Shown here piece by piece: positions 1 through 64,000 of a stretch of 64,000 nucleotides of DNA. The stretch is from Paraglaciecola sp. L1A13 (lineage in GTDB: Bacteria > Pseudomonadota > Gammaproteobacteria > Enterobacterales > Alteromonadaceae): the NCBI RefSeq assembly GCF_009796745.1, contig NZ_CP047024.1:3224001-3288000 (forward strand), read 5' to 3'. The translations under genes and the position numbers were made by a program. The notes below the pieces were generated by a model. The model searched no databases. It was not told the DNA's origin and saw only the letters and a list, made by a program, of their open reading frames with translations. Positions within the stretch are counted from its first letter, which is position 1; each line of letters begins with the position of its first letter.

Positions 1-27
1 TCTAACCTTGTTTAAATAGAGAGCAGT

Positions 28-510
28 ATGACGTCATCAGAAAATGGCCTAAAAGCGATTGCAGTCTTAGAAGCCTTTAAAGGTTTGCTTGCTCTTATGG
101 TTGCTGTGGGTATCCATATGCTAGCCGGACGAAATTTACAGCAGGTGGCGGAGTCCATTGTCAGTCACGCCCACTTGAATCCAGCAAGCCATTTACCAAG
201 TATATTTATTCATGCTTTGAGCAACGTTTCAGCTAGCAATATGAGTCTGATCGCCATCTGCGCACTCGCCTATACTGTGATCAGGCTAATTGAAGCCTAT
301 GGGTTATGGAAAGGACTCGTATGGACGGAGTGGTTTGCATTAGTCAGCGGCGCCATCTATATCCCTTTTGAAGTTTATGAAATCCTATTCCATACCAGTA
401 TCGTAGGTGTTGGTGTGTTTGTGATAAATGTCATCGTAGTTTGGTACATGGCAAACTTACTTTTGCGCCAACGAAGAAATCGTTCGGCCCAGGAAGATTT
501 ATACGGTTAA
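28..510 (+). CDS. DUF2127 family membrane protein
   Basis: A 160-residue integral membrane protein of unknown function. The N-terminal stretch (about residues 7-35), with the pattern GLKAIAVLEAFKGLLAL followed by a His-rich turn and an amphipathic helix, matches my memory of the DUF2127 family. Further hydrophobic segments lie near residues 72-95, 100-120 and 122-145, so three or four membrane spans are likely. The tail is basic and polar and probably cytoplasmic. The start is the first ATG after an AGAGAG stretch. The gene stands alone ahead of the efflux operon and is separated from it by an inverted repeat. The membrane location is clear; no biochemical role is known. Confidence 0.75.
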   Translation: MTSSENGLKAIAVLEAFKGLLALMVAVGIHMLAGRNLQQVAESIVSHAHLNPASHLPSIFIHALSNVSASNMSLIAICALAYTVIRLIEAYGLWKGLVWTEWFALVSGAIYIPFEVYEILFHTSIVGVGVFVINVIVVWYMANLLLRQRRNRSAQEDLYG

Positions 511-527
511 ATTAGAGGTTAATGAGT

Positions 528-579
528 GTTAAGTGCCACGTACATAAATCAAAACTTTGCGCGGTGAATGGCACTTAAC
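528..579. repeat. 11-bp inverted repeat between DUF2127 gene and aaeX
   Basis: GTTAAGTGCCA at 528-538 is the exact reverse complement of TGGCACTTAAC at 569-579, with 30 nt between them. There is no T-run, so it is not a classic terminator. It lies in the upstream region of the efflux operon and could be a paired binding site or a long-loop hairpin closing the DUF2127 transcript. Confidence 0.5.
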
Positions 580-748
580 TCCCTTTAAACATCAACATCC
601 AAGAATCAAAGTTCATTTTTAGTTACATTGGTGGAGTGTTTTTATCGCGCCGTTAACGGCACAATAGTCACTATTACTGCACTATTTTATGCATGCTCAT
701 TCGGGTTTTACGATAAGCCTTGTTCTGCAAATAATGGGATATTTATTT

Positions 749-952
749 ATGCTTCAAGCTGTCGTTTTGGGCGGAGTCGAATTCAGCCCTATGGTTGTTT
801 ATTTCCCTATTGCCTTTATCTTAACCGCTCTTACGCGTTTTATTTTGCACCGCTTGGGCTGGCACGACCAAATTTGGAAAGTGTCGTGGTTCGAGGTGTC
901 AATGTTCGTATGCTATTTGGCCCTAACCGTCTATTTATTTAGTGGAAGATAA
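749..952 (+). CDS. aaeX: AaeX-like small membrane protein (DUF1656)
   Basis: A 67-residue, two-span inner-membrane protein of the DUF1656 family, the small first member of aaeXAB-type efflux operons. The family pattern is visible as GGVEFSPMVVYFPIAF, a first hydrophobic helix, HRLGW, then W-F-x-V-S-M-F and a second helix. The frame is open from 689, but the region before residue 21 of that reading has no family resemblance. The ATG at 749 has GGGA eight bases upstream and gives the usual family length, so I place the start there. The gene ends five bases before the HlyD-like gene. Its role in the pump is not defined even in characterised systems. Confidence 0.75.
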   Translation: MLQAVVLGGVEFSPMVVYFPIAFILTALTRFILHRLGWHDQIWKVSWFEVSMFVCYLALTVYLFSGR

Positions 953-957
953 GTTCG

Positions 958-1818
958 ATGACAAAATATATACGTATTATTTTTACAATACTGGTTGTTA
1001 TAGCCGCTTTATTCGCTGGGCGTTGGGTTTGGAATGATTACATGCATACCCCTTGGACGCGGGACGGTCGCATTCGTTCTGACATAGTAACGATAGCGCC
1101 AGATGTATCTGGTTGGGTGACCCACTTAAATGTAAAAGATGGCCAGAGTGTACAAAAAGGCGAGTTGCTTTTTAATGTAGATAGTAAACGTTATCAAGCG
1201 GCTTTAGAAAAAAGCCATGCAAATACTGAAAATGCCTTATATTCCTGGCAACTGGCTAAGCATAAATATGCCCGTCGTGTTGAATTAAAGAGCCAAAAAG
1301 CGATTAGCGAAGAAGATTTAGAAGCAACGCGCATAAATACCAAAATAGCCGAAGCTAACTACCAATTAGCGAAAGCAGAACAAACGTTGGCGCAGTTAAA
1401 TTTAGACAGAACAAACATTACCGCACCGGTGTCGGGGCAAATAATCAACCTAAACCTTCGCCAAGGGAACTACGTCGCACAGGGCGTATCGGTATTTGCC
1501 ATAGTGCAAGCTGACTCGTTTTACGTTACAGGTTATTTTGAAGAAACAAAAATCCCTCTAATTTACCCCAATCAAAAAGCGAAAATCGCATTACTTAGCG
1601 CAGGCGAACCGTTAACGGGTCATGTAGTCAGCGTTGGCAAAGCCATTGCTAATACCAATACTCAAAGCAACGGTCAGCTTTTACCCCAGGTTCAGCAAAC
1701 GTTTAACTGGGTTCGTTTATCACAGCGAATTCCTGTTGATATTAAGTTAGATCCATTGCCTGAAAACACCCAGCTTAGTGCTGGCATGACCGCCACAATA
1801 CACCTCGCTACGCAATAA
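958..1818 (+). CDS. aaeA: Periplasmic adaptor subunit of AaeAB-type efflux pump (HlyD family)
   Basis: A 286-residue membrane-fusion protein expected to bridge the AaeB-type inner-membrane subunit and the outer membrane. One N-terminal membrane anchor (residues 7-27) is followed by the motif WTRDGRIRSDIVTIAPDVSG, which is typical of the AaeA/EmrA-like branch. Next come the first lipoyl half (VKDGQSVQKGELLF), an alpha-helical hairpin rich in Ala, Lys and Glu (about 75-155), the second lipoyl half (APVSGQIINLNLRQGNYVAQG) and a beta-barrel domain. In E. coli the homologous pump exports aromatic carboxylic acids such as p-hydroxybenzoate; the substrate here is inferred only by homology. It is co-transcribed with aaeX and aaeB (gaps of 5 and 10 bp). 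No divergent aaeR-type LysR regulator is present. Confidence 0.85.
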   Translation: MTKYIRIIFTILVVIAALFAGRWVWNDYMHTPWTRDGRIRSDIVTIAPDVSGWVTHLNVKDGQSVQKGELLFNVDSKRYQAALEKSHANTENALYSWQLAKHKYARRVELKSQKAISEEDLEATRINTKIAEANYQLAKAEQTLAQLNLDRTNITAPVSGQIINLNLRQGNYVAQGVSVFAIVQADSFYVTGYFEETKIPLIYPNQKAKIALLSAGEPLTGHVVSVGKAIANTNTQSNGQLLPQVQQTFNWVRLSQRIPVDIKLDPLPENTQLSAGMTATIHLATQ

Positions 1819-1828
1819 GGAGAATACC

Positions 1829-3877
1829 TTGAATGTAGTGTGGCGGAATCTGTTCTTTCCCAAAAAGCAGGCTGTGATTTTTGCCCTAAAAGGTGTTATT
1901 GCCATGGCAATGGCCTTGACTATCGCTATGTTGCTTAATCTTGACCGGCCTTATTGGGCGTTAGTCTCGGCGATATTTTTGCAATTACGCCCCGAAAGCG
2001 GTTTAGTGATTGAAAAAGCTATTTGCCAAATTATAGGCACCGTTATAGGTGGTTTATTTGGGATTTTACTGTTAACCCAACTTATGCCCTACCCTTATTT
2101 AGCGCTAGGCACATTGGCGATTTGGCTTGGTTTAAACTCTGCACTATCAGCCATGGTACGCCAAGCAAATTTTGTTTACGCCTTTGCAATGGCGGCAGTT
2201 ACTGCCGCCATTATTGTGCTGCTAGTGATGGCTAACCCATCGGCTGTGAGTAGCTCAGCTATCTTTGATATTGCACAGGCTCGTGTCAGTGAAATAGTGG
2301 TTGGTTCTATTTGTGCCGGCCTTGTGAGTCATTTATTTTGGCCAGTAGAAATAAAGGATTCATTACAAAACCAAGCACGCTCAGTCATAAACCAAACCTT
2401 AAGTTACTTGGTTACCGAACTTGATCATAATGGCTCCCATGAGAACCGCCATCAACAAATTGACGGGATTATGACCACGTTAGGCGTTATAAATGAAGAC
2501 TCTAGTGCGGTGCGATACGAAGGCCCCAAAGGCCCTGGTCGCTCTCGAGCGGCAAATCAACTGGCACAAAAAGTACTTTCTTTATTAGCGTTAATTCAAA
2601 TTTTTGGTCGTTTACAGCGCAACCATGCACAACTAATAAGCCCTACGTTGGCACAATTACTCAATAGGCTAAAAGACGTGTTTGCAAGCATCGCAGAGTC
2701 TAACGATTATGAATATTGTGCCGAGCAAATTAAAGCATTTCGCAAAGAACTAACTGAAGAGCGAACAAACAATCCTTGTGAAACGCCTTTTGATTCTCAT
2801 ATGTTCAATATTGGCCTTGATATACCAGCCGATTTAACCATTTTACTGCGAGCTTATCGCGCCCTCGAAGATCGTGATAAAACCTTATTAAACGCCCCTA
2901 GCATGCTGACTTACCGCGACCCGTTGGCGGGTATAATTGTAGGATTTAGAACAACATTAGTGTTTTTAATTGGCGCATTTATTTGGATAAGTACCGGCTC
3001 TTCAGCTGCCTTAATGATCATGATTTTGCCAGTGATTTTCTCTATTATGTTATCGCGTATACCCTTGGCTATTTTACGGGTGGTAATAAAACGTTTATTA
3101 ATGGGTGTGATAGTGGCCAGTGTCGTCACTATTTTTTACGCCCTAAATTTACTCGCGCAAAGTGGCGGACAATTAGAAATATTATTATTGGTATTAGCTG
3201 GTCCTTATTTTTTAGGATTACTGCTACTCGCCGATCGTGAAACATTGCCTTATGGTTTAGGTTTTTGCATTCCATTCTCAATATTAGTTAGGCCAAGCAC
3301 CGACATGAGCTTGGCATTTTCAATCGATTATACACTCAGCGCTGCCATGGCTATTTTTGCCGGGGTAAGTATTCTATTTTGGATTTTTCATTTATTTACC
3401 GGCCCGAGCGTTCGATTATTGGTGCATCGAGTGTTTAAAGCGACCTATGAAGATTTACGCGAAATAGGCGAACATGAAACACCAGCTATTTGGTATAACC
3501 GTCGTATGTCAGACCGACTACTGCGCTTAGTTAACTACGATCAGGGCTCTCATTCTCGGGCTATTACCGATCTTGCTTTAACAGCTTTGAATTTGGGACA
3601 TGCCACTGTGCGCTTGCGTTCAATCTGCGAAAACGTTGCAGGTAAAGATTTAAAGTACCTAAAACAATGGCAACATTCTTTAGCGGATGCGTTTTTGTTG
3701 GCCAGTAAAGGTAAAACCGATGATAGATTGAAGCACAAATCAGATTTACTGTATCAAGAGCTAGCGTCTAAAGTTGACGAGTCAACACAGGTCGAGGCAA
3801 TTCAAGGAATGTTTATGCGAATTAACCTCACTTTAGAAAGGAGTGCCAAGCAGATAAATAACCAGAGCGTAGGCTAA
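1829..3877 (+). CDS. aaeB: AaeB-like inner-membrane efflux subunit (FUSC family)
   Basis: A 682-residue protein of the fusaric acid resistance (FUSC) family, the transporter partner of the adaptor just upstream. Two similar hydrophobic blocks of about five helices each (residues 15-175 and 360-520) are each followed by a long cytoplasmic, charged region. This repeat architecture is the family hallmark. The first block carries the signature RPYWALVSAIFLQLRPESG. The start codon is TTG at 1829, chosen because AAGGAG lies six bases upstream and the reading begins NVVWRNLFFPKK, close to family N-termini. Length is near that of E. coli AaeB (655). Export of aromatic acids is an inference from homology. 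Confidence 0.85.
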   Translation: MNVVWRNLFFPKKQAVIFALKGVIAMAMALTIAMLLNLDRPYWALVSAIFLQLRPESGLVIEKAICQIIGTVIGGLFGILLLTQLMPYPYLALGTLAIWLGLNSALSAMVRQANFVYAFAMAAVTAAIIVLLVMANPSAVSSSAIFDIAQARVSEIVVGSICAGLVSHLFWPVEIKDSLQNQARSVINQTLSYLVTELDHNGSHENRHQQIDGIMTTLGVINEDSSAVRYEGPKGPGRSRAANQLAQKVLSLLALIQIFGRLQRNHAQLISPTLAQLLNRLKDVFASIAESNDYEYCAEQIKAFRKELTEERTNNPCETPFDSHMFNIGLDIPADLTILLRAYRALEDRDKTLLNAPSMLTYRDPLAGIIVGFRTTLVFLIGAFIWISTGSSAALMIMILPVIFSIMLSRIPLAILRVVIKRLLMGVIVASVVTIFYALNLLAQSGGQLEILLLVLAGPYFLGLLLLADRETLPYGLGFCIPFSILVRPSTDMSLAFSIDYTLSAAMAIFAGVSILFWIFHLFTGPSVRLLVHRVFKATYEDLREIGEHETPAIWYNRRMSDRLLRLVNYDQGSHSRAITDLALTALNLGHATVRLRSICENVAGKDLKYLKQWQHSLADAFLLASKGKTDDRLKHKSDLLYQELASKVDESTQVEAIQGMFMRINLTLERSAKQINNQSVG

Positions 3878-4093
3878 AGACTTGTGCACAACGCGTTGCT
3901 TTAACCGTCTTTGGGTTCAAATGTGACCGTAAATTCTGTTATTCTGCCTAGCGCTATACGTGGCGCGTCTGATGTTAGGTAAAGGATGTGTGCCCCTTTA
4001 TTCAAGGGTAAATACAGTAACAAATGAGCAGCCTAAAATAGGCATAGGCCTGCTAGTATTCGTTGTCAATTCAAATAAGTAACATGGAAAAAA

Positions 4094-4417
4094 ATGAAAA
4101 ATAAAGTATCCCCACAAGTTGAAGCACAAGCGATGAAAATGGCTAAAGGAAGACAAAAAAGTGGGCAAACTAAAGAGCAAACCAAGTTGATCGCCCAAGG
4201 TATTCAAAAAGGTATTGCTGAGTATAAAAAACAGCAGGGTATAAAATTACGAGAAATAGATAAGCAGCGTAAACAAAAGGCCAAACAAACTGAAAGTGAA
4301 AATACCGAAACGGCAGAAGAGGTCACGCATATTATGCCTATGACATCTCTACAGTGGATATTGCTGGCGTTAAGCTGGATAGGTTTTGTCGCCTATATCG
4401 TTTGGCTGAAAAATTAA
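4094..4417 (+). CDS. DUF2956 family protein
   Basis: A 107-residue protein with a highly charged Lys/Gln/Glu-rich N-terminal two-thirds (residues 1-75, predicted helical or coiled) and a single C-terminal membrane helix (about residues 86-104, WILLALSWIGFVAYIVWL). The sequence KVSPQVEAQAMKMAKGRQKSGQTKEQTKLIAQGIQKGI corresponds to the DUF2956 family of Vibrio, Shewanella and Alteromonas. The function is unknown. An upstream ATG at 4084 reads only six codons before a stop, so the start at 4094 is secure. The gene appears monocistronic. Confidence 0.8.
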   Translation: MKNKVSPQVEAQAMKMAKGRQKSGQTKEQTKLIAQGIQKGIAEYKKQQGIKLREIDKQRKQKAKQTESENTETAEEVTHIMPMTSLQWILLALSWIGFVAYIVWLKN

Positions 4418-5050
4418 CGGTTATAATAGTTTAAGCATTTTTTGACCCGCTTGATTTTTAAGACTAATCAAAATCTATTGCCTGCTAAATATATAGTAAT
4501 TCGATAGCAAGCGTCTGGCCACAACCATGTACAACCTGCATGTAATAGCAACACTATTCATCACTATGGGTTCGGTTCCCCCTAATTCTATTAACAGCGT
4601 TCGTAATTATGTTCATCTGCTTTTTTGTAGCAGTCGTTCTATCCTCTAACATTATATTGTCCATTTTTCGAACTGATACTAAGCTTATACCGTTTCCATT
4701 TTTAATTGGTAGACGGGCAATGAGGCAGCTTAGAAAAATAAAATTAGTTCCACTGACATTTGCTACTACCGATATTTGGGCCGCTAGGAGCAAAGTTCAC
4801 TATTGCACGGTAACGGAATTATTTGTTCATATTCAGGATCACGTTACACGCCCGGCTGCCTTCCATGCATCGCCTTCGAACAAACAATTCATGCATATAG
4901 CGCTAACCATTGAGCAAATTTGACGGTAGTGGACTATAAATAAAAAAGAAATATAAGCTTTTTAATTATTGTTCAAAAATTCTTGGCTCCATGATTTTCA
5001 AGGTAAATCGATATTAGAGCCTTTACATAAAACATCATTAAAAGGAAGGA
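4418..5050. other. Gene-poor spacer before the DyP operon
   Basis: About 630 bp without a convincing gene. Open frames on both strands (4554-4793 minus, 4609-4923 plus) overlap each other, lack family resemblance and have poor ribosome sites. The promoter of the downstream three-gene operon should lie in the AT-rich last 120 bases; no clear -35/-10 pair was assigned. Confidence 0.5.
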
Positions 5051-5053
5051 TTG

Positions 5054-5749
5054 ATGTCTAATATCGCCGGTAAATCCTATGCTATGAACGTGATTACGCC
5101 AATCACGGGCTGGGTATATTATTTAAATAGAATTAAATTTGCAGCCGTTCAATTCTCTGTATCAAGAAAACTCGGAACCACAGGTTTTTGGGGTAATTTA
5201 GTACCATTAAAACTGACTAATCTAATATACGCGCGGTTAAACGGGTTATTGACCTTGTCACTTATTCATTATGCTCGATGGACCATCATTAAAAAATTCC
5301 CACATATTGACGCGTCTCAACCCAAAGAAGAGCTTAAATATCACTACATGTTATTTTTTAGTAACTTTAATGGAAGTTGGAAGCAATATGTTGATTCCTT
5401 TCATATGGCAATCCCCAGTGGACTCGATCTACTCTGGTATAAGAATGTTAAATACCCAAATTCTGTGCCGTTACAACCATTCCATAACTACATTACATAC
5501 AATCAAATTTGGACAAACCACTATTACAATGCTTATCCCCTTGCTGCATCGAATGACGTTAAAGGTGCACAAGAATTAAAGGAAGCGCTGGCAAAATTTA
5601 TCAATGAAAGCGATTTAAACAATGACGCTGAATTATTTCAACGACGATTCGAATTACTGTTAGCTAGCCAGCAACGAAATTTGGGGTTGATGGCGCCTAC
5701 GCCAATAATAAGTTTATCTGCCAAAGCTGTAATAGAAAGGGAGTCATAA
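5054..5749 (+). CDS. Uncharacterised protein of DyP operon, SNFxG-motif protein 1
   Basis: A 231-residue protein that I do not recognise. It starts at ATG 5054 with AAGGAAGGA just upstream; a TTG at 5051 is a possible alternative. It has no signal peptide or convincing membrane span. The middle contains HYARWTII (about residue 72 onward) and then LFFSNFNGSWKQYVDSF (about 100-116), followed by a Trp/Tyr-rich stretch ending in HYYNAYPLA. The same arrangement, an xARx segment and then SNFxG plus Tyr about 25 residues later, occurs in the next gene, so the two are probably distant paralogues. It lies three bases before that gene, and the peroxidase follows in overlap. This implies a joint role with the heme enzyme, but the activity is unknown. 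Confidence 0.7.
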   Translation: MSNIAGKSYAMNVITPITGWVYYLNRIKFAAVQFSVSRKLGTTGFWGNLVPLKLTNLIYARLNGLLTLSLIHYARWTIIKKFPHIDASQPKEELKYHYMLFFSNFNGSWKQYVDSFHMAIPSGLDLLWYKNVKYPNSVPLQPFHNYITYNQIWTNHYYNAYPLAASNDVKGAQELKEALAKFINESDLNNDAELFQRRFELLLASQQRNLGLMAPTPIISLSAKAVIERES

Positions 5750-5752
5750 ATT

Positions 5753-6442
5753 ATGGGTAATCGATATGGAAATGCTTACGGCCTTACCGTTCTGATCCCA
5801 GTCAAACCTGGCATGGAGAACAATAGATCCTACGACAAAATCATTCGCGATCAGATACAAAAATGGCCTAAAGATAGCGACTCCCCGTTGGCGCTTGTAC
5901 CAAATACCTATCTAGCAAGAGTATTTTTATTGCAAGATGTCTTTTATGAAGGAGCACCTGCTGTTGAAGAACACCTAAAAAATAAATACTTAGTTTTCAC
6001 AAGCAATTTCTATGGCGAATTAGACAGTTATTTGTATGGCATGTGGGAAGAAATTAGTGTTGTTCTCAAAGAATTACTCAAACATTGTTTCGCCTTTGAA
6101 AACGTAACGTCTGGCCGCGATTTTGTTAGTTATATTAAAAAATGTAAAATCAATAATAGCCTATTTTTTAATGGGTCGAATGACAAGCCTTTACCTGAGC
6201 AACTCAAGGCTCTTTATGTCAAACAAGCGTTTATTCACTTCGCATATTTAACCCAACATTTTCGTTATCAGGGTGATACTGGTGCAATCAATTTACAACA
6301 GTCGTTTAAAAAATTTATTACGTTAATTGATATTGAAAATCTTAACACTAACAGTTGGCCGATTGCCGCAACCCAAGTACCTGTTGAAATTGAAAGAGAT
6401 GTAAAGGCAACTGTCGTTGTTCACAAGGAGGCGAGCAAATGA
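5753..6442 (+). CDS. Uncharacterised protein of DyP operon, SNFxG-motif protein 2
   Basis: A 229-residue soluble protein, not recognised. Residues 52-100 read TYLARVFLL, a spacer, then KYLVFTSNFYGELDSYLYG, paralleling the HYARW / LFFSNFNG pattern of the preceding protein. An early segment, YGLTVLIPVKPGM, resembles the beta-alpha start of a ferredoxin-like fold; this is a guess. The C-terminal half is rich in Phe, Tyr and Gln and includes QHFRYQGDTGAINLQQSF. Its stop overlaps the peroxidase start by four bases (ATGA), so translation of the two is probably coupled. A scaffold, maturation factor or substrate-handling partner for the peroxidase is plausible but unsupported by a known motif. Confidence 0.7.
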   Translation: MGNRYGNAYGLTVLIPVKPGMENNRSYDKIIRDQIQKWPKDSDSPLALVPNTYLARVFLLQDVFYEGAPAVEEHLKNKYLVFTSNFYGELDSYLYGMWEEISVVLKELLKHCFAFENVTSGRDFVSYIKKCKINNSLFFNGSNDKPLPEQLKALYVKQAFIHFAYLTQHFRYQGDTGAINLQQSFKKFITLIDIENLNTNSWPIAATQVPVEIERDVKATVVVHKEASK

Positions 6443-8064
6443 ATATAAATGAATCAATTCTTGATCTGCATGATATTCAAGGAAATATAGTGTTTGGATA
6501 TGGGCGGTGGGGGTATCCATTGTCGCGCTATTTGTTTTTCAAAATAAACGATAAACAACAAGGAATGGAATTTGTAAAAGGTCTGGTTCCTTTAGTCACT
6601 AGTTCCGCCCCATTGGACAAGCAAAATAATGGCGCTCCCCCACTAGCAACAACTAATTTGGCTTTCACCTACGCGGGTTTGCGTGAATTGGGTTTGCCGG
6701 ATGAATCTATGCGAAGTTTTCCAGAAGATTTTCGTATGGGCATGAAGGCACGCAAAGATATTTTAGGGGATGATGGCCCCAGTTCACCTGAAAATTGGGA
6801 TCCTATTTGGCAGAATAATTACGACGTACATATGTTTTTAAGCATCAATGCGACATCAGAGCTCGACTTAACCCAACGGTTTGATCAAGTAATGGCACTC
6901 GTTAATAGAGCGGAAATTGGCGTAGAGCTACTAGACGGACACAGAGATGGTGACGGTAAAGCTTTAAGCAAATTCCAATCTGGTAACGCGATAGTTATCG
7001 ATGGCAAACCCACCGCAAATGAACACTTTCACTACGTAGATGGTATAACTAACCCAGTCTTTAAAGGTCAAGGTAGAAATCGAACTGATACTGTTGGCGC
7101 AGGAAAACCCACCAGGGCTGCTGCTAACACTGAAGACGGATGGGAGCCTCTAGAGACGGGAGAATTTGTACTGGGTCACAAAGATGAAAGTGCCGAATAT
7201 CCCAAAGCACCAAGCCCTAGATTGCTCTCATACAACGGCAGTTTTATGGTGTACCGCAAACTTCATCAAAATGTTGGAAAATTCACTTCTTATTTAAAAG
7301 AAACAAGTGAGCACTATGGCGATAAGAAATTAGCCGATGATGAAAAACATGAAACTTTAAAGGCTAAGTTTGCAGGACGTTGGTCTAACGGCGCCCCCTT
7401 GGCAACTTATCCCGACTATGCTTCGGCGCGTAAGTTTGGCGAGCAGTGGCAAAATGCCACTGATGTCTTATTTTATCAACCTGAGGCAACGAGTGAACAG
7501 AAAAACCAAGCTCGAGCAATTTATCAAGATTTGAAAAGCAAAAGAAGCGGATTTAATTACGTTAACGACTCCGAAGGTGCGAGGTGTCCTTTAGGTGCCC
7601 ATACTCGGCGTACTAACCCACGCGGTTCACTCGAATTTGATACGGATGGCGCATTTGACACACCTGGTGCAATGGTCAATAGACGACGAATTCTAAGGCG
7701 GGGATTACCCTACGGTAACTCAACTGATCGAACTGACAATGAAGGTGAACACGGTACAATTTTCATGGTGATCAATGCCAGTATTGAGCGTCAATTTGAA
7801 TTTGTGCAACAGCAATGGATCAATTACGGAAACGATTTCAAACTAAGTAATGAAAAAGATGTTTTGCTAGGTAATCACGAAATTACTCAAAATGGCGACC
7901 CAAATGGTAGAACCTTGATCAATGCAAACAAATCATTGGGGCAACCTACCTTCATGTGCTCTGGTATGCCTCGATTTGTGGAAACACGAGGTGGTGATTA
8001 TTTTTTCATTCCAAGCTTAACCGCCCTACGTATGATTGCCGAAGGAATTATAGACCCAACCTAA
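6439..8064 (+). CDS. DyP-type heme peroxidase (large, class V-like)
   Basis: A 541-residue dye-decolorising peroxidase, a heme enzyme oxidising substrates with hydrogen peroxide. The N-terminal DIQGNIVFGYG matches the family opening. The variant GxxDG motif appears as HYVDGITNP at 198-206, with the distal Asp at 201. CPLGAHTRRTNPR at 383-395 contains the likely proximal heme ligand His388. RRRILRRGLPYG at 415-426 supplies the distal Arg region. The length and the insert between the two ferredoxin-like domains fit the larger DyP group (formerly C/D, now V) rather than the roughly 310-residue forms. No Tat or Sec signal is visible, so it is probably cytoplasmic. There is no encapsulin gene nearby. 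It is translationally coupled to the unknown gene upstream. The physiological substrate is unknown. Confidence 0.9.
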   Translation: MNINESILDLHDIQGNIVFGYGRWGYPLSRYLFFKINDKQQGMEFVKGLVPLVTSSAPLDKQNNGAPPLATTNLAFTYAGLRELGLPDESMRSFPEDFRMGMKARKDILGDDGPSSPENWDPIWQNNYDVHMFLSINATSELDLTQRFDQVMALVNRAEIGVELLDGHRDGDGKALSKFQSGNAIVIDGKPTANEHFHYVDGITNPVFKGQGRNRTDTVGAGKPTRAAANTEDGWEPLETGEFVLGHKDESAEYPKAPSPRLLSYNGSFMVYRKLHQNVGKFTSYLKETSEHYGDKKLADDEKHETLKAKFAGRWSNGAPLATYPDYASARKFGEQWQNATDVLFYQPEATSEQKNQARAIYQDLKSKRSGFNYVNDSEGARCPLGAHTRRTNPRGSLEFDTDGAFDTPGAMVNRRRILRRGLPYGNSTDRTDNEGEHGTIFMVINASIERQFEFVQQQWINYGNDFKLSNEKDVLLGNHEITQNGDPNGRTLINANKSLGQPTFMCSGMPRFVETRGGDYFFIPSLTALRMIAEGIIDPT

Positions 8065-8123
8065 GCAAACCATATTCGTGTAAGCAAGGTTAATTTGCGA
8101 GGGGCGCGATGCTGCTATTAGTG

Positions 8124-8168
8124 ATTAATGCGCTTGCAAGTTGGGTCACTTCGCCTTTGCGCATTAAT
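8124..8168. repeat. 10-bp inverted repeat between convergent genes
   Basis: ATTAATGCGC at 8124-8133 and its exact reverse complement GCGCATTAAT at 8159-8168 flank a 25-nt loop, between the peroxidase stop and the convergent DUF599 gene stop. There is no T-tract, so it is a possible bidirectional transcript end or protein site rather than a standard terminator. Confidence 0.45.
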
Positions 8169-8220
8169 GCCAACAATATAGCTGACTATTTTTTCGTCGT
8201 TCAGTTGCTTACTAACGTTT

Positions 8221-9003
8221 TTACTTTACAGCACGATCAATATCTTCAGCGCTCTTGTGCTCTGGGTCCAACGTGTAGTCCCTAAGTTCAGGAGGATAAG
8301 AGTCTCTTAATATTTCAAGCACTGGTGAATGAAAATCCCGTACGTATAAAATACAAGTTACCCAAATAGTCGCCACAATAAAGGCCGCGGGATGTAAAAA
8401 CCAAGTTGAAGCAGCTATGCCGTAATAGTAAGAACGGATCCCTCGATTAAACTCGTTACCTGCACAAGAGTTTACTCGAGCCATTCTTTTGGCTGTTTTC
8501 AGTCGGTATTCTTCTGAGGGCATGTTCTCGCGGTAAGGACTACCGCCAATCAAAATACACAAAAAGTTAAACTGCCTTAACGACCAGGTGAATTTAAAAT
8601 AAGCGTTAACAAAAATAAATATCAATAAAATCAGTTTCAATTCAATCAAACCACTGGAAACCGCTTGAGCAAAAGGAATGTCTTCAGAAAAACTGAGTAA
8701 ACGCTCTACCGAGCCAACTAATGCGAATAGGCCAGCAATAATATAAATGGTCGTTGAGGCATAAAAAGAGACACTAGCCATAAGATTACTCGTGAGACCA
8801 GCACAAGCAACGGGGATCTCGCGTGAAGCCGACTCCATAGCCCACTGTAAACGATATTCGTGGGTGATCCCTATTAGCCCCTTTCGACCCATGTCCCCTC
8901 GCTCTAAAATAAAGCGGTAACCCATCCAACAGCTAAAAAATAACGCTACCCCGAAGTAATCTACCCAAGACAAAAGCAAGAATATGTTTTTTAGATCGTC
9001 CAT
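8221..9003 (-). CDS. DUF599 family membrane protein
   Basis: A 260-residue inner-membrane protein with hydrophobic segments near residues 14-28, 70-95, 118-140 and 195-215. The central signature FTWSLRQFNFLCILIGGSP matches the DUF599 family as I recall it. The remainder, including CAGNEFNRGIRSYYYG, also matches the family pattern of an RxxNxG..FNxGxRxYYF-like segment. No function is established. It is transcribed convergently with the peroxidase operon and has its own upstream region facing the cold-shock gene. An interrupted A/G-rich stretch precedes the ATG at 9003. Confidence 0.75.
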   Translation of the reverse strand: MDDLKNIFLLLSWVDYFGVALFFSCWMGYRFILERGDMGRKGLIGITHEYRLQWAMESASREIPVACAGLTSNLMASVSFYASTTIYIIAGLFALVGSVERLLSFSEDIPFAQAVSSGLIELKLILLIFIFVNAYFKFTWSLRQFNFLCILIGGSPYRENMPSEEYRLKTAKRMARVNSCAGNEFNRGIRSYYYGIAASTWFLHPAAFIVATIWVTCILYVRDFHSPVLEILRDSYPPELRDYTLDPEHKSAEDIDRAVK

Positions 9004-9567
9004 ATTATTTTTATAATCCTATTTGGGCAGTGTTTTTTTTGGGGGTTAGGGATAGTGCGTTATTCAAAATTATATTATTGGATGATAGCAAAACTAACCC
9101 ATTGAGTTTGCTTTAAATTTTCAACTATAAGCCACGCAGTATCTCATCTTAAGCAACCATTCTTATAGTATTTAATTAGACGACTCATTCGAGGTTTAAA
9201 TTTAGTAGAAACGCAAACGCGTGGGAATTTATAACTAGAATTATTATTTAGCGCTAAAAATTTAGGCGCGAAATGAAAGTGACGTAAAAAATACGTATTA
9301 AATAAAATGAAAATTGAGCACATTGATAGGGTCAAAATAACAAAATCATTGTCGTTTACGGTTTTTTTAGACATTAATTATAGATTTTATATCTCTACAT
9401 CCCATATTTAACGGTCGATGAGCAATTAAATATTAAATAATGGGGAATGAGGTATTGTTATTGAGCTAATGCGTGTAAGATACACCGCATAAGTTTTTGG
9501 GTATGCGGATTGGTGAGTTCGGGTACTAAATAAACAAAATTTCACCTAATTAAATGAGTATATATAA
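9004..9567 (+). promoter_or_regulatory. AT-rich upstream region and leader of the cold-shock gene, with hairpin
   Basis: This 560-bp interval holds no convincing gene; a 76-codon minus-strand frame at 9144-9374 has no recognisable features. Near its right end CCGCATA (9485-9491) pairs exactly with TATGCGG (9502-9508) around a 10-nt loop, 60 bases before the cold-shock ATG. cspA-family mRNAs are known for long structured leaders that control translation with temperature, so this hairpin may belong to such a leader. No transcription start was assigned. Confidence 0.45.
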
Positions 9568-9774
9568 ATGAGTAAAGGTACAGTTAAGTGGTTCAACGCA
9601 GATAAAGGTTTTGGCTTTATTACTCCTGAAGATGGCGGAAAGGATCTTTTCGTTCACCATTCTGAAATTCAAGCAGGTGGCCAATTTGCGTCTTTAAATG
9701 ACGGCCAAGAAGTTGAATTTGAAGTTGGACAAGGTCAAAAAGGTCCTTGCGCTAACAAAGTTGTTGCAATTTAA
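9568..9774 (+). CDS. Cold-shock protein, CspA family
   Basis: A 68-residue single-OB-fold nucleic-acid chaperone. Both RNA-binding motifs are intact: RNP1 as KGFGFI (13-18) and RNP2 as LFVHH (27-31). The N-terminal [13 protein letters not shown] and the C-terminal [19 protein letters not shown] are canonical. It binds single-stranded RNA or DNA and melts structure; many members are cold-induced. The bases before the start, TGAGTATATATAA, contain no good Shine-Dalgarno sequence, which is unusual for a normally abundant protein and points to control through the leader. A strong hairpin terminator follows about 90 bases downstream. Confidence 0.93.
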
Positions 9775-9860
9775 TCTGATTTTCAAGCTGCTGTAATGGC
9801 AATTTGAATATAAATAGTACATGTAGACATCGTTTACATTACTAGTGTGATTGAATATAG

Positions 9861-9925
9861 AAGGTGCTGGTTTGGTTATACCGCTTACGTAAAGTAAAGG
9901 TATGGTTACCACAGCGCCTTTTTTG
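9861..9925 (+). terminator. Rho-independent terminator of the cold-shock gene
   Basis: A long imperfect stem pairs AAGGTGCTG...GGTTATACC (9862-9882) with GGTATGGTTACC...CAGCGCCTT (9899-9920), followed by a run of T. It lies downstream of the cold-shock stop on the same strand. Confidence 0.75.
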
Positions 9926-10057
9926 TTGCCTGAAATAAAATAATTATAATCCTACTATAAAATTATCCCTCTCTTAAAATATCCATGTACGCTATTAATA
10001 GGGAGTAACGAGAAAAAACAGCCCCCCCTATTTTACGTTATTTATTTATCGACCTAA

Positions 10058-11338
10058 TCACGCATTTTTAAATGCTTTAATACCTGCAAACTTTGATACA
10101 GAACCTAATTCATTTTCAATTCGCATAAGCTGATTAAATTTTTCTATTCGCTCTCCTCTACAACCGCTACCCGTTTTCAAATGCCCAGCACCAATACCAA
10201 CGGTTAAATCGGCAATAAAGCTATCAATCGTTTCTCCACTTCGATGTGAAACAAAACAGTTATATGAATTTTTATTAGCAAGTTCAACAGTTTCAAGCGT
10301 TTCAGTTACCGTCCCTATTTGATTAAGTTTAATCAGTATAGAATTGGCAACGCCTTTACTGATCCCTTCTTTTAAAATAGTTTTATTGGTGCAGAACAAA
10401 TCGTCCCCTACTATTTCGACTTTATTGCCGAGGGAATCAGTCATATTCTTCCAACCATCCCAATCATTTTCAGCTAAGCCATCTTCAAGCAGAACAATAG
10501 GATATTGGTCCACCCAACTTTCCCATAGCTTGATCATGTCATCACTTGATAATGATTTCTGGGTACTTTTAAAAAATTTGTATTTACCACCTTCCCACAT
10601 TTCACTTGTCGCGGGATCGAGACAGATACTGACATCTTTGCCAGGGGAATATCCTGCTTTGCTGATGGCTTCCAATATTATTTCAACCGCTTGCTCATTA
10701 GAATTTAAATCAGGCGCAAAACCGCCTTCATCACCAACGCCTGTGCTGAGACCTTTGGATTTTAAAATACCCTTTAAAGTGTGGAATACTTCTGTCCCCA
10801 TACGAATCGACTCTTTGAATGACGTAGCGTTGTGGGGGGTAATCATAAACTCTTGAAAATCTATCGTATTATCAGCGTGCCTTCCGCCATTTATTACGTT
10901 CATACAAGGAACTGGCAGTATGTGAGCATTACTCCCCCCCAAATACTGGTACAAAGGTATACGCGAGCTTAACGCCTTGGCTCGAGCAAAAGCCATGGAA
11001 ACCCCCAGTATTGCATTGGCACCTAATTTCGCTTTATTCGGTGTTCCATCTAGTCCTATCAAAAAATAATCAAGCTCTCGTTGGCTGGTAAAACATTTGT
11101 TCTCGATTGCTTTCGCTATAATCGTATTGACGTTATTGACCGCCTTCAATACACCTTTACCACCGTATCGATTTTTATCACCGTCTCTTAACTCTGTCGC
11201 TTCGCGTTCACCGGTTGATGCACCGCTGGGAACCATAGCCCGGGAAATCGTTCCGTCTTCTAATTTCAAATTCACTTCTACTGTAGGGTTACCCCTTGAA
11301 TCCAGGATTTCAATTGCGTTAATTTTTTGGATTTTCAT
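10058..11338 (-). CDS. eno: Enolase (phosphopyruvate hydratase), probably a second copy
   Basis: A 426-residue enolase that interconverts 2-phosphoglycerate and phosphoenolpyruvate. The catalytic landmarks are present: [15 protein letters not shown] (38-52, mobile loop), [10 protein letters not shown] (Mg/active-site Glu), [15 protein letters not shown] (metal Asp), LIKLNQIGT (catalytic Lys) and SHRSGET near the C-terminus. Length matches typical bacterial enolases (about 430). In gammaproteobacteria the housekeeping eno normally follows pyrG. Here it stands alone between a cold-shock gene and long non-coding DNA, and several positions differ from the familiar gammaproteobacterial sequence (for example [17 protein letters not shown]). 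I therefore suspect a divergent, perhaps transferred, paralogue; this needs the rest of the genome. Confidence 0.9.
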
Positions 11339-11986
11339 AGCGTAAGTCCTTGGTAATTAAGTTTGTTAACTAACGCGATGTTAGTCAAAAATGTTAGTGC
11401 TATTTTGCCTTGTATGTTTTGTATGTTTCATATATTTGGTAATATTTAAATGCCTTTGAGGTCCCACTATCACTAAAATCTGCTGTGAGTTCGAATTTAA
11501 ATAGCCGGTACGAAACATTGCCTAAATGGTATTAATGAAAGTTATTGCCCTTTATAGAGCCCACTCTAAAATAGTGCTCATTTCCTTGAGACGAACCAGT
11601 CATAAATCCGAGTGAAAAATCATTCTATACAGGTAATTTCCACGCACACGAAACGTACTCATCGAGTATTTTCTCCATGTGTCATTCAAACCAGTATTTT
11701 TCATCTGACGTACTTTTCAGGAACACATCACGCGCTGGGAAGATAATTCCTACATGCGTGAAAGCCCACAGTATAATATTGATATTTGCTGTCAATATGA
11801 CTGAAATGAGAATAAGCAAAGATAATGACACAGCGCAAGAACAGGTACGGTTTATGCGCAAAATCCTATGCTCACAAGCTATTTTCGGCACAGCCAACAT
11901 ACTGAATACATCTAAAATATAGAGAGTTTGGTTGAATTCGTTTTAAAACAATCGACGAACCATTAAATACGCACGCGATTAGGACG
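11339..11986. other. Intergenic spacer upstream of eno
   Basis: About 650 bp, AT-rich. Overlapping short open frames on opposite strands (11677-11922 plus, 11682-11900 minus) have no family resemblance and look like chance. The eno promoter should lie within the first 150 bases; nothing else is seen. Confidence 0.5.
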
Positions 11987-12877
11987 TTAATCTAAATTGA
12001 GTTCAGTGTTACTCGAAAAGTGTCTTAGTTGATGTGTTATTGGGTCTATGAATTCCTGCTGCTGAGCCAATAACTGCAAGGGTTTGTTGAAGTCATCCGG
12101 CTGACTTGGTTGCAACACAGGGTAATAGGTATCATGTAATAGCGGCCAACCAAGATTTTGCATATGAAGTCGCAGCTGGTGCGTTTTACCAGTTACGGGA
12201 TTAAGTTCAAATAATGCCTTGTTGGCTGAGCGCTTTACACAACGAATATGTGAATGTGCGTTAGCCGGCCCCTCAACAGCATGCATTAAAAACCGTGGCG
12301 TGCTTTTCTCCAACCTATTTTTTATTTCCCATTGCTGATTGTCCGCCGGTTCGCTGTGACTCGTGCTGGCAACAGCTTGATAAGTTTTATTGATTTGATG
12401 GGTTTCAAAAAGTCGATGGTAGTGCGCGCGCGTATTGGGATTTACTGAAAATAGTACCAAACCTGCAGTGGCTTTATCGATGCGATGCACGGCTTGCAGA
12501 TGTTGATTACCGGTCTTAGTACGCAATCGATTTTGTAGGCATTCTTCAACATATCCACCGCCTGGCATTACGGGCAAAAAATGTGGTTTGTAGGCCACCA
12601 AAATCAACTCGTCCTGAAAAATTATTTTTTCAGCGAAAGGAATAACGGGTTCACTTTTTACTTCGCGGTAATAATAAACGCGTTGCTGAGCCTTAAATGG
12701 CGTTTGTACATTGATCAAACGACCATCATGCCAATGAACTTTACCTTCAGCCATACGTTGTTGCCAAATCTCAGCAGATATTGCCGGAAATTTGATAATA
12801 AGAAACTCTAGAACTGTCGATACTCCCGGATTATGCTGGGGTAGACTGAGTTTAGATGGAGTAATCGCGATGGCCAT
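11987..12877 (-). CDS. RluA-family pseudouridine synthase
   Basis: A 296-residue RNA pseudouridine synthase. The catalytic motif is HRIDKATAGLVLFS, with catalytic Asp134. KTYQAVAS, NPVTGKTHQLRLHMQNLGWPLLHDTYY and an upstream VAYKPHFLPVMPGGGY complete the RluA-type fold. The first 75 residues form a shortened S4-like N-terminal region (EIWQQRMAEGKVHWHDGR). The target, rRNA or tRNA, cannot be read from the sequence; it resembles the RluA/RluC/RluD/TruC group but not clearly one member. It is a single gene transcribed leftward, with 450 bases of non-coding DNA before it. Confidence 0.85.
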   Translation of the reverse strand: MAIAITPSKLSLPQHNPGVSTVLEFLIIKFPAISAEIWQQRMAEGKVHWHDGRLINVQTPFKAQQRVYYYREVKSEPVIPFAEKIIFQDELILVAYKPHFLPVMPGGGYVEECLQNRLRTKTGNQHLQAVHRIDKATAGLVLFSVNPNTRAHYHRLFETHQINKTYQAVASTSHSEPADNQQWEIKNRLEKSTPRFLMHAVEGPANAHSHIRCVKRSANKALFELNPVTGKTHQLRLHMQNLGWPLLHDTYYPVLQPSQPDDFNKPLQLLAQQQEFIDPITHQLRHFSSNTELNLD

Positions 12878-13379
12878 AATTGCACTCGTTAATGATGTGA
12901 TAGAGGTCTTTCATGTCGATATTAACGCCGCGAGTATATAACGTTTTACTGTGATGTGGGGTTATAGATGTCATCGCTGTTTTTAATATTCCATATAGCA
13001 ACGTCTAACGAAAAATATAAAATGTTAAAACAGATACCCCCTTAGGATAATGGGTAAATAATCAATCTGCGCATAAGAATTCAATCAAAACGCCCACTGG
13101 TGATTCGGACCATCAGTTTCAGGTATTACTGGAATATCCTCAAAAAGAAAATCCTCTTTTTACAAGTAGCGACAGTGAATCGGTATTCCATGCAACTCAG
13201 GGAAATTACGTCTTTAGAATCGTAAAAAACATACCTAGGGCTAGTCTTACATTCATATACTGAATAAGCCTTGTCATGATTTAACAGATTGTTTGTAAAA
13301 ACTTTTTCATTTATGTCGAGTAACTGTATTCTTGTTCATCTACTCTTATTCGAAACGGCACAATGGAGTATCAATTTTG
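12878..13379. other. Spacer between divergent pseudouridine synthase and histidine kinase genes
   Basis: About 500 bp with promoters expected at both ends. A small hairpin AAAGAAAATCCTCTTTTT lies near 13145. A frame opening at 13289 overlaps the kinase start in another phase and is a shadow. No gene is seen. Confidence 0.5.
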
Positions 13380-15548
13380 ATGTCAAAGGTAATAAAAAAG
13401 GGCCTCTCTATTCGTGCGCGATATATTCTAGCCTTATCCCTGATTGCGGCGACGGCTTCTGGCTCAGCGTTAACGCTAAAATACATATTCAGTGTACAAG
13501 AAAATGACGCTTATATAATCAATATGGCGGGTCAACAACGCATGTTATCCCAACGTATAGCGCTATTTGTTGCAAGATTATCTCATTGCCCAAGCGATAA
13601 AATCACTATTGAAAAGTTCGAATATTCACTGCAAACCGCAATAAGCAAATTCGATAAAAACCGAATTGAATTAAATAACGTACCTAATCTGCCTGCAACC
13701 GTTAAGAAATTTAACTTCGGTAAAAGCGCTTTAGATGCGAAAACAACGGCATATGTTAACGATGCCAATGGTTTTCTCGGTAGTGCTAATCGATGTGGCC
13801 TATCACCGACAATTTTCAATGCAAACAATACTGATGCGCTATTATCTGAATTAGATCAAGTTGTACAAGCCTTTGAGGTATCTGCCCGCGAGCGTGTTCA
13901 GCTTGTTGAAAATATAGAAATGCTTTTATGGCTTTTTACGTTGATATTATTGGTTTGTGAAGTGATATTCATTTTTCGTCCCATGGAAACGCAAATTAAC
14001 AAAACCCTTGCGTCCTTAAAAGCCACGTTGCTCAAAGCTAGAACAGCCGAACAAGAGGCAATTGACGCCAGCAAAGCAAAATCCGAGTTTTTGGCTAGCA
14101 TGAGTCACGAATTAAGAACACCTATGAATGGTTTGTTTGGCATGATGGAGCTAGCCATCGACAATCCACATAAAAGTGGTGAATATCTAAAGAAAGCGAA
14201 AAGCGCCGGTAAGCAATTGTTAGTGTTGATAAATGACGTACTAGACCTATCCAAAATAGAGGCTGGCAAGTTACGTATCGAACGCACTTCGTTAGATTTA
14301 CTGCAACTTCTTGATGATGTGACGTCTGTGCAATCAGCAAATTGTCGCTTGAAAAGACTGACATTCAATTATCAGAAAAATACCACACTACCAGCACATA
14401 TTTTTGGCGACCCCACGCGAATCGCGCAAATTATGCACAACTTACTGAGCAACGCGATCAAATTTACCCATGAAGGCTCGGTAAATTTAGAAGTTGGTGT
14501 TTACGTTAAAGAAAAACGATTCTGGCTATCAGCGAAGGTTCACGATACCGGAATTGGGATTGAACCTGAAAAAATAGAAACCATATTTAATAAATTCGAA
14601 CAAGCCGATCAAACGACCACACGCCTTTTTGGTGGGACCGGTCTCGGCCTATCTATCGCTAAACAATTGACTGATTTGATGCATGGAACGTTAACGGTTC
14701 ACAGCGTAGTTAACGAAGGAAGTTGCTTTGAGTTGTCGCTTCCTATCGAAATTGACCACAAGCAAGTTGAAAATATTCGACCTCATGTTCAACTGCACTG
14801 CGCGATAGTCGACGATCTGCAAACAAGCAGAGAATACTTACAGCATGTGGTTAAATCTCAAGGTTTTAAGTCAACCGTTTTTGAACATGCCGCAGCATTT
14901 TTGGCCAGTGATATCAGTCAATTCGACGCATTGTTACTTGACTTATCGATGCCCGAAATCAACGGTGTTGATGTTATCAACGCATTGCGTGAGCGTAACC
15001 TTAAAAAAACGCCGTCCATCATTTTAATATCAGCGGTCATTGAACACCTTGAATGCAATGATGACGTGCGCAGTCTTATTTGGCGAACCCACGCTAAGCC
15101 AGTCATGAGACAAGAGCTTGAGGCTGATTTACGCGAATTACATAACATCCAACTTAGATCTGAGCCGGATATATCAGAATCAACAAGCGAGCATAAAATT
15201 TTGGTCGTAGAAGATAATGAAATTAATGCAGAAGTAGTCAAAATCATGCTTGAGGGCGCGGGTTACCAAGTTACTATTGCGACTGACGGTGAAAAAGCCA
15301 TTCAAGCCTGTATTTTCGAGCAATACGACCTGATTTTAATGGATATGCATATGCCCGTTATGGACGGTATTACCGCTACCGTAAGACTTAGACAAAAAAT
15401 GAATTTCCTTAACCCTATTATTGCCCTTTCAGCGAACGCATTTGTTGAAGACAGAGAGCGTTGCATTGACGCTGGCATGGATGACTTCCTTTCTAAACCG
15501 GTTGAAAAAATGGCCCTATTGGCGGCAATTAAAAGACGATTAGGTTGA
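13380..15548 (+). CDS. Hybrid sensor histidine kinase with PilJ-like input domain and two receiver domains
   Basis: A 722-residue membrane hybrid kinase. The start at ATG 13380 is preferred because GGAG lies eleven bases before it and the reading begins MSKVIKKGLSIRAR, just ahead of the first membrane helix; an in-frame ATG at 13332 lacks this. Order of domains: TM1 (about 13-33), a periplasmic domain containing INMAGQQRMLSQRIA (type IV pili chemoreceptor-like, as in NarX/PilJ), TM2 (about 180-200), HisKA with phospho-acceptor His243 in SMSHELRTPMNG, HATPase with N, G1 (DTGIGI) and G2 (GGTGLGLSI) boxes, a first receiver with Asp521 and a second canonical receiver with Asp655. There is no Hpt domain, so a separate Hpt protein is expected. 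The signal is unknown. Confidence 0.9.
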   Translation: MSKVIKKGLSIRARYILALSLIAATASGSALTLKYIFSVQENDAYIINMAGQQRMLSQRIALFVARLSHCPSDKITIEKFEYSLQTAISKFDKNRIELNNVPNLPATVKKFNFGKSALDAKTTAYVNDANGFLGSANRCGLSPTIFNANNTDALLSELDQVVQAFEVSARERVQLVENIEMLLWLFTLILLVCEVIFIFRPMETQINKTLASLKATLLKARTAEQEAIDASKAKSEFLASMSHELRTPMNGLFGMMELAIDNPHKSGEYLKKAKSAGKQLLVLINDVLDLSKIEAGKLRIERTSLDLLQLLDDVTSVQSANCRLKRLTFNYQKNTTLPAHIFGDPTRIAQIMHNLLSNAIKFTHEGSVNLEVGVYVKEKRFWLSAKVHDTGIGIEPEKIETIFNKFEQADQTTTRLFGGTGLGLSIAKQLTDLMHGTLTVHSVVNEGSCFELSLPIEIDHKQVENIRPHVQLHCAIVDDLQTSREYLQHVVKSQGFKSTVFEHAAAFLASDISQFDALLLDLSMPEINGVDVINALRERNLKKTPSIILISAVIEHLECNDDVRSLIWRTHAKPVMRQELEADLRELHNIQLRSEPDISESTSEHKILVVEDNEINAEVVKIMLEGAGYQVTIATDGEKAIQACIFEQYDLILMDMHMPVMDGITATVRLRQKMNFLNPIIALSANAFVEDRERCIDAGMDDFLSKPVEKMALLAAIKRRLG

Positions 15549-15681
15549 CGTTGTCTAGGTTGTGTATCGGCCAATGTAAATATATGTAATAAATTGTAAT
15601 TTAAGCGATTTTTAGGAAACCATTTAGTCACTAAATGTTCGAAACTAAAGCGTACAAATTTTATATATTCTTGGAGCTAAT

Positions 15682-16224
15682 ATGAAACACATTATGATAC
15701 TGGTCTTTGTGCTACTGGCGCTTGGTGGATGCGCGTCAAATCGTTTATCAGACCCCGAAAAATTAGTCATTATCGAAAAATTTATCACCACTGAAAACTT
15801 AGAAGCTCGCGATACTATTAGTGCGTTTGATATGGATAGCTGGACATCATTAAGCGACCAATATTTGATCTTACGCACTTCTCCTTTTCGATCTTATTTG
15901 GTCAAGCTAACAATGCGCTGTAACGATTTAGATTTTTCGCCTAGCTTGCTGGTGTATTCACGTATCCCCAACACATTAAGCGCTGGTTTCGACAGTGTTT
16001 TCACCCCCGATAATCATAGATTCAGATGCAATATCAGTCGCATCTACCCACTAAATAAAGCACAGAACAAAGCCTTGATCGCGGCCGTTAATCCTAAAGC
16101 AACAGATAAGCCAGTCGAAAAATCTGACGATGAGACAGGTAATATGGAGGCAGGAAAGGATACAGAAAACGCTCAGGCAAACATAGTTGAAGAACCGCCA
16201 GCGCGCACTATTTTTGGTGAATAA
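15682..16224 (+). CDS. DUF6491-type lipoprotein
   Basis: A 180-residue putative lipoprotein. The signal peptide MKHIMILVFVLLALGGC ends in a lipobox with Cys17. The core reads SLSDQYLILRTSPFRSYLVKL, CNDLDF, then AGFDSVF and RCNISRIYPL, the conserved elements I associate with DUF6491. The two Cys residues in the core may pair. The last 50 residues are a low-complexity acidic tail rich in Glu, Asp, Asn and Ala, presumably disordered. Function is unknown. A ribosome site GGAGC lies 7 bases before ATG. It follows the hybrid kinase by 133 bases and may have its own promoter. Confidence 0.75.
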   Translation: MKHIMILVFVLLALGGCASNRLSDPEKLVIIEKFITTENLEARDTISAFDMDSWTSLSDQYLILRTSPFRSYLVKLTMRCNDLDFSPSLLVYSRIPNTLSAGFDSVFTPDNHRFRCNISRIYPLNKAQNKALIAAVNPKATDKPVEKSDDETGNMEAGKDTENAQANIVEEPPARTIFGE

Positions 16225-16684
16225 TCATTTGATGCGACACCCGGTTAAATTTAAATAAGCCAGAATGTTTGTACAGACCGTATTAAGCATATAACTGTAA
16301 ACTGTTTAAGTTACTTTTATAGTGCTTAATTTGAGGAATGTAAACGGTCTGGGCGATAGTTGAGTACCAGTATTAACTTAATACAGCATTGATTAGCCGA
16401 TAGAGTTTAGCCGATAGAGTTTAGCCGATAGAGTTTAGCCGATATAGTGCAACAACCAATGCTACGCCTGCGTTAACAATTTTGCTGAGGTCCTCACCAT
16501 ACCTCAAACAAATTTAATAACGCAGTCCGCTGTATACATGCTAAATCAGTGCACATACACAGCTATATTTACTATGCTGACTACCTTCAATATCGACTTT
16601 TCTTTCTAGTCCAAAGCAATCAAGGTCGTCCGTTTTAGCATAAAAAATATCGCACACCGCTCAAACCTTTATAGTAAAAAAGTG
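16225..16684. repeat. Spacer containing a four-copy 14-bp tandem repeat
   Basis: TTAGCCGATAGAGT is repeated head to tail at 16393-16406, 16407-16420 and 16421-16434, with a fourth copy at 16435-16448 that has one change (GATATAGT). The rest of this 460-bp interval shows no gene. The repeat could be a slipped-strand polymorphic locus; no function is evident. Confidence 0.8.
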
Positions 16685-16930
16685 TTAAACAACGACTTTT
16701 AAAACAATATATGGGACGAGATTGAAGACGAAAATAAGCAACTTGTAGTGTGCCAAATAATTCATATAAAGGATTTTCAATTCACTGGGTGCAACGTTAA
16801 ATAGCCTACCGTGTATGGTGGTGATTTTATCTTTCATCCAGATTAACACCAACGATGCGGCACATAATAAGCCGATATTAATAAGTGACATCCAACCGAA
16901 AATTTCACTTAACTGAATAACATTGTTCAT
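16685..16930 (-). CDS. DUF6868 family small membrane protein
   Basis: An 81-residue protein with two membrane segments (about residues 11-31 and 62-80). The pattern FGWMSLINIGLL, then IHGRLFNVAPSELKILYMNYLAHYKLLIFVFNLVPYIVLKV, matches DUF6868 as I recall it. The role is unknown. It is transcribed in the same direction as the SpoIIAA-like gene 48 bases upstream and is probably in the same operon. GGAGT lies nine bases before the ATG. Confidence 0.75.
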   Translation of the reverse strand: MNNVIQLSEIFGWMSLINIGLLCAASLVLIWMKDKITTIHGRLFNVAPSELKILYMNYLAHYKLLIFVFNLVPYIVLKVVV

Positions 16931-16978
16931 ATCGCTAACTCCATTTAGTTTGGTATAAAAAATTACGCTCTAAGTAGG

Positions 16979-17344
16979 CTATTTCTTAACCCAATCCCAA
17001 GCATTTTGCAGCTCATCTGAGGTAAAATATTTTTCGTCAATTCCAACAAGTTTGGCAAAGGGGCTGTCAATTGCTACTAACCATTTAAGTACCCGACTGG
17101 ATGAGACAAATCCTAGTTTGTTTATATTGCTCATGTGATGCAAAGTCCACATCAGATCTTCATATACCACATCAAGACCCACTTTAATTTCACCATTAAG
17201 CAGAACCAAAACATTAATTGTGCGATGTTCTTCGAGCAGTTTATCGAAAATGGCTATCCACTTATCTTCTTCAGCTTTATCGATTTTACCGCCGACCTGA
17301 ATGCCAATGGTGGCACCTTCACTTTTAGGTAATATTTTAATCAC
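16979..17344 (-). CDS. SpoIIAA-like STAS/SEC14-fold protein
   Basis: A protein of the SpoIIAA-like (STAS/CRAL-TRIO fold) family, roughly 120 residues. Typical features are IGIQVGGKIDKAEEDKWIAIFDKLLEEH, an INVLVLLN strand, and a C-terminal FTSDELQNAWDWVKK. The frame is open up to 17464, but the first 40 residues of that reading are unlike the family and carry no clear ribosome site. I place the start at GTG 17344 (MIKILPKSEG...), which gives the normal family length; this start is uncertain. Members may bind lipids or nucleotides, but no function is established. It is probably co-transcribed with the DUF6868 gene. Confidence 0.7.
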   Translation of the reverse strand: MIKILPKSEGATIGIQVGGKIDKAEEDKWIAIFDKLLEEHRTINVLVLLNGEIKVGLDVVYEDLMWTLHHMSNINKLGFVSSSRVLKWLVAIDSPFAKLVGIDEKYFTSDELQNAWDWVKK

Positions 17345-17464
17345 TGGCTTTTTCTCATTTGCTGTTGCATATAAAATAGAGATGGGGTGTAAACAGATTT
17401 TATCTACAATGCGCTTACATTGTAGATTTATCCATTGCGGCTTGAAACATGCCACATGGGTCAA

Positions 17465-17748
17465 AGCGTAAACCTAAACTATCAATATTAGCACTGCACA
17501 GGAAAAGTAACCGCGGGATGACTTCCGCATCTGAAAATGTATATTCAGATTAAAGAAGCAGAATACTAAAAATAGCGAAGGTGATTAACCCAGCTTGAAA
17601 ACTAATGCGCCCAGAAATAGTCGGGCTTATGTTTGTCGAAATGCTTAACAAAAACGGAAGGAATACAGGACTGATGCACGGCTGCAAGTGCATTTTCAGC
17701 TTGCTGGCATAGAAACTTAGTCGTAAATCAAACGGTTCGATGTGAACT
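17465..17748. other. Spacer between rluB operon end and SpoIIAA-like gene
   Basis: About 280 bp with no gene seen. It should contain the promoter for the leftward SpoIIAA-like/DUF6868 pair. A sequence resembling one arm of the adjacent hairpin (TTAGTCGTAAATCA) occurs at 17718. Confidence 0.4.
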
Positions 17749-17776
17749 TAGGTCGTAAGCAACGGCTTACGACCTA
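17749..17776 (-). terminator. Perfect 12-bp hairpin just after rluB
   Basis: TAGGTCGTAAGC (17749-17760) and GCTTACGACCTA (17765-17776) pair perfectly around a 4-nt loop, 11 bases past the rluB stop. No T-run follows on the minus strand, so it may act as an mRNA 3'-end stabiliser or a weak terminator rather than a classic intrinsic terminator. Confidence 0.6.
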
Positions 17777-17787
17777 ACAATGCGTAC

Positions 17788-18657
17788 TTACTTTTTCTTA
17801 GGTCTTGCCTTGGCGCGACCTTGATTCACTTTGTGCTTTTGCACAGAACGGCGCATACGACTCAGACGCACATGGTCCAGCTTGGTTTGTTTGTCTTCTA
17901 TCATCGACTCTTGTTCTAAATCTAATTGCACGCTTTTACGCAACGTATTAAGATCTGTTAACGGCAACTCAATCCAGCCACCTTGAGGTAAGCGGTTTTG
18001 CAAGTCTAGGGTACCGTATCGAACACGGATCAAGCGGCTAACTTGTAAGCCTTGAGATTCCCATAATCGACGGACTTCACGGTTTTTGCCTTCAGATAGC
18101 GTCACGTTATACCAACTATTTAGACTTTCATCATCACCAGGGCGTTTGCGTATCTCAGTAAATTTAGACACTCCGTCCTCAAGTTCCACGCCTTTCTTAA
18201 GACGCTTAATAATGTCTTGATCAACATCACCAAATACACGAACCGCGTACTCTCTTTCGATTTCATGTTTAGGATGCATTAAACGATTAGCCAGTTCACC
18301 ATCGTTAGTAAACAATAACAAACCACTGGTGTTGATATCTAAACGGCCAACGGCTATCCAACGACCATTTAGAATTTTAGGCAAACGGTCAAAAACAGTA
18401 GGACGTCCCTGAGGATCTTTACGACTACATAGTTCTCCCTCAGGTTTGTTGTACATAAGTACGCGACAAATAGTCGTTTTCGCGGCAGCACTAATTAAGT
18501 TGCCGTCAACGCGTAGTTGATCCAATGGCTCAACGCGATCACCTAACGTGGCAACTTTTCCGTTAACCGAAATTCGGGCTTGGGCTATCCACTTTTCCAT
18601 CTCACGACGGGAGCCCACACCAGCATTGGCTAGGACTTTTTGTAATTTTTCACTCAT
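17788..18657 (-). CDS. rluB: 23S rRNA pseudouridine(2605) synthase RluB
   Basis: A 289-residue RsuA-family pseudouridine synthase. An N-terminal S4 RNA-binding domain (EKLQKVLANAGVGSRREMEKWI...) is followed by the catalytic motif GRLDINTSGLLLF with Asp107, the KREREYAV-like EREYAVRVFG strand, and GKNREVRRLWESQGLQVSRLIRVRYG. The long basic C-terminal tail (about 255-289) is typical of RluB rather than RluE or RluF. RluB modifies U2605 of 23S rRNA in E. coli. It is last in a leftward operon with scpA and scpB; its start overlaps the scpB stop by one base. The scpAB-rluB order is common in gammaproteobacteria. Confidence 0.93.
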   Translation of the reverse strand: MSEKLQKVLANAGVGSRREMEKWIAQARISVNGKVATLGDRVEPLDQLRVDGNLISAAAKTTICRVLMYNKPEGELCSRKDPQGRPTVFDRLPKILNGRWIAVGRLDINTSGLLLFTNDGELANRLMHPKHEIEREYAVRVFGDVDQDIIKRLKKGVELEDGVSKFTEIRKRPGDDESLNSWYNVTLSEGKNREVRRLWESQGLQVSRLIRVRYGTLDLQNRLPQGGWIELPLTDLNTLRKSVQLDLEQESMIEDKQTKLDHVRLSRMRRSVQKHKVNQGRAKARPKKK

Positions 18658-19397
18658 TAGTGTAACTGCTCTCTTTGATTAGGGTTGTCAGTATCATCAA
18701 GCTTAGTCTCTGTAGCTTGTTCTGACGGTGTTTGTTCGGCCGATGTCTGTTGCTTTATCACATTGTGCGCTGTTGCGTCTTGCTCAGAGGTTGTTTGCTC
18801 GACACAGACCGGTTCAGCACTTTCACTCGGCGGCGTTAAAATCTTTCGTTCATCCTGACTATTACTCGTATCAAAGGCATCTTGACTAGGAAGGTCTTTC
18901 AAGCCTTTAAGCGAAAAATAGTTTAAAAATCCTTTTGTTGTAGCATATAAGGCTGGGCGGCCAGGCACTTCTTTATGCCCTACGATTTTCACCCAATCCC
19001 GTTCTATTAAGGTTTTCATAATGTTGCTGCTAACAGCTACACCACGTACATCTTCAATTTCACCTCGCGTTATCGGCTGACGATAGGCAACCATAGACAA
19101 GGTCTCTAGCAAGGCTCTAGAGTATTTAGGCGCTTGCTCTTGCCATAATTTACTTAACCAAGGGCCTAAACTATCCATTGACTGAAACCGATAACCGCTC
19201 GCGACTTCAACCAATTGTACGCCGCGAGATTGATATTCTAATTGCAACTCATCAATTGCTTGATTCAGCGCTTTTTTACCCACCTTCAAACCGCTTAATA
19301 CTGTTTGTTGCAAATGTTCTTGGCTAACAGGCGTGTCAGATACAAACACCGCAGCTTCAACCAATTGCTTCAACTGCATTAAGGATAATTTTGCCAT
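18657..19397 (-). CDS. scpB: Segregation and condensation protein B
   Basis: A 246-residue ScpB, the winged-helix partner of the ScpA kleisin and SMC/MukB-like condensin. The fold is recognisable from LKQLVEAAVFVSDTPVSQEHL, then GVQLVEVASGYRFQS and ALLETLSMVAYRQPITRGEIEDVRGVAVSSNIMKTL. It ends its conserved part with GRPALYATTKGFLNYFSLKGLKDLP. The C-terminal 65 residues are low-complexity and rich in Ser, Glu, Thr and Gln; they are probably disordered. It follows scpA with no gap, so co-translation is likely. The complex acts in chromosome organisation and segregation. Confidence 0.93.
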   Translation of the reverse strand: MAKLSLMQLKQLVEAAVFVSDTPVSQEHLQQTVLSGLKVGKKALNQAIDELQLEYQSRGVQLVEVASGYRFQSMDSLGPWLSKLWQEQAPKYSRALLETLSMVAYRQPITRGEIEDVRGVAVSSNIMKTLIERDWVKIVGHKEVPGRPALYATTKGFLNYFSLKGLKDLPSQDAFDTSNSQDERKILTPPSESAEPVCVEQTTSEQDATAHNVIKQQTSAEQTPSEQATETKLDDTDNPNQREQLH

Positions 19398-20258
19398 CTA
19401 TTGCGGCTCTTCTGCTTTGAGCTTAATGTGAATATTAGCCAAAGGTTCACTTTGCACCAGCTCAATAAGCTGTTCTTTACACAGCTCAAGTATAGCCAAA
19501 AAGGTGACAACCACACCTGCTCGGCCTTCACTTGTCTTATACAAGCAATCAAAACCGGTAAAATGCTCACTGTTAAGCTTCTCTAAAATCAACGCCATTC
19601 GCTCTCGGGTAGATAACGCCTCAGGAGCAATATGATGATGCTCAAATGCACTCGCTCGTTGCATCACATTTTGAAAACTCACCACTAATTCCTGCAAATT
19701 AATCTTAGGTAAAATCTTAATAGGCGCGACCGACTCACTGGTTTGCGCCACTGCACTAAATACATCACGTTCCATGCGTGGAATATCATCAAGCTCATGT
19801 GCAGCTGTTTTTACGAGTTCATATTCCTGCAATCGCCTAATAAGCTCGGCTCTAGGATCATCTTCGTCCTCTTCAACATCCGGTCTTTTGGGCAGCAATA
19901 AACGCGATTTTATTTCAGCCAGTATCGCCGCCATCAGTAAATACTCAGCGGCAAGCTCAAGCTTTAAGTCTTTCATCATATCAACGTATAACATGTACTG
20001 TTTCGTTACTTCATAAACAGGCAAGTTAACTAAGTCGAATTTTTGTCGGCGGATCAAATACAGTAATAAATCCAATGGCCCTTCAAATGCATCTAAAATT
20101 AACTCTAATGCATCTGGCGGAATGTATAAATCTTCAGGTTGATCAGTAAATGCCTGACCGTTAATAAATGCTAGCGGCAAAGGTTGCTGCACTGGTTGCA
20201 TGTGCAGCATCGCTTCCTGTTCAAGGGGTGACTTGAGAGGCGCTTTATCAACCGTCAT
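19398..20258 (-). CDS. scpA: Segregation and condensation protein A (kleisin)
   Basis: A 286-residue kleisin that bridges the SMC heads in the condensin complex. The N-terminal SMC-neck binding region contains FEGPLDLLLYLIRRQKFDLVNLPVYEVTKQYMLYVD. A central helix, ELAAEYLLMAAILAEIKSRLLLP, is followed by the acidic EEDEDDPRAELIRRL and the C-terminal winged helix (VVTFLAILELCKEQLIELVQSEP). An extra N-terminal 40 residues precede the conserved domain. It is first of scpA-scpB-rluB, and yciO lies 18 bases upstream on the same strand, so all five genes from rnm may form one transcription unit. Confidence 0.93.
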   Translation of the reverse strand: MTVDKAPLKSPLEQEAMLHMQPVQQPLPLAFINGQAFTDQPEDLYIPPDALELILDAFEGPLDLLLYLIRRQKFDLVNLPVYEVTKQYMLYVDMMKDLKLELAAEYLLMAAILAEIKSRLLLPKRPDVEEDEDDPRAELIRRLQEYELVKTAAHELDDIPRMERDVFSAVAQTSESVAPIKILPKINLQELVVSFQNVMQRASAFEHHHIAPEALSTRERMALILEKLNSEHFTGFDCLYKTSEGRAGVVVTFLAILELCKEQLIELVQSEPLANIHIKLKAEEPQ

Positions 20259-20276
20259 AGCAGGTAAGTTTCGATG

Positions 20277-20897
20277 TTAACTAAATGGGCTAGCGTCGCC
20301 GCTGCCCTGTCTAATAATGACGGGCTCACCGTCCGACAAATCCACCACTGTGGTGGGTTGTTCACCCAAGAAACCACCGTGAATAATCAAGCCAACTTGT
20401 TTTTCAAGCTTGTCACGTATCTCGTCGGGATCAGATTCAGCCACTATAGCATTAGGCAAAATCAGCGTGGTTGACATCATAGGTTCGCCTAACTCTTCAA
20501 GTAAGGCGAGCGCAATGGCGTTATTAGGTACGCGAATACCGATAGTACGACGTTTAGGATTTTGTAACCGCTTGGGGACTTCTTTAGTCGCCTTTAAGAT
20601 AAAAGTATACGGCCCAGGTGTATTGTTTTTAATCATACGAAATGCGCTGTTATCTACGCGCGCATATTCAGACAACTCCGACATATCTCGGCACATCAAG
20701 GTGAAATTGTGATCTTTACCGATTTGGCGAATGCGACAAATTTGCTCTAAAGCGTTTTTGTCGTCCATATGGCAACCAATGGAATATCCGGAGTCGGTGG
20801 GATAAACCACCACTTCGCCGCTGTGGATAAGCTCGCAAGCCTGTTTAATTAAACGAGTTTGTGGGTTATCAGGATGAATATAAAAAAATTGGCTCAT
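20277..20897 (-). CDS. yciO: YciO-type Sua5/YrdC family protein
   Basis: A 206-residue member of the Sua5/YciO/YrdC fold. The start MSQFFYIHPDNPQTRLIKQACELIHSG, VVVYPTDSGYSIGCHMDDKNALEQICRIRQ and the C-terminal VVDLSDGEPVIIRQGSGD match E. coli YciO closely. YrdC and Sua5 make threonylcarbamoyl-AMP for tRNA t6A; YciO is the less well defined relative, so I do not assign that reaction. The position between rnm and scpA matches many gammaproteobacteria. There is a 20-base gap to rnm upstream, with GGGAAGT before the ATG. Confidence 0.9.
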   Translation of the reverse strand: MSQFFYIHPDNPQTRLIKQACELIHSGEVVVYPTDSGYSIGCHMDDKNALEQICRIRQIGKDHNFTLMCRDMSELSEYARVDNSAFRMIKNNTPGPYTFILKATKEVPKRLQNPKRRTIGIRVPNNAIALALLEELGEPMMSTTLILPNAIVAESDPDEIRDKLEKQVGLIIHGGFLGEQPTTVVDLSDGEPVIIRQGSGDASPFS

Positions 20898-20917
20898 AAT
20901 CGTTACTTCCCAGTAAG

Positions 20918-21796
20918 TTACACGCTGTTTTTCGCGTGAGATGCTATATCAACTGGCTGGTCGATAAACGGCCAGTCATGCCAGATAGGGGTAAGATGCT
21001 CTGGTAATCCCAGGTTTTTCCCCAGTTCAGTCCAGCGGCTGACGAAATGAAAATCAGAACCCGCTGATGCCTGTAAATTATGCTCCATGGCTAATTCAAC
21101 AATCAACTTACGTTTTTCAGGGTTAATCCGCGCATGGGTTGTTTCTATGCCATCGCCCCCTGATTGTTTGAATTCAGCTACCAGCTTGCGCAGCCATTTT
21201 GTGGTCATATCATAATGCGCCGGATGAGCAAGTACGGCTTTACCACCAGCATCATGGATCCACTCAATTGCTTCTTCGATCGAAATCCACTGGGGTTTGA
21301 CGTGAGCGCGTTTGCCTTTACCCAAATATTTTTTAAAGGCGCTTTCGAAATCACGTACTTCTTTGCGATCTACCAACACCCGGGCAAAATGCGCTCGTGT
21401 CAATTGCCCCTCTCCTGCTAATAATTTGGCATCTCGCAATACATTTTCAATCCCTGCTTTGGCCAATTTATCTGACATTTTTTGTGCTCGGGCATCGCGC
21501 TCATCTTTTTGTGCGACTAAACGTTCGCAGAACAACGGATCATCTTTATCAACGTTCAAACCTAAAATATGAATATCAAAATTATGCCACGACGTAGATA
21601 GCTCAATACCATTAATTATGTGCATGGCACGCTTTTGTTTTGCTTGATGAGCAAGCGCTTCATCTAATCCTTGCACCGTGTCGTGATCGGTAATCGCCAA
21701 CACATCCACTTGCATATTGTGCGCCCGGTCCACCAACTCTACAGGGGAAAGTTGGCCGTCAGAATAGTAAGTGTGGCAATGCAAATCGATTTTCAT
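20918..21796 (-). CDS. rnm: RNase AM / PHP-domain 5'-3' exoribonuclease (YciV, TrpH)
   Basis: A 292-residue PHP-family metal-dependent phosphoesterase. The first metal site is DLHCHTYYSDG (His6, His8), followed by ITDHDTVQG, IHIINGIELST, the HILGL strand, VLAHPAHYD and SAGSDFHFVS, which together supply the three-metal centre. E. coli YciV was shown to be a 5'-3' exoribonuclease that matures 5' ends of rRNA and shortens small RNA fragments. It was once called TrpH because it precedes the trp operon, an arrangement that is retained here: it is transcribed away from trpL, leaving a shared 210-base control region. Confidence 0.9.
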   Translation of the reverse strand: MKIDLHCHTYYSDGQLSPVELVDRAHNMQVDVLAITDHDTVQGLDEALAHQAKQKRAMHIINGIELSTSWHNFDIHILGLNVDKDDPLFCERLVAQKDERDARAQKMSDKLAKAGIENVLRDAKLLAGEGQLTRAHFARVLVDRKEVRDFESAFKKYLGKGKRAHVKPQWISIEEAIEWIHDAGGKAVLAHPAHYDMTTKWLRKLVAEFKQSGGDGIETTHARINPEKRKLIVELAMEHNLQASAGSDFHFVSRWTELGKNLGLPEHLTPIWHDWPFIDQPVDIASHAKNSV

Positions 21797-21959
21797 AAAG
21801 CGTTAAATATGACCTATTGTTGAGTACTCGCAGAATACTATTTCAAAATTGACTGTTGACAGAGAAGCAAAATTGTTTTCTTCTATACGCCTGAAGTGCG
21901 TATTATACGCATTTGGTCATGAATAGCAGACAAAACCTGAAAAAAGGATAATGTTTGTT

Positions 21960-21985
21960 ATTAAGTGATAGTTTTATCACTTAAT
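21960..21985. promoter_or_regulatory. Perfect 11-bp inverted repeat upstream of trpL (candidate operator)
   Basis: ATTAAGTGATA (21960-21970) and TATCACTTAAT (21975-21985) form a perfect dyad with a 4-nt centre, 20 bases ahead of the leader peptide start. This is where a promoter or operator for the trp operon would be expected. It does not resemble the E. coli TrpR site built on ACTAGT. The binding protein, if any, is unknown. Confidence 0.5.
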
Positions 21986-22005
21986 ACTGAAGAGATTATA
22001 TACCC

Positions 22006-22065
22006 ATGAATACTGTTTTACGCGTTACAACTAACCTAATTTGGTGGTGGCACATCCCTAACTAG
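22006..22065 (+). CDS. trpL: trp operon leader peptide
   Basis: A 19-residue leader peptide, MNTVLRVTTNLIWWWHIPN, with three consecutive Trp codons (TGG TGG TGG at 22042-22050). GAAGAG lies about ten bases upstream of the ATG. Ribosome stalling at the Trp codons when charged tRNA-Trp is scarce would allow read-through of the attenuator hairpin that follows. The structural trp genes start 141 bases further on. This is a direct reading; the attenuation mechanism is inferred from the standard enterobacterial model. Confidence 0.92.
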   Translation: MNTVLRVTTNLIWWWHIPN

Positions 22066-22130
22066 CGGGCTGTGAGCGTATGTATTTGTGCGATTGAACA
22101 AGAAAAGCCCGTATAATACGGGCTTTTTTT
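22065..22130 (+). terminator. trp attenuator with alternative antiterminator pairing
   Basis: The terminator is AAGCCCGTAT pairing with ATACGGGCTT at 22105-22127, followed by a run of T. Its left arm can instead pair with GCGGGCT at 22065-22071, right at the trpL stop codon, which forms the antiterminator when the ribosome stalls on the Trp codons. Confidence 0.9.
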
Positions 22131-22206
22131 ATGCCCGATTGAAAATTACGACCCTTTTATCATCCTTGCCTAAGACAGGTTACAAACAAGGTTATCGAGA
22201 AAAATC

Positions 22207-23805
22207 ATGAGTTTAGCGCAGTTAACAGAACAAGCAGGCAAAGTAGAAACCTTACTACTATCGGCCGATTATGTGGCAGATCCACTCCAAGCATATCAAT
22301 ACCTTTGTCAGGGTAAACCTCATAATTTGCTACTTGAGTCAGCGGAAATCGACAGTAAAGACGATCTAAAAAGCTTATTATTAGTCGACGCAGCGATAAA
22401 ATTGCAATGCGATGGCCCAATTGTCACGTGCCAAGCGTTAACTGATAACGGTGCTGCAGTCTTGCCCTTGTTTGTCGAATATTGCCCAGACGGTGTTAAG
22501 CACGCATTCAACCAACAAACGCGTACAGTCACCCTAACATTTACCTTCGCACAAGAAGAGCTAGATGAAGATAGTCGTTTAAAGGCACCCGCGGTATTTG
22601 ATGCCCTGCGCCTACTGATTAATCGCGTGGTGGCGATTCGCTCGCACCCTGAAGCGCTATTTTTAGGCGGGGCGTTTGCTTATGACTTACTGGCTACCTT
22701 TGAACATCTACCACAGGTTAGTGATAGTGATAACACCTGCCCTGACTTTGTTTTTTATCTCGCAGAAACCTTACTGTTAATTGATCACCAAGCGAAAAAA
22801 ACCGAAGTGATTGGCAGCGTATTCAGTGGGAAAAATGTCGGTAATAACTACTTTGCAATCAGTCAGCGCCTTGAGCAAATTAAACATAAATTGCGTAACG
22901 TAAAACCTGCCCCTGAAATTGAATCGCGCCACGTCAGCCCTGACGAATTAAAAATTAGTAAGTCGGACCAAGAATTTATTCGAGACGTCGAAAATCTTAA
23001 ACAGCATATTTTAGCCGGTGACATTTTTCAGGTCGTTCCATCACGGACCTTTAGCTTACCCTGCCCAGACCCACACAAAGCTTATAAAGCATTGAAAGTG
23101 CAAAATCCCAGCCCATACATGTTTTTTATGCAAGACATCGATTTTTGTATGTTTGGCGCGTCACCTGAATCGGCTCTTAAATATCTTAAAGATACCAATC
23201 AAGTTGAGATTTATCCTATTGCAGGCACGCGCCCAAGAGGTAAACACGCAGATGGCTCTATTAACTTAGATTTAGACAGTCGTATTGAATTGAATTTACG
23301 CGAAGATGAAAAAGAAAAATCAGAGCACTTAATGCTAGTTGATTTAGCGCGTAACGATGTGGCGAAAGTTTCTAAACCCGGCACTCGCCATTTAAAAGAA
23401 TTACTAAAAGTAGACCGCTACTCACATGTGATGCACTTAGTATCTAAAGTTGTGGGGCAATTACGGGATGATTTAGATGCGCTACATGCGTATCAAGCAT
23501 GCATGAACATGGGCACCTTAGTGGGAGCACCAAAAGTCAGCGCTGCAGGTCTTATCCGCGAAGTAGAAAAGCAGCGTAGAGGCAGTTATGGTGGCGCAGT
23601 TGGCTACATAAATGGCCATGGTGATATGGATACCTGTATCGTTATTCGCTCGGCATTTATTAAAAATCAAACCGCCCATATTCAAGCTGGTGCGGGTGTG
23701 GTCTTCGATTCAGATCCTCAGTCAGAAGCAGACGAAACCCGCGGCAAAGCCCAAGCGGTTATTCGCGCTATTCTTACGTCCCATCAAGCACCGGAGGCAA
23801 AATAA
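22207..23805 (+). CDS. trpE: Anthranilate synthase component I
   Basis: A 532-residue chorismate-using subunit that, with TrpG, makes anthranilate from chorismate and glutamine. The tryptophan feedback site LLLESAEI is at 41-48. The catalytic C-terminal half carries GDIFQVVPSRTF, SPYMFFMQ, FGASPESALKY, PIAGTRPRG, ELNLREDEKEKSEHLMLVDLARND and GAPKVSAAGLI followed by RRGSYGGAVGYI, all standard. Length agrees with the gammaproteobacterial family (about 520). It is the first structural gene after the attenuator, with AAGGTTATCGAGAAAA before the ATG. Its stop overlaps the trpG start by one base. Confidence 0.96.
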   Translation: MSLAQLTEQAGKVETLLLSADYVADPLQAYQYLCQGKPHNLLLESAEIDSKDDLKSLLLVDAAIKLQCDGPIVTCQALTDNGAAVLPLFVEYCPDGVKHAFNQQTRTVTLTFTFAQEELDEDSRLKAPAVFDALRLLINRVVAIRSHPEALFLGGAFAYDLLATFEHLPQVSDSDNTCPDFVFYLAETLLLIDHQAKKTEVIGSVFSGKNVGNNYFAISQRLEQIKHKLRNVKPAPEIESRHVSPDELKISKSDQEFIRDVENLKQHILAGDIFQVVPSRTFSLPCPDPHKAYKALKVQNPSPYMFFMQDIDFCMFGASPESALKYLKDTNQVEIYPIAGTRPRGKHADGSINLDLDSRIELNLREDEKEKSEHLMLVDLARNDVAKVSKPGTRHLKELLKVDRYSHVMHLVSKVVGQLRDDLDALHAYQACMNMGTLVGAPKVSAAGLIREVEKQRRGSYGGAVGYINGHGDMDTCIVIRSAFIKNQTAHIQAGAGVVFDSDPQSEADETRGKAQAVIRAILTSHQAPEAK

Positions 23806-24434
23806 TGCGCTTAGCTAATACTACCGACCCGCAGACGCATGTTTTTTTAGTGGATAACTTCGATTCGTTTACCTACAACTTAGTGGATGAATTACGTACC
23901 ATGGGCCTAGCGCTAACGGTCTACCGTAATTCAGTTTCACCCGAAGCCATTTTTGATAAAATGCGACAACAAGCCAAAGACCGCCAAGTGATTTTACTGT
24001 TATCACCAGGACCCGGCGCACCGGCCGATGCGGGCTGCATGCCAGCGCTTATCAATTTAGTAAAAGGGGTATTCCCAGTACTCGGTATTTGTTTGGGCCA
24101 CCAAGCAATTGTTGAGTCTTATGGTGGCGACATTATTCGCGCCAACGTGGTTATGCACGGTAAATCATCTTTGATCACGCATAAGGGCGATAAAATGTTT
24201 TCCAATCTTCCTCAGCCCTTACCAGTAGCCCGCTACCATTCATTGATGGCGAGCAATATGCCAGCTGAATTAACCGTTTTAGCCAATTTTGACGATGTGC
24301 CTATGGCAGTTTGTCATGAGAAAGATAGAATGCTGGGCTTCCAGTTTCACCCTGAATCCATTTTAACCGCCTTTGGGAGTCAGTTATTGATGCAAAGCAT
24401 TGATTACTTAACCCAAAACCAAGCCAACAATTAA
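23805..24434 (+). CDS. trpG: Anthranilate synthase component II (glutamine amidotransferase)
   Basis: A 209-residue class I glutamine amidotransferase giving ammonia to TrpE. The catalytic Cys96 sits in GICLGHQAI. The His/Glu pair is in GFQFHPESIL, and the oxyanion segment LLSPGPGAP is present. TrpG is a separate protein here, not fused to TrpD as in E. coli. It starts at the ATG overlapping the trpE stop (TAATG), with GGAGGC nine bases upstream. A nine-base gap leads to trpD. Confidence 0.95.
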   Translation: MRLANTTDPQTHVFLVDNFDSFTYNLVDELRTMGLALTVYRNSVSPEAIFDKMRQQAKDRQVILLLSPGPGAPADAGCMPALINLVKGVFPVLGICLGHQAIVESYGGDIIRANVVMHGKSSLITHKGDKMFSNLPQPLPVARYHSLMASNMPAELTVLANFDDVPMAVCHEKDRMLGFQFHPESILTAFGSQLLMQSIDYLTQNQANN

Positions 24435-24443
24435 AGGACCGTC

Positions 24444-25466
24444 ATGCTATTTCCATTACTTGAAAAGCTTTATCAAGGTACAGCCCTTAGTCAGAACGAA
24501 GCCACTGATGCATTCAATCAAATCGTGACCGGCCAAGTAGATAACATTGTGCTGTCTTCGCTGTTGACCGCTTTAAAAATTAAAGGCGAAACCCCTGAAG
24601 AAATAGCTGGTGCTGCTCAGGCTATGATCAAAAACGCGAGCCCTATCGAGCGACCTGTTTATGATTTTGCTGATATTGTTGGTACAGGTGGAGACGGCCA
24701 TAACACTATCAATATTTCATCCGCCGCGGCGATTGTTGCAGCCAGTTGTGGTGTAAAAGTAGCTAAGCACGGCAATCGTAGTGTCTCAAGTAAATCTGGC
24801 TCGGCTGATTTATTCAATGCCTTTGGCATGAAACTAAATATGTCACCAGAAATTGCACGCGATTGCTTAGACCAGTCGAATCTATGCTTTCTGTTTGCGC
24901 CTGTTTATCATGCAGGCATAAAACACGCGATGCCCGTGCGTACGACCCTTAAAACACGCACTATTTTTAACTTGCTTGGCCCCCTCGTTAATCCCGCTCA
25001 ACCGAGTCATATGATGATCGGTGTATATTCACCTGAACTAGTTATGCCATTTGCACGTACATTGCAGTTACTCGGTTACAAAAAAGCATTAGTCGTGCAC
25101 GGTAGCGGTTTAGATGAGCTTGCAGTGCATGGCCCATCCATTGTTGTCGAAGTAAACGATGACACGTTAACAGAATACACGTTATCCCCGATCGACTTTG
25201 GCCTTGAAGAATATCCGTTAAGCGCCATTGAAGGTGGGGTGCCTGATGAAAACAAACAGTTGATTCAAGATGTGCTCACCGGCTGCGGTCAAGCAGCACA
25301 TCAAGCCGCTGTTGCGATGAATGCTGGCGCGCTGATTAAGCTATGCGGCAAGGCGGATACCTATAAGCAAGGCGCGCAAATGGCGCTGGACGCTATGCAT
25401 GAAAAACGTCCCATGCAGGTAATCGAAAATTCTTCGGCAATTAGTCGCAGCCACGACATAATTTAA
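24444..25466 (+). CDS. trpD: Anthranilate phosphoribosyltransferase
   Basis: A 340-residue enzyme transferring the phosphoribosyl group of PRPP to anthranilate. The PRPP-binding loop [16 protein letters not shown], the [15 protein letters not shown] segment binding anthranilate and Mg, and [14 protein letters not shown] are intact. Length is standard (about 340). The ribosome site AAAGGA lies eight bases before the ATG, and the spacing to trpG and trpC is 9 and 11 bases. This fits a single polycistronic unit. Confidence 0.95.
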
Positions 25467-25477
25467 AGGAAGCATTA

Positions 25478-26872
25478 ATGGCAAATGTATTAGAGAAAAT
25501 CGTAGCAGATAAACGTCAAGAAATTGCTCAACGCAAAATTGACTTGCCACTTGCACAATTTATTGGTGGTTTGACACTGTCAACTCGCAGCTTTTACGAT
25601 GCCCTGAGCCAACCAAACGCTGGTTATATTTTAGAATGTAAGAAAGCATCGCCCTCTAAAGGCTTAATCCGACAAGATTTTAATTTGGACGAAATCATAG
25701 CGGCGTATTTACCTTACGCAGCGTGTATTTCTGTTTTGACCGACGAAAAGTATTTTCAGGGTAAATTTGAATATCTTGAATACGTTCGTCAACGCGTCAC
25801 CCAGCCAGTAATTAACAAGGACTTTTTTATAGAGCCCTATCAGGTCTATTTGGCCCGTTATCACAAGGCTGACGCAATATTGTTGATGTTATCTGTGTTG
25901 TCAGACGAGGAATATAGCGAATTGGCCAGTATAGCGAAAACGTTAAGTCTTGATGTGCTCACCGAAGTCAGCAATGAAGAGGAAGCACATCGCGCTGTGG
26001 CCCTAAAAGCGAATATTATTGGTATAAATAACCGTAACTTACGTGATTTAAGTACCGATTTGGCGACGACTGAAAAACTGGTACCTATCATCAATAAAGC
26101 GCAACATAAGCATGTGATTATATCTGAGTCCGGTATTTATACTCATCAGGATGTAAGACGCTTATCACCCATAGTTGATGGCTTCTTAGTGGGCAGTGCG
26201 CTGATGTCGCAAGACAATGTAGCCCAAGCAGTTAAAAGCTTAGTGTACGGGGTTATCAAGGTTTGCGGTATCACTCGAGCCCAAGACGCTGCCAAAATAG
26301 CCTCCAGTGGCGCTAGTTATGCAGGGTTAATATTCGCTGAAAAATCAAAACGATGTCTTACATTACAGCAGGCTAAACAGATTGTTGAAGAAGTGCCTTT
26401 TTATTATGTGGGTGTATTTGTTGATGCATCCATTTCATTAGTCGTTGAGTATGCTAATGCGCTGAACTTAGTTGCGGTACAACTTCATGGAAACGAATCA
26501 CCACGCTATATCAGCGAATTGCGGGCGCAGCTCGCTGATAAATGCCAGATTTGGTTAGCTAAAGGCATTACTAATACCCTGCCCCAGCTCGACGAAATAG
26601 ACGTTGACCGATTCGTGCTTGACTGCAAAGTTGGTGAGCAAAGTGGCGGTACCGGGCAAGCATTTGATTGGCAGTTGTTCGCGCAAACGTCTTTAAGCGC
26701 ACAACTTCGCAGCAAAATTATTTTAGCTGGCGGGATCAACCCAGACAACGTGCAACAAGCTGCAAGTCTGGGCCTAGGTGGCATTGATTTGAATTCAGGT
26801 GTTGAAGACGCCCCAGGCATAAAATCTGAGAAAAAGCTGCAGCTCGCATTTGAAAAGTTACGCGCTTACTAA
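25478..26872 (+). CDS. trpCF: Fused indole-3-glycerol phosphate synthase / phosphoribosylanthranilate isomerase
   Basis: A 464-residue bifunctional enzyme, as in E. coli TrpC(F). The N-terminal TrpC barrel (about 1-255) has ECKKASPSKGLI, SVLTDEKYFQG, GINNRNLRDL and ISESGIYTHQDV. The C-terminal TrpF barrel (about 256-464) has VCGITRAQDA, YAGLIFAEKSKR, VQLHGNES, DCKVGEQSGGTGQAFDW and LAGGINPDN. TrpF turns N-(5-phosphoribosyl)anthranilate into CdRP, and TrpC cyclises that to indole-glycerol phosphate. AAAGGAAGC precedes the ATG. The symbol trpCF is used for the fusion. Confidence 0.95.
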   Translation: MANVLEKIVADKRQEIAQRKIDLPLAQFIGGLTLSTRSFYDALSQPNAGYILECKKASPSKGLIRQDFNLDEIIAAYLPYAACISVLTDEKYFQGKFEYLEYVRQRVTQPVINKDFFIEPYQVYLARYHKADAILLMLSVLSDEEYSELASIAKTLSLDVLTEVSNEEEAHRAVALKANIIGINNRNLRDLSTDLATTEKLVPIINKAQHKHVIISESGIYTHQDVRRLSPIVDGFLVGSALMSQDNVAQAVKSLVYGVIKVCGITRAQDAAKIASSGASYAGLIFAEKSKRCLTLQQAKQIVEEVPFYYVGVFVDASISLVVEYANALNLVAVQLHGNESPRYISELRAQLADKCQIWLAKGITNTLPQLDEIDVDRFVLDCKVGEQSGGTGQAFDWQLFAQTSLSAQLRSKIILAGGINPDNVQQAASLGLGGIDLNSGVEDAPGIKSEKKLQLAFEKLRAY

Positions 26873-26926
26873 CGATTAAGCTAATCAGACAGACCAAATT
26901 TTAACGTGTTAAAGACGAGAAATATT

Positions 26927-28115
26927 ATGAATCATTTAGAAAGTAAATTCGGACAGTTTGGCGGTATGTATGTGCCTGAACTGCTGATACCCGCACTGGA
27001 CCAATTAGAGCAAGCATTTATCGATGCCCAGAACGATCCCGAGTTTCAGAAAGAATTCATGGAATTATTGACTGATTACGCTGGTCGTCCAACAGCCATG
27101 ACACTTACCCGTAACTTGGTGTCTAACCCAACCGTTAAGCTTTACTTAAAGCGTGAAGATTTGCTGCACGGTGGTGCGCATAAAACCAATCAGGTATTGG
27201 GCCAAGCATTATTAACCAAGCGCATGGGCAAGACCGAAGTGATAGCCGAAACTGGCGCGGGGGCAACACGGTGTTGCCACTGCATTAGCCTGTGCACTGC
27301 TCGGTCTAAAAGCACGGATCTATATGGGCGCAAAGGACATTGAACGGCAAGCACCTAATGTATTCAGAATGCGCTTAATGGGCGCTGAAGTAATACCTGT
27401 CAATTCAGGTTCTGGCACCCTAAAAGATGCCGTGAACGAAGCTATGCGAGATTGGTCAGCAACTTATGACAAGGCCCACTATTTGTTAGGTACCGCCGCG
27501 GGACCACATCCTTTCCCTACCATAGTGCGTGAATTTCATCGCATGATTGGCGAAGAAACCCGCGCTCAAATCATGGCTAAAGAAGGTCGTTTGCCGGATG
27601 CAGTAGTGGCATGTGTCGGTGGTGGCTCAAATGCGATAGGTATGTTCGCTGACTTTATCGATGAGCCAAGCGTAAAACTAATCGGTGTTGAGCCTGCAGG
27701 TAAAGGCTTACATACGGCTGAGCACGGTGCCGCCATTAGTAAAGGCACCAAAGGTATTTTACACGGTGCTTATAGTTACATTATGCAAGACGAAGACGGG
27801 CAAATTGAAGAATCATATTCAGTTTCAGCGGGTCTTGATTACCCAGCTGTAGGTCCTCAACATGCGCATTTACACGATATTGGCCGAGCGACTTATGCTG
27901 CAGTAAGCGACGATGAAGCACTTTATGCGTTTCAGTTACTGTCACGTAAAGAAGGCATTATTCCTGCGCTTGAGTCATCTCACGCACTCGCTCATGCCTT
28001 AAATATGGCAGACGAAGCCGAAGACGGCACAATCATAGTAGTGAATTTATCGGGTCGTGGCGACAAAGACCTAGCCCACGTACACAGCATTCTGGGAGAC
28101 CAAATCAATGAGTAA
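26927..28115 (+). pseudogene. trpB: Tryptophan synthase beta chain, interrupted by a +1 frameshift
   Basis: The sequence encodes an otherwise complete TrpB (about 396 residues) in two phases. The first phase runs from ATG 26927 ([20 protein letters not shown]) and includes the PLP lysine motif [10 protein letters not shown] with Lys86. The family motif [14 protein letters not shown] is broken at a run of five G (27259-27263). Removing one G restores GAGQHG... and joins the second phase, which continues through [25 protein letters not shown] and GRGDKD to the stop at 28113-28115. As written, the product is truncated after about 138 residues with a short foreign tail. A single extra base in a homopolymer could be a true mutation, phase variation or a sequencing error. 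The rest is well conserved, which favours recent origin or error. Confidence 0.85.
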
Positions 28116-28926
28116 TAAAAACGATCGTTACGGTGATATGTTCACCCGTTTAACAGCAAAAAATGAAGGCGCTTTCGTACCATTCGTTATGCTCGGCGAC
28201 CCTGACATCGCTACATCTTTAGAGATATTAAAAGCCTTGGCAGAAGGCGGCGCTGATGCCCTTGAATTAGGTATTCCTTTTTCTGACCCAATCGCTGATG
28301 GCCCAACGATTCAACAAGCCAGCATACGCGCGCTTAGCCATCATATACATCCAAGTGATTGTTTAAATGTTATCCAACAATTCCGTGAAATATATCCTGA
28401 TATGCCTATTGGCTTATTGTTATACAGCAACTTAGTGATTAAGCCTGGTTTGGAAAAATTCTATAACGACGCGGCTGACGCTGGTGTTGATTCTATTTTG
28501 ATTGCTGATGTACCACTGCGTGAAGCCGATCGATTTATTGAGATAGCAACTCAAACCGGGATCAAACAAATCCTTATTGCACCGCCTAATGCTAGTGATG
28601 AGACATTAGCTGAAATAGGTCAGAAATCAAAAGGTTATACCTATCTGCTCGGTCGTGCTGGTGTAACTGGCGCCGAAACAGCGGCGACTATTCCAGCTCA
28701 CGAATTAATCGCTAAGTTAACCCAATATAAGGTTGCTCCACCACTGCTAGGCTTTGGTATATCTAAACCCGAACAGGTTAAAGAGGCGATTTCAGCTGGA
28801 GCTGCAGGTGCAATTTCGGGCTCGGCGACGGTCAATATCATCGAGACTAATTTGTCACAACCGGAAGTCATGCTAAGCAAACTTCGCGAATTCGTCAGCG
28901 CTATGAAACAAGCGACTAAAAAATAA
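28108..28926 (+). CDS. trpA: Tryptophan synthase alpha chain
   Basis: A 272-residue TIM-barrel subunit that cleaves indole-3-glycerol phosphate to indole, channelled to TrpB. The active-site Glu53 in [11 protein letters not shown] and Asp60 are present, as are [34 protein letters not shown] and the phosphate-binding [10 protein letters not shown] with AISGSA. The start ATG overlaps the end of trpB by eight bases, consistent with coupled translation. If the trpB frameshift is real, trpA translation might be reduced by the early stop. Confidence 0.95.
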
Positions 28927-28937
28927 GGAACAAAATT

Positions 28938-29237
28938 ATGTGGTATGTAGTGTATTCACAAGATGTCGAAAACAGCTTACCTTTGCGGAAAAAAACACGC
29001 AGTGCTCACTTAGCGCGTTTACAACAGCTTAGTGACGAAGGGCGTCTGTTAGTTGCCGGCCCCTGCCCCGCGATCGATAGTACCGACCCTGGTGAAGCGG
29101 GCTTTACAGGCTCAGTGGTGATCGCCGATTTCACAAGCTTAGAAGAAGCACAAGCTTGGGCTGCGGCCGATCCCTATATGGATGCAGGCGTATACGAACA
29201 AGTAACCGTTAAACCTTATCTTAAGGTACTGCCGTAA
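28938..29237 (+). CDS. yciI: YciI family protein
   Basis: A 99-residue YciI-like small alpha/beta protein. It has [31 protein letters not shown], the conserved [36 protein letters not shown] and [16 protein letters not shown]. The conserved His24 and Asp of the putative active site are present. The fold is related to ferredoxin-like muconolactone isomerases; the function in E. coli is not settled. It follows trpA by 11 bases with AAGGAA before the ATG, so it is probably read through from the trp operon. Confidence 0.9.
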
Positions 29238-29372
29238 TTATCAGGCCAAACACGTACGACTGTCATTCAGCATTAGCGCGAGATAAACCAGCTGTTTGTC
29301 TCGCGCTTAATTGTCCATAGTGTAGTAAATACGGCGGACAATGCATGAAAAAATTCGCAAAAGGACAACAAG

Positions 29373-29786
29373 ATGATTTTTATTAAAAGCTATATTTCGC
29401 TTCAAGATCATGAGGTTGAACTGACTGCTATTCGCGCACAGGGCGCCGGCGGACAAAACGTTAATAAGGTGTCCAGTGCTATCCATTTACGTTTTGATAT
29501 TAAAGCCTCATCACTGCCAGAGTTCTACAAAGAGCAACTATTAAAAAGTAACGATAATCGCATCACGCAAGATGGTGTATTGGTTCTTAAAGCGCAAGCT
29601 CATCGTACCCAAGAAATGAATCGCCAAGATGCTTTAGAACGTTTGGCTGCAATCGTGTGTGAAGCTGCTGTCGTACAAAAACCCCGTAAAGCGACAAAAC
29701 CCACAAAAGGTTCTCAACTTCGAAGAATCGATAGCAAGAAAAAATCTGGTCAAAGAAAGCAACTTAGGAAGAAAGTCGAATACTAA
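29373..29786 (+). CDS. arfB: Alternative ribosome-rescue factor B (peptidyl-tRNA hydrolase)
   Basis: A 137-residue ArfB/YaeJ. The catalytic GGQ is in IRAQGAGGQNVNKVSSA (GGQ at residues 26-28). The C-terminal tail KPRKATKPTKGSQLRRIDSKKKSGQRKQLR is strongly basic, as needed to thread into the empty mRNA channel of stalled ribosomes. Length matches E. coli ArfB (140) and is far shorter than RF1 or RF2. AAAGGACAACAAG precedes the ATG. It hydrolyses peptidyl-tRNA on ribosomes stalled without a stop codon. Confidence 0.93.
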   Translation: MIFIKSYISLQDHEVELTAIRAQGAGGQNVNKVSSAIHLRFDIKASSLPEFYKEQLLKSNDNRITQDGVLVLKAQAHRTQEMNRQDALERLAAIVCEAAVVQKPRKATKPTKGSQLRRIDSKKKSGQRKQLRKKVEY

Positions 29787-29957
29787 CCCCGCCCGACTGT
29801 ATGCTAATATCAACACATCAAGTACAGCAACTGTCAAAAAAATTTACAACTTACAATTCAATTATTATAAAATATAAATTTCACCATATTTTACAATGAC
29901 TTAAATTTGGGTTCGAAAATTGCTTAGCCGACACGACATAATCAAAGGGCGATGTAT

Positions 29958-30929
29958 ATGAAGTACCCTATTTTAAAAATTGCAGCGTTAATTTTCGCTG
30001 GAACATGCGCAATGAGCACTCACGCCTCATCAGGTTCTATCGGTACCTATAATCTTATTTTATTAGAAGATTATAACTTCCAGGGTGGAGACGTAGAAGG
30101 CAAAGCCTTAATCGGCGGTAATTTAAATGGTTCAGGTCAAGCAGTAGAATTCGGTAGTCGACTCCCCGATACAGATTCTGCCATTGATGCAGTGACAATT
30201 GTGGGTGACATCAAAGCGAATCACGTTACGATTCAAAATGGTAACAACCTTGTTTATGGCAGCAATTCAAGTAACGCCAACGTTAACCTCAATGGTAGCG
30301 GCGGGTCTGCAACGCAAGCCCCTCAAGCAGTTCTTGATGCAGAGATCGACGCGGTATTCGCAGAGATTTATAACGAAAGCCTTTACTATAATAGTTTGTC
30401 CGCTACAGGGGTTTTTTCAGGCCCAGGCAATCAGGCCGAATTGCTTTACACGGGGACACAAAGCGTCGCTGTGTTCAACGTTAATGCGTCGGATATATTC
30501 GCCCAGAATAACTCATTGAGTTTACAGCAAGCTTCAGCATCAACAGTTGTAATTAATGTGGCTGGTATTGATATTACGGCAGGTGGCGGGGTTAATCTTA
30601 ACAATGGTTTCAGTCAACAAACGGCGACCAATATTGTTTGGAACTTCTTTGAAGCTACCGATATTGATTTTAATAATCTGGCGATGAAAGGCTCAGTGCT
30701 TGCACCCTATGCAAACACAACGGGAGGAGCATCGTTTGACGGTGCATTTGCTGCGGTCTCTTATACCGGAGCCCGTGAATTCCATAACTTTTTATTCGAT
30801 TATGAGACCCCTGCGCCAAAGCCCCCCACTGTTCTAGTCAGTGCGCCGACTTCTGCGGCTTTGTTCGGACTGGCTTTCGGTTTGCTAATATTGACTCGTC
30901 GTAAGAAATATCAAACTAAGCAGGCGTGA
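29958..30929 (+). CDS. Choice-of-anchor A family exported protein with variant PEP-CTERM tail
   Basis: A 323-residue secreted protein. The start ATG at 29958 is favoured over 29952 because AAAGGG lies eight bases upstream. A Sec signal peptide (about 1-23, ending in STHAS) precedes SIGTYNLILLEDYNFQGGDVEGKALIGGNLNG, the hallmark opening of choice-of-anchor A domains, with beta-helical Asn- and Gly-rich repeats after it. The C-terminus is a sorting-type tail: a Pro-rich linker, VSAPTSAALFGLAFGLLIL as the hydrophobic span, then RRKK. This is PEP-CTERM architecture with SAP in place of PEP. It is followed by a terminator and a PrsT-like TPR gene, which supports an exosortase/extracellular matrix context. 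The exosortase itself is not in this window. Confidence 0.8.
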   Translation: MKYPILKIAALIFAGTCAMSTHASSGSIGTYNLILLEDYNFQGGDVEGKALIGGNLNGSGQAVEFGSRLPDTDSAIDAVTIVGDIKANHVTIQNGNNLVYGSNSSNANVNLNGSGGSATQAPQAVLDAEIDAVFAEIYNESLYYNSLSATGVFSGPGNQAELLYTGTQSVAVFNVNASDIFAQNNSLSLQQASASTVVINVAGIDITAGGGVNLNNGFSQQTATNIVWNFFEATDIDFNNLAMKGSVLAPYANTTGGASFDGAFAAVSYTGAREFHNFLFDYETPAPKPPTVLVSAPTSAALFGLAFGLLILTRRKKYQTKQA

Positions 30930-30981
30930 TATTGTCAGTTTAGCCAAATTACAAGCATGGTAACTTGATATTATTATAAAT

Positions 30982-31006
30982 AAGGCGGCTCTGGCCGTCT
31001 TTTTTG
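30982..31006 (+). terminator. Rho-independent terminator after the choice-of-anchor A gene
   Basis: AAGGCGGC pairs with GGCCGTCTT (one G-U) around a 4-nt loop, followed by a run of six T. It lies 33 bases before the TPR gene start and separates the two transcription units or reduces read-through. Confidence 0.75.
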
Positions 31007-31038
31007 TTTATTTAGATCCTCTTTTAGGTGTCAACAAT

Positions 31039-33870
31039 ATGATGTTTAAGGTTAGCTCTTTTTTTTCTAAATTCATTAGGGTTGGCACCTTGTGTATGTC
31101 ATTGCTGCTTCTTATATTGTCAACCAGCACGCCAGCTTTGGCACAAACCGTTGATTATGAAAAAGCGCTAAGAGCCTATAACGACGAACGTTTCGACGAA
31201 GCTTATATCTATTTAAAAACCAGTCTACATGGCGCGCCTGATTATTTGCCCGCGCACATTCTGATGGGTAAGGTATTGTTTATCCGAGAGCAATATGCTG
31301 AAGCAGAGCAAGAGTTTTCCAAAGCCTATTTTGATGGTGCTGATGCAAATGAATACCTCGACTATTGGGGCTACAGTCTTATTTCATTGCAGCGATTTGA
31401 AGATATTATCGCTTTTACAATACCCCACTCTTTATCTCAAAAGCAGCGAGTCAACTGGCTGGGCATTGCAGCTAATGCCTGTAGTTTATTGGAACAAATG
31501 GAGTGTGCCGAAAAAAAATATCAACAACTCCTCGATATATCACCTTCAAACTCAATTGGCGTCAATGGGTTGGCCAGCATTGCTTTGACCAGTAAGAAAT
31601 ATGAAATAGCCGAGCACTACATCAATCTTGCCTTAAAACATGACAACAACAATGCCAACAGCTGGCAGCTCAAAGGACAATTAGCAAAAGCACAAGGCAA
31701 CCTAGCGCATGCTAAAACAGATTTGATACACGCTTTTGAATTGGATCCACATAATCCATTTATATCGCGTAATTTAGCTGATATTTATCTTGCGATGGGA
31801 GACAACCTTGCCGCCAGTAATATTGTAAAAAATATATTGAGCGCCAGTCCCCATGATCCCTTTGCGCTATTGATCAATAGTTGGTTGTTACAGCAAGGCC
31901 AAGCCGAGACCGTCGTAGATGAAGAGCTCGCTACACTAGCAGGGAAAATCAATAGTCTGCCCAGTGAGATTGTTAATGAGCGCAAACCTTTGTTATACCT
32001 GCGCGCGCTGGTGTCATATTTACAGGGAAATTTAGAACAAGCAGCACGTGATTTTACTCGACTACAAGCCATCAGTGAACCTGATGTACAAATTAGTACC
32101 TTACTCGCTAAGACACTATTAGCGCTGGGCAAAGACAAAGCCGCACTTGACGCATTAGCAATACACGAGCCTGAATTACTCGGCAATATTGATGGTGCTT
32201 TGTTGCTTGGCGAGTTGTACTTAAGTCGCGGGAAAATCTTTAAAGGTGTTGAGTTGCTCACCCAATTGCAACAGCTATACCCTAACAACGTTGATGTTCA
32301 GCTCTATGCTGTAAAGTTGTTTTTAGCTCGGCAAAAAACCGCTCAAGGTTTACAGATCCTTGAAACACTTTTGGTGAAAGAACCGAATAATGAGCGAATT
32401 CTTATTACTCACAGCGTGATGAATATATTAGCAAATAACATAGAAGTAGCGGCTAAAAGTAGCGAAAAGCTACTTAATATGCAGCCAAAAAATGTGAGCT
32501 ATTTAAACCTTAATGCATCGGTACTGACCCTACAAAACCAACTAAATAACGCTTTACTTACCATTGAACACGCATTGCGATTACAACCCAATATGGTCGC
32601 TGCACAATACAATCTCGCTAACATTTGGTACTTAAAAGGTAATAATGGGGAAGCACTACGTACCCTTAGACTTATACTGCAAGATCACCGGTTACATTTA
32701 CCTTCTTTGTTATTGTTTGCGAAAATTAACACTAAGAACAACGAGTTTGAACTTGCGAAAGAGCGTTACAATACAGTGCTTAATCTAAGTGCTAAGAATA
32801 TTGAAGCTAGGGAGGGCTTGATGTATATAGCCCTAATTCAGAACGATAGTAAAGATGCACTCTATCAGGTTAACAAGTTACTAACCCTGCGCCCGGATGC
32901 AATAAAATATATCGTTCAAAAAGTCCAATTACATCAAATGCGTAAAGAGACAGATGACGCTAACCAGATGCTTCATAAACTGAGTTATTTAGGACAAGAC
33001 AATCCCCAAGCGTTATTTGCACTCGCTAAACTGTATATCAAGCAGGGCGATAACCGCCACGCTATGGACGCCCTATCTCAAGCCCAAGCGCTTCGTCCAG
33101 ACAACGCAGCTCTGGCTTTGCAGGTAATTGAATTTATGTTGAATAATCGACTGACTGAACAAGTCGCTGGGCGCATTGACGAATTAGCTAAAAAATACCC
33201 TATGCTAGCTAATGTGTCATTTATGCAAGGGCGTTTAGCGGAGCAACGACAAGATCTCGCTATGGCGCAATCCATGTATGAAAAAGCCTTAACGCAGGAT
33301 CCACAGTTCGATTTAGCCCTCAGTAAACTGTTTAGCTTTGCTAGCAACGGTATTGGTGCATCGTCATTTGTAGCAATAGCCAATCAATTAGTGGTTGATC
33401 AGCCATCCCGCTACTTTCCGCGTAGTTTGCTAGCGCAATATTATTACTACAACCATCAGCCTGTCCAAGCGTTGCGCCATTATGAAGCACTACTAACGTT
33501 ATCAGAAGTACCTGACAAAGCGGCCTTACTCAACCGTCTAGCCTGGCTTTATTTGCCAAACGACATACTCAAAAGTGCTGATTTTGCTGCACAAGCTTAC
33601 GAGCTAGATCGCGATAACCCTAACGTGCTCGATACTTACGGTTGGACCCTTGCTCAACAAGGCCGATACACTGAAGCGTTAACGGTGCTGCGTGAAGCGA
33701 CTCTTCGTGAAGCCACCTCACCTTTGATTCAATATCATCTGGGCTACACACTTCACGGATTAAATCGTTATAGGGAAAGTAAGAGCTCGTTGCAAAGTGC
33801 GCTGGATTCCGCGAGTGATTTTTATGGTCGAGAAGATGCCCAAACATTACGTAACGAAATGCAGGAGTAA
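31039..33870 (+). CDS. prsT: PrsT-like TPR-repeat protein of a PEP-CTERM/exosortase system
   Basis: A 943-residue exported protein composed of about twenty tetratricopeptide repeats. A signal peptide (MMFKVSSFFSKFIRVGTLCM..., cleavage near residue 36 after ALA) is followed by YEKALRAYNDERFDEAYIYLK and repeated TPR consensus elements such as A-x-x-Y-x-x-A-L..P-x-N all the way to RESKSSLQSALDSA. Length and layout match the PEP-CTERM system TPR protein PrsT, and the gene lies next to a protein with a PEP-CTERM-like tail. PrsT proteins are found in exopolysaccharide/exosortase loci; the exact role is unknown. No lipobox Cys was found at the expected position, so it is periplasmic rather than clearly a lipoprotein. 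Confidence 0.75.
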   Translation: MMFKVSSFFSKFIRVGTLCMSLLLLILSTSTPALAQTVDYEKALRAYNDERFDEAYIYLKTSLHGAPDYLPAHILMGKVLFIREQYAEAEQEFSKAYFDGADANEYLDYWGYSLISLQRFEDIIAFTIPHSLSQKQRVNWLGIAANACSLLEQMECAEKKYQQLLDISPSNSIGVNGLASIALTSKKYEIAEHYINLALKHDNNNANSWQLKGQLAKAQGNLAHAKTDLIHAFELDPHNPFISRNLADIYLAMGDNLAASNIVKNILSASPHDPFALLINSWLLQQGQAETVVDEELATLAGKINSLPSEIVNERKPLLYLRALVSYLQGNLEQAARDFTRLQAISEPDVQISTLLAKTLLALGKDKAALDALAIHEPELLGNIDGALLLGELYLSRGKIFKGVELLTQLQQLYPNNVDVQLYAVKLFLARQKTAQGLQILETLLVKEPNNERILITHSVMNILANNIEVAAKSSEKLLNMQPKNVSYLNLNASVLTLQNQLNNALLTIEHALRLQPNMVAAQYNLANIWYLKGNNGEALRTLRLILQDHRLHLPSLLLFAKINTKNNEFELAKERYNTVLNLSAKNIEAREGLMYIALIQNDSKDALYQVNKLLTLRPDAIKYIVQKVQLHQMRKETDDANQMLHKLSYLGQDNPQALFALAKLYIKQGDNRHAMDALSQAQALRPDNAALALQVIEFMLNNRLTEQVAGRIDELAKKYPMLANVSFMQGRLAEQRQDLAMAQSMYEKALTQDPQFDLALSKLFSFASNGIGASSFVAIANQLVVDQPSRYFPRSLLAQYYYYNHQPVQALRHYEALLTLSEVPDKAALLNRLAWLYLPNDILKSADFAAQAYELDRDNPNVLDTYGWTLAQQGRYTEALTVLREATLREATSPLIQYHLGYTLHGLNRYRESKSSLQSALDSASDFYGREDAQTLRNEMQE

Positions 33871-34016
33871 TTCAGGCCAAATTCAGTTTAGCTCAAGTAT
33901 GCTAGTTATCGTCGCAAACATCTTCTCTGGCATGCATTTACCTGCTTGGAATTGTTTCCACCGGAGGATCGATTGCGCTAAACTAGTACGTAACCGTTTG
34001 TGAATGGGGTCAATCG

Positions 34017-34292
34017 TTGAAACATATCGCCAAAAATACATTATTTCTGCTACTTATTAGCTTGTCTACGGGCTTGTTTGGGTATGCTTATGCCCAAGAC
34101 GATAACGCCAAAATAGATAAAAGCCAAGCTGCCCAAAAAGCGCAGCAGCAAGTACAAGGCCGTGTATTGAAAGTTGACCAAAGTAAAAATAAATATCGCG
34201 TGAAGGTACTGCAAAAGTCAGGGCGCGTCGTCAATGTTGACGTAGACAAACGCTCTGGCAGAGTATTGAAAACCGGTAAAAAGGACGACTAA
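34017..34292 (+). CDS. Small exported PepSY-domain protein
   Basis: A 91-residue periplasmic protein. The start is TTG at 34017, with GGGGT nine bases upstream. The signal peptide (about 1-26, ending in YAYA) is followed by SQAAQKAQQQVQGRVLKVDQSKNKYRVKVLQKSGRVVNVDVDKRSGRVLKTGK, a single PepSY module with the typical VDVDxxSGRVL ending. Genes of this type are often found just ahead of PhoPQ-like two-component genes, as here: its stop overlaps the start of the response regulator by one base. It may sense or modulate the kinase in the periplasm; that is an inference. Confidence 0.85.
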   Translation: MKHIAKNTLFLLLISLSTGLFGYAYAQDDNAKIDKSQAAQKAQQQVQGRVLKVDQSKNKYRVKVLQKSGRVVNVDVDKRSGRVLKTGKKDD

Positions 34293-34972
34293 TGCGTATT
34301 TTAATTGTCGAGGACGACAGCCGTTTATTAACCCAGTTAGACGCACTTTTACGTACCAATGGTTACAGCGTAGATTTAGCCGATGACGGTGCCAAAGCGC
34401 TTTTCTTGTTAAGTGAACACCCGTACGATTTAGCCATTATCGATATCGGCTTGCCGGTAATGGATGGTTTCGAGGTCATCCAAAAAGCGCGCAAAAGTAA
34501 TGTAGCCTGCCCTATTTTGATTTTAACGGCTCGTGATCGCTGGCAAGAAAAAGTTGAAGGTCTCGATGCAGGTGCCGACGATTATTTAACCAAACCTTTT
34601 CAAAACGAAGAATTATTAGCTCGGGTAAAAGCGCTTATTCGTCGTTCGGCCGGTCAAGCTAGTCCTACTATCGAACTCGGTCCTGTCAGCCTTAATACCT
34701 TAAGTGAGCAAGTCAGCGTGAATGGCGCGGACATCGAGTTAACAGCTTACGAATATAAAGTATTGGAATATTTACTGCTTAATCCTAAAAAAGTAGTATC
34801 AAAAACGGAGTTAACCGAACACATATACGATCAAGATTTTGATTTAGACAGTAACGTAATTGAAGTATTCGTTGGACGTTTACGTAAAAAGCTTGACCCT
34901 GAAGGCCTCATCAATCCGATAGAAACCATGCGTGGACGCGGCTATCGTATCAGCCGAGAATTCCAAGTCTAA
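34292..34972 (+). CDS. OmpR/PhoP-family response regulator
   Basis: A 226-residue transcription factor. The receiver domain (1-115) has acidic pair Glu7-Asp8, phospho-acceptor Asp51 in LAIIDIGLPVMDG, the switch Thr in LTARD and Lys101 in YLTKPF. The C-terminal winged helix (about 125-224) has ELTAYEYKVLEYLLLNPKKVVSKTELTEHIY and SNVIEVFVGRLRKKL, ending with TMRGRGYR. It resembles PhoP more than other OmpR members, consistent with the following PhoQ-like kinase. It is translationally coupled to the PepSY gene upstream. Confidence 0.92.
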   Translation: MRILIVEDDSRLLTQLDALLRTNGYSVDLADDGAKALFLLSEHPYDLAIIDIGLPVMDGFEVIQKARKSNVACPILILTARDRWQEKVEGLDAGADDYLTKPFQNEELLARVKALIRRSAGQASPTIELGPVSLNTLSEQVSVNGADIELTAYEYKVLEYLLLNPKKVVSKTELTEHIYDQDFDLDSNVIEVFVGRLRKKLDPEGLINPIETMRGRGYRISREFQV

Positions 34973-34975
34973 CTG

Positions 34976-36310
34976 GTGCATAGTTTATCTCTACGCTTGC
35001 GCAGCTTTGCAGCTGCGTTGCTCGTTTTAGTAGTGTTTATTCCATTGACGGCGCTTACCCTTGAGGGCGCATTTACCAACAGTTTAAGTCAATCAATGTT
35101 GCAACAACTGCGGGTGCAAAGCTTAACGCTTATCTCAGAATTTGAAATGTCTGACGACCAGCCATTAATGCCTGAACAATTATTTAATGACCAACTGAAC
35201 ATTCCTGGCTCAGGTTTATATGCGTTTATTAAAATCGATGGTCGCCTAGTATGGCGTTCATTGTCATCGCTAAATTGGCAAGTTATGCCTGAGTTTATCG
35301 CGCCTGACATAGGCAACGAACGCTTCAACGAAGATTTTCAACTGCTCACGCCTTACTTCTTATTTGCCTATACCGCTGAATTTGACGCAGGGGGACATTT
35401 TGTACCGGTCAGCTTTTATATTCTGCAAGACAAAAGTGCTTATAACACCGAAGAACAAAACTTTATTGGTACGCTCTGGCGCTGGTTAAGCTTGATTGCA
35501 TTGATATTACTTGCCTTGCTTATCCTCAGCTTAAACGCCGCGTTATGGCCGATTAACCGTTTGATTAAGCAAATAAAACAAGCAGAGTCTGGACATATTC
35601 AGCACATTAGCCAAACCTATCCTCCTGAGCTTGAAAAGCTCAAGCGCAGCATCAATAATTTATTGGCCACTGAACAGCAACAACGCAGCCGCTATAAAAA
35701 TAGCTTGAGTGACCTCGCCCATAGCTTAAAAACCCCTTTAGCTGTGCTGTCAGGTAACACAGCCTTGCCAGAAGATGCTAAAGAGCCCATTAATCAAATT
35801 GATGTGCAAATACAACGACAGCTTAAGCGCGCAGTTGCTGGTAGTGCAGCCGCATGGGAACAAGCGGTTGATATTGCCCCAGTTTTAACAAAGCTGATTA
35901 ATGCCATGAATAAAGTTCACGCGCAAAAGAATCTTAATATCACGCAAAAAATAAGTGAGCCCAAGGGGTATTTTTATGGTGATAGCACAGACCTGATGGA
36001 GTTACTCGGCAACCTCTTAGACAACGCCTGCAAGGCCGCCGACCTCTCTGTGTGGGCAAGCGTGCAGACCAACCCTAACTTTGTCCAAATTGACGTGGAA
36101 GATGACGGCCCAGGTATTCCTAAAGAGAAACGTCAGTTATTGCTCACCAGAGGTACTCGCTTAGACAGTTACAAAGAAGGCCAAGGCATAGGTATGGCCG
36201 TGGTAGCAGATTTAGTAGACGCTTACCAAGGCACCTTGATTATCGAAGATAGTGAATTAGGGGGGGCTAAAATTAGCTTAAGATTTACCACCCCGCATTC
36301 ACTTAAGTGA
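34976..36310 (+). CDS. PhoQ-like sensor histidine kinase
   Basis: A 444-residue inner-membrane kinase starting at GTG 34976, three bases after the regulator stop. It has TM1 (about 11-30), a periplasmic sensor region (31-165), TM2 (about 166-190), a HAMP-like WPINRLIKQIKQAESGHIQHI segment, a dimerisation helix with phospho-acceptor His249 in LSDLAHSLKTPLAVL and an HATPase domain with LLGNLLDNACKAA, DVEDDGPGIP and GQGIGMAVV. The HSLKTPLAVL form of the H-box is characteristic of PhoQ. PhoQ responds to divalent cations and antimicrobial peptides; the signal here is not determined. Confidence 0.9.
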   Translation: MHSLSLRLRSFAAALLVLVVFIPLTALTLEGAFTNSLSQSMLQQLRVQSLTLISEFEMSDDQPLMPEQLFNDQLNIPGSGLYAFIKIDGRLVWRSLSSLNWQVMPEFIAPDIGNERFNEDFQLLTPYFLFAYTAEFDAGGHFVPVSFYILQDKSAYNTEEQNFIGTLWRWLSLIALILLALLILSLNAALWPINRLIKQIKQAESGHIQHISQTYPPELEKLKRSINNLLATEQQQRSRYKNSLSDLAHSLKTPLAVLSGNTALPEDAKEPINQIDVQIQRQLKRAVAGSAAAWEQAVDIAPVLTKLINAMNKVHAQKNLNITQKISEPKGYFYGDSTDLMELLGNLLDNACKAADLSVWASVQTNPNFVQIDVEDDGPGIPKEKRQLLLTRGTRLDSYKEGQGIGMAVVADLVDAYQGTLIIEDSELGGAKISLRFTTPHSLK

Positions 36311-36335
36311 CGCTGAATCTAAAAGTATGCACCGC

Positions 36336-38045
36336 TTAGTCTGTAATATTACTAAGCCATTTATGCACTTGCTCGCGTTCATCGAGCACAAATAGCAAAA
36401 TAACATCCCCGGGGGATGCATGTGCCAACGCTAATTTGGTGCCCTCTAACGCACTCCCAGCAAGTTGAATATGTTTTTCTGGGATATTTTTGTGCAACAT
36501 ATATTGCTTCACTAATGTAGAGATTTCATTAAATTCTCGACCGCGTAAATACTTTTCAACCTCAACAGGAATATACAACTCAGCATTAAGCTCAAGAACA
36601 GCGTCAGTAAGGGCGTACAACTCCTGGTCACTGCGGTCTCCCGCGTGGCCAAACATGGCGATATACTTCTTCGCAGGCATCTGGCGGGCCATATTGACCA
36701 CCGCTTTCATACCGTGCTCATTATGGGCAAAATCCACGATGACTTGGCAGCCTTTAAGCTGATAAATATTACCTCGCCCTGGATTATCCTGGGCATTGCT
36801 ACCAAAGCTCATCAACCCAGAAACGATAGCGTTATTCGATAACCCCAATGCTTTACTTAATCCCACAACGCCAAGTGCATTTTGTATATTGTGCTCAGCA
36901 GCGCCCTGTAAAGTCATAGGAATATCACTTACCTTACAGATGGCCTCAAACACACCAGTGTGATGATAAAACAACTCGTTCGAGCGCACAAAAACGGCAC
37001 GGCCGCCTTCGGCGATTTGCTGTTGAACAAGTGGATTGAACTCATCAAGACTGAACCAGCACAGCGTTTTGTCGAGTTTCTTTGACTGCTCAATAACTAA
37101 TGCATTATCTGCATTAAGTACCAATACTCCATTTTCGTCCAGCGCCTTGGCCACCACGAACTTAGCCTCTGCTAACTCTTCTACAGTATTGATGCCATAT
37201 TGGCCAAGGTGATCACTGGCTACATTGGTGATAAGCGCCGCGTCCACTCTGGTTACCGGCAAACCACGACGCAGGATCCCGCCACGAGCGACTTCAAGAA
37301 AAGCGAGCTCGGTGCGTTTATCGCGCAATAACATGCGTGCTCCGCCCGGTCCCGAATAATCCCCATGATCGATGATTTCGTCCCCCACTCGAATAAAGTC
37401 GGTGGAGGTAACCCCTGCACAAATCCCTTGTGCTTTAGCTATCTGTGAGGCTAATCGTACGCAGGTAGATTTTCCGTTGGTACCGGTAATCAGTGCACAG
37501 GGAATATCCTTATACTTGCTCCAATCTATCTGATGTAACTCAGGTAACGCTCGCACCGGCCAACTATCTAGGTTGCCCCCCATGCCTAAACTCAATTCAT
37601 CATCGTCAAATAGACAGCTCACCCGATGATGCTCAGCCGCATTTAGAATACTCAGCAGCTGCGGATTTATCTCTTCAGCAAGTTCAACTTCGAGTTCTTT
37701 TAGCCGCTCCCGCCATGCCGGTAGGGCAATATTTTGTAGTTCACTAGCGCAGCAATGCCACGCTAGTTCAGCTAACTCGCAAGCGGTGTAAAGCGCATCA
37801 ACAGGAGCGCTAATGGCAAAATTAAAACCGTATTCATGTTCTCGATAAATATGCGTCTCGTTTTGCCAGCCAAAATCAACTAACAGCCGCTCAATCCACG
37901 TTTGCCAATGCTTCAGCACCGTAGGTTTATCAACACCTGACAATAAAACATCCACGATGGCACCAGGCCTATCCCATAAAAGGTTGGGCCCAGTCAGGCG
38001 CCTGACTTCATCAAGCTCTATCATGCTACTCGCACTTGCGCTCAA
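36336..38045 (-). CDS. Mur-ligase family protein, CphA-like without the ATP-grasp domain
   Basis: A 569-residue protein encoded directly after cphA with no gap. It has an N-terminal domain of about 175 residues (RRLTGPNLLWDRPGAIVDVLLSG...) and a Mur ligase module with the ATP loop TGTNGKSTCVRLAS (188-194 core), a GPGGARMLLRDKRTELAFLEVARGGILRRGLP segment, NVASDHLGQYGI and a C-terminal domain with VDFAHNEHGMKAV. These closely parallel the Mur half of the cphA product next door. The ATP-grasp domain that adds Asp in CphA is absent. It could be a partner that adds Arg, or a product-modifying ligase; the activity is unknown. I leave the symbol blank. Confidence 0.85.
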   Translation of the reverse strand: MSASASSMIELDEVRRLTGPNLLWDRPGAIVDVLLSGVDKPTVLKHWQTWIERLLVDFGWQNETHIYREHEYGFNFAISAPVDALYTACELAELAWHCCASELQNIALPAWRERLKELEVELAEEINPQLLSILNAAEHHRVSCLFDDDELSLGMGGNLDSWPVRALPELHQIDWSKYKDIPCALITGTNGKSTCVRLASQIAKAQGICAGVTSTDFIRVGDEIIDHGDYSGPGGARMLLRDKRTELAFLEVARGGILRRGLPVTRVDAALITNVASDHLGQYGINTVEELAEAKFVVAKALDENGVLVLNADNALVIEQSKKLDKTLCWFSLDEFNPLVQQQIAEGGRAVFVRSNELFYHHTGVFEAICKVSDIPMTLQGAAEHNIQNALGVVGLSKALGLSNNAIVSGLMSFGSNAQDNPGRGNIYQLKGCQVIVDFAHNEHGMKAVVNMARQMPAKKYIAMFGHAGDRSDQELYALTDAVLELNAELYIPVEVEKYLRGREFNEISTLVKQYMLHKNIPEKHIQLAGSALEGTKLALAHASPGDVILLFVLDEREQVHKWLSNITD

Positions 38046-40862
38046 TTAATCTGACTCCTCATCGTGTTCGACGATTAAACGTACACCACGTTCATCGTGC
38101 GCCAGACGCTGTCCTTCAGCCAATTCGAACTTATGCTCAATGGACTCAAATAATTTCTCTGGATAAGCATGAGAAGGCTCTTCCTGACTTGGTTTCACGC
38201 TTTCGCCGCCATTGAAGTGAACAATTTGCTTCCAGCAACGCGTGATGTCGTCGCCTAATATGATCAACAAATCTCCCTGTTCGCATTGGTTTAAGGCAGC
38301 TTCAATTGCTTCTTGTTCACTGGGGATAACCTGAATATCAGATTCATTTACACCCGCTTCGAGTAGGGTTTTCTTCAATAATTGCGGTACTTCATCATGA
38401 CCACGACGACGTCTGTCATCGTCCGCTTTACAGATAAAGGTATTGAAACCTTTGGCTGTAATATTAGCGGCTTCGATAATATCTTCGTCACGCCTATCAC
38501 CGGGCATAGCTATCACTAAACGTCGCTTACCCGTTACATCCAGTCGCCCAGCCAAATCAGTAATAGTCTGAATAGCAGCAGGGTTGTGAGCGTAATCGAG
38601 TATGACTTTAAACGGATGCTCGTCATAAATATTCAATCTGCCAGGCGCTTGATAGAAAGACGTGTTGAAAATTCTTAAGCCCTGTCGAATATCTTCAAGA
38701 GAAATCTTAAAGCTATAAGCCATCGCAGCAGCAAACATGGCATTTTGCACATTGTGCATTGCCTTGCCTTCTATCGTAGCGGGGATAAGGTGCGTCCATA
38801 ACAACGGAATATGTGCGCCTTTGTCATAAATAGTTATCATGTCACCATTAATGCCCTTTTCCAGCACAGCAGCCAAACCACCTCGGCGAATGTGCTCCCT
38901 GACTAAGCCGTGTCCTGGATCCATGGTCACATAAAAAATATGTTCAGCTTCGCAATAGTCAGCCATTTGCAGACATAAAATATCGTCCGCGTTAAGCACG
39001 ACGCAGTCCTTGGCTACTTCAACCACAACACGTTTTATCTGCGCTAATTGTTCGACAGTGTTGATACCTCGCTGACCCAAATGGTCAGCTGTAACATTGA
39101 GACATGCACTCACATTCGCTTCTGTATAACCCAAGCCACGCTTTAGGATCCCGCCTCGAGCGGTTTCCAGAATGGCAAAGTCGACACTGGGATCCCGTAG
39201 CACTATTTGCGCCGAAGTTGGCCCAGTCATATCTCCTTTCACGGTTAAATGACCATCTATATAAACCCCGTCAGTAGAAGTCATGCCTGTGGTGTAACCT
39301 GCGGCTTTAACGATACTGGCGAGCATTCTACTAGTGGTGGTTTTACCATTAGTCCCGGTAATAGCTGCTACAGGTATGCGTGCTTCGCTTCCCAGTGGGA
39401 ATAGCATGTCCATCACTTTACCTGAGACATCTCGCGGTTTGCCTTCGCTGGGTGCGACGTGCATTCTGAAACCAGGCGCAGCGTTACACTCACAGATCCC
39501 GCCACCAATTTCTTTGTAAGATTTGCTGATGTCTTCAGTTAAAAAGTCGACCCCACCAATATCCAATCCAATTGCCTTAATGGCTCGCACCGCCATATCG
39601 CGGTTGTCGGGATGCACGATATCAGTTACATCAATAGACGTACCGCCGGTGGAGAGGTTTGCGGTAGAGCGCAAATAAAATAGCTGTCCCTCTTCAAGCA
39701 CAGTATTTTCGTCATAACCTGCGTCTTCAAGCAGACGCATAGCCTGATTATCTAGTTCCAATCGGGTCAATACTTTTTCGTGACCGATACCACGGCGCGG
39801 ATCTGAGTTGACGATATCCAGCAACTGGGAAATCGTCGCCTTACCATCGCCCACAACATTGCCAGGCACACGTTTGGCTACAGCCACCAACTCATCGTTG
39901 ACCACTAGCATTCTGTGATCAAATCCGCTTAGGTAACTCTCCACCAACACCGCTTTACCGGTTCCATATTGCTGCGCTTCTTCAAATGCAATGCCTACTT
40001 GCTCATCACTGAGCAGATTAATCGTTACGCCACGGCCATGATTCGCGTTAAGCGGTTTCACAACGACAGGGTACCCAATTTTGCGTGCAGCGCGAATAGC
40101 TTGAGGAATACCATAGACCATGGTTTGCTGGGGTACGGGCAGCCCTAAATCATTCAACAGATTGTGGGTGTCTTCCTTATCGCAAGATATTTCAACGGCA
40201 ATATGTTTCGTTTCACTGGTAATAGTGGCTTGAATACGTTTTTGAAACTTGCCATGACCAAACTGTACCAAAGAGTAATTATTGAGCCGTAACCACGGAA
40301 TATCACGCGCTTCAGCGGCGCTGACCAATGAACCGGTACTGGGGCCAAACTCTTTTCGTTGAGCCATGCGAATAAAGTCGTGTAGCTCATCTGAAAAATC
40401 AAAATCGTCGCTGACTTTTGTCACAAGTGTTTCTTGCACTTCCCGTGGCATTAAATGTGTTAGTAAGCGCAAGCCCAATTGACCTGCTTCAAGCCCCACA
40501 TCACGTTGCTTGTATTGATAAACCACGTCGTAACAGCCGTGTTTTCCTGCGCTACGGGTTTTACCGTATGTAACGTCTGAACCAGCTAGGTGTTGTAATT
40601 CTAATGCAACGTGCTCCCAGATATGACCAATCCAAGTGCCTTCGTCTTCTTTGAGTCGACGTAAAAACCCCCCTTCTTCGCGATAGGAACATCCGTGACT
40701 TTGCAAAGTAGGCAGAGCAGAAACTAAACCATTTATGAAATTATCCCCCAGCTTTACTGAAGGCCAGTTTTCTAATTCACCAATATCGATCTGATGTCGG
40801 ATAACAGGAAAATTTGCGTACACATTGGGGCCAACATACACATTTGTGCTAATTATCTTCAT
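38046..40862 (-). CDS. cphA: Cyanophycin synthetase
   Basis: A 938-residue enzyme that polymerises Asp and Arg into cyanophycin (multi-L-arginyl-poly-L-aspartate) using ATP. The order is an N-terminal domain (1-160; GTWIGHIWEHVALELQHLAG), an ATP-grasp domain (about 210-480; GYPVVVKPLNANHGRGV, GVDFLTED, GICECNAAPGF) that adds Asp, and a Mur-ligase domain with the ATP loop AITGTNGKTTTSRML near residue 500 and ILDYAHNPAAI near 740 that adds Arg. Length is typical (about 870-950). It precedes the Mur-only paralogue in the same direction, and the degradative genes cphB and iadA lie just upstream. The cluster thus covers both synthesis and mobilisation of a nitrogen store. Confidence 0.95.
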   Translation of the reverse strand: MKIISTNVYVGPNVYANFPVIRHQIDIGELENWPSVKLGDNFINGLVSALPTLQSHGCSYREEGGFLRRLKEDEGTWIGHIWEHVALELQHLAGSDVTYGKTRSAGKHGCYDVVYQYKQRDVGLEAGQLGLRLLTHLMPREVQETLVTKVSDDFDFSDELHDFIRMAQRKEFGPSTGSLVSAAEARDIPWLRLNNYSLVQFGHGKFQKRIQATITSETKHIAVEISCDKEDTHNLLNDLGLPVPQQTMVYGIPQAIRAARKIGYPVVVKPLNANHGRGVTINLLSDEQVGIAFEEAQQYGTGKAVLVESYLSGFDHRMLVVNDELVAVAKRVPGNVVGDGKATISQLLDIVNSDPRRGIGHEKVLTRLELDNQAMRLLEDAGYDENTVLEEGQLFYLRSTANLSTGGTSIDVTDIVHPDNRDMAVRAIKAIGLDIGGVDFLTEDISKSYKEIGGGICECNAAPGFRMHVAPSEGKPRDVSGKVMDMLFPLGSEARIPVAAITGTNGKTTTSRMLASIVKAAGYTTGMTSTDGVYIDGHLTVKGDMTGPTSAQIVLRDPSVDFAILETARGGILKRGLGYTEANVSACLNVTADHLGQRGINTVEQLAQIKRVVVEVAKDCVVLNADDILCLQMADYCEAEHIFYVTMDPGHGLVREHIRRGGLAAVLEKGINGDMITIYDKGAHIPLLWTHLIPATIEGKAMHNVQNAMFAAAMAYSFKISLEDIRQGLRIFNTSFYQAPGRLNIYDEHPFKVILDYAHNPAAIQTITDLAGRLDVTGKRRLVIAMPGDRRDEDIIEAANITAKGFNTFICKADDDRRRRGHDEVPQLLKKTLLEAGVNESDIQVIPSEQEAIEAALNQCEQGDLLIILGDDITRCWKQIVHFNGGESVKPSQEEPSHAYPEKLFESIEHKFELAEGQRLAHDERGVRLIVEHDEESD

Positions 40863-40965
40863 AGCGTTCTTCCCTTTAGTTTAATTTGTTGTAGGACATC
40901 GAGCAGACAATTTAGCGTGAAGATGTTTACTGATTTTCTCACCGAGTTGTATGTACCTAAGGTAT

Positions 40966-40992
40966 AAAAAAACAGTAGCCTAAGCTACTGTT
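40966..40992 (-). terminator. Terminator between cphB and cphA
   Basis: AACAGTAGC (40971-40979) pairs exactly with GCTACTGTT (40984-40992) around four bases. Read on the minus strand it is followed by seven or more T. It lies 40 bases past the cphB stop, so iadA-cphB and cphA-Mur ligase are probably separate transcription units. Confidence 0.85.
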
Positions 40993-41031
40993 TTCTATAA
41001 GGGCACAGCATAAATAAATCTAGTGCAGATG

Positions 41032-41856
41032 TTATTTAATATAGGCCTGTTTGTTCGTTATATCGTAACGACTGCCTGGTGCCAGTATATGCATTTTCAA
41101 GTTCAATAACGTCAGCGCTTCGTCGCCACCAGCATCAGCCATTGAGGAATGCTCAATGTCCGATGGGTCTATTATTGTAATCGCACCACTACCGACCACG
41201 GTCAATACATTATCACCATCAATAAAGGCTGCAGTATCTTCGTCTAGTCCCATTCCGATTAGAAATGGATTATAAGACACAGCGCTGAGCAACCTTGACA
41301 GACGATTGCGCTGGTTAAAATGTTGATCAATCACAACCGTATTGATTAGCCCCATTCCTGGAGCAAGGCTTACACCGTCCGCTGTAGGCACAATACCAGT
41401 ATTCCCACCCGTTATCATATGCTGAGACACAATAGCGGCTCCTGCTGACGTACCTGCATAATGCACGCCTTTGGCATTGAGCTGGCGTATAGCGGTGACG
41501 ATGGGCGTCCCCCCCAAAATAGTGGATAATCTTAGCTGATTACCGCCAGTAATAAATATCGCGGTACTTTTTTCAAGCTGATCCACATATTCCTGTTTCT
41601 GCGCATCAGCACGTTCCGTGATGGGTAAAGAGTACGTACTACCGGCGCCCAGTTCCTGAAATATTTTTTCGTAACGATCACCAGTATCATCAAGCTGAGA
41701 TGCTGTTGGGATAACACAAATAACGGCATCTTTGCCACCAGCCAGATCTACAAAGCGTTGTAATATCATTGGCTTGTCTATTTTTTCTTCAGCACCACCA
41801 ATAGGGATAATATAACCTCGTTGGGTACCATTTACGTCGGGAGACGGCATATTCAT
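41032..41856 (-). CDS. cphB: Cyanophycinase
   Basis: A 274-residue serine exopeptidase of family S51 that cleaves cyanophycin into beta-Asp-Arg dipeptides. The nucleophile Ser137 is in HYAGTSAGAAIVS. IFITGGNQLRL, GLGLI-like GMGLINTVVIDQHFNQRNRLSRLL and GLDEDTAAFI are family motifs. Length agrees with the family (about 270). No signal peptide is present, so it acts on intracellular cyanophycin. The ATG overlaps the end of iadA by four bases (ATGA), so the two degradative steps are co-translated. Confidence 0.93.
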   Translation of the reverse strand: MNMPSPDVNGTQRGYIIPIGGAEEKIDKPMILQRFVDLAGGKDAVICVIPTASQLDDTGDRYEKIFQELGAGSTYSLPITERADAQKQEYVDQLEKSTAIFITGGNQLRLSTILGGTPIVTAIRQLNAKGVHYAGTSAGAAIVSQHMITGGNTGIVPTADGVSLAPGMGLINTVVIDQHFNQRNRLSRLLSAVSYNPFLIGMGLDEDTAAFIDGDNVLTVVGSGAITIIDPSDIEHSSMADAGGDEALTLLNLKMHILAPGSRYDITNKQAYIK

Positions 41857-43025
41857 TCCTCAAACGACCCCTTTTTAATTATTTGCGTATCAAATACATG
41901 CCATTGGCCTTGTGCCATTACATGTTTGATACGCATTTTAGGGTCTAGTATTAACAAATCAGCGTCACACCCTAGGGTTAATCGGCCTTTCTTTTTAAAA
42001 TTCATCAAGTCTGCAACATTACTGGTAAAAAATGGCAAACAGGCTTCCATTGTGACACCTTCATCTAACAATTGATAAAACACATCCGTCATTGATGAAG
42101 AACTAGCAAAATCCATCTTGGTCATATGACCATGTTGATCAAAGCAGGGTAAACAGCCTCCGCCATCAGAGCTAATGGTCAATTTGTCTTGCGGCAAATC
42201 TTGCCCCATATAACGCATTAACGCTTCAGCAGGTTCATAGCCAACGTCTCCTGTTTCAAACGCCGTTACGTCCACCCAACAACCTTGTTTGGCAAGGTCA
42301 CAGGCTTCGTCAAATAATGCTTTGCGTCGATTAATATGCGTCGGATTATACGTTCTAGCAGGAATTTCGGCCGTACACAGTGCTTCGCGAATAAGCGACA
42401 AACCGCGTTCACCATCACCCAAATGCAGATGTAAAATCCCAGCTTTGCCGGTCATTAAACGCGCCACATGCGCTTCTGATGCTATTTTTAATAACTCATT
42501 TAACGTGGGCTGGCTAGAACGGTGATCGCTGATCGCGAGTTCACCTACACCAATAATGGGTTCAATAAATACGATGTCAGATTTTACAGAGCCGGTCAGC
42601 GTAGTCGGCGGCAAGTGATATCCACCTGTATAGCAATACGCTGATAACCCCTCTTCACGCAATGCGTATACCTGAGCAATGATTGATTCGGTATTACGCG
42701 TCAAGTCATCTGTGCCTAACAATCCGACCACAGTAGTTACTCCAGCACGGGTAAACTGACTTAGGGGAACGGGAGGAACGCGTGTTGAAAAACCCGCCTC
42801 GCCGCCGCCGCCAGTAATATGCGTATGGCCGTCAATAAATCCTGGGATCACAGCTTGACCTTGGGCGTCTATCGTTTGAATGGCCAATTCGTCACCCAGA
42901 GAAGGACATTTTTTGCCAATATAAACGACTTTACCACCGGCGATCACCAAATGAACCAAACCAAGGTTCTTAGGTGAATACACTGTGGCATTTTTTATCA
43001 ATATGATGGGGCTGGCTTGATTCAC
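41853..43025 (-). CDS. iadA: Isoaspartyl dipeptidase
   Basis: A 390-residue amidohydrolase-superfamily enzyme that hydrolyses beta-aspartyl dipeptides. The metal-binding HxH is His67/His69 in GFIDGHTHITGGGGEAG, a family signature. GLLGTDDLTRN, the bridging-Lys region MTGKAGILHLHLGDGERG, NPTHINRRKALFDEA and TISSDGGGC with the catalytic Asp are all visible. In this setting it would split the beta-Asp-Arg released by cyanophycinase into Asp and Arg. It is first of a two-gene leftward unit. Confidence 0.93.
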   Translation of the reverse strand: MNQASPIILIKNATVYSPKNLGLVHLVIAGGKVVYIGKKCPSLGDELAIQTIDAQGQAVIPGFIDGHTHITGGGGEAGFSTRVPPVPLSQFTRAGVTTVVGLLGTDDLTRNTESIIAQVYALREEGLSAYCYTGGYHLPPTTLTGSVKSDIVFIEPIIGVGELAISDHRSSQPTLNELLKIASEAHVARLMTGKAGILHLHLGDGERGLSLIREALCTAEIPARTYNPTHINRRKALFDEACDLAKQGCWVDVTAFETGDVGYEPAEALMRYMGQDLPQDKLTISSDGGGCLPCFDQHGHMTKMDFASSSSMTDVFYQLLDEGVTMEACLPFFTSNVADLMNFKKKGRLTLGCDADLLILDPKMRIKHVMAQGQWHVFDTQIIKKGSFEE

Positions 43026-43290
43026 ATTTATTCTATTTTAGACATTTCTATGGGGCATTTTACCCTAAAGCACCTGATGCTGATAGCGAAAGCGCACCGA
43101 CACTGATACTGATACTGATATGTAAAACAGACCACGCTCCTTTTAACTGACAGCAAACTTTATTTACGAGTAGTAAATCAGACATGCCAAGCATTGCTTG
43201 TTAGACATATCTTTATTTGTCAGGCTATTTCCCCCAGAAAACGTTTCTACCGATGAATAGTCAATCAATGTATTTACGGCATAGCCTAGT
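43026..43290. other. Spacer between iadA and the MscS gene
   Basis: About 265 bp. A short run of ACTGAT units occurs at 43102-43120. The iadA-cphB promoter should lie in the first 150 bases. No gene is seen. Confidence 0.4.
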
Positions 43291-44409
43291 CTAAATTGGC
43301 CTATTATTTTCATCGTTAATTACTTTTGGCTCGCGACTGGGCATCTCTTTAATGTACAAGTCATGCTTAGAATAAGGAATTTCAATTTTATGTTGGTTGA
43401 ATTGCTTGAAAATTTGGCTATTCAAAATATCGATAACTCGTCCTTTGAGTGCAGGCTTAGTTATCCAAACTAATAATTCGAACTCAAGAGCAGAAGCACC
43501 GTAGCGGCGAAAACGCACTCTCGGTTCTGGATCGTCACAGACATATTCTTTTTCTGCGTGAGCAATCTGCATCAACACTTCGCGCACTTCATCAATATCA
43601 GCATTATAGGCAACACCAATTGGTATCCGGCAACGAGATTTTTCATGGGGGCCGCCTGACTCATTGATAATTTTCGAGTTTCCCATAACCGAGTTAGGAA
43701 TAGTGACTTCTACATCTTCACGGGTCAGCATGCGCGTACTGCGCATTCCAATATGGGTCACTTCACCTCGTTCTCCGGAATCTAGTACGATGTAATCGCC
43801 AATCTTGTAGGGTGCATCAGCCATAATAAACACCCCTGAAAACAAATTTGCCAGGGTGTCTTTTGCGGCGAAACCCACAGCAATACCCACTATACCTGCA
43901 GACGCGAGCCACGCGGTCATGTCTACACCCCAAACGGAGAAAACAAAGTACACGGCAAGCACCAAAATAATGATATTCACCAAATTTAAGAATAAGGGTA
44001 AGGTTTTATTATTCACCGCATGAAAGCGATTAGGGTTACCGGCTATTTTACTTAACAACGCATGATTGGCGCGCAGGAAAAACGCTGACCAAATTAATAT
44101 CGCAACCGACTGCAACGAGGAAAAAATAATATGGGCGTAAAGATCCGCTGGCGCAATTATCAGTGCCGCGCTAGAAAATCCCATCAATAATAAACTGTAA
44201 TAAATAGGCGTGTGCAGTAACGTTAAAAAGCTGCTATCTAAGGTAATATGAATACGTGCAATCACAGCTTGCAAACCAACTATCAGCACATATTTAAAAA
44301 GGGAAGCAACCACAAACGAAAGTACAATAACCAGCCCCGCCTGTGTGTAGGGATTGTCGCCAAAAAACGTTAAAAAAGGCGCTATCGCTCGGTGAAATTG
44401 CTCAAACAT
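43291..44409 (-). CDS. Small-conductance mechanosensitive channel (MscS family)
   Basis: A 372-residue membrane channel. The start at ATG 44409 is chosen because GGAACGC lies just before it and MFEQFHRAIAPFL leads into the first helix; the frame is open 25 codons further but without a start context. Four hydrophobic segments span about 24-195. The pore helix and gate region reads TAWLASAGIVGIAVGFAAKDTLANLFSGVFIMADAPYKIGDYI, the MscS signature, followed by the beta domain (GEVTHIGMRSTRMLTREDVEVTIPNS) and a C-terminal alpha/beta domain. It releases solutes on hypo-osmotic shock. It is transcribed divergently from gss. Confidence 0.92.
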   Translation of the reverse strand: MFEQFHRAIAPFLTFFGDNPYTQAGLVIVLSFVVASLFKYVLIVGLQAVIARIHITLDSSFLTLLHTPIYYSLLLMGFSSAALIIAPADLYAHIIFSSLQSVAILIWSAFFLRANHALLSKIAGNPNRFHAVNNKTLPLFLNLVNIIILVLAVYFVFSVWGVDMTAWLASAGIVGIAVGFAAKDTLANLFSGVFIMADAPYKIGDYIVLDSGERGEVTHIGMRSTRMLTREDVEVTIPNSVMGNSKIINESGGPHEKSRCRIPIGVAYNADIDEVREVLMQIAHAEKEYVCDDPEPRVRFRRYGASALEFELLVWITKPALKGRVIDILNSQIFKQFNQHKIEIPYSKHDLYIKEMPSREPKVINDENNRPI

Positions 44410-44667
44410 GTTGCGTTCCAAAAGTAATTCGAAAATAAAGTATAACCGAATTACTTGTTTAAAGGAGGTACAGTGCAATCGCAAGACGTTATTTACCGAT
44501 CATCCCATCAACCTGTTATAAGCCCATACAGTAATATTTTTCAGCGTAAATGGTTGTGACTTTTATAGGAATAACTGCGTCTATTGGCCATTGTTTGCAA
44601 AGAATGCTTATTTGCAGCTACGACTCAAATAACAAGTATCAGATATTATTTTCGTTAAGGAATACCC

Positions 44668-46584
44668 ATGTCACAACCGCACAGCAAATCAATGTCGCTA
44701 GACGAAAAAGCCCATTCTTTGGCCTTTGGTAAAGTACAAGGTACTACCGCTAACGGTGTGGTCAGTTATTCGTCTGACTATGACACAGTAGACGAAGCTA
44801 AATACCCGAATCGTAAGGCATTTCGCAGTTATTACGATGGCATTTACATGGGCTACAAATGGCAATGTGTTGAGTTCGCAAGGCGCTGGTTATATATCAA
44901 TTTGGGCCACATCTTTAATGATGTGTCCATGGCCTATGAAATATTCAAGCTGCGCTCTATTCGCGATGTGGTAAACAACATTGAACTGCCGCTCAATGCC
45001 TTTGCCAATGGCTCAGTTCGCCGACCTGAAGTGGGCAGTATGCTAATTTGGGATGAAGGCGGCGAATTTGAGCACACGGGCCACATTGCCATAGTGACTG
45101 AAGTCTTCGACGATAAGATCCGCGTGGCCGAGCAAAACATGAATTTTACGACCTGGCCAAATGCACAACCTTATTCGCGGGAAATTGAAGCGAAAATAGG
45201 TGCTAAAGGCGACTATTGGCTTAAATGCGCGTTTACGGGCTCGAGTATTTTAGGCTGGGTGATACAAACAGCAGATACCTTACACAGTGTTCAGCTGCCC
45301 GAACCCTCACCTGCATTATTTCAAATAAAATTGGCCCAGCATAGCCACTCTGATGCCATTGAGCATCCTTGGTTAAATATTGCTAACGAAGACGAAGCGG
45401 CCTATGTCGATATGATGAAAGGACATTGGTTAACGTCGGTAGAAGAAGATTATTTCAAATACTTTGCGGTATCACAAAGCGCGGTAGACGCATTGGAATC
45501 GGCCACCGATGAACTGCATGGTTTATTTATGCACGCCACCGACTATGTATTGCAGCACCCAGAACTATTGCATTCATTCGAATTACCCAGCGCAATACTG
45601 CCAAAAGTGACGCGCTCATGGGACAACCGTAACAATCAACTGATCACCAGCCGATTTGATTTCGCCATGACCGCACAAGGGCTTAAAGTTTATGAGTACA
45701 ACTGTGATTCTGCCTCTTGCTACATGGAAGCAGGCAAGGTTCAGGGCAAGTGGGCTCGCCATGTGGGGGTCAAAAATGGCCTTGATAACGGCGCCGATTT
45801 ATTCAAAGAATTAGTAGCTGCATGGCAAGAGTGTGACGTGGTCGATGCGCCAGATAGAACAATACATGTTCTGCAAGATGTTGACCCTGAAGAAGACTAT
45901 CACGCGCTATTTATGAAAAAAGCCATCGAAGCAGCCGGGTTTAATTGCGTCAGAGTCATTGGCTTAAGCACGCTAACCATTAGCGAACAAGGAAAAATCC
46001 TTGATCAGCACGGTAATCCTATCCGTTGGGTATGGAAAACGTGGGCCTGGGAAACCGCGCTAAATCAACTGCGCCAAGAAGAAGAGCAAGATGCCTTGGA
46101 GTCACACGATACCGCGCACGCAGTACAACTTTCCGATGTATTACTGAATGATGACATTATGGTATACGAACCACTGTGGACACTGATACCCAGCAACAAA
46201 GCGATACTGCCCGTGCTGTGGTCTTTGTTTCCAAATCATCCTTTATTACTTAACACCAGTTTCGCGCTAAGCGAAGAGCTTAAAGCAACAGGTTATGTAA
46301 GCAAACCTATCGTCGGGCGCTGCGGTGAAAACATTCAACTTATCGATGCAGACAATACCGTACTAGAAGATAAAGGCGGTGCATTTGGCGAGCGGGAACA
46401 AATATACCAACAACTTTTTGCCTTACCCAAAATTGATAATTATTACGTACAAATATGCACATTTACCGCAGCTGGCCACTATGCCGGAAGTAATGTACGG
46501 GTCGATAAATCGATGATCATTGGCAAAGACAGCGACTGTATGGCACTTCGTACTTTAGATGATGAAGCATTCTTGATGTTGTGA
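44668..46584 (+). CDS. gss: Bifunctional glutathionylspermidine synthetase/amidase
   Basis: A 638-residue protein. The N-terminal CHAP amidase domain (about 25-215) has the catalytic Cys67 in MGYKWQCVEFARRWLY and the His in EHTGHIAIVTEV. The C-terminal ATP-grasp synthetase domain (about 220-638) has KVYEYNCDSASCYMEAG, HVLQDVDPEEDYHALF, WVWKTWAWETAL, LPVLWSLFPNHPLLLNTSFAL and GRCGENIQL. It matches E. coli Gss (619 residues). It makes and breaks glutathionylspermidine from glutathione, spermidine and ATP in the cytoplasm. AAGGAATACCC precedes the ATG. It stands alone, followed by a hairpin. Confidence 0.95.
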   Translation: MSQPHSKSMSLDEKAHSLAFGKVQGTTANGVVSYSSDYDTVDEAKYPNRKAFRSYYDGIYMGYKWQCVEFARRWLYINLGHIFNDVSMAYEIFKLRSIRDVVNNIELPLNAFANGSVRRPEVGSMLIWDEGGEFEHTGHIAIVTEVFDDKIRVAEQNMNFTTWPNAQPYSREIEAKIGAKGDYWLKCAFTGSSILGWVIQTADTLHSVQLPEPSPALFQIKLAQHSHSDAIEHPWLNIANEDEAAYVDMMKGHWLTSVEEDYFKYFAVSQSAVDALESATDELHGLFMHATDYVLQHPELLHSFELPSAILPKVTRSWDNRNNQLITSRFDFAMTAQGLKVYEYNCDSASCYMEAGKVQGKWARHVGVKNGLDNGADLFKELVAAWQECDVVDAPDRTIHVLQDVDPEEDYHALFMKKAIEAAGFNCVRVIGLSTLTISEQGKILDQHGNPIRWVWKTWAWETALNQLRQEEEQDALESHDTAHAVQLSDVLLNDDIMVYEPLWTLIPSNKAILPVLWSLFPNHPLLLNTSFALSEELKATGYVSKPIVGRCGENIQLIDADNTVLEDKGGAFGEREQIYQQLFALPKIDNYYVQICTFTAAGHYAGSNVRVDKSMIIGKDSDCMALRTLDDEAFLML

Positions 46585-46612
46585 ACATCACGCCAAAATA
46601 AATAATCAATAC

Positions 46613-46640
46613 TGGGCTTTACATATTAAGATAAAGCCCA
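46613..46640 (+). terminator. Hairpin after gss
   Basis: TGGGCTTTA (46613-46621) and TAAAGCCCA (46632-46640) pair exactly around ten bases, 28 bases past the gss stop. No T-run follows, so terminator function is only likely. Confidence 0.5.
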
Positions 46641-46688
46641 GCCCAGCACATCGATTAAGCGGGTAAATCACTGTAAAATAATAGACTC

Positions 46689-46729
46689 GAAAGGACGATA
46701 AAAGGACGATAAAAGGACGATAAAAGGAC
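46689..46729. repeat. 11-bp tandem repeat
   Basis: GGACGATAAAA is repeated with an exact 11-bp period, starting at 46693, 46704 and 46715, with a fourth partial copy at 46726. It lies in the spacer between gss and the first M50 copy. The second M50 copy is not flanked by this repeat. Confidence 0.85.
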
Positions 46730-46820
46730 TTTTTCAACATGCATTATTGATATGTTGAATCAACCTATATTGCCCGTCACGTCAACAAAGCTTAACGTAC
46801 AAATCCGAGATAACGTAGCA

Positions 46821-47900
46821 TCAACTACTCAATATTTTAAGGGGTAATGACAACGCTCCGTTATCTGTTTGACCCACAAGCCAAATAATGGCACTTAGGC
46901 CACCCAAAGTGGTGACATACCACAAAATGGAAACAATTTGAGCATAACGATTAAGGGGTAATAGCTCACTTAAGTGTCGGCGTTTATATTCAAAGAATAT
47001 TTCTACACTGCCTATAGCAAGTAAAAAACCTAACAAGGCCAAACCGAAGTGATAACTAACGTAAACACCTAAAATGGCTCCCAGTGCACAGGCGATTATA
47101 CCTACTCGAGAGTTAATTGAAAAAGCGATACTTTTAAGTACATGCCCTCCGTCTAAAGGCAATACAGGTAACATATTAAATAAATTGAGCAACGCATTAA
47201 ATACCGCTAAACCTGCGAGTATTTCTATATCGGTAAGCCAATACCCCACTAAACAAGCAATAGACAATATTAAGCCAAAAAATGGCCCCATAATTGAAAT
47301 AACAATATCTTGCCAGCGGGTATTAATTTTATCATCGCTAAGCGCTAAACCTCCCACAAAAGGGATAAGGTAAATACCTTTGGTTTTCAAACCAAAATAC
47401 TTCATCGCCTTGATATGACCGTATTCATGAAATACCAGACACAGTATCAGGGCAATGGCAAACTCAATAGAAAACAACCAGCTATAAGCGGCTAAACTGC
47501 CCGCAGCAAACAACACTTTAATTACCTTGGCGCTTTTTAACAGTTTTAAACCTAAACCCGCCAAACCAATGAAACTAAATTTCATCGGTTGTTTTTCACC
47601 TTGAATGACTTGCCTTTGCTCAATGTCTTTTTCAGTGAGTGTATTTTCATGCAATAACTCATCATTAACTAAAAGCTGAAATTGCAGATCAAAAGGTTGC
47701 CATTGCAAAGCACCACTCAGTTCTACTTGAATTTCGCCTTGCTCACTTTTTAGAGAAAATTGATGTGAAAAGTTATTATTATCGGCGCTGGCATTAATTT
47801 GCGAAACGCAGTCATCCCCCCAAAACAGTTGTTGCCACCCAGCCATTGAACCTTCTAACTTAAGTGTTTTACCTAAACACTCTATTTCTAATAATCGCAC
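46821..47900 (-). CDS. M50 family site-2-protease-like membrane metalloprotease, copy A
   Basis: A 359-residue polytopic protein. The zinc-binding HEYGH is at 158-162 within a membrane helix (LILCLVFHEYGHIKAM), and the third ligand motif NMLPVLPLDGGH has Asp250. This is the site-2 protease arrangement. About six membrane spans lie between residues 105 and 345; the first 100 residues form a soluble beta-rich N-terminal domain. Substrates are unknown. A near-identical direct copy lies 15,769 bp to the right: only eight residues differ (2, 6, 42, 64, 74, 77, 80, 81), all in the N-terminal domain. The two copies bracket the cassette array. Confidence 0.88.
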   Translation of the reverse strand: MRLLEIECLGKTLKLEGSMAGWQQLFWGDDCVSQINASADNNNFSHQFSLKSEQGEIQVELSGALQWQPFDLQFQLLVNDELLHENTLTEKDIEQRQVIQGEKQPMKFSFIGLAGLGLKLLKSAKVIKVLFAAGSLAAYSWLFSIEFAIALILCLVFHEYGHIKAMKYFGLKTKGIYLIPFVGGLALSDDKINTRWQDIVISIMGPFFGLILSIACLVGYWLTDIEILAGLAVFNALLNLFNMLPVLPLDGGHVLKSIAFSINSRVGIIACALGAILGVYVSYHFGLALLGFLLAIGSVEIFFEYKRRHLSELLPLNRYAQIVSILWYVTTLGGLSAIIWLVGQTDNGALSLPLKILSS

Positions 47901-48312
47901 TATATAAACTCAACATAAAAACCTAGCCCGATTATTGCTATATTTTCTGACGCAACAAGGCTTATCGACAATAAAGATTAAAAAACTGATAAATGCACTG
48001 GCTAGTGACTAAGACCACAAGAAAAAGATACCACGGAGAAATAATTTTAAAATAGACTGACTTAAAACGGTTCCCAATAAAGCCAAAAACTCATATCCAA
48101 TTGAATTAATTAATTTTTTCTCTATTTTTATTATAAGTAAAAATGATAAAGACAACCACCTTAGTCATGCGAACCAAGTGCTTTGCCTACGCAGTATTCT
48201 AGTTATTGTCTTCGACCAAAACCGGACACTATTGCACAACTGCTTCACGCCCAAAACGGACTAAATAACTTACCGAGCGGAACGTCAAATATGAGCGAGA
48301 GTCACTCATTGG
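47901..48312. other. Spacer between M50 copy A and the attC array
   Basis: About 410 bp with no gene. The first 40 bases upstream of the M50 start resemble the region upstream of copy B (actcaacat...cgattattgc), after which similarity ends. The last 130 bases (ACGGACTAAATAACTTACC...) may be cassette debris at the distal end of the array. Confidence 0.45.
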
Positions 48313-48387
48313 TTTTAACGCCACCAGCCGGGGATTTTGTGAGTGTTTTTCAATAAGTAAAATGCCCGCTGACTTGGCTTGTTATGC
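48313..48387 (-). repeat. attC-like site 1 (distal end of array)
   Basis: The left core is degenerate (TTTTAACG); the right core GTTATGC is at 48381-48387. The interior GGGGATTTTGTGAGTG...CAATAAGTAAAATGCCCGCTGACTTGG is an imperfect palindrome shared with sites 8 and 13. Confidence 0.75.
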
Positions 48388-48810
48388 ATCAACAAGTCCA
48401 AATAGTTTGGTGTAGTTCTTTTTATAAGTATTCACTGTTATCTGCGGCCATATTAAAGCTGCATTTATAAGTGCAGGTAAAGCCATTAATAATGAAATAA
48501 GCTGGGTGCTATCAAAAGGAATTAGAGATCCAATTAACGCACCTGATATGTAAGTTGCGTTGCAATATTTTCTGTACCAGCTGATATTTTTATACATTAT
48601 CGATATTTCTAGCCCGTCATTAACAGCATCAAAAAACAAATAAAGAAAAGTTAAGCCTACTAAAGCCAAAATAATACTTTCTGGCTCTGCAATTTTAATT
48701 GCAAAACCTAAAAGCGTTAGTGCAATTAACACTAAAAACCAATTCGAATAAGCTCCTTTGTAAAGGAGGTAAGTGTCTACTGGTCCTGTCGATAAAGGCC
48801 GTCTGCTCAT
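48382..48810 (-). CDS. Cassette gene: four-span membrane protein, unknown
   Basis: A 142-residue hydrophobic protein with spans near 26-44, 45-65, 88-105 and 108-125, and an N-terminal MSRRPLSTGPVDTYLLYKG preceding the first. No family recognised. It sits between two attC-like sites and is transcribed in the array direction; its last codons run into the attC core. A better start further inside (MYKN...) is unlikely because the first span would be lost. Function is unknown. Confidence 0.65.
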   Translation of the reverse strand: MSRRPLSTGPVDTYLLYKGAYSNWFLVLIALTLLGFAIKIAEPESIILALVGLTFLYLFFDAVNDGLEISIMYKNISWYRKYCNATYISGALIGSLIPFDSTQLISLLMALPALINAALIWPQITVNTYKKNYTKLFGLVDA

Positions 48811-48823
48811 AGCTTAATTTGAT

Positions 48824-48910
48824 GCATAATGCCGCCAGCAGCGGCCGAGTGTAACGAGGTCGAGCCCATGCGGCCCTTTGCATGGGCGAAGCTGGCTGGC
48901 CTTGTTATGC
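48824..48910 (-). repeat. attC-like site 2
   Basis: Cores GCATAAT (48824-48830, final base T rather than C) and GTTATGC (48904-48910) flank a strong palindromic interior (GCCGCCAGCAGCGGCCGAG ... GCGAAGCTGGCTGGC). Confidence 0.75.
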
Positions 48911-49252
48911 ATATTGAATCCAATTAAGTAGCATAGTTAAACCCGCCTTAGATTTTACGTGTACTTTATAAGCCGTAAAAGAAAAGCCTAGCGATCGCGC
49001 TACAGCCTCTAGATCAGCGTGACGGCCTTCTTTGTTTGGGTTGGGTTGATATTCTGTCTCTACTACAATGTCAGGCATGTTCGTTGGAGCTACATCGACA
49101 TAAATTGAAACTTTAGAGTCATTTTCTTTTAAAAGTACAAGTTCACGACCTGAATTGAATTTATAGCCAGCAATCTTCTTCACAGATCTTGTAGCTTTTA
49201 CCAGTAGAGAGTCATTTAACGCTGTTTCAGCTTCTTTCGGATTCCATGCCAT
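48905..49252 (-). CDS. Cassette gene: small soluble protein, unknown
   Basis: A 115-residue soluble protein not recognised. It reads MAWNPKEAETALNDSLLVKATRSVKKIAGYKFNSGRELVLLKEND, then alternating strands with IYVDVAPTNMPDIVVETEYQPNP and a C-terminal FTAYKVHVKSKAGLTMLLNWIQ. The layout suggests a small alpha/beta domain. GGAAATGAACT precedes the ATG within the cassette, an own ribosome site. It is flanked by attC sites 2 and 3. No function can be assigned. Confidence 0.65.
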   Translation of the reverse strand: MAWNPKEAETALNDSLLVKATRSVKKIAGYKFNSGRELVLLKENDSKVSIYVDVAPTNMPDIVVETEYQPNPNKEGRHADLEAVARSLGFSFTAYKVHVKSKAGLTMLLNWIQYA

Positions 49253-49271
49253 AGTTCATTTCCTTATTTGT

Positions 49272-49390
49272 GCATAACGGCTCGACTTTGGGGCAATAAT
49301 ACGTAGGCTAAAATTGGAGCGAAGCGACTAAGCCTACGTGTCATTGACCCAGCGAACGCGGTGAGTGCCAACAGTTGTTTTTTATGTTCG
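49272..49390 (-). repeat. attC-like site 3 (degenerate right core)
   Basis: The left core GCATAAC is at 49272-49278. The interior contains ACGTAGGCT...AGCCTACGT, a perfect arm pair around 49304-49340. The right core near 49376-49388 (GTTGTTTTTTATG) is degenerate, so recombination at this site may be weak. Confidence 0.6.
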
Positions 49391-49393
49391 CTT

Positions 49394-49744
49394 TTATAAA
49401 TTCTGGTTTGTTTCTTCAAGTACAAAAGCCAGCGCGGCTGAAATTGTGCTTGTTGCAGTTAATGCTTTAAATGTTAACTCTTTATCTAATTTTAAATACT
49501 GACTAAGGTTCGCTCCGAAAACTTTTATCTGTTGATTAGCATTGCCTTTGTTAAATTCGTTTATGAAGTTTCTACAGGAAGAGGATTTTGTATCCTGAGA
49601 ATCCGTGCATTCCTTTGCTATCACTGCAAGCTTCTCTGAGGTAGTCACTAATTTTTCTAGTTCTGTGACGTCACTCGCAGCTTTAACTGGCGTGGGACCA
49701 GATAGCAGTACGATAGATAACATAAATATAAAGAGCTGGTTCAT
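49394..49744 (-). CDS. Cassette gene: small exported protein, unknown
   Basis: A 116-residue protein with a clear Sec signal peptide (about 1-22, MNQLFIFMLSIVLLSGPTPVKA). The mature part is helical with two Cys (KECTDSQDTKSSSCRNFINEF), which could form a disulphide in the periplasm, and ends with ATSTISAALAFVLEETNQN. No family recognised. AAGGAAAAGTTT precedes the ATG. Flanked by attC-like sites 3 and 4. Confidence 0.65.
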   Translation of the reverse strand: MNQLFIFMLSIVLLSGPTPVKAASDVTELEKLVTTSEKLAVIAKECTDSQDTKSSSCRNFINEFNKGNANQQIKVFGANLSQYLKLDKELTFKALTATSTISAALAFVLEETNQNL

Positions 49745-49761
49745 AAACTTTTCCTTGTAGA

Positions 49762-49809
49762 GCCTAACGCAGAGCTAATTCGCTCGTCGAATTCAGCGGC
49801 TTGTTAGCA
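49762..49809 (-). repeat. attC-like site 4 (short)
   Basis: Cores GCCTAAC (49762-49768) and GTTAGCA (49803-49809) enclose a short 34-bp palindromic interior (AGAGCTAATTCGCTCGTCG...). At about 48 bp it is near the lower size seen for attC sites. Confidence 0.7.
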
Positions 49810-50433
49810 ATCATTTCTAAAGGTAATATTTTCAAATAGAGAATCGGATGACACTCCAAAAAACGTAACGCTAACAGGTATAAAATCAAGGTCTACAATA
49901 GAAAAATCAAAGTTTTCCGTTTTCTCCTTAGAACCATTTAACGATAAAATACTTTTCATTTTTGACGCTGGTTCTACAGATATGCCAAGTTCAGCTTGAT
50001 CGCGATAGATCACCACTGTTATTTCTTCTTTTAAGTTGAAAGTAGCTCCAAATGGTTCGGCCGAGTCATCATCGCTATGCATAATTAATGGCGTTATCAT
50101 TGATGTTGAACGATCATAATAAAACATAATGTCGAAACGCTTAGTTTTATCCGAGTTTGAAAATGATATTTTTGAGTAAGGATCCCACTCCCCTTCAGCA
50201 TTGACCTTTGTAACACTCGCATCAAGATTTAAACCGCAAAAGCCCTTAGAAAAGTGCTTTGTAAAGTTTGAAGATGGTCCTTCTTTAACTGATATATCAA
50301 AGTCAAGACCATTTTTGATTGGCTGCCCACCGGCTTTCCCTTCCAGTTGAATTGTAGTTGTTGTTGCGCAACCCGTAATTACGAATAGAATGCCTATTAG
50401 GTATTTTCTCAAATTTGATTCCTTAATACTCAT
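49804..50433 (-). CDS. Cassette gene: lipoprotein, unknown
   Basis: A 209-residue putative lipoprotein. The signal segment LRKYLIGILFVITGC has a lipobox with Cys at residue 22, followed by ATTTTIQLEGKAGG. The mature protein is beta-strand rich with DFDISVKEGPSSNFTKHFSKGFCGLNLDAS and RFDIMFYYDRSTSMITPLIMHSDDDSAEPFGATF, ending in a Cys. No family recognised. AAGGAATC lies just before the region of the start. Flanked by attC sites 4 and 5. Confidence 0.65.
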   Translation of the reverse strand: MSIKESNLRKYLIGILFVITGCATTTTIQLEGKAGGQPIKNGLDFDISVKEGPSSNFTKHFSKGFCGLNLDASVTKVNAEGEWDPYSKISFSNSDKTKRFDIMFYYDRSTSMITPLIMHSDDDSAEPFGATFNLKEEITVVIYRDQAELGISVEPASKMKSILSLNGSKEKTENFDFSIVDLDFIPVSVTFFGVSSDSLFENITFRNDC

Positions 50434-50440
50434 TTAGTTT

Positions 50441-50518
50441 TGCTAACGCTTAATATATGGGGATTTTAGGAGCGCTTTTTCAGCGAGTAAAATTCCCATC
50501 ATAATCTTTTTGTTAGCA
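50441..50518 (-). repeat. attC-like site 5
   Basis: Cores TGCTAAC (50441-50447) and GTTAGCA (50512-50518). The interior ATATGGGGATTTTAGGAGCGCTTTTTCAGCGAGTAAAATTCCC is nearly identical to sites 14 and 15, forming a sub-family. It pairs GGGATTTTA with TAAAATTCCC. Confidence 0.85.
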
Positions 50519-50806
50519 TTACTTATACTGGAGTTTGCCTTGTTGTTTAACAATTATTAAACCACCAATTAATGTAGGTAAGCCCCATAAAGATAATACC
50601 TTACCAGAATGTTCAGGTATGAAAAAAGCGATAGTCGCTAGCGACATACCTAGTAAAAACGAACAGAGCATAAAAGTTTGAAAATTCGGTACTTTACTGC
50701 GATAAAATTTGAATACAGGATCAAAATAAAATAACACAGTAAATGCAGTAGCAGACAAAACACCAATTTCCCAAAAGCCATTTCCCAGAGTTAATACCGG
50801 TAACAT
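50519..50806 (-). CDS. Cassette gene: three-span membrane protein, unknown
   Basis: A 95-residue hydrophobic protein with spans near residues 10-28, 44-62 and 68-86 (FMLCSFLLGMSLATIAFFI and VLSLWGLPTLIGGLIIV). No family recognised. The start is not fixed: the ATG at 50806 is 78 bases from the next attC, longer than in other cassettes, so an earlier non-ATG start is possible. Flanked by attC sites 5 and 6. Confidence 0.6.
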   Translation of the reverse strand: MLPVLTLGNGFWEIGVLSATAFTVLFYFDPVFKFYRSKVPNFQTFMLCSFLLGMSLATIAFFIPEHSGKVLSLWGLPTLIGGLIIVKQQGKLQYK

Positions 50807-50883
50807 TAGAGCGGCATATGGGTAGTTAGAGAGTCTGGCGTTTCTTCTTTTTAGCTTGAGGTTGATACAATGTCTCCGTGTAA

Positions 50884-50936
50884 TGCTAACGCAAAGCTAA
50901 GCGGCGCGCGTTAGCGCGTCCTTGCTTGAGCGCTTG
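50884..50936 (-). repeat. attC-like site 6, interrupted by an IS110-family element
   Basis: The left core TGCTAAC (50884-50890) and most of the palindromic interior (AGCTAAGCGGCGCGCG / TAGCGCGTCCTTGCTTGAGC) are present, but the site stops at CGCTTG (50931-50936) where GTTAG is expected. The following sequence is the left end of an IS110-family element. Confidence 0.7.
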
Positions 50937-50989
50937 TATGGATAATAACTCATGTAAATCATCCTGATTTTAATCGGGGTGAGGTAAAG

Positions 50990-51132
50990 TGAGACCCAAG
51001 CTTTAGCAGCAACTAAAGCCTTCTTTTGTGGTAGTTCGATTGATTGATGGCTCCTCAGTTGAGAGACCGATAACAAGAAAGAACGCCACAAAGGACTCCA
51101 AGCAAAACACTCGAATAGTCTACTGGGTCTCA
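50990..51132 (+). ncRNA. Candidate bridge RNA of an IS110-family element
   Basis: The 5' non-coding region of the IS110 remnant is framed by a perfect 9-bp stem, TGAGACCCA (50990-50998) with TGGGTCTCA (51124-51132). Inside are a hairpin, GCTTTAG (51000-51006) with CTAAAGC (51013-51019), and a large-loop stem, TTTGTGG (51025-51031) with CCACAAA (51086-51092). IS110 elements such as IS621 encode a bridge RNA in exactly this position, with a hairpin followed by large internal loops that pair with target and donor DNA. The large loop contains GATAACAAG (51069-51077), whose bases ATAACAAG can pair with CTTGTTAT of attC cores. Structure and position are seen; the function is inferred. Confidence 0.5.
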
Positions 51133-51164
51133 ACCCGCATTATGCAAGTAAGAGTTAGCTTATT

Positions 51165-51464
51165 ATGAATACAAAAACAAATCAAAGCGTTAACGTGGGT
51201 GTCGATATAGGCAAGTTTCAATTAGATATTTACATCCGCCCTCTCGATATTTATTTCACCGTTTCGAATGATGAAAAAGGTATCAAAGAAGCCATAAAAA
51301 TAATCAAACAACACGCACCTGGGCGCATTATTATTGAAGCAACTGGCCGATTAGAAATGCCGTTTATTATCGCATGTGCAAATGCCAATTTACCTTTCGT
51401 TGTCGCCAATCCTATTCACATTAAGCGCTTCGCTGGGGCAATAGGTCAGAAAAGAAAAAGATAG
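51165..51464 (+). pseudogene. IS110-family transposase (recombinase), truncated N-terminal part
   Basis: Only the first 99 codons of a normally 300-400 residue DEDD recombinase remain. VNVGVDIGKFQLDIYI carries the first catalytic Asp (14), and RIIIEATGRLEMPFIIACANANLPFVVANPIHIKRFAGAIGQ includes Glu58. The expected continuation with the paired Asp (KTDxxDA) and the C-terminal catalytic Ser domain is missing. The reading ends in KRKR and a stop at the junction with the IS200-like element. The element cannot move by itself. It lies at the interrupted attC site 6. Confidence 0.85.
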
Positions 51465-52809
51465 ACACCCATATTAAAAATGGTGATTTTTGTGGGCTAA
51501 ACTAGACTTGATGTGTATCTCATTTTTATCAGGTAGATGGATTATGCTTCAACCTCGAAAAAGCCAAATTAGTTTAATCGATACCCCTTATTTTATTCAC
51601 AACATCCATGTCGTTCACTTCTTCGAAGCCAGCTAAAGCTGTTCAAATTTTATTCCCGATAAATTTGTCATTGTGTTTCCCGGTGTGTGCGACGTTCTTT
51701 TTTGTGTGGAATAGATAAGTATTCTGGCCAGAGCTACGAGCATCGCCGTGGTTGGGTAGAAGAACGTTTACTGTTTTTATCTACGGTATTTTCCATCGAC
51801 ATTTGTGCCTATGCCGTCATGAATAATCACACGCATGTGGTGCTATGTGTGGATAAAGTGTTGGCTGATAATTGGGATAGCCATGAAGTGTTGAGGCGCT
51901 ACCACAAGCTACACAGAGGCACATTGCTGACCCAGAAGTTTATGAACGGCGATACGCTGAGCCAAGGAGAGCTAATCACCTTTGATGAGACCGTTGAAAC
52001 CTATCGACAACGTTTGTACGACATAAGCTGGTTTATGCGTGACTTGAATGAGCATATTGCTCGCGAAGCCAATAAAGAGGACGGCTGCACCGGTCGTTTC
52101 TGGGAAGGACGATTTAAGTCGCAAGCACTACTAGATGAAAGTGCTGTGCTAGCGTGCATGGCGTATGTGGATTTAAACCCTATCCGTGCCAAAATAGAAA
52201 AAACACCCGAAACGTCAAAATACACAAGTATAAACAAGCGAATTCATGCTGCTAAAAATCAGCAGTCACAACCAAGTGTTTTAATGCCCTTTGTAGGGAA
52301 TTCTCGTGAAGAAATGCCCAAAGGTATCGCGTATTCGCTCAAAGACTATTGTGAGCTTGTCGATACCACTGGCCGATGTATAAGGGACGATAAAGCCGGT
52401 CATATCGATAATACCCAAAACCCTATCCTACAAAGATTAGGATTAGACTCTGCTCAGTGGTTAACCTTAACCACTGAGTTCGAGAAACACTTCTGCTACG
52501 CTGCGGGCGCAGAGCAAATGATGAATGCATTTAAACGCCACACCCATCATCAACGGCTGCGAGGAATAACCAAAGCGAAAGAATTGTTAAAGCGCGCTTG
52601 AAGCAACCCTAAAGAACACATTCCATACATATCTTGTAGCCTAGTCTCTTGCCTAAGAACTGACCTCGCGCGACATTTCCTTCCTCAACGCTCAAGATTC
52701 CAGTAAAAATCTTAAATCTACCGAACCAAGATCATTCTAATTATTTTGGGGGAGTTCCAACTTGAATGTGGGTGTAATTATTACCTAAAAATTATAATGG
52801 GTGTCTATG
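51461..52809 (+). mobile_element. IS200/RAYT-like element with 12-bp inverted ends
   Basis: ATAGACACCCAT (51461-51472) and ATGGGTGTCTAT (52798-52809) are exact inverted repeats bounding 1,349 bp that contain a single Y1 transposase reading. The left end coincides with the break in the IS110 transposase. No target duplication is apparent. Near the right end a second similar motif (TGTGGGTGTAATTATT at 52768) occurs. Confidence 0.7.
51544..52601 (+). pseudogene. REP-associated tyrosine transposase (Y1 HUH), disrupted N-terminus
   Basis: The main part (from 51687) encodes a TnpREP/IS200-like transposase: HUH motif in YAVMNNHTHVVLCVD, then GRFWEGRFKSQALLDE and the catalytic Tyr in YVDLNPIRAKI. 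The typical family N-terminus is recognisable upstream from ATG 51544 (MLQPRKSQISLIDTPYF), but about 75 bp of unrelated sequence with an in-frame stop separates it from the point where CVRRSFLCG resumes. The GTG at 51687 is therefore not a natural start. The gene is probably inactive. Such transposases are abundant in Alteromonadales. Confidence 0.75.
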
Positions 52810-52924
52810 TAATTGCTTTAGATATTGTTTCGCACATAATTCAGCGAATAATCTTTCAGATGGATTTTCTTTGTTCTTTGCCAAAGCATTACCTCAATTA
52901 CACACTAGTGATTTCGCACCATCA
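52810..52924. other. Residue of an interrupted cassette
   Basis: 115 bp between the IS200-like element and attC site 7. In the array layout this would be the promoter-proximal end of the cassette whose attC is site 6. No gene remains. Confidence 0.35.
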
Positions 52925-53032
52925 ACATAACGCTTCGTATAAACAGCGGAGCAAGTTGGACGCTTTTTTGCGCCGTGTATTTTGCAAAAAACCGGCCTGC
53001 TTGCGGAGTCAGGTTTGATGCGTTAGTTATAC
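52925..53032 (-). repeat. attC-like site 7
   Basis: Cores ACATAAC (52925-52931) and GTTAGTT (53022-53028). The interior is about 90 bp and includes AGCGGAGCAAG ... GCCTGCTTGCGGAG pairing and GGACGCTTTTTTGCGCC. Confidence 0.65.
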
Positions 53033-53425
53033 CCAGCCACACTCCGTAAAAAGCGTATTTAAATCTGAGTAGCTCTTAGATTTTTCAATGCCTAGGGTTA
53101 TTTCATCCTCCGATTTAAACTGGGTCAACAGATCGTCATCAGTTTTTACAGCCTGTAATAGTATGGCTTTAAACTTTTCTATCGATGACTGTCCTATAAC
53201 AGCAATTTCAAACGTAACCTCTTTAGAAGAGTTAGTGACTTTCCAAAGAGTTTTCTCAAACCAATTTAAATTAGGTGAAACTGGTTTTACTTTTTGAAGC
53301 TGGCCATCAGGAAGTAAACAATATATTAAAATTGATTGGTATTTGGTACATCCCATGTAGTTCCAATCCGAAGGAATACCGTCAGACCAAAAGTCGACCC
53401 ATCCATCTTCTGCACAAACTAGCAC
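53027..53425 (-). CDS. Cassette gene: soluble protein, unknown
   Basis: A 132-residue soluble protein starting at GTG 53425 with GGAG six bases upstream, inside the cassette. It begins MLVCAEDGWVDFWSDGIPSDWNYMGC and has acidic regions toward the C-terminus (KTDDDLLTQFKSEDEITLGIEKSKSYSDLNTL). No family recognised. Two Cys near the N-terminus are not followed by a signal peptide. Flanked by attC sites 7 and 8. Confidence 0.65.
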   Translation of the reverse strand: MLVCAEDGWVDFWSDGIPSDWNYMGCTKYQSILIYCLLPDGQLQKVKPVSPNLNWFEKTLWKVTNSSKEVTFEIAVIGQSSIEKFKAILLQAVKTDDDLLTQFKSEDEITLGIEKSKSYSDLNTLFTECGWV

Positions 53426-53440
53426 TGAACTCTCCTGCGG

Positions 53441-53521
53441 GTATAACGTCCCAAGCAGCGGAAAACACGAACGTTTTGGCGCAGCCAGTGAGTGGTTTTC
53501 CGATGACTTGGCTTGTTAGGT
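53441..53521 (-). repeat. attC-like site 8
   Basis: Cores GTATAAC (53441-53447) and GTTAGGT (53515-53521). The interior CCAAGCAGCGGAAAACACGAACG...GTGGTTTTCCGATGACTTGGC pairs well and shares ACTTGGCTTGTTA with sites 1 and 13. Confidence 0.8.
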
Positions 53522-53911
53522 TTACTTTGATAATACAACAGGCTTCCCCACATCTAAGCCACAATCAGAACCGTAACCCGCGATTAAATAACCGTTCGGC
53601 CCTTGTTTTAAATTCGTAGTGTAAAAAACTGCTTTTTTACCGTCTTCCTCAAATATTGCTAATTGCGAAGAAAAAGTTGGTTGATCCTTTTTACCTAAAT
53701 ACAATAAAACAGAGGAGAGCAGCTTATTCTCTATAGTGCTTGGGAATGTAGCTAAGACTGCGTAGCTTTCTCCATCCGTAGACTTTTTAATTTCAACATT
53801 GATCATAGAATCGTACTTTTCATTCCATTCTTCGAAAGTCTGTTCACTTATCATGCAAGTTGTTCCAACCGCGTTGAAACTAAACAAAACAAACAGATAA
53901 AAAGCTCTCAT
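53522..53911 (-). CDS. Cassette gene: small exported protein, unknown
   Basis: A 129-residue protein with a signal peptide (about 1-18, MRAFYLFVLFSFNAVGTTC). The mature part is beta-rich: MINVEIKKSTDGESYAVLATFP, LSSVLLYLGKKDQPTFSSQLAIFEEDGKKAVFYTTNLKQGPNGYLIAGYGSDC. Two Cys (about residues 19 and 118) could pair. A lipobox is not clear. No family recognised. Flanked by attC sites 8 and 9. Confidence 0.65.
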   Translation of the reverse strand: MRAFYLFVLFSFNAVGTTCMISEQTFEEWNEKYDSMINVEIKKSTDGESYAVLATFPSTIENKLLSSVLLYLGKKDQPTFSSQLAIFEEDGKKAVFYTTNLKQGPNGYLIAGYGSDCGLDVGKPVVLSK

Positions 53912-53933
53912 GGCTAGCGGAATCCTATTGTAT

Positions 53934-54059
53934 ACCTAACGCCCTGTTAAGGTGTGAGCAACGCAATACCGAAGCACACGCACACCGCCTTAAACACTAA
54001 AACAAACGCATAGTAAAAATGCCACGCGTTGCGAATCACTCTTAAACAGATTGTTAGTA
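53934..54059 (-). repeat. attC-like site 9 (long)
   Basis: Cores ACCTAAC (53934-53940) and GTTAGTA (54053-54059). The 126-bp length is at the upper end for attC; the interior contains GTGTGAGCAACGC...GCGTTGCGAATCAC-type pairing. Confidence 0.65.
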
Positions 54060-54060
54060 T

Positions 54061-54720
54061 TCAAGCTAGCGACTTATCTTGCCAAAACTCATACTGCACT
54101 GCTATCTCATTAATGCTGGTTCCATTGATTTGCTGAAGAGACATAAGTATCGCGTAGTTAAATTTATCAAGTGAACTACAAACTTGAGGACTCATGTATG
54201 CAACAATTTTATTTTTTTGTACAGCATAATGAGTAGATTCATAATTCTTAATTTTTGAGTGATTCTCTATATCTTTTAGGCAAGCTCTTACCCCGCTCCA
54301 CATCGAGTAAAGTTTATGGTGATTTTGGTTGAGCCCCAAAATTAAACTGAGATCCATTTGCGATATGTCATCTATATTTCTCTCGTTTAATTGACTAAGT
54401 AAGAATTGACGTAATGTAAGTTCACCTTCTATCTTTTTATCCAACTCATAATTTAATTGAGTCAAATATTCGCCCAACTCTTTTTCTTGCAAACTGACCA
54501 GATGTTGCCGATGTTGGAATACTTGGAGGTAGATTTGAACACACAATACGGTCAAGGTAAGCAGTGCAAGTATCGGAGCATAAACTCCTCCAATATACCC
54601 ACCTAAGTCAGACCACTCCGAAGGGGATTGCCAGAAACCAAACCCAAATTGAAAGGTATATGCAGCCATCGGTAGCACCAAAATCACCGAAACAACAATA
54701 ATCAACAGCTTTTGATTCAT
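54061..54720 (-). CDS. Cassette gene: two-span membrane protein with Abi-like layout
   Basis: A 219-residue protein starting at ATG 54720 with AAGGAG five bases upstream (the frame stays open further but crosses the attC). Two N-terminal membrane helices (about 4-22 and 40-65) enclose the loop WQSPSEWSDLGGYIGGVYAPILAL; a cytoplasmic helical domain follows. The W-x-x-LGxYxGGxxxPILALLTLxxL pattern recalls the putative phage abortive-infection membrane proteins (putAbiC-like) and other cassette or defence-island genes. That resemblance is from memory and moderate at best. Flanked by attC sites 9 and 10. Confidence 0.65.
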   Translation of the reverse strand: MNQKLLIIVVSVILVLPMAAYTFQFGFGFWQSPSEWSDLGGYIGGVYAPILALLTLTVLCVQIYLQVFQHRQHLVSLQEKELGEYLTQLNYELDKKIEGELTLRQFLLSQLNERNIDDISQMDLSLILGLNQNHHKLYSMWSGVRACLKDIENHSKIKNYESTHYAVQKNKIVAYMSPQVCSSLDKFNYAILMSLQQINGTSINEIAVQYEFWQDKSLA

Positions 54721-54737
54721 TCGATACTCCTTTTGAA

Positions 54738-54827
54738 TACTAACGCTTACAATAACGGGAAAAGCTAAGCGATAGCGAGGCTTTTTCCCAATGAGCGAAG
54801 CGAATGTTGTTGATTGTTTTGTTAGGC
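54738..54827 (-). repeat. attC-like site 10
   Basis: Cores TACTAAC (54738-54744) and GTTAGGC (54821-54827), 90 bp. The interior AACGGGAAAAGCTAAGCGATAGCGAGGCTTTTTCCC is nearly identical to site 11. Confidence 0.85.
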
Positions 54828-55172
54828 ATTTTGCCCCCGTAATTTTACAAACGAAACTAGTAACATCACTGGAAAAAACCACAGTGCTAAAACTACAAAT
54901 ATTAGCAAAGGATTGAACAATACGAAGAAAGGCATATAAAAATGATAAAGAGGAACGTTAAGAGCAAAGCCCAAAGCTTCTGAACCAACAAAACCAGAGC
55001 ATTTAAAACCGACCAGCATGGCGTCATAAGCGTAACACCCGACGAATTCTGACGGTTTGGAACCATACTCTATTAAATTAAAGATTATAATATTGCCGAT
55101 AATCAATCCTACAACCAATACAACATAAGCTATTGATAGATTTCTTAGTAACTTCCAATCTTTGATGTTCAC
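54822..55172 (-). CDS. Cassette gene: membrane protein, unknown
   Basis: A 116-residue protein with hydrophobic spans near 14-32 (AYVVLVVGLIIGNIIIFNLI) and 78-108 (two adjacent helices, FFVLFNPLLIFVVLALWFFPVMLLVSF). The loop between contains two Cys (GCYAYDAMLVGFKCSGFVG). No family recognised. The ATG is 12 bases from the attC core and lacks a clear ribosome site. Flanked by attC sites 10 and 11. Confidence 0.6.
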   Translation of the reverse strand: MNIKDWKLLRNLSIAYVVLVVGLIIGNIIIFNLIEYGSKPSEFVGCYAYDAMLVGFKCSGFVGSEALGFALNVPLYHFYMPFFVLFNPLLIFVVLALWFFPVMLLVSFVKLRGQNA

Positions 55173-55178
55173 TTTAAT

Positions 55179-55268
55179 GCCTAACGCCTACAATAACGGG
55201 AAAAGCTGAGCGACAGCGAGGCTTTTTCCCAATGAGCGAAGCGAATGTGGTTTATTGTTTTGTTAGGC
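55179..55268 (-). repeat. attC-like site 11
   Basis: Cores GCCTAAC (55179-55185) and GTTAGGC (55262-55268) are exact complements. The 90-bp site is nearly identical to site 10. Confidence 0.88.
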
Positions 55269-55667
55269 ATATTGCCACGACACAGAAGGTATCTCTTTCG
55301 TAATAACTTCCGATACTATATTTTGGCTCCAAACACGAATATGTTGAGCTTCTCCACGAATATCTTTGTACCAAGGGTAAGTTGTATTTACAAAATCGAA
55401 ATAACGCGACCTTTCAATTAATTGTATTAAACCTCCGTCATCACGTATTTCATACTCGTCAAATGATGAATGCGACTCTTCCATTTGCTGCCACATTATC
55501 GGAGCAAGGAATGTGATTTTCGCGAGTCTACTCGGAATTTCATCGTCAGCATATTTACCCTCTACTAGGAACAGAGTTAATTCATCACAATCTTCATTTT
55601 TGTTGTAGCCAAATGACATATTGTGAAAATAAAAATTATCAGGTGATTCGGAGAGTATCGTATTCAT
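55263..55667 (-). CDS. Cassette gene: soluble protein, unknown
   Basis: A 134-residue acidic soluble protein. It reads MNTILSESPDNFYFHNMSFGYNKNEDCDELTLFLVEGKY and later IRDDGGLIQLIERSRYFDFVNTTYPWYKDI. The alternating-strand layout suggests an immunity- or SMI1-like small alpha/beta protein, but no family is recognised. The ATG sits two bases after the attC core of site 12, so the cassette has no room for its own ribosome site. Flanked by attC sites 11 and 12. Confidence 0.65.
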   Translation of the reverse strand: MNTILSESPDNFYFHNMSFGYNKNEDCDELTLFLVEGKYADDEIPSRLAKITFLAPIMWQQMEESHSSFDEYEIRDDGGLIQLIERSRYFDFVNTTYPWYKDIRGEAQHIRVWSQNIVSEVITKEIPSVSWQYA

Positions 55668-55669
55668 AT

Positions 55670-55730
55670 GCCTAACGCTTCAAAGCACGGGCGCGCGTAG
55701 TTTGCGCGTCTGTGTGGCTTTGTTTGTCAG
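55670..55730 (-). repeat. attC-like site 12 (degenerate right core)
   Basis: The left core GCCTAAC (55670-55676) is good. The interior AAAGCACGGGCGCGCGTAGTTTGCGCGTCTGTGTGGCTTT is palindromic. The right core is altered (GTTTGTC at 55722-55728). Confidence 0.7.
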
Positions 55731-56134
55731 TTGCCGAAAATTGGCAACTTTTTTGATATATGTAAAACATCCGTGAGCCATACTCCACTTTCTTGACTTG
55801 ATAAATAGGCAGATGATGATTGCCCTTTTAACTCTAATATTTGATGGGAATCATCAGTGAATATAAATCCTATTTCTTGTCCTATTAGCACACGCCAAAC
55901 TTCCCAGTTACTGACATCAATTGTATGATCCGGTTCAGATGCATTAAACCTCTCAGGTTTAAATCCAATACAGTATTGAACTGGCTCATTACACCAAGAG
56001 AAATAAAATTTTTCGCCCGTTTCAAATTCCAAATAAATTTCACGATCTATTTCATGAGATTCAGAGTCTGATTGTCCAGCTAACGAACCAAAGTCAATTT
56101 CAAACAATTCATAAATTACGCGCTTAAGCTTCAT
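55727..56134 (-). CDS. Cassette gene: soluble acidic protein, unknown
   Basis: A 135-residue acidic soluble protein. I use ATG 56134 (MKLKRVIYELFEIDFGSLAG); a TTG at 56140 inside the attC junction is also in frame. It contains EIYLEFETGEKFYFSWCNEPVQYCIGFKPERF and WEVWRVLIGQEIGFIFTDD, an alternating-strand pattern. No family recognised. The start is within about six bases of the cassette boundary, so no own ribosome site is seen. Flanked by attC sites 12 and 13. Confidence 0.65.
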   Translation of the reverse strand: MKLKRVIYELFEIDFGSLAGQSDSESHEIDREIYLEFETGEKFYFSWCNEPVQYCIGFKPERFNASEPDHTIDVSNWEVWRVLIGQEIGFIFTDDSHQILELKGQSSSAYLSSQESGVWLTDVLHISKKLPIFGN

Positions 56135-56138
56135 AGGC

Positions 56139-56213
56139 AACTAACGCCCCAAGCAGGGGATTTTATGAGCGTTGTGCAGCAAGTAAAATTCCCGCTGACT
56201 TGGCTTGTTAGGT
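56139..56213 (-). repeat. attC-like site 13
   Basis: Cores AACTAAC (56139-56145) and GTTAGGT (56207-56213), 75 bp. The interior CCAAGCAGGGGATTTTATGAGC ... AAGTAAAATTCCCGCTGACTTGG pairs almost fully. Confidence 0.87.
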
Positions 56214-56235
56214 ATTTTTTTCAAAGTTAACTTTT

Positions 56236-56460
56236 TCACTTTACGTTTTTCTTTACTTCAAAGTAGGCATATACCCACGAAAAAATAATTAATACCGGGA
56301 TGAAAATAACACATGCGAGCAACAAGCCTTCCGGTTTGAAAACTCCATATTTGGCATATTTAACACTTATACCAACTGCTACAATGATGGAAATGGCAAG
56401 AAACATAATAATAAAAACAAACTTCGCTTCTTTCACAACAATTTTATCTGCCATTTTCAT
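56236..56460 (-). CDS. Cassette gene: two-span small membrane protein, unknown
   Basis: A 74-residue protein with two membrane helices (about 13-33, FVFIIMFLAISIIVAVGISV, and 45-66, LLLACVIFIPVLIIFSWVYAYF) and a basic tail KKNVK. The N-terminus MKMADKIVVKEAK is charged. The start may be the ATG at 56460 or at 56454. No family recognised. Flanked by attC sites 13 and 14. Confidence 0.6.
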   Translation of the reverse strand: MKMADKIVVKEAKFVFIIMFLAISIIVAVGISVKYAKYGVFKPEGLLLACVIFIPVLIIFSWVYAYFEVKKNVK

Positions 56461-56511
56461 TTGTTATTTACCACTTATTATCAACTTATTACTCGTCAAA
56501 ATTCGCTAAAT

Positions 56512-56588
56512 ACCTAACGCTTAACATATGGGGATTTTAGGAACGCTTTTCAGCGAGTAAAATTCCCACCATGATGTTTTTGTTAGGT
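56512..56588 (-). repeat. attC-like site 14
   Basis: Cores ACCTAAC (56512-56518) and GTTAGGT (56582-56588), 77 bp. The interior is nearly identical to sites 5 and 15. Confidence 0.88.
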
Positions 56589-57053
56589 GCTTTTTACATA
56601 CTTATCCAATATAGAGAAAAGTTCTTCTGAGTTTTCTATATGAACAGGTATGTAAATTTCACCTTTCTTGCCTGCATCGACAATGACTACAGGCATTCCA
56701 TTACTATTAAATGGAAAAGCTTTTTCAATATCATTTAAATTGAAGCATTTTTTAAATAACCAATAATTTCTACCACTAATAACATCATCATCAATTGTGA
56801 CATATGCACATTTAAAGAAAACGCTAATAGCATAGCCAAAAGTAAGACTAAATAAGTAAATTAACACGAAAGCTATAGGTACTTGAAAGATCTTAATATG
56901 TTCGAAAGTAATACTTACGCTAAAGCCTGTTGAAAAAAACCTAATAAGCATTAAAGCTATGAACCCAAATGCCAAAATATAAAAAAGTTGGCGTGTCATA
57001 TGTTTTGCCAACTCTTTCCATTTAACCTTGTAAACTACCAACGAACTCTCCAT
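56583..57053 (-). CDS. Cassette gene: membrane protein with PH-like tail, unknown
   Basis: A 156-residue protein with two membrane helices (about 22-42 and 56-82) followed by a soluble tail: CAYVTIDDDVISGRNYWLFKKCFNLNDIEKAFPFNSNGMPVVIVDAGKKGEIYIPVHI. The tail layout resembles small bacterial PH-like domains attached to two spans; that is an impression only. The ATG lies three bases after the attC core of site 15, so no ribosome site exists within the cassette. Flanked by attC sites 14 and 15. Confidence 0.65.
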   Translation of the reverse strand: MESSLVVYKVKWKELAKHMTRQLFYILAFGFIALMLIRFFSTGFSVSITFEHIKIFQVPIAFVLIYLFSLTFGYAISVFFKCAYVTIDDDVISGRNYWLFKKCFNLNDIEKAFPFNSNGMPVVIVDAGKKGEIYIPVHIENSEELFSILDKYVKST

Positions 57054-57056
57054 AGC

Positions 57057-57134
57057 ACCTAACGCTTAACATATGGGGATTTTAGGAGCGCTTTTTCAGC
57101 GCGTAAAATTCCCACTATGATGTTTTTGTTAGCC
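57057..57134 (-). repeat. attC-like site 15
   Basis: Cores ACCTAAC (57057-57063) and GTTAGCC (57128-57134), 78 bp. The interior pairs GGGGATTTTAGGAGCGC with GCGCGTAAAATTCCC; same sub-family as sites 5 and 14. Confidence 0.88.
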
Positions 57135-57140
57135 ACGTTT

Positions 57141-57485
57141 TTAAAAACAACGAGGTTGCCCTCTTATTAGCCACACTGCATTTAATAAATAGCCATAGTA
57201 AGGGATTGCGTGACAAGCGATTGCGGGCTGCATTTTAATTGATTTCAGTGAAGGCCAAAAATAGAAACTATCACGATATTTAAATTTATTAGTGATAACT
57301 CGGAGGATAGGCTGGATATACACGCCCCAAAATATTGTAAATGTTTTAAATTGAAGGCTGACTAGAAATAAAAAAAGTTCTAAACCAACAGAATCTATAA
57401 ACAAAGCCAACATTATAGTGTCTGGCCTTATTAGAAGTAGTAGCACGACGATAACCGTTGCGATCTTAAAAAACCTGCCTGTCAT
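57141..57485 (-). CDS. Cassette gene: membrane protein, unknown
   Basis: A 114-residue hydrophobic, basic protein with spans near 8-25 (IATVIVVLLLLIRP) and 27-50, and a C-terminal amphipathic part (QPAIACHAIPYYGYLLNAVWLIRG). AAGGAAATAAT precedes the ATG at 57485. No family recognised. It is the promoter-proximal intact cassette, next to the possible site 16 and the IS91-like module. Confidence 0.6.
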   Translation of the reverse strand: MTGRFFKIATVIVVLLLLIRPDTIMLALFIDSVGLELFLFLVSLQFKTFTIFWGVYIQPILRVITNKFKYRDSFYFWPSLKSIKMQPAIACHAIPYYGYLLNAVWLIRGQPRCF

Positions 57486-57501
57486 ATTATTTCCTTTAAG
57501 T

Positions 57502-57560
57502 GGCTAACTACTTAGTGATTATACGGCACGTAGTGTGTGACGAATAATCACCTTGTTGGA
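57502..57560 (-). repeat. Possible attC/attI-like site 16 at the proximal end of the array
   Basis: GGCTAAC (57502-57508) and GTTGGAC (57554-57560) resemble core sites. Between them GTGATTAT pairs with ATAATCAC around 57516-57550, an attC-like dyad. It may be a divergent attC or what remains of the integration site. Confidence 0.45.
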
Positions 57561-57836
57561 CAAAGCCGAGACTCCGCCCTTAAATTTATTGGTACTTTTT
57601 ATGCTAATGGAATTTGTATTTGAAAGGAATACATGATGTCGTCTGAAGGGCAAGTTTATTCGCGTACATATCTGCCATCGTGGGCGATATAGTTATGTTA
57701 AACACGTTACTGAACAACATATTCCCACCTGTTTATTTTGTTTCCCATGCAATAGGCCAGCCTGCCCCGTGACAGTGATTTACCTGCCATGTTACTGCGT
57801 GTTTGTCGGTATGTATTAGACCGTCATACAATAATC
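57561..57836. other. Junction between array and IS91-like module
   Basis: About 275 bp with no gene. One end of the IS91-like element presumably lies here, but I could not fix its boundary. Confidence 0.35.
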
Positions 57837-58934
57837 TTAACCACTTGATATCCTCTGGACGTTAATAGAAGGCAAGGCGATTGACATCAACATCAGCACA
57901 CCTGCTTTACAAGCCGGACAGGGCCAACATTTAGCTGGTTGCTTTGTTTCATCATCGGCCTTTTGCTCTGCTAAGTCCGGTAATTGTCGTCGAATGACAT
58001 CTAATCTTTTACGCCTACAACAATTGGCTAAAAAACCAAAGTGCCTTATTCGCATCAAACCTTTGGGCAGAATATGACTGAGGTAGCGCCGAATGAATTC
58101 CTCACCTGTCAGTACCATTTTTTTATGTCGGTTATCATCAGCATAATCTTTATAGCTGAAGGTGACCTTCTCCTCGTCTATACGCTGCAATCGCGACTCA
58201 TTAAGCATGCCTTTTTTCGTATAACGCCCCAGATAACGAATGACCGTTTTGGGCTGACATAAACAGGGTTTGCTATACACAGACCACGGTTTACTCATCA
58301 GCAACTGCGCTTGGGGGATGACCAACTCATATGCCCTTAGTGCCGCCAACATCTTTGCCCTGAATACGGTGGATAACGCCTTCACGGGAAATAAATACGC
58401 CTTCTTTACGCCTCGCCAGTGTGTCTTTGCATCCACGGCCCCACCGGGAATAAGACAATGCAGGTGAATATGTTGCGTTAAGGTTTGCCCCCACGTGTGC
58501 AGCATCGCTGTCATACCCAGTTGACCCTTGAGTGTTTTGCGCGACATCGCAAACTGACTCAACGTTGCCCACACAGCCTGAAACAGACTTTTGTACAGTT
58601 TTTCTGGTGCATACTGACTTATCACATTTAACTCATGGGGCAAGGTGAACACCAGGTGGAAGTATTTACAGGGCAGCACATTCGCCTGTTGCTGCTCAAC
58701 CCATTGCTCGGTTTGCCTGCCCTGACAACGGGGGCAGTGCCTGTCCCGACAAGAACAATACACCACCTTCTCAAACGAACACGCCCCGCATCGACACTGC
58801 TGCATGCCTAGTTGCCCCGTTCGGCAATCTGTAATATGCCGGCATACCTTATCTTGTTGATAACTGAGCGTATGATGTTGTCGATACGCAGGCAGGAATT
58901 GCTGCAGCACATCCGCCACATGCAGAGCACTCAT
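57837..58934 (-). CDS. IS91-family Y2 HUH transposase
   Basis: A 365-residue rolling-circle transposase. A zinc-binding N-terminus (CRCGACSFEKVVYCSCRDRHCPRCQG) is followed by KYFHLVFTLPHELN, the HUH motif in QHIHLHCLIPGGAV and the two catalytic tyrosines in VIRYLGRYTKKGML (five residues numbered Y-x-x-x-Y). Two tyrosines place it with IS91 rather than ISCR. A second zinc-finger-like CPACKAG lies near the C-terminus. The start ATG 58934 overlaps the stop of the recombinase gene upstream (ATGA), indicating coupled translation. Elements of this type move single-stranded and can carry off adjacent DNA. Confidence 0.9.
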   Translation of the reverse strand: MSALHVADVLQQFLPAYRQHHTLSYQQDKVCRHITDCRTGQLGMQQCRCGACSFEKVVYCSCRDRHCPRCQGRQTEQWVEQQQANVLPCKYFHLVFTLPHELNVISQYAPEKLYKSLFQAVWATLSQFAMSRKTLKGQLGMTAMLHTWGQTLTQHIHLHCLIPGGAVDAKTHWRGVKKAYLFPVKALSTVFRAKMLAALRAYELVIPQAQLLMSKPWSVYSKPCLCQPKTVIRYLGRYTKKGMLNESRLQRIDEEKVTFSYKDYADDNRHKKMVLTGEEFIRRYLSHILPKGLMRIRHFGFLANCCRRKRLDVIRRQLPDLAEQKADDETKQPAKCWPCPACKAGVLMLMSIALPSINVQRISSG

Positions 58935-59773
58935 GACACACCTTCCCAATCGGCCATTAAGTCTTGGGCACTATTATTCAATTCAGGTAACCAATGCAAA
59001 TAGGTTTGTGTGGTGCGAATATCCACATGCCCTAACTGCTGTTGCAGTTGATTCAGCGGCATCCCGCTTTCCAATTGGTGGGTCGCATAGGCATGGCGTA
59101 GACTGTGAATACTGCACTTCTTACTTAACCCAGCCAGCTTCACTGCTTCACGAAAGGCTTTTTGCACGGACGTAGCGCCCACCTGAAACTCCATGCCCCG
59201 GCTGGAATAAAACAACCAATCCGTCGCCCGAAAATGTAACCAATAGCCGCGTAACACATGCAATACAGACTCAGTGAGTACCACATCTCTGTCTTTATTC
59301 CCTTTCCCATTGTGAATGCGTAACGTCTTACGTGCCCGGTCAATGTCCTCTACTTTCGCATGCACCAATTCGTTGAGGCGCAGCCCACAACCATAATAAA
59401 CCTTCAACATGGTGCGGTACTTCTCATGACGACAGTGCGCCACTATCTGTTTTACCTCCACTTTAGATAACAATGTAGGAATACTGCGTGGTCGTTTAGG
59501 CCAGACAATATCAATAGAAAACGTGCGCTTAAGCACATATTTGTAGAGGAAATGAATGCCATTCAACTGCAAATGGATGGTGGCACTTGACAATTCACGC
59601 TCCAAACTCAGTGAACGAAAGTACTGTTCTAGTTGCTCGTCACTGATAGTGTCGGGGGATTGGTGATAATACTTGGCTAGTTGCGTAACAGCATAAAGAT
59701 AACTGTCACGAGTGCGCTCTGAATAACCTCTGAGCTTACACTCATCGATCAGCGCTTGACGTAAAGGGGTCAT
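58931..59773 (-). CDS. Tyrosine recombinase associated with the IS91-family element
   Basis: A 280-residue XerC/D-like site-specific recombinase. A SAM-like N-terminal domain (1-90) precedes the catalytic domain with Arg132 (GCGLRLNEL), the HxxR pair His223/Arg226 (SIHSLRHAYATHQ), His249 (LGHVDIRTT) and nucleophile Tyr258 (TYLH). A subset of IS91 elements carries such a gene just upstream of the transposase. It lacks the extra helical insert expected of integron integrases between the second and third catalytic boxes, so I do not call it IntI. The role in transposition is unknown. Confidence 0.88.
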   Translation of the reverse strand: MTPLRQALIDECKLRGYSERTRDSYLYAVTQLAKYYHQSPDTISDEQLEQYFRSLSLERELSSATIHLQLNGIHFLYKYVLKRTFSIDIVWPKRPRSIPTLLSKVEVKQIVAHCRHEKYRTMLKVYYGCGLRLNELVHAKVEDIDRARKTLRIHNGKGNKDRDVVLTESVLHVLRGYWLHFRATDWLFYSSRGMEFQVGATSVQKAFREAVKLAGLSKKCSIHSLRHAYATHQLESGMPLNQLQQQLGHVDIRTTQTYLHWLPELNNSAQDLMADWEGVS

Positions 59774-59881
59774 AACTTATCTCCGATTAATTGGGCTCAT
59801 GCCCACAGATAAGTGTGACTCAAAGGTAAAAAATTACAGGCTCCGCGCAGCGGCTTAGTTCAACAATATTAATAAGACGCA

Positions 59882-59907
59882 AACGCCCGTGTTTAAACAC
59901 GGGCGTT
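59882..59907. repeat. Perfect 26-bp palindrome
   Basis: AACGCCCGTGTTT (59882-59894) is followed directly by its exact reverse complement AAACACGGGCGTT (59895-59907) with no central spacer. Its core CCGTGTTTAAACACGG recurs at 59980-59995. Confidence 0.9.
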
Positions 59908-59979
59908 CGCCGTATATATTTTTCAACTATTTTAGTCATATAAAGTAAGTTATTACAATATAAAGTGTTTTTCTGATTA

Positions 59980-59995
59980 CCGTGTTTAAACACGG
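59980..59995. repeat. Second copy of the palindrome core
   Basis: CCGTGTTTAAACACGG, a perfect 16-bp palindrome identical to the centre of the 59882-59907 dyad. It is followed by two direct copies of ACGGGGGAAAT (about 59993-60014). Confidence 0.9.
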
Positions 59996-60289
59996 GGGAA
60001 ATACGGGGGAAATACGGCTATTACACAAGATCTTGCATATATACGGGTGAGAGACTGAAACTGTATAAAAAAACAGTTATTGTGTAATAGAATATAATGA
60101 AAACCTACCTTCTTTAACCCACATCTGAAACCTGCGAAGTCGGTATTCTAGGTCATCAAGTTTGCCGTTTTAACTGTTAATCAACCGTGTTTGTTAATTA
60201 GTAATGGCCGCATTCATTTGTTGGATTGATAATATCTGCAGTACGCACGATCAGCCCAGACTCCGTGATAGAGCCTGACTCATTATCTA

Positions 60290-60560
60290 TTAATCAATGA
60301 TCTTTGATACTTCATGGGCGCCATCAACCTCGATACTTAGGTATCTCGGCACTTTCAAACTTGCGGTGACCTAAGAGCAATTGGCAAGCTCTCAGGTTTT
60401 TTGTCTTCTTGTAAATCAAAGCAGGTTTGCTTCTTCCCATTGAATGAGTGCTGTACTGAGTATGCTCTAAACCAATACTCGAAACCAATTGTTTAGTATG
60501 CGCCCGTATTGCTGAGTCAAAATATGTTCGGATGATTGGACTCTGGGTTTGGACTAATAG
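60290..60560 (-). pseudogene. Remnant of a second tyrosine recombinase (C-terminal part)
   Basis: The minus strand reads TYFDSAIRAHTKQLVSSIGL, then QYSTHSMGRSKPALIYKKTK, NLRACQLLLGHRKFESA and, after a frameshift, RYLSIEVDGAHEVSKIID and a stop at 60290. This follows the C-terminal half of integrases that carry THSLRRTK..LIYRRTKNLRAVQLLLGHTKLESTVRYLGIEVDDA. The catalytic Arg of HSxRR is replaced (HSMGR), the frame is shifted between the His and Tyr boxes, and no N-terminal part is evident. It is a decayed fragment of a lineage different from the IS91-linked recombinase. Confidence 0.75.
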
Positions 60561-60682
60561 TCATTTGAGCTGAGGGTAGACTGATCGATTAAGGTTAGTT
60601 AGCTGGTGCAGTCAGTAAAGGGTCTTGTTTAGGTGTACACTCACCTTACAATTATTAAGCAACCCTTAAGAGTTAAATCATT

Positions 60683-60997
60683 ATGTTAGTCATTTTTTCT
60701 AATCAGGCAAGCGCCAACATTACTATGTTCGCAGATATAGCAGTACAATTACTGAAAATGATGGGCCATAGCGGTACTGTGCCTAGTGCAATACTTGCAA
60801 AAGATGTACCCGCAGCACTGGCGAATCTGGAAGCTGCGCTCGGGGCAGACGAACAACAACCCGAATCAGAAGAACCTACGGACGATATCGAGGAAACGCC
60901 TTTTGTCAGCCTTTCTCACCGTGCTTTACCTTTAATCGATTTACTAAAGAACGCAGTCAAAGACGAAAGTAACGTGCAGTGGACGGACAATAATTAG
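60683..60997 (+). CDS. DUF1840 family protein
   Basis: A 104-residue soluble protein. MLVIFSNQASANITMFADIAVQLLKMMGHSG, then VPSAILAKDVPAALANLEAALG and FVSLSHRALPLIDLLKNAVKDESNVQW match the DUF1840 family of proteobacteria. An acidic linker (about 57-70) separates the two halves, as is usual. The function is unknown. The ATG at 60683 follows TTAAGAGTT with a modest ribosome site. It looks like an intact native gene within otherwise degenerate DNA. Confidence 0.8.
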   Translation: MLVIFSNQASANITMFADIAVQLLKMMGHSGTVPSAILAKDVPAALANLEAALGADEQQPESEEPTDDIEETPFVSLSHRALPLIDLLKNAVKDESNVQWTDNN

Positions 60998-61069
60998 GCC
61001 CGTTGCGTAATATTAAAGTAAAAAGATAATGCACATAAGATTTTTACCAGCAAGGGCAAGGCGTTAAGC

Positions 61070-61210
61070 ATTGCTAGATCCGCTCCAACTCGAAACACTT
61101 TACAAAGTCCTGACTGCCGGCTTTTTGCTCTTTGGGACCGTTGATTGCGCTAATCAGCTATGCCCACTATAAGCACGGAGCCGCCATATCAAAACTTATT
61201 TATAAAAAGT
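61070..61210 (+). pseudogene. Possible decayed membrane-protein fragment
   Basis: From TTG 61070 the plus strand reads LLDPLQLETLYKVLTAGFLLFG. After one extra base near 61138 the reading continues in another phase as PLIALISYAHYKHGAAISKL. The join gives a plausible membrane helix, so this may be a frameshifted remnant. No family was recognised and the case is weak. Confidence 0.25.
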
Positions 61211-61224
61211 CATTTCACTTACTC

Positions 61225-62160
61225 TTAGAAAATACTGATAAGCAGTGGCTTTCCATCGAGGTAGTTTTTAATGTTGTTTTGCGCAATTTTCGCTTGCGCG
61301 AATAGCGTTTCAAACGTAGCCCCTCCCTGATGCGGAGATAGAATAATGTTGGGCACGTCGGTCCACGTAGAGCTGTTTGTCGGCTCTGGATCAAACACAT
61401 CAAGCCCAGCGCCAGCTATTTTTTGAGCTTTTAAATATGCAATTAGCGCCTTTTGATCGACAACATTTCCTCTGAACACATTGACGATAACGCCATCACT
61501 CCCGAGTTGATCCAATATTTTTTCATTGAACAGATGATATGTTGACTGGTCAGATCGACAGCACACGATAAGACCTCGACATTGTTTTGCTAATTATTCG
61601 AGTGAAGAAAAATAAGGATAGGGTATTTCTGGTTTCTGTCTTGGGCCCCACCATTTAATATCGACGCCAAATGCTTCAAGTCGTTTAGCCACCTCCTTAC
61701 CTATTGAACCTAAGCCAACGATACCAATGGGCATGTTCCGGATGGAATGTCGAACGAAACCACTCTTCGTAACCCATTGATCGGTCATGATGTATTGGTG
61801 ATTTTGCGGCAAACTCATCAGCAACGAGGTCATCATAGTGACGGCGACATCAGCCACATCACCCGAGTTCAAACCTAGGGCATTGGTAACCGATATTTTT
61901 CGAGCTCTGCATTCATCAAGATCGACATTGCTGTATCCTGCTGAAATAGATGCCATCATCTTGAGATTCGGGAGACGGTCGAGCATTTCTTTATCCAGTT
62001 TTTCAATGCTAGCGGATAGTAAAACTTCTACAGTAGCACCCGATTCGGAGATCGTTCGATCGATATCATCAAGCGCCTCAATGAATTCCTAGCGCTTTGG
62101 TTTATTCGAAAACAAGGTCTACATCTCTGGGTGCATCACTAAGATTTTTGCTGTTTTTTC
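61225..62160 (-). pseudogene. D-isomer 2-hydroxyacid dehydrogenase with three in-frame stops
   Basis: A single continuous frame encodes a NAD(P)-dependent D-2-hydroxyacid dehydrogenase of about 310 residues: an N-terminal part (KILVMHPEM ... FIEALDDIDRTISESG), KMMASISAGYSNVDLDECRARKI, the nucleotide-binding MPIGIVGLGSIGKEVAKRL, NVFRGNVVDQKALIAYL, AGAGLDVFDPEP and the catalytic-His region NIILSPHQGGATFET. The frame is broken by TAG at 62119-62121, TAG at 62089-62091 and TAA at 61594-61596; no frameshift is needed. All three stops lie in otherwise well conserved sequence. It resembles glyoxylate/hydroxypyruvate reductases of the GhrB type. It should be non-functional. Confidence 0.85.
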
Positions 62161-62589
62161 CACTGAATTCCGTCCTCTATAATGTGTTTAAGGTGAGCCT
62201 TAGGCTTATCAATAAGCCGCTTGGCAATGAGTTTGAGTATCGCATCACCGGTATAGAATGATGATTTTTTTAACTTATACTTTATTAAAAGCATGAATCT
62301 GATGCTCTTACCCTCTCCACTAGAACTTCGACAGCTGGAATAAAAATCCCTCTAAATATTTAACCTACGTTGGAAATCCTTTTCATCAGCTATTACCGCC
62401 ATTAGTACATGGTACATTAGCGGCTTTGCGCGTTCAACGATCATGCGTCTTGTTTGTAACGTATGACACGTTAACAGCATAAGCACACATCACAATTCTG
62501 CAGATTGCTCCTGTTAAAAACGACATGTTCTGGCTCTACAAATACTGATTTCAACGACGCTTAACGTACAGGTCCAAGAATATTTCTCA
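62161..62589. other. Spacer left of M50 copy B
   Basis: About 430 bp. A minus-strand reading, SSFYTGDAILKLIAKRLIDK followed by PKAHLKHIIEDGIQWKK (about 62150-62270), could be the tail of a lost gene; no family recognised. From about 62560 the sequence becomes similar to that left of M50 copy A (CTTAACGTACA...CTCAATATTTTAA). Confidence 0.35.
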
Positions 62590-63669
62590 TTAACTACTCA
62601 ATATTTTAAGAGGTAATGACAACGCCCCGTTATCTGTTTGACCCACAAGCCAAATAATGGCACTTAGGCCACCCAAAGTGGTGACATACCACAAAATGGA
62701 AACAATTTGAGCATAACGGTTAAGGGGCAATAGCTCACTTAAGTGTCGGCGTTTATATTCAAAGAATATTTCCACACTACCTATAGCAAGTAAAAAACCT
62801 AACAAGGCCAAACCGAAGTGATAACTAACGTAAACACCTAAAATGGCTCCCAGTGCGCAGGCGATTATTCCTACTCGAGAGTTAATTGAAAATGCGATAC
62901 TTTTAAGTACATGCCCTCCGTCTAAAGGCAATACAGGTAACATATTAAATAAATTGAGCAACGCATTAAATACCGCTAAACCTGCGAGTATTTCTATATC
63001 GGTAAGCCAATACCCCACTAAACAAGCAATAGACAATATCAAGCCAAAAAATGGCCCCATAATTGAAATAACAATATCTTGCCAGCGGGTATTAATTTTG
63101 TCGTCGCTGAGCGCTAAACCTCCCACAAAAGGAATAAGGTAAATACCTTTGGTTTTCAAACCAAAGTACTTCATCGCCTTGATATGACCGTATTCATGAA
63201 ATACCAGACACAAGATCAAAGCAATGGCAAACTCAATAGAAAATAACCAGCTATAAGCGGCTAAACTGCCCGCAGCAAACAACACTTTAATTACCTTGGC
63301 GCTTTTTAACAGTTTTAAACCTAAACCCGCCAAACCAATGAAACTAAATTTCATCGGTTGTTTTTCACCTTGGATAACTTGCCTTTGCTCAATGTCTTTT
63401 TCAGTGAGCGTATTTTCATGCAACAGCTGCTCATTAACGAAAAGCTGATACTGCAGATCAAAAGGTTGCCATTGCAGAACACCACTGAGCTCTACTTGAA
63501 TTTCGCCTTGCTCACTTTTTAGAGAAAATTGATGTGAAAAGTTATCATTGTCAGCGCTAGCATTAATTTGCGAAACGCAGTCATCTCCCCAAAAAAGCTG
63601 TTGCCACCCAGCCATTGAACCTTCTAACTTAAGTGTTTTACCTAAACACTCTACTTCTAATAAATGCAC
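62590..63669 (-). CDS. M50 family site-2-protease-like membrane metalloprotease, copy B
   Basis: A 359-residue protein with the same HEYGH (158-162) and LPLDGGH (Asp250) zinc motifs and the same length as copy A, without indels. Residues 82-359 are identical between the copies; eight substitutions (H2, V6, D42, V64, Y74, F77, E80, Q81 here) fall in the first 81 residues. Silent differences are scattered through the rest. The pattern fits a duplication with either purifying selection or gene conversion over the catalytic part. Both copies point leftward. The start is fixed by the shared N-terminus. Confidence 0.88.
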   Translation of the reverse strand: MHLLEVECLGKTLKLEGSMAGWQQLFWGDDCVSQINASADNDNFSHQFSLKSEQGEIQVELSGVLQWQPFDLQYQLFVNEQLLHENTLTEKDIEQRQVIQGEKQPMKFSFIGLAGLGLKLLKSAKVIKVLFAAGSLAAYSWLFSIEFAIALILCLVFHEYGHIKAMKYFGLKTKGIYLIPFVGGLALSDDKINTRWQDIVISIMGPFFGLILSIACLVGYWLTDIEILAGLAVFNALLNLFNMLPVLPLDGGHVLKSIAFSINSRVGIIACALGAILGVYVSYHFGLALLGFLLAIGSVEIFFEYKRRHLSELLPLNRYAQIVSILWYVTTLGGLSAIIWLVGQTDNGALSLPLKILSS

Positions 63670-63868
63670 TATAAAAACTCAACATATAAAATCTAACCCG
63701 ATTATTGCCATTATTGTGTCAGAGTCGGCAATAATTTTCCTTCTTACTTTATAAGACACAGTGAAAGTCCATCTTAGTCTGGCTGGGCGGGATAAAGCCC
63801 ACTGGCATAGTCATTGCTCTTCTTCGTGCAAAGTATTCATTATCATTGGATTTAATTAAGGGGATCTT

Positions 63869-64000
63869 ATGCAGATAAATAGTAGTAGCTACATGACGAG
63901 TATCTATCAAATGGACAATACTATTAACGATAAATCACCTAACGCCAGCCCTCTATCACGAAGTGAAACCACTACAGACACAGTAACGATTAGTGATGCT
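63869..64000 (+). CDS. Partial gene at window end, unidentified
   Basis: The first 44 codons of a gene that runs off the window: MQINSSSYMTSIYQMDNTIN and so on, Ser/Thr/Asn-rich and without a signal peptide. AAGGGGA lies six bases before the ATG, a strong ribosome site. A polar N-terminus of this sort is seen in some flagellar, calcium-binding and matrix proteins, but nothing identifies the family. Confidence 0.6.
   Translation, partial: MQINSSSYMTSIYQMDNTINDKSPNASPLSRSETTTDTVTISDA

Follow-up and report, generated by a model that had tools for sequence, protein, structure and literature searches.

Bridge RNAs are known from IS110 elements, and targeting of integron attC sites is known from elements of the IS1111 group, in which the RNA lies downstream of the recombinase gene (PMC11187229). 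The same source gives the order of the RNA's matches for the IS110 group, with the bottom-strand match 5′ of the top-strand match, and describes a promoter at the circle junction for the IS110 and IS1111 families. The abstract of PMC11616780 refers to attC sites disrupted by IS110, and the element named in its text is ISPa21, of the IS1111 group. PMC9229058 reports Shewanella integrons with insertions of the IS110 family, and in the part of that article drawn on here no IS is described as interrupting attC. The 64-kb stretch of DNA analysed here (the window) contains the left remnant, a fossil, of an element from a gammaproteobacterial clade of the IS110 group. Very probably this clade homes to one end of attC by means of a bridge RNA that reads both halves of the site, the window copy being an inert remnant. 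The features concerned are listed in Table 1.

Table 1. Coordinates of the attC part, the IS110-group remnant with its predicted RNA, and the adjoining repeated unit in the window.
Feature	Position	Strand	Basis or remark
Left part of interrupted attC	50885..50936	+	ends CGCTTG; core TT at 50934-50935
Leader (left non-coding end) of IS110-group element	50937..51164	+	aligned with the leaders of relatives; 228 nt
Predicted bridge RNA fold	50988..51135	+	minimum-energy fold and covariation; the RNA itself is predicted
Left target guide CGATTGATTGAT	51037..51048	+	same sense as left target, up to first T of core
Right target guide ATAAC with core complement AA	51070..51076	+	alignment columns; fit to GTTA
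Handshake guide GA	51077..51078	+	pairs with the dinucleotide that precedes the core at the element's right end; named after IS621 (PMC11208158)
Right donor guide TCCAAGCA	51097..51104	+	weak candidate, read from alignment columns
Left donor guide ATAGTCT	51115..51121	+	matches right end of relatives
N-terminal ~95 codons of DEDD recombinase	51165..51449	+	rest of gene and right end gone
Repeated unit with RAYT-like ORF (51687-52601) and 28-nt inverted arms	51450..52819	+	adjoins the break in the IS110 gene

The interrupted attC site and its surroundings

The left box of the interrupted attC, GCTAACGC, begins at 50885. The site stops at CGCTTG (to 50936) and is followed directly by IS110-type sequence, as the earlier note had stated, the IS left end TATGGATAATAA beginning at 50937. 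Exceptional junctions in three relatives (L011, L036, L151) assign G50936 to the element's end. The non-coding leader was recognised correctly and is one nucleotide longer than the 227 nt first given. Directly after it stands an ORF of 99 aa (51165-51464) that scores 32 bits with PF01548 (cut-off 29); the match covers the N-terminal part of the DEDD domain of IS110, the first domain of the recombinase, of which no more is preserved. The recombinase assignment thus holds except for the final ~15 nt of the ORF, which are not IS110: in the best match the DNA likeness to full-length relatives reaches query position 513 of 528, which puts its end at about 51449. Both the right part of the element and the remainder of the attC are absent, and the window copy should be inert because most of the recombinase and the right end are missing.

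The repeated unit that starts at the break has inverted arms (51450-51477 and 52792-52819) that are 75% complementary, and the ORF between them weakly resembles REP-associated tyrosine transposases, at 34.8 bits against a cut-off of 80. The unit has 23 matching places in the genome, itself included, and the copy at 2.556 Mb, 95% identical over 1359 nt, lies ~3 kb from an integron-integrase match. A DNA search of the source genome found a second copy of the IS110 stretch at 928 kb (74%), and a protein search found further family fragments at 86, 977 and 2146 kb; no intact family member was among the matches listed in either search. The possibility of an orphan RNA acting for a family recombinase encoded at another place in the genome was rejected, as only fragments of the family were found. 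The other two PF01548 matches in the genome belong to an element present in two copies, in which the non-coding region follows the gene. This IS1111-type element carries an 11-bp subterminal repeat and about 330 nt of non-coding DNA downstream, and one of its copies (G000 3175790-3179148; L002, L158, L164) lies a few hundred bases from another RAYT-like unit.

An alignment of 11 attC sites of the window was too diverse for a covariance model, with 42% mean column identity; two near-identical sites occur in a row at 54739-54827 and 55180-55268. The genome has two integron-integrase matches above the cut-off, one at 2.53 Mb and one at 2.56 Mb, which sets the window array far apart from IntI. A tyrosine recombinase ORF at 58931-59773 was rejected as IntI since it scores below the integron-integrase cut-off; beside it, within the stretch 57837-59773, is another ORF that looks IS91-like. 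Rfam at gathering thresholds gave no match within the 64-kb window.

Relatives and their insertion sites

Full-length relatives of 316-324 aa are found mostly in marine bacteria and have kept the same ends. The contig scan gave 57 distinct loci in 18 named genera, ranging from Paraglaciecola, Alteromonas and Shewanella to Vibrio and Photobacterium, and a genome search added further relatives beyond these. The ends are defined by six identical copies in G006 which have six different left flanks and exact common ends, CTTG/TATGG and CTCTTG/TTA, and the same ends recur in relatives outside G006. Complete relatives have a leader of about 206-244 nt and a right end about 20-30 nt past the stop codon. 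An extra ~14-16 nt is seen 3′ of the closing stem in 6 of 58 distinct leaders (L014, L016, L024, L031, L034, L053), four of which contain ACCGGTNACCGG.

In all, 134 leader hits were read, two more being skipped without a usable left end, and 95 remained after duplicate removal. Six rows with missing or ambiguous left ends were dropped (L038, L043, L060, L080, L111 and the second L015), leaving 89. Left guides were compared with their targets in 87 of these rows, flanks in 87 and arms in 86, and the donor, handshake and right-guide comparisons used the 69 rows in which the right end was found by pattern, L011 not being among them. All guides were read from alignment columns.

Several properties of the insertion sites are those of attC. 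Of 87 flanks, 49 have a left box (AACG with flanking bases) at a distance of 30-145 nt on the left side of the insertion; among 5000 random windows, 819 have one (16%). The right arm folds back more strongly than 400 control windows do (p = 6e-15), with only 30 of 86 sites exceeding the 95th control percentile. A second copy of the target flank was present in the same locus for 11 of 39 flanks and 10 of 228 control windows, the other 28 target flanks having no second copy nearby. The right flank starts with GTTA in 64 of the 69 rows with a readable right end. Counted by eye, which is a judgement and not a test, 65 of 86 readable flanks are attC and three partial (L082, L097, L100), together 68/86. 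The 18 that are not clearly attC are L008 (one of the six G006 copies), L009, L011, L015, L036, L039, L047, L056, L067, L069, L070, L104, L110, L120, L121, L122, L123 and L124. Three of these may represent another attC type, L110 and L124 having a box GTTCAACA on the left and L123 having GTTGAAC on the right. The same three show a shorter palindromic site with GTTCAAC/GTTGAAC-type ends and a common left guide core, ATCCTTAT. The check proposed by the earlier note, an examination of full-length relatives, found the guide in the same place and most insertion points attC-like.

The predicted bridge RNA and its guides

The predicted RNA lies upstream of the gene in the window and in the relatives aligned. 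Its fold has a minimum energy of -48.8 kcal/mol (z -4.77), and none of 200 shuffles was as good. The closing stem (50990-50998/51124-51132) and the 7-bp hairpin (51000-51006/51013-51019) described beforehand are both part of the minimum-energy fold; the stem of the large loop, given as 7 bp, begins at 51022 and is longer. The target loop comprises 54 nt (51032-51085). In 27 aligned leaders 97.1% of cells are paired in the named structure, 12 of 32 pairs have changed on both sides, and the covariation score is 0.245, above each of 500 shuffles (mean 0.106) and above every slid version (maximum 0.069). By itself RNAalifold favoured a local hairpin, GGGT/ACCC, over the closing stem, and for this reason the two may compete.

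The octamer ATAACAAG that had drawn attention to this loop is indeed inside it, at 51070-51077, and corresponds to the right target guide; its counterpart CTTGTTAT was found at the right ends of attC sites 1 and 2, near 48379 and 48902. The earlier note cautioned that eight bases could match by chance; for a fixed 8-mer in such a loop the odds are about 47/65536, and variation among relatives is stronger evidence than this match. The octamer is also only one of at least four guides, the left target, left donor and handshake guides having been missed. The right target guide fits GTTA in 64 of 69 elements, the misfits being L003, L040, L110, L123 and L151. L036 has ATTA at the right junction and a matching guide, and L011 has CTT, to which three bases its guide fits. 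The core is placed at TT by the junctions of L011, L036 and L151, where G stands on the left side and a different base on the right; the guide of L151 does not follow its site. In L011 and L036 the target loops have thus changed to fit sites that are not attC-like, which is not so for all other non-attC sites.

The left target guide is 12 nt long and lies towards the 5′ end of the target loop. In 87 elements it matches its own target at 4.55 of 9 positions compared with 3.87 (sd 0.11) when shuffled, and none of 5000 shuffles was as high. For 44 distinct left guides the values were 4.80 and 3.75, and for 40 elements with distinct guides and targets 4.50 and 3.53, again with 0/5000 in both cases; the elements are related, and the shuffles therefore overstate independence in these guide tests. 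Matching is best at registers 0 and -1 (4.55 and 4.82) and does not exceed 2.5 at any other register tried, an indication that the attC arm has two spacings. This is a real effect, though a modest one: the guide's own target averages only the 38th percentile of 70 targets, so that most guides are generalists fitting attC arms in general. In strict register the window guide agrees with 6 of the 9 positions of its own left target, and matches of 9/9 occur in L011, L036, L047, L065 and L110. Among sites that are not attC-like, L039 and L047 have left guides matching at 8/9 and 9/9, making them candidates for guide-directed off-target insertion.

That most insertions are in attC although the left guide often fits only partly is what would be expected if the protein recognised the folded attC hairpin and the RNA guides merely contributed. 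This is improbable in view of L011, L036 and L047, which are inserted at sites that do not look like attC and where the left guide matches 9/9.

The donor side of the RNA follows the element's own end. In 64 of 69 elements the left donor guide and the right end have the same 7 nt (misfits L010, L056, L061, L107, L151), with 478 of 483 bases agreeing compared with 429 in shuffles (0/5000), and the variable seventh base, at which all four letters occur, agrees in 65 of 69. Both handshake bases fit the right end in 57 of 69 elements compared with 25.8 in shuffles (maximum 38; 0/5000) and fit the element's own left target in 12 of 86, a pattern that equals the non-cognate pairing described for IS621 (PMC11208158). 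The left target, left donor and handshake guides each follow their own DNA partner better than 5000 of 5000 shuffles (69-87 elements). This agreement of separate stretches with target, right end and handshake partner, in the registers of a bridge RNA, makes it highly unlikely that the leader is a structured 5′ region regulating the transposase gene in cis and that its attC likeness is due to chance or is a relic of the flank, notwithstanding its place directly upstream of the gene and the possible alternative hairpin at GGGT/ACCC.

When the ends are joined, TTGACG or TTGACA, 17 bp and GATAAT are found in 59 of 69 elements. A promoter score of at least 10 of 12 was reached by 61 of 69 joined ends compared with 1 of 68 integrated copies, where the left flank replaces the right end. 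The joined ends are therefore predicted to form a near-consensus promoter. From the ends, insertion points, conserved fold, guide covariation and this promoter motif, all read in the sequences themselves, the following course may be inferred for the clade. An intact element would circularise, and the promoter made by its joined ends would transcribe the leader together with the recombinase. The folded leader would serve as bridge RNA, its left guide in the target loop reading the attC arm, its right guide reading TT-GTTA and its donor loop reading the element's own ends. With strands exchanged by the recombinase at the TT core, the element would come to separate a cassette gene from the body of its attC. 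The copy in the window would afterwards have lost its right part, where the RAYT-type unit now starts. The earlier proposal that the RNA guided insertion is supported for the clade, by its guides and by the attC sites of relatives; for the window copy, the right junction of which is lost, guidance may be inferred.

Placement of the clade and comparison with described systems

The relative L006 matches both DEDD (72.1 bits) and Transposase_20 (64.4 bits). By BLASTP, three clade members match IS621 with E values of 1e-30 to 1e-33, whereas against the IS1111-type protein of the source genome L006 gave no match and L011 and L013 about 1e-7; this pattern, a hint and not a tree, would place the clade with the IS110 group and not with IS1111. 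The left target guide lies 5′ of the right target guide, which is the order of a bottom-strand match 5′ of a top-strand match (PMC11187229), and the subterminal repeat TATGG/CCATA of 5 bp falls between the 2-3 bp of IS110 and the 7-17 bp of IS1111. RNA position, end lengths and guide order are those given for the IS110 group (PMC11187229, PMC11208160). The anatomy is not that of the IS1111 group, which the earlier note cited as the attC precedent. That the element belongs to the known IS1111-attC group, where attC targeting is ordinary, is hard to credit given the upstream RNA, the short right end, the guide order, the 5-bp repeat and E values of about 1e-33 to IS621 and none or about 1e-7 to the IS1111-type protein.

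Members of the clade are already catalogued under names in sequence databases: proteins named ISPtu2, ISSwp5, ISSpi5 and ISShwo3 are 87-89% identical to L006 and probably belong to it. A target site for these four was not seen in the open-access literature searched, PMC11915797 giving abundance only, for ISPtu2 and ISSpi5, in the part drawn on here. Nor was attC targeting by the IS110 group, with RNA upstream, seen in that literature; target logos for more than 300 ISfinder elements belong to PMC11187229, and its supplementary logos, which lie outside the search, may cover the clade.

On balance it is somewhat favoured that attC homing by bridge RNA evolved twice, the second time in the IS110 group, and that the left guide diversifies with the attC arm types of the hosts, the guides recording a long chase between parasite and integron. 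Compared with the 11 attC arms of the window, the guide of the 928-kb remnant ranked first of 40 distinct guides, with 9/9 to an arm that ends at 57132 and whose nine bases recur in the site ending at 56586. The window guide was tied second, with 8/9 to the arm at 54825 in register -1, and two guides from other genera (L044 and L049 types) also reached 8. The fit of guides to the host's own attC arms is suggestive only. attC is the site through which integron cassettes move. A widespread RNA-guided element that enters this site on its gene-proximal side should immobilise cassettes and separate genes from the sites by which they recombine. With the clade, IS110- and IS1111-group elements would have converged upon a common target. 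Its dozens of natural guide-target pairs, some of them redirected, allow the pairing code and the core and handshake bases to be studied at a great distance from the IS621 lineage.

Among the systems that may be compared, class C-attC group II introns consist of a ribozyme and a reverse transcriptase and are not known to have a DEDD recombinase. They resemble the clade as RNA-based elements at attC (PMC9229058). Elements of the IS1111-attC group (ISKpn4, ISPst6, ISPa25, ISPa21) are likewise RNA-guided and located at one end of attC (PMC11187229, PMC11616780), but unlike the clade they have the RNA downstream, the top-strand match 5′ of the bottom-strand match and subterminal repeats of 7-17 bp (PMC11187229). 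The bridge RNA or seekRNA elements of the IS110 group, IS621 and ISEc21, share with the clade a recombinase of DEDD and Transposase_20 domains, the RNA upstream, left and right target guides, a donor loop, a dinucleotide core, handshake pairing and a promoter at the joined ends. In contrast to IS621, with which its proteins share about 29% identity, the clade targets the end of integron attC and has the core TT in place of CT.
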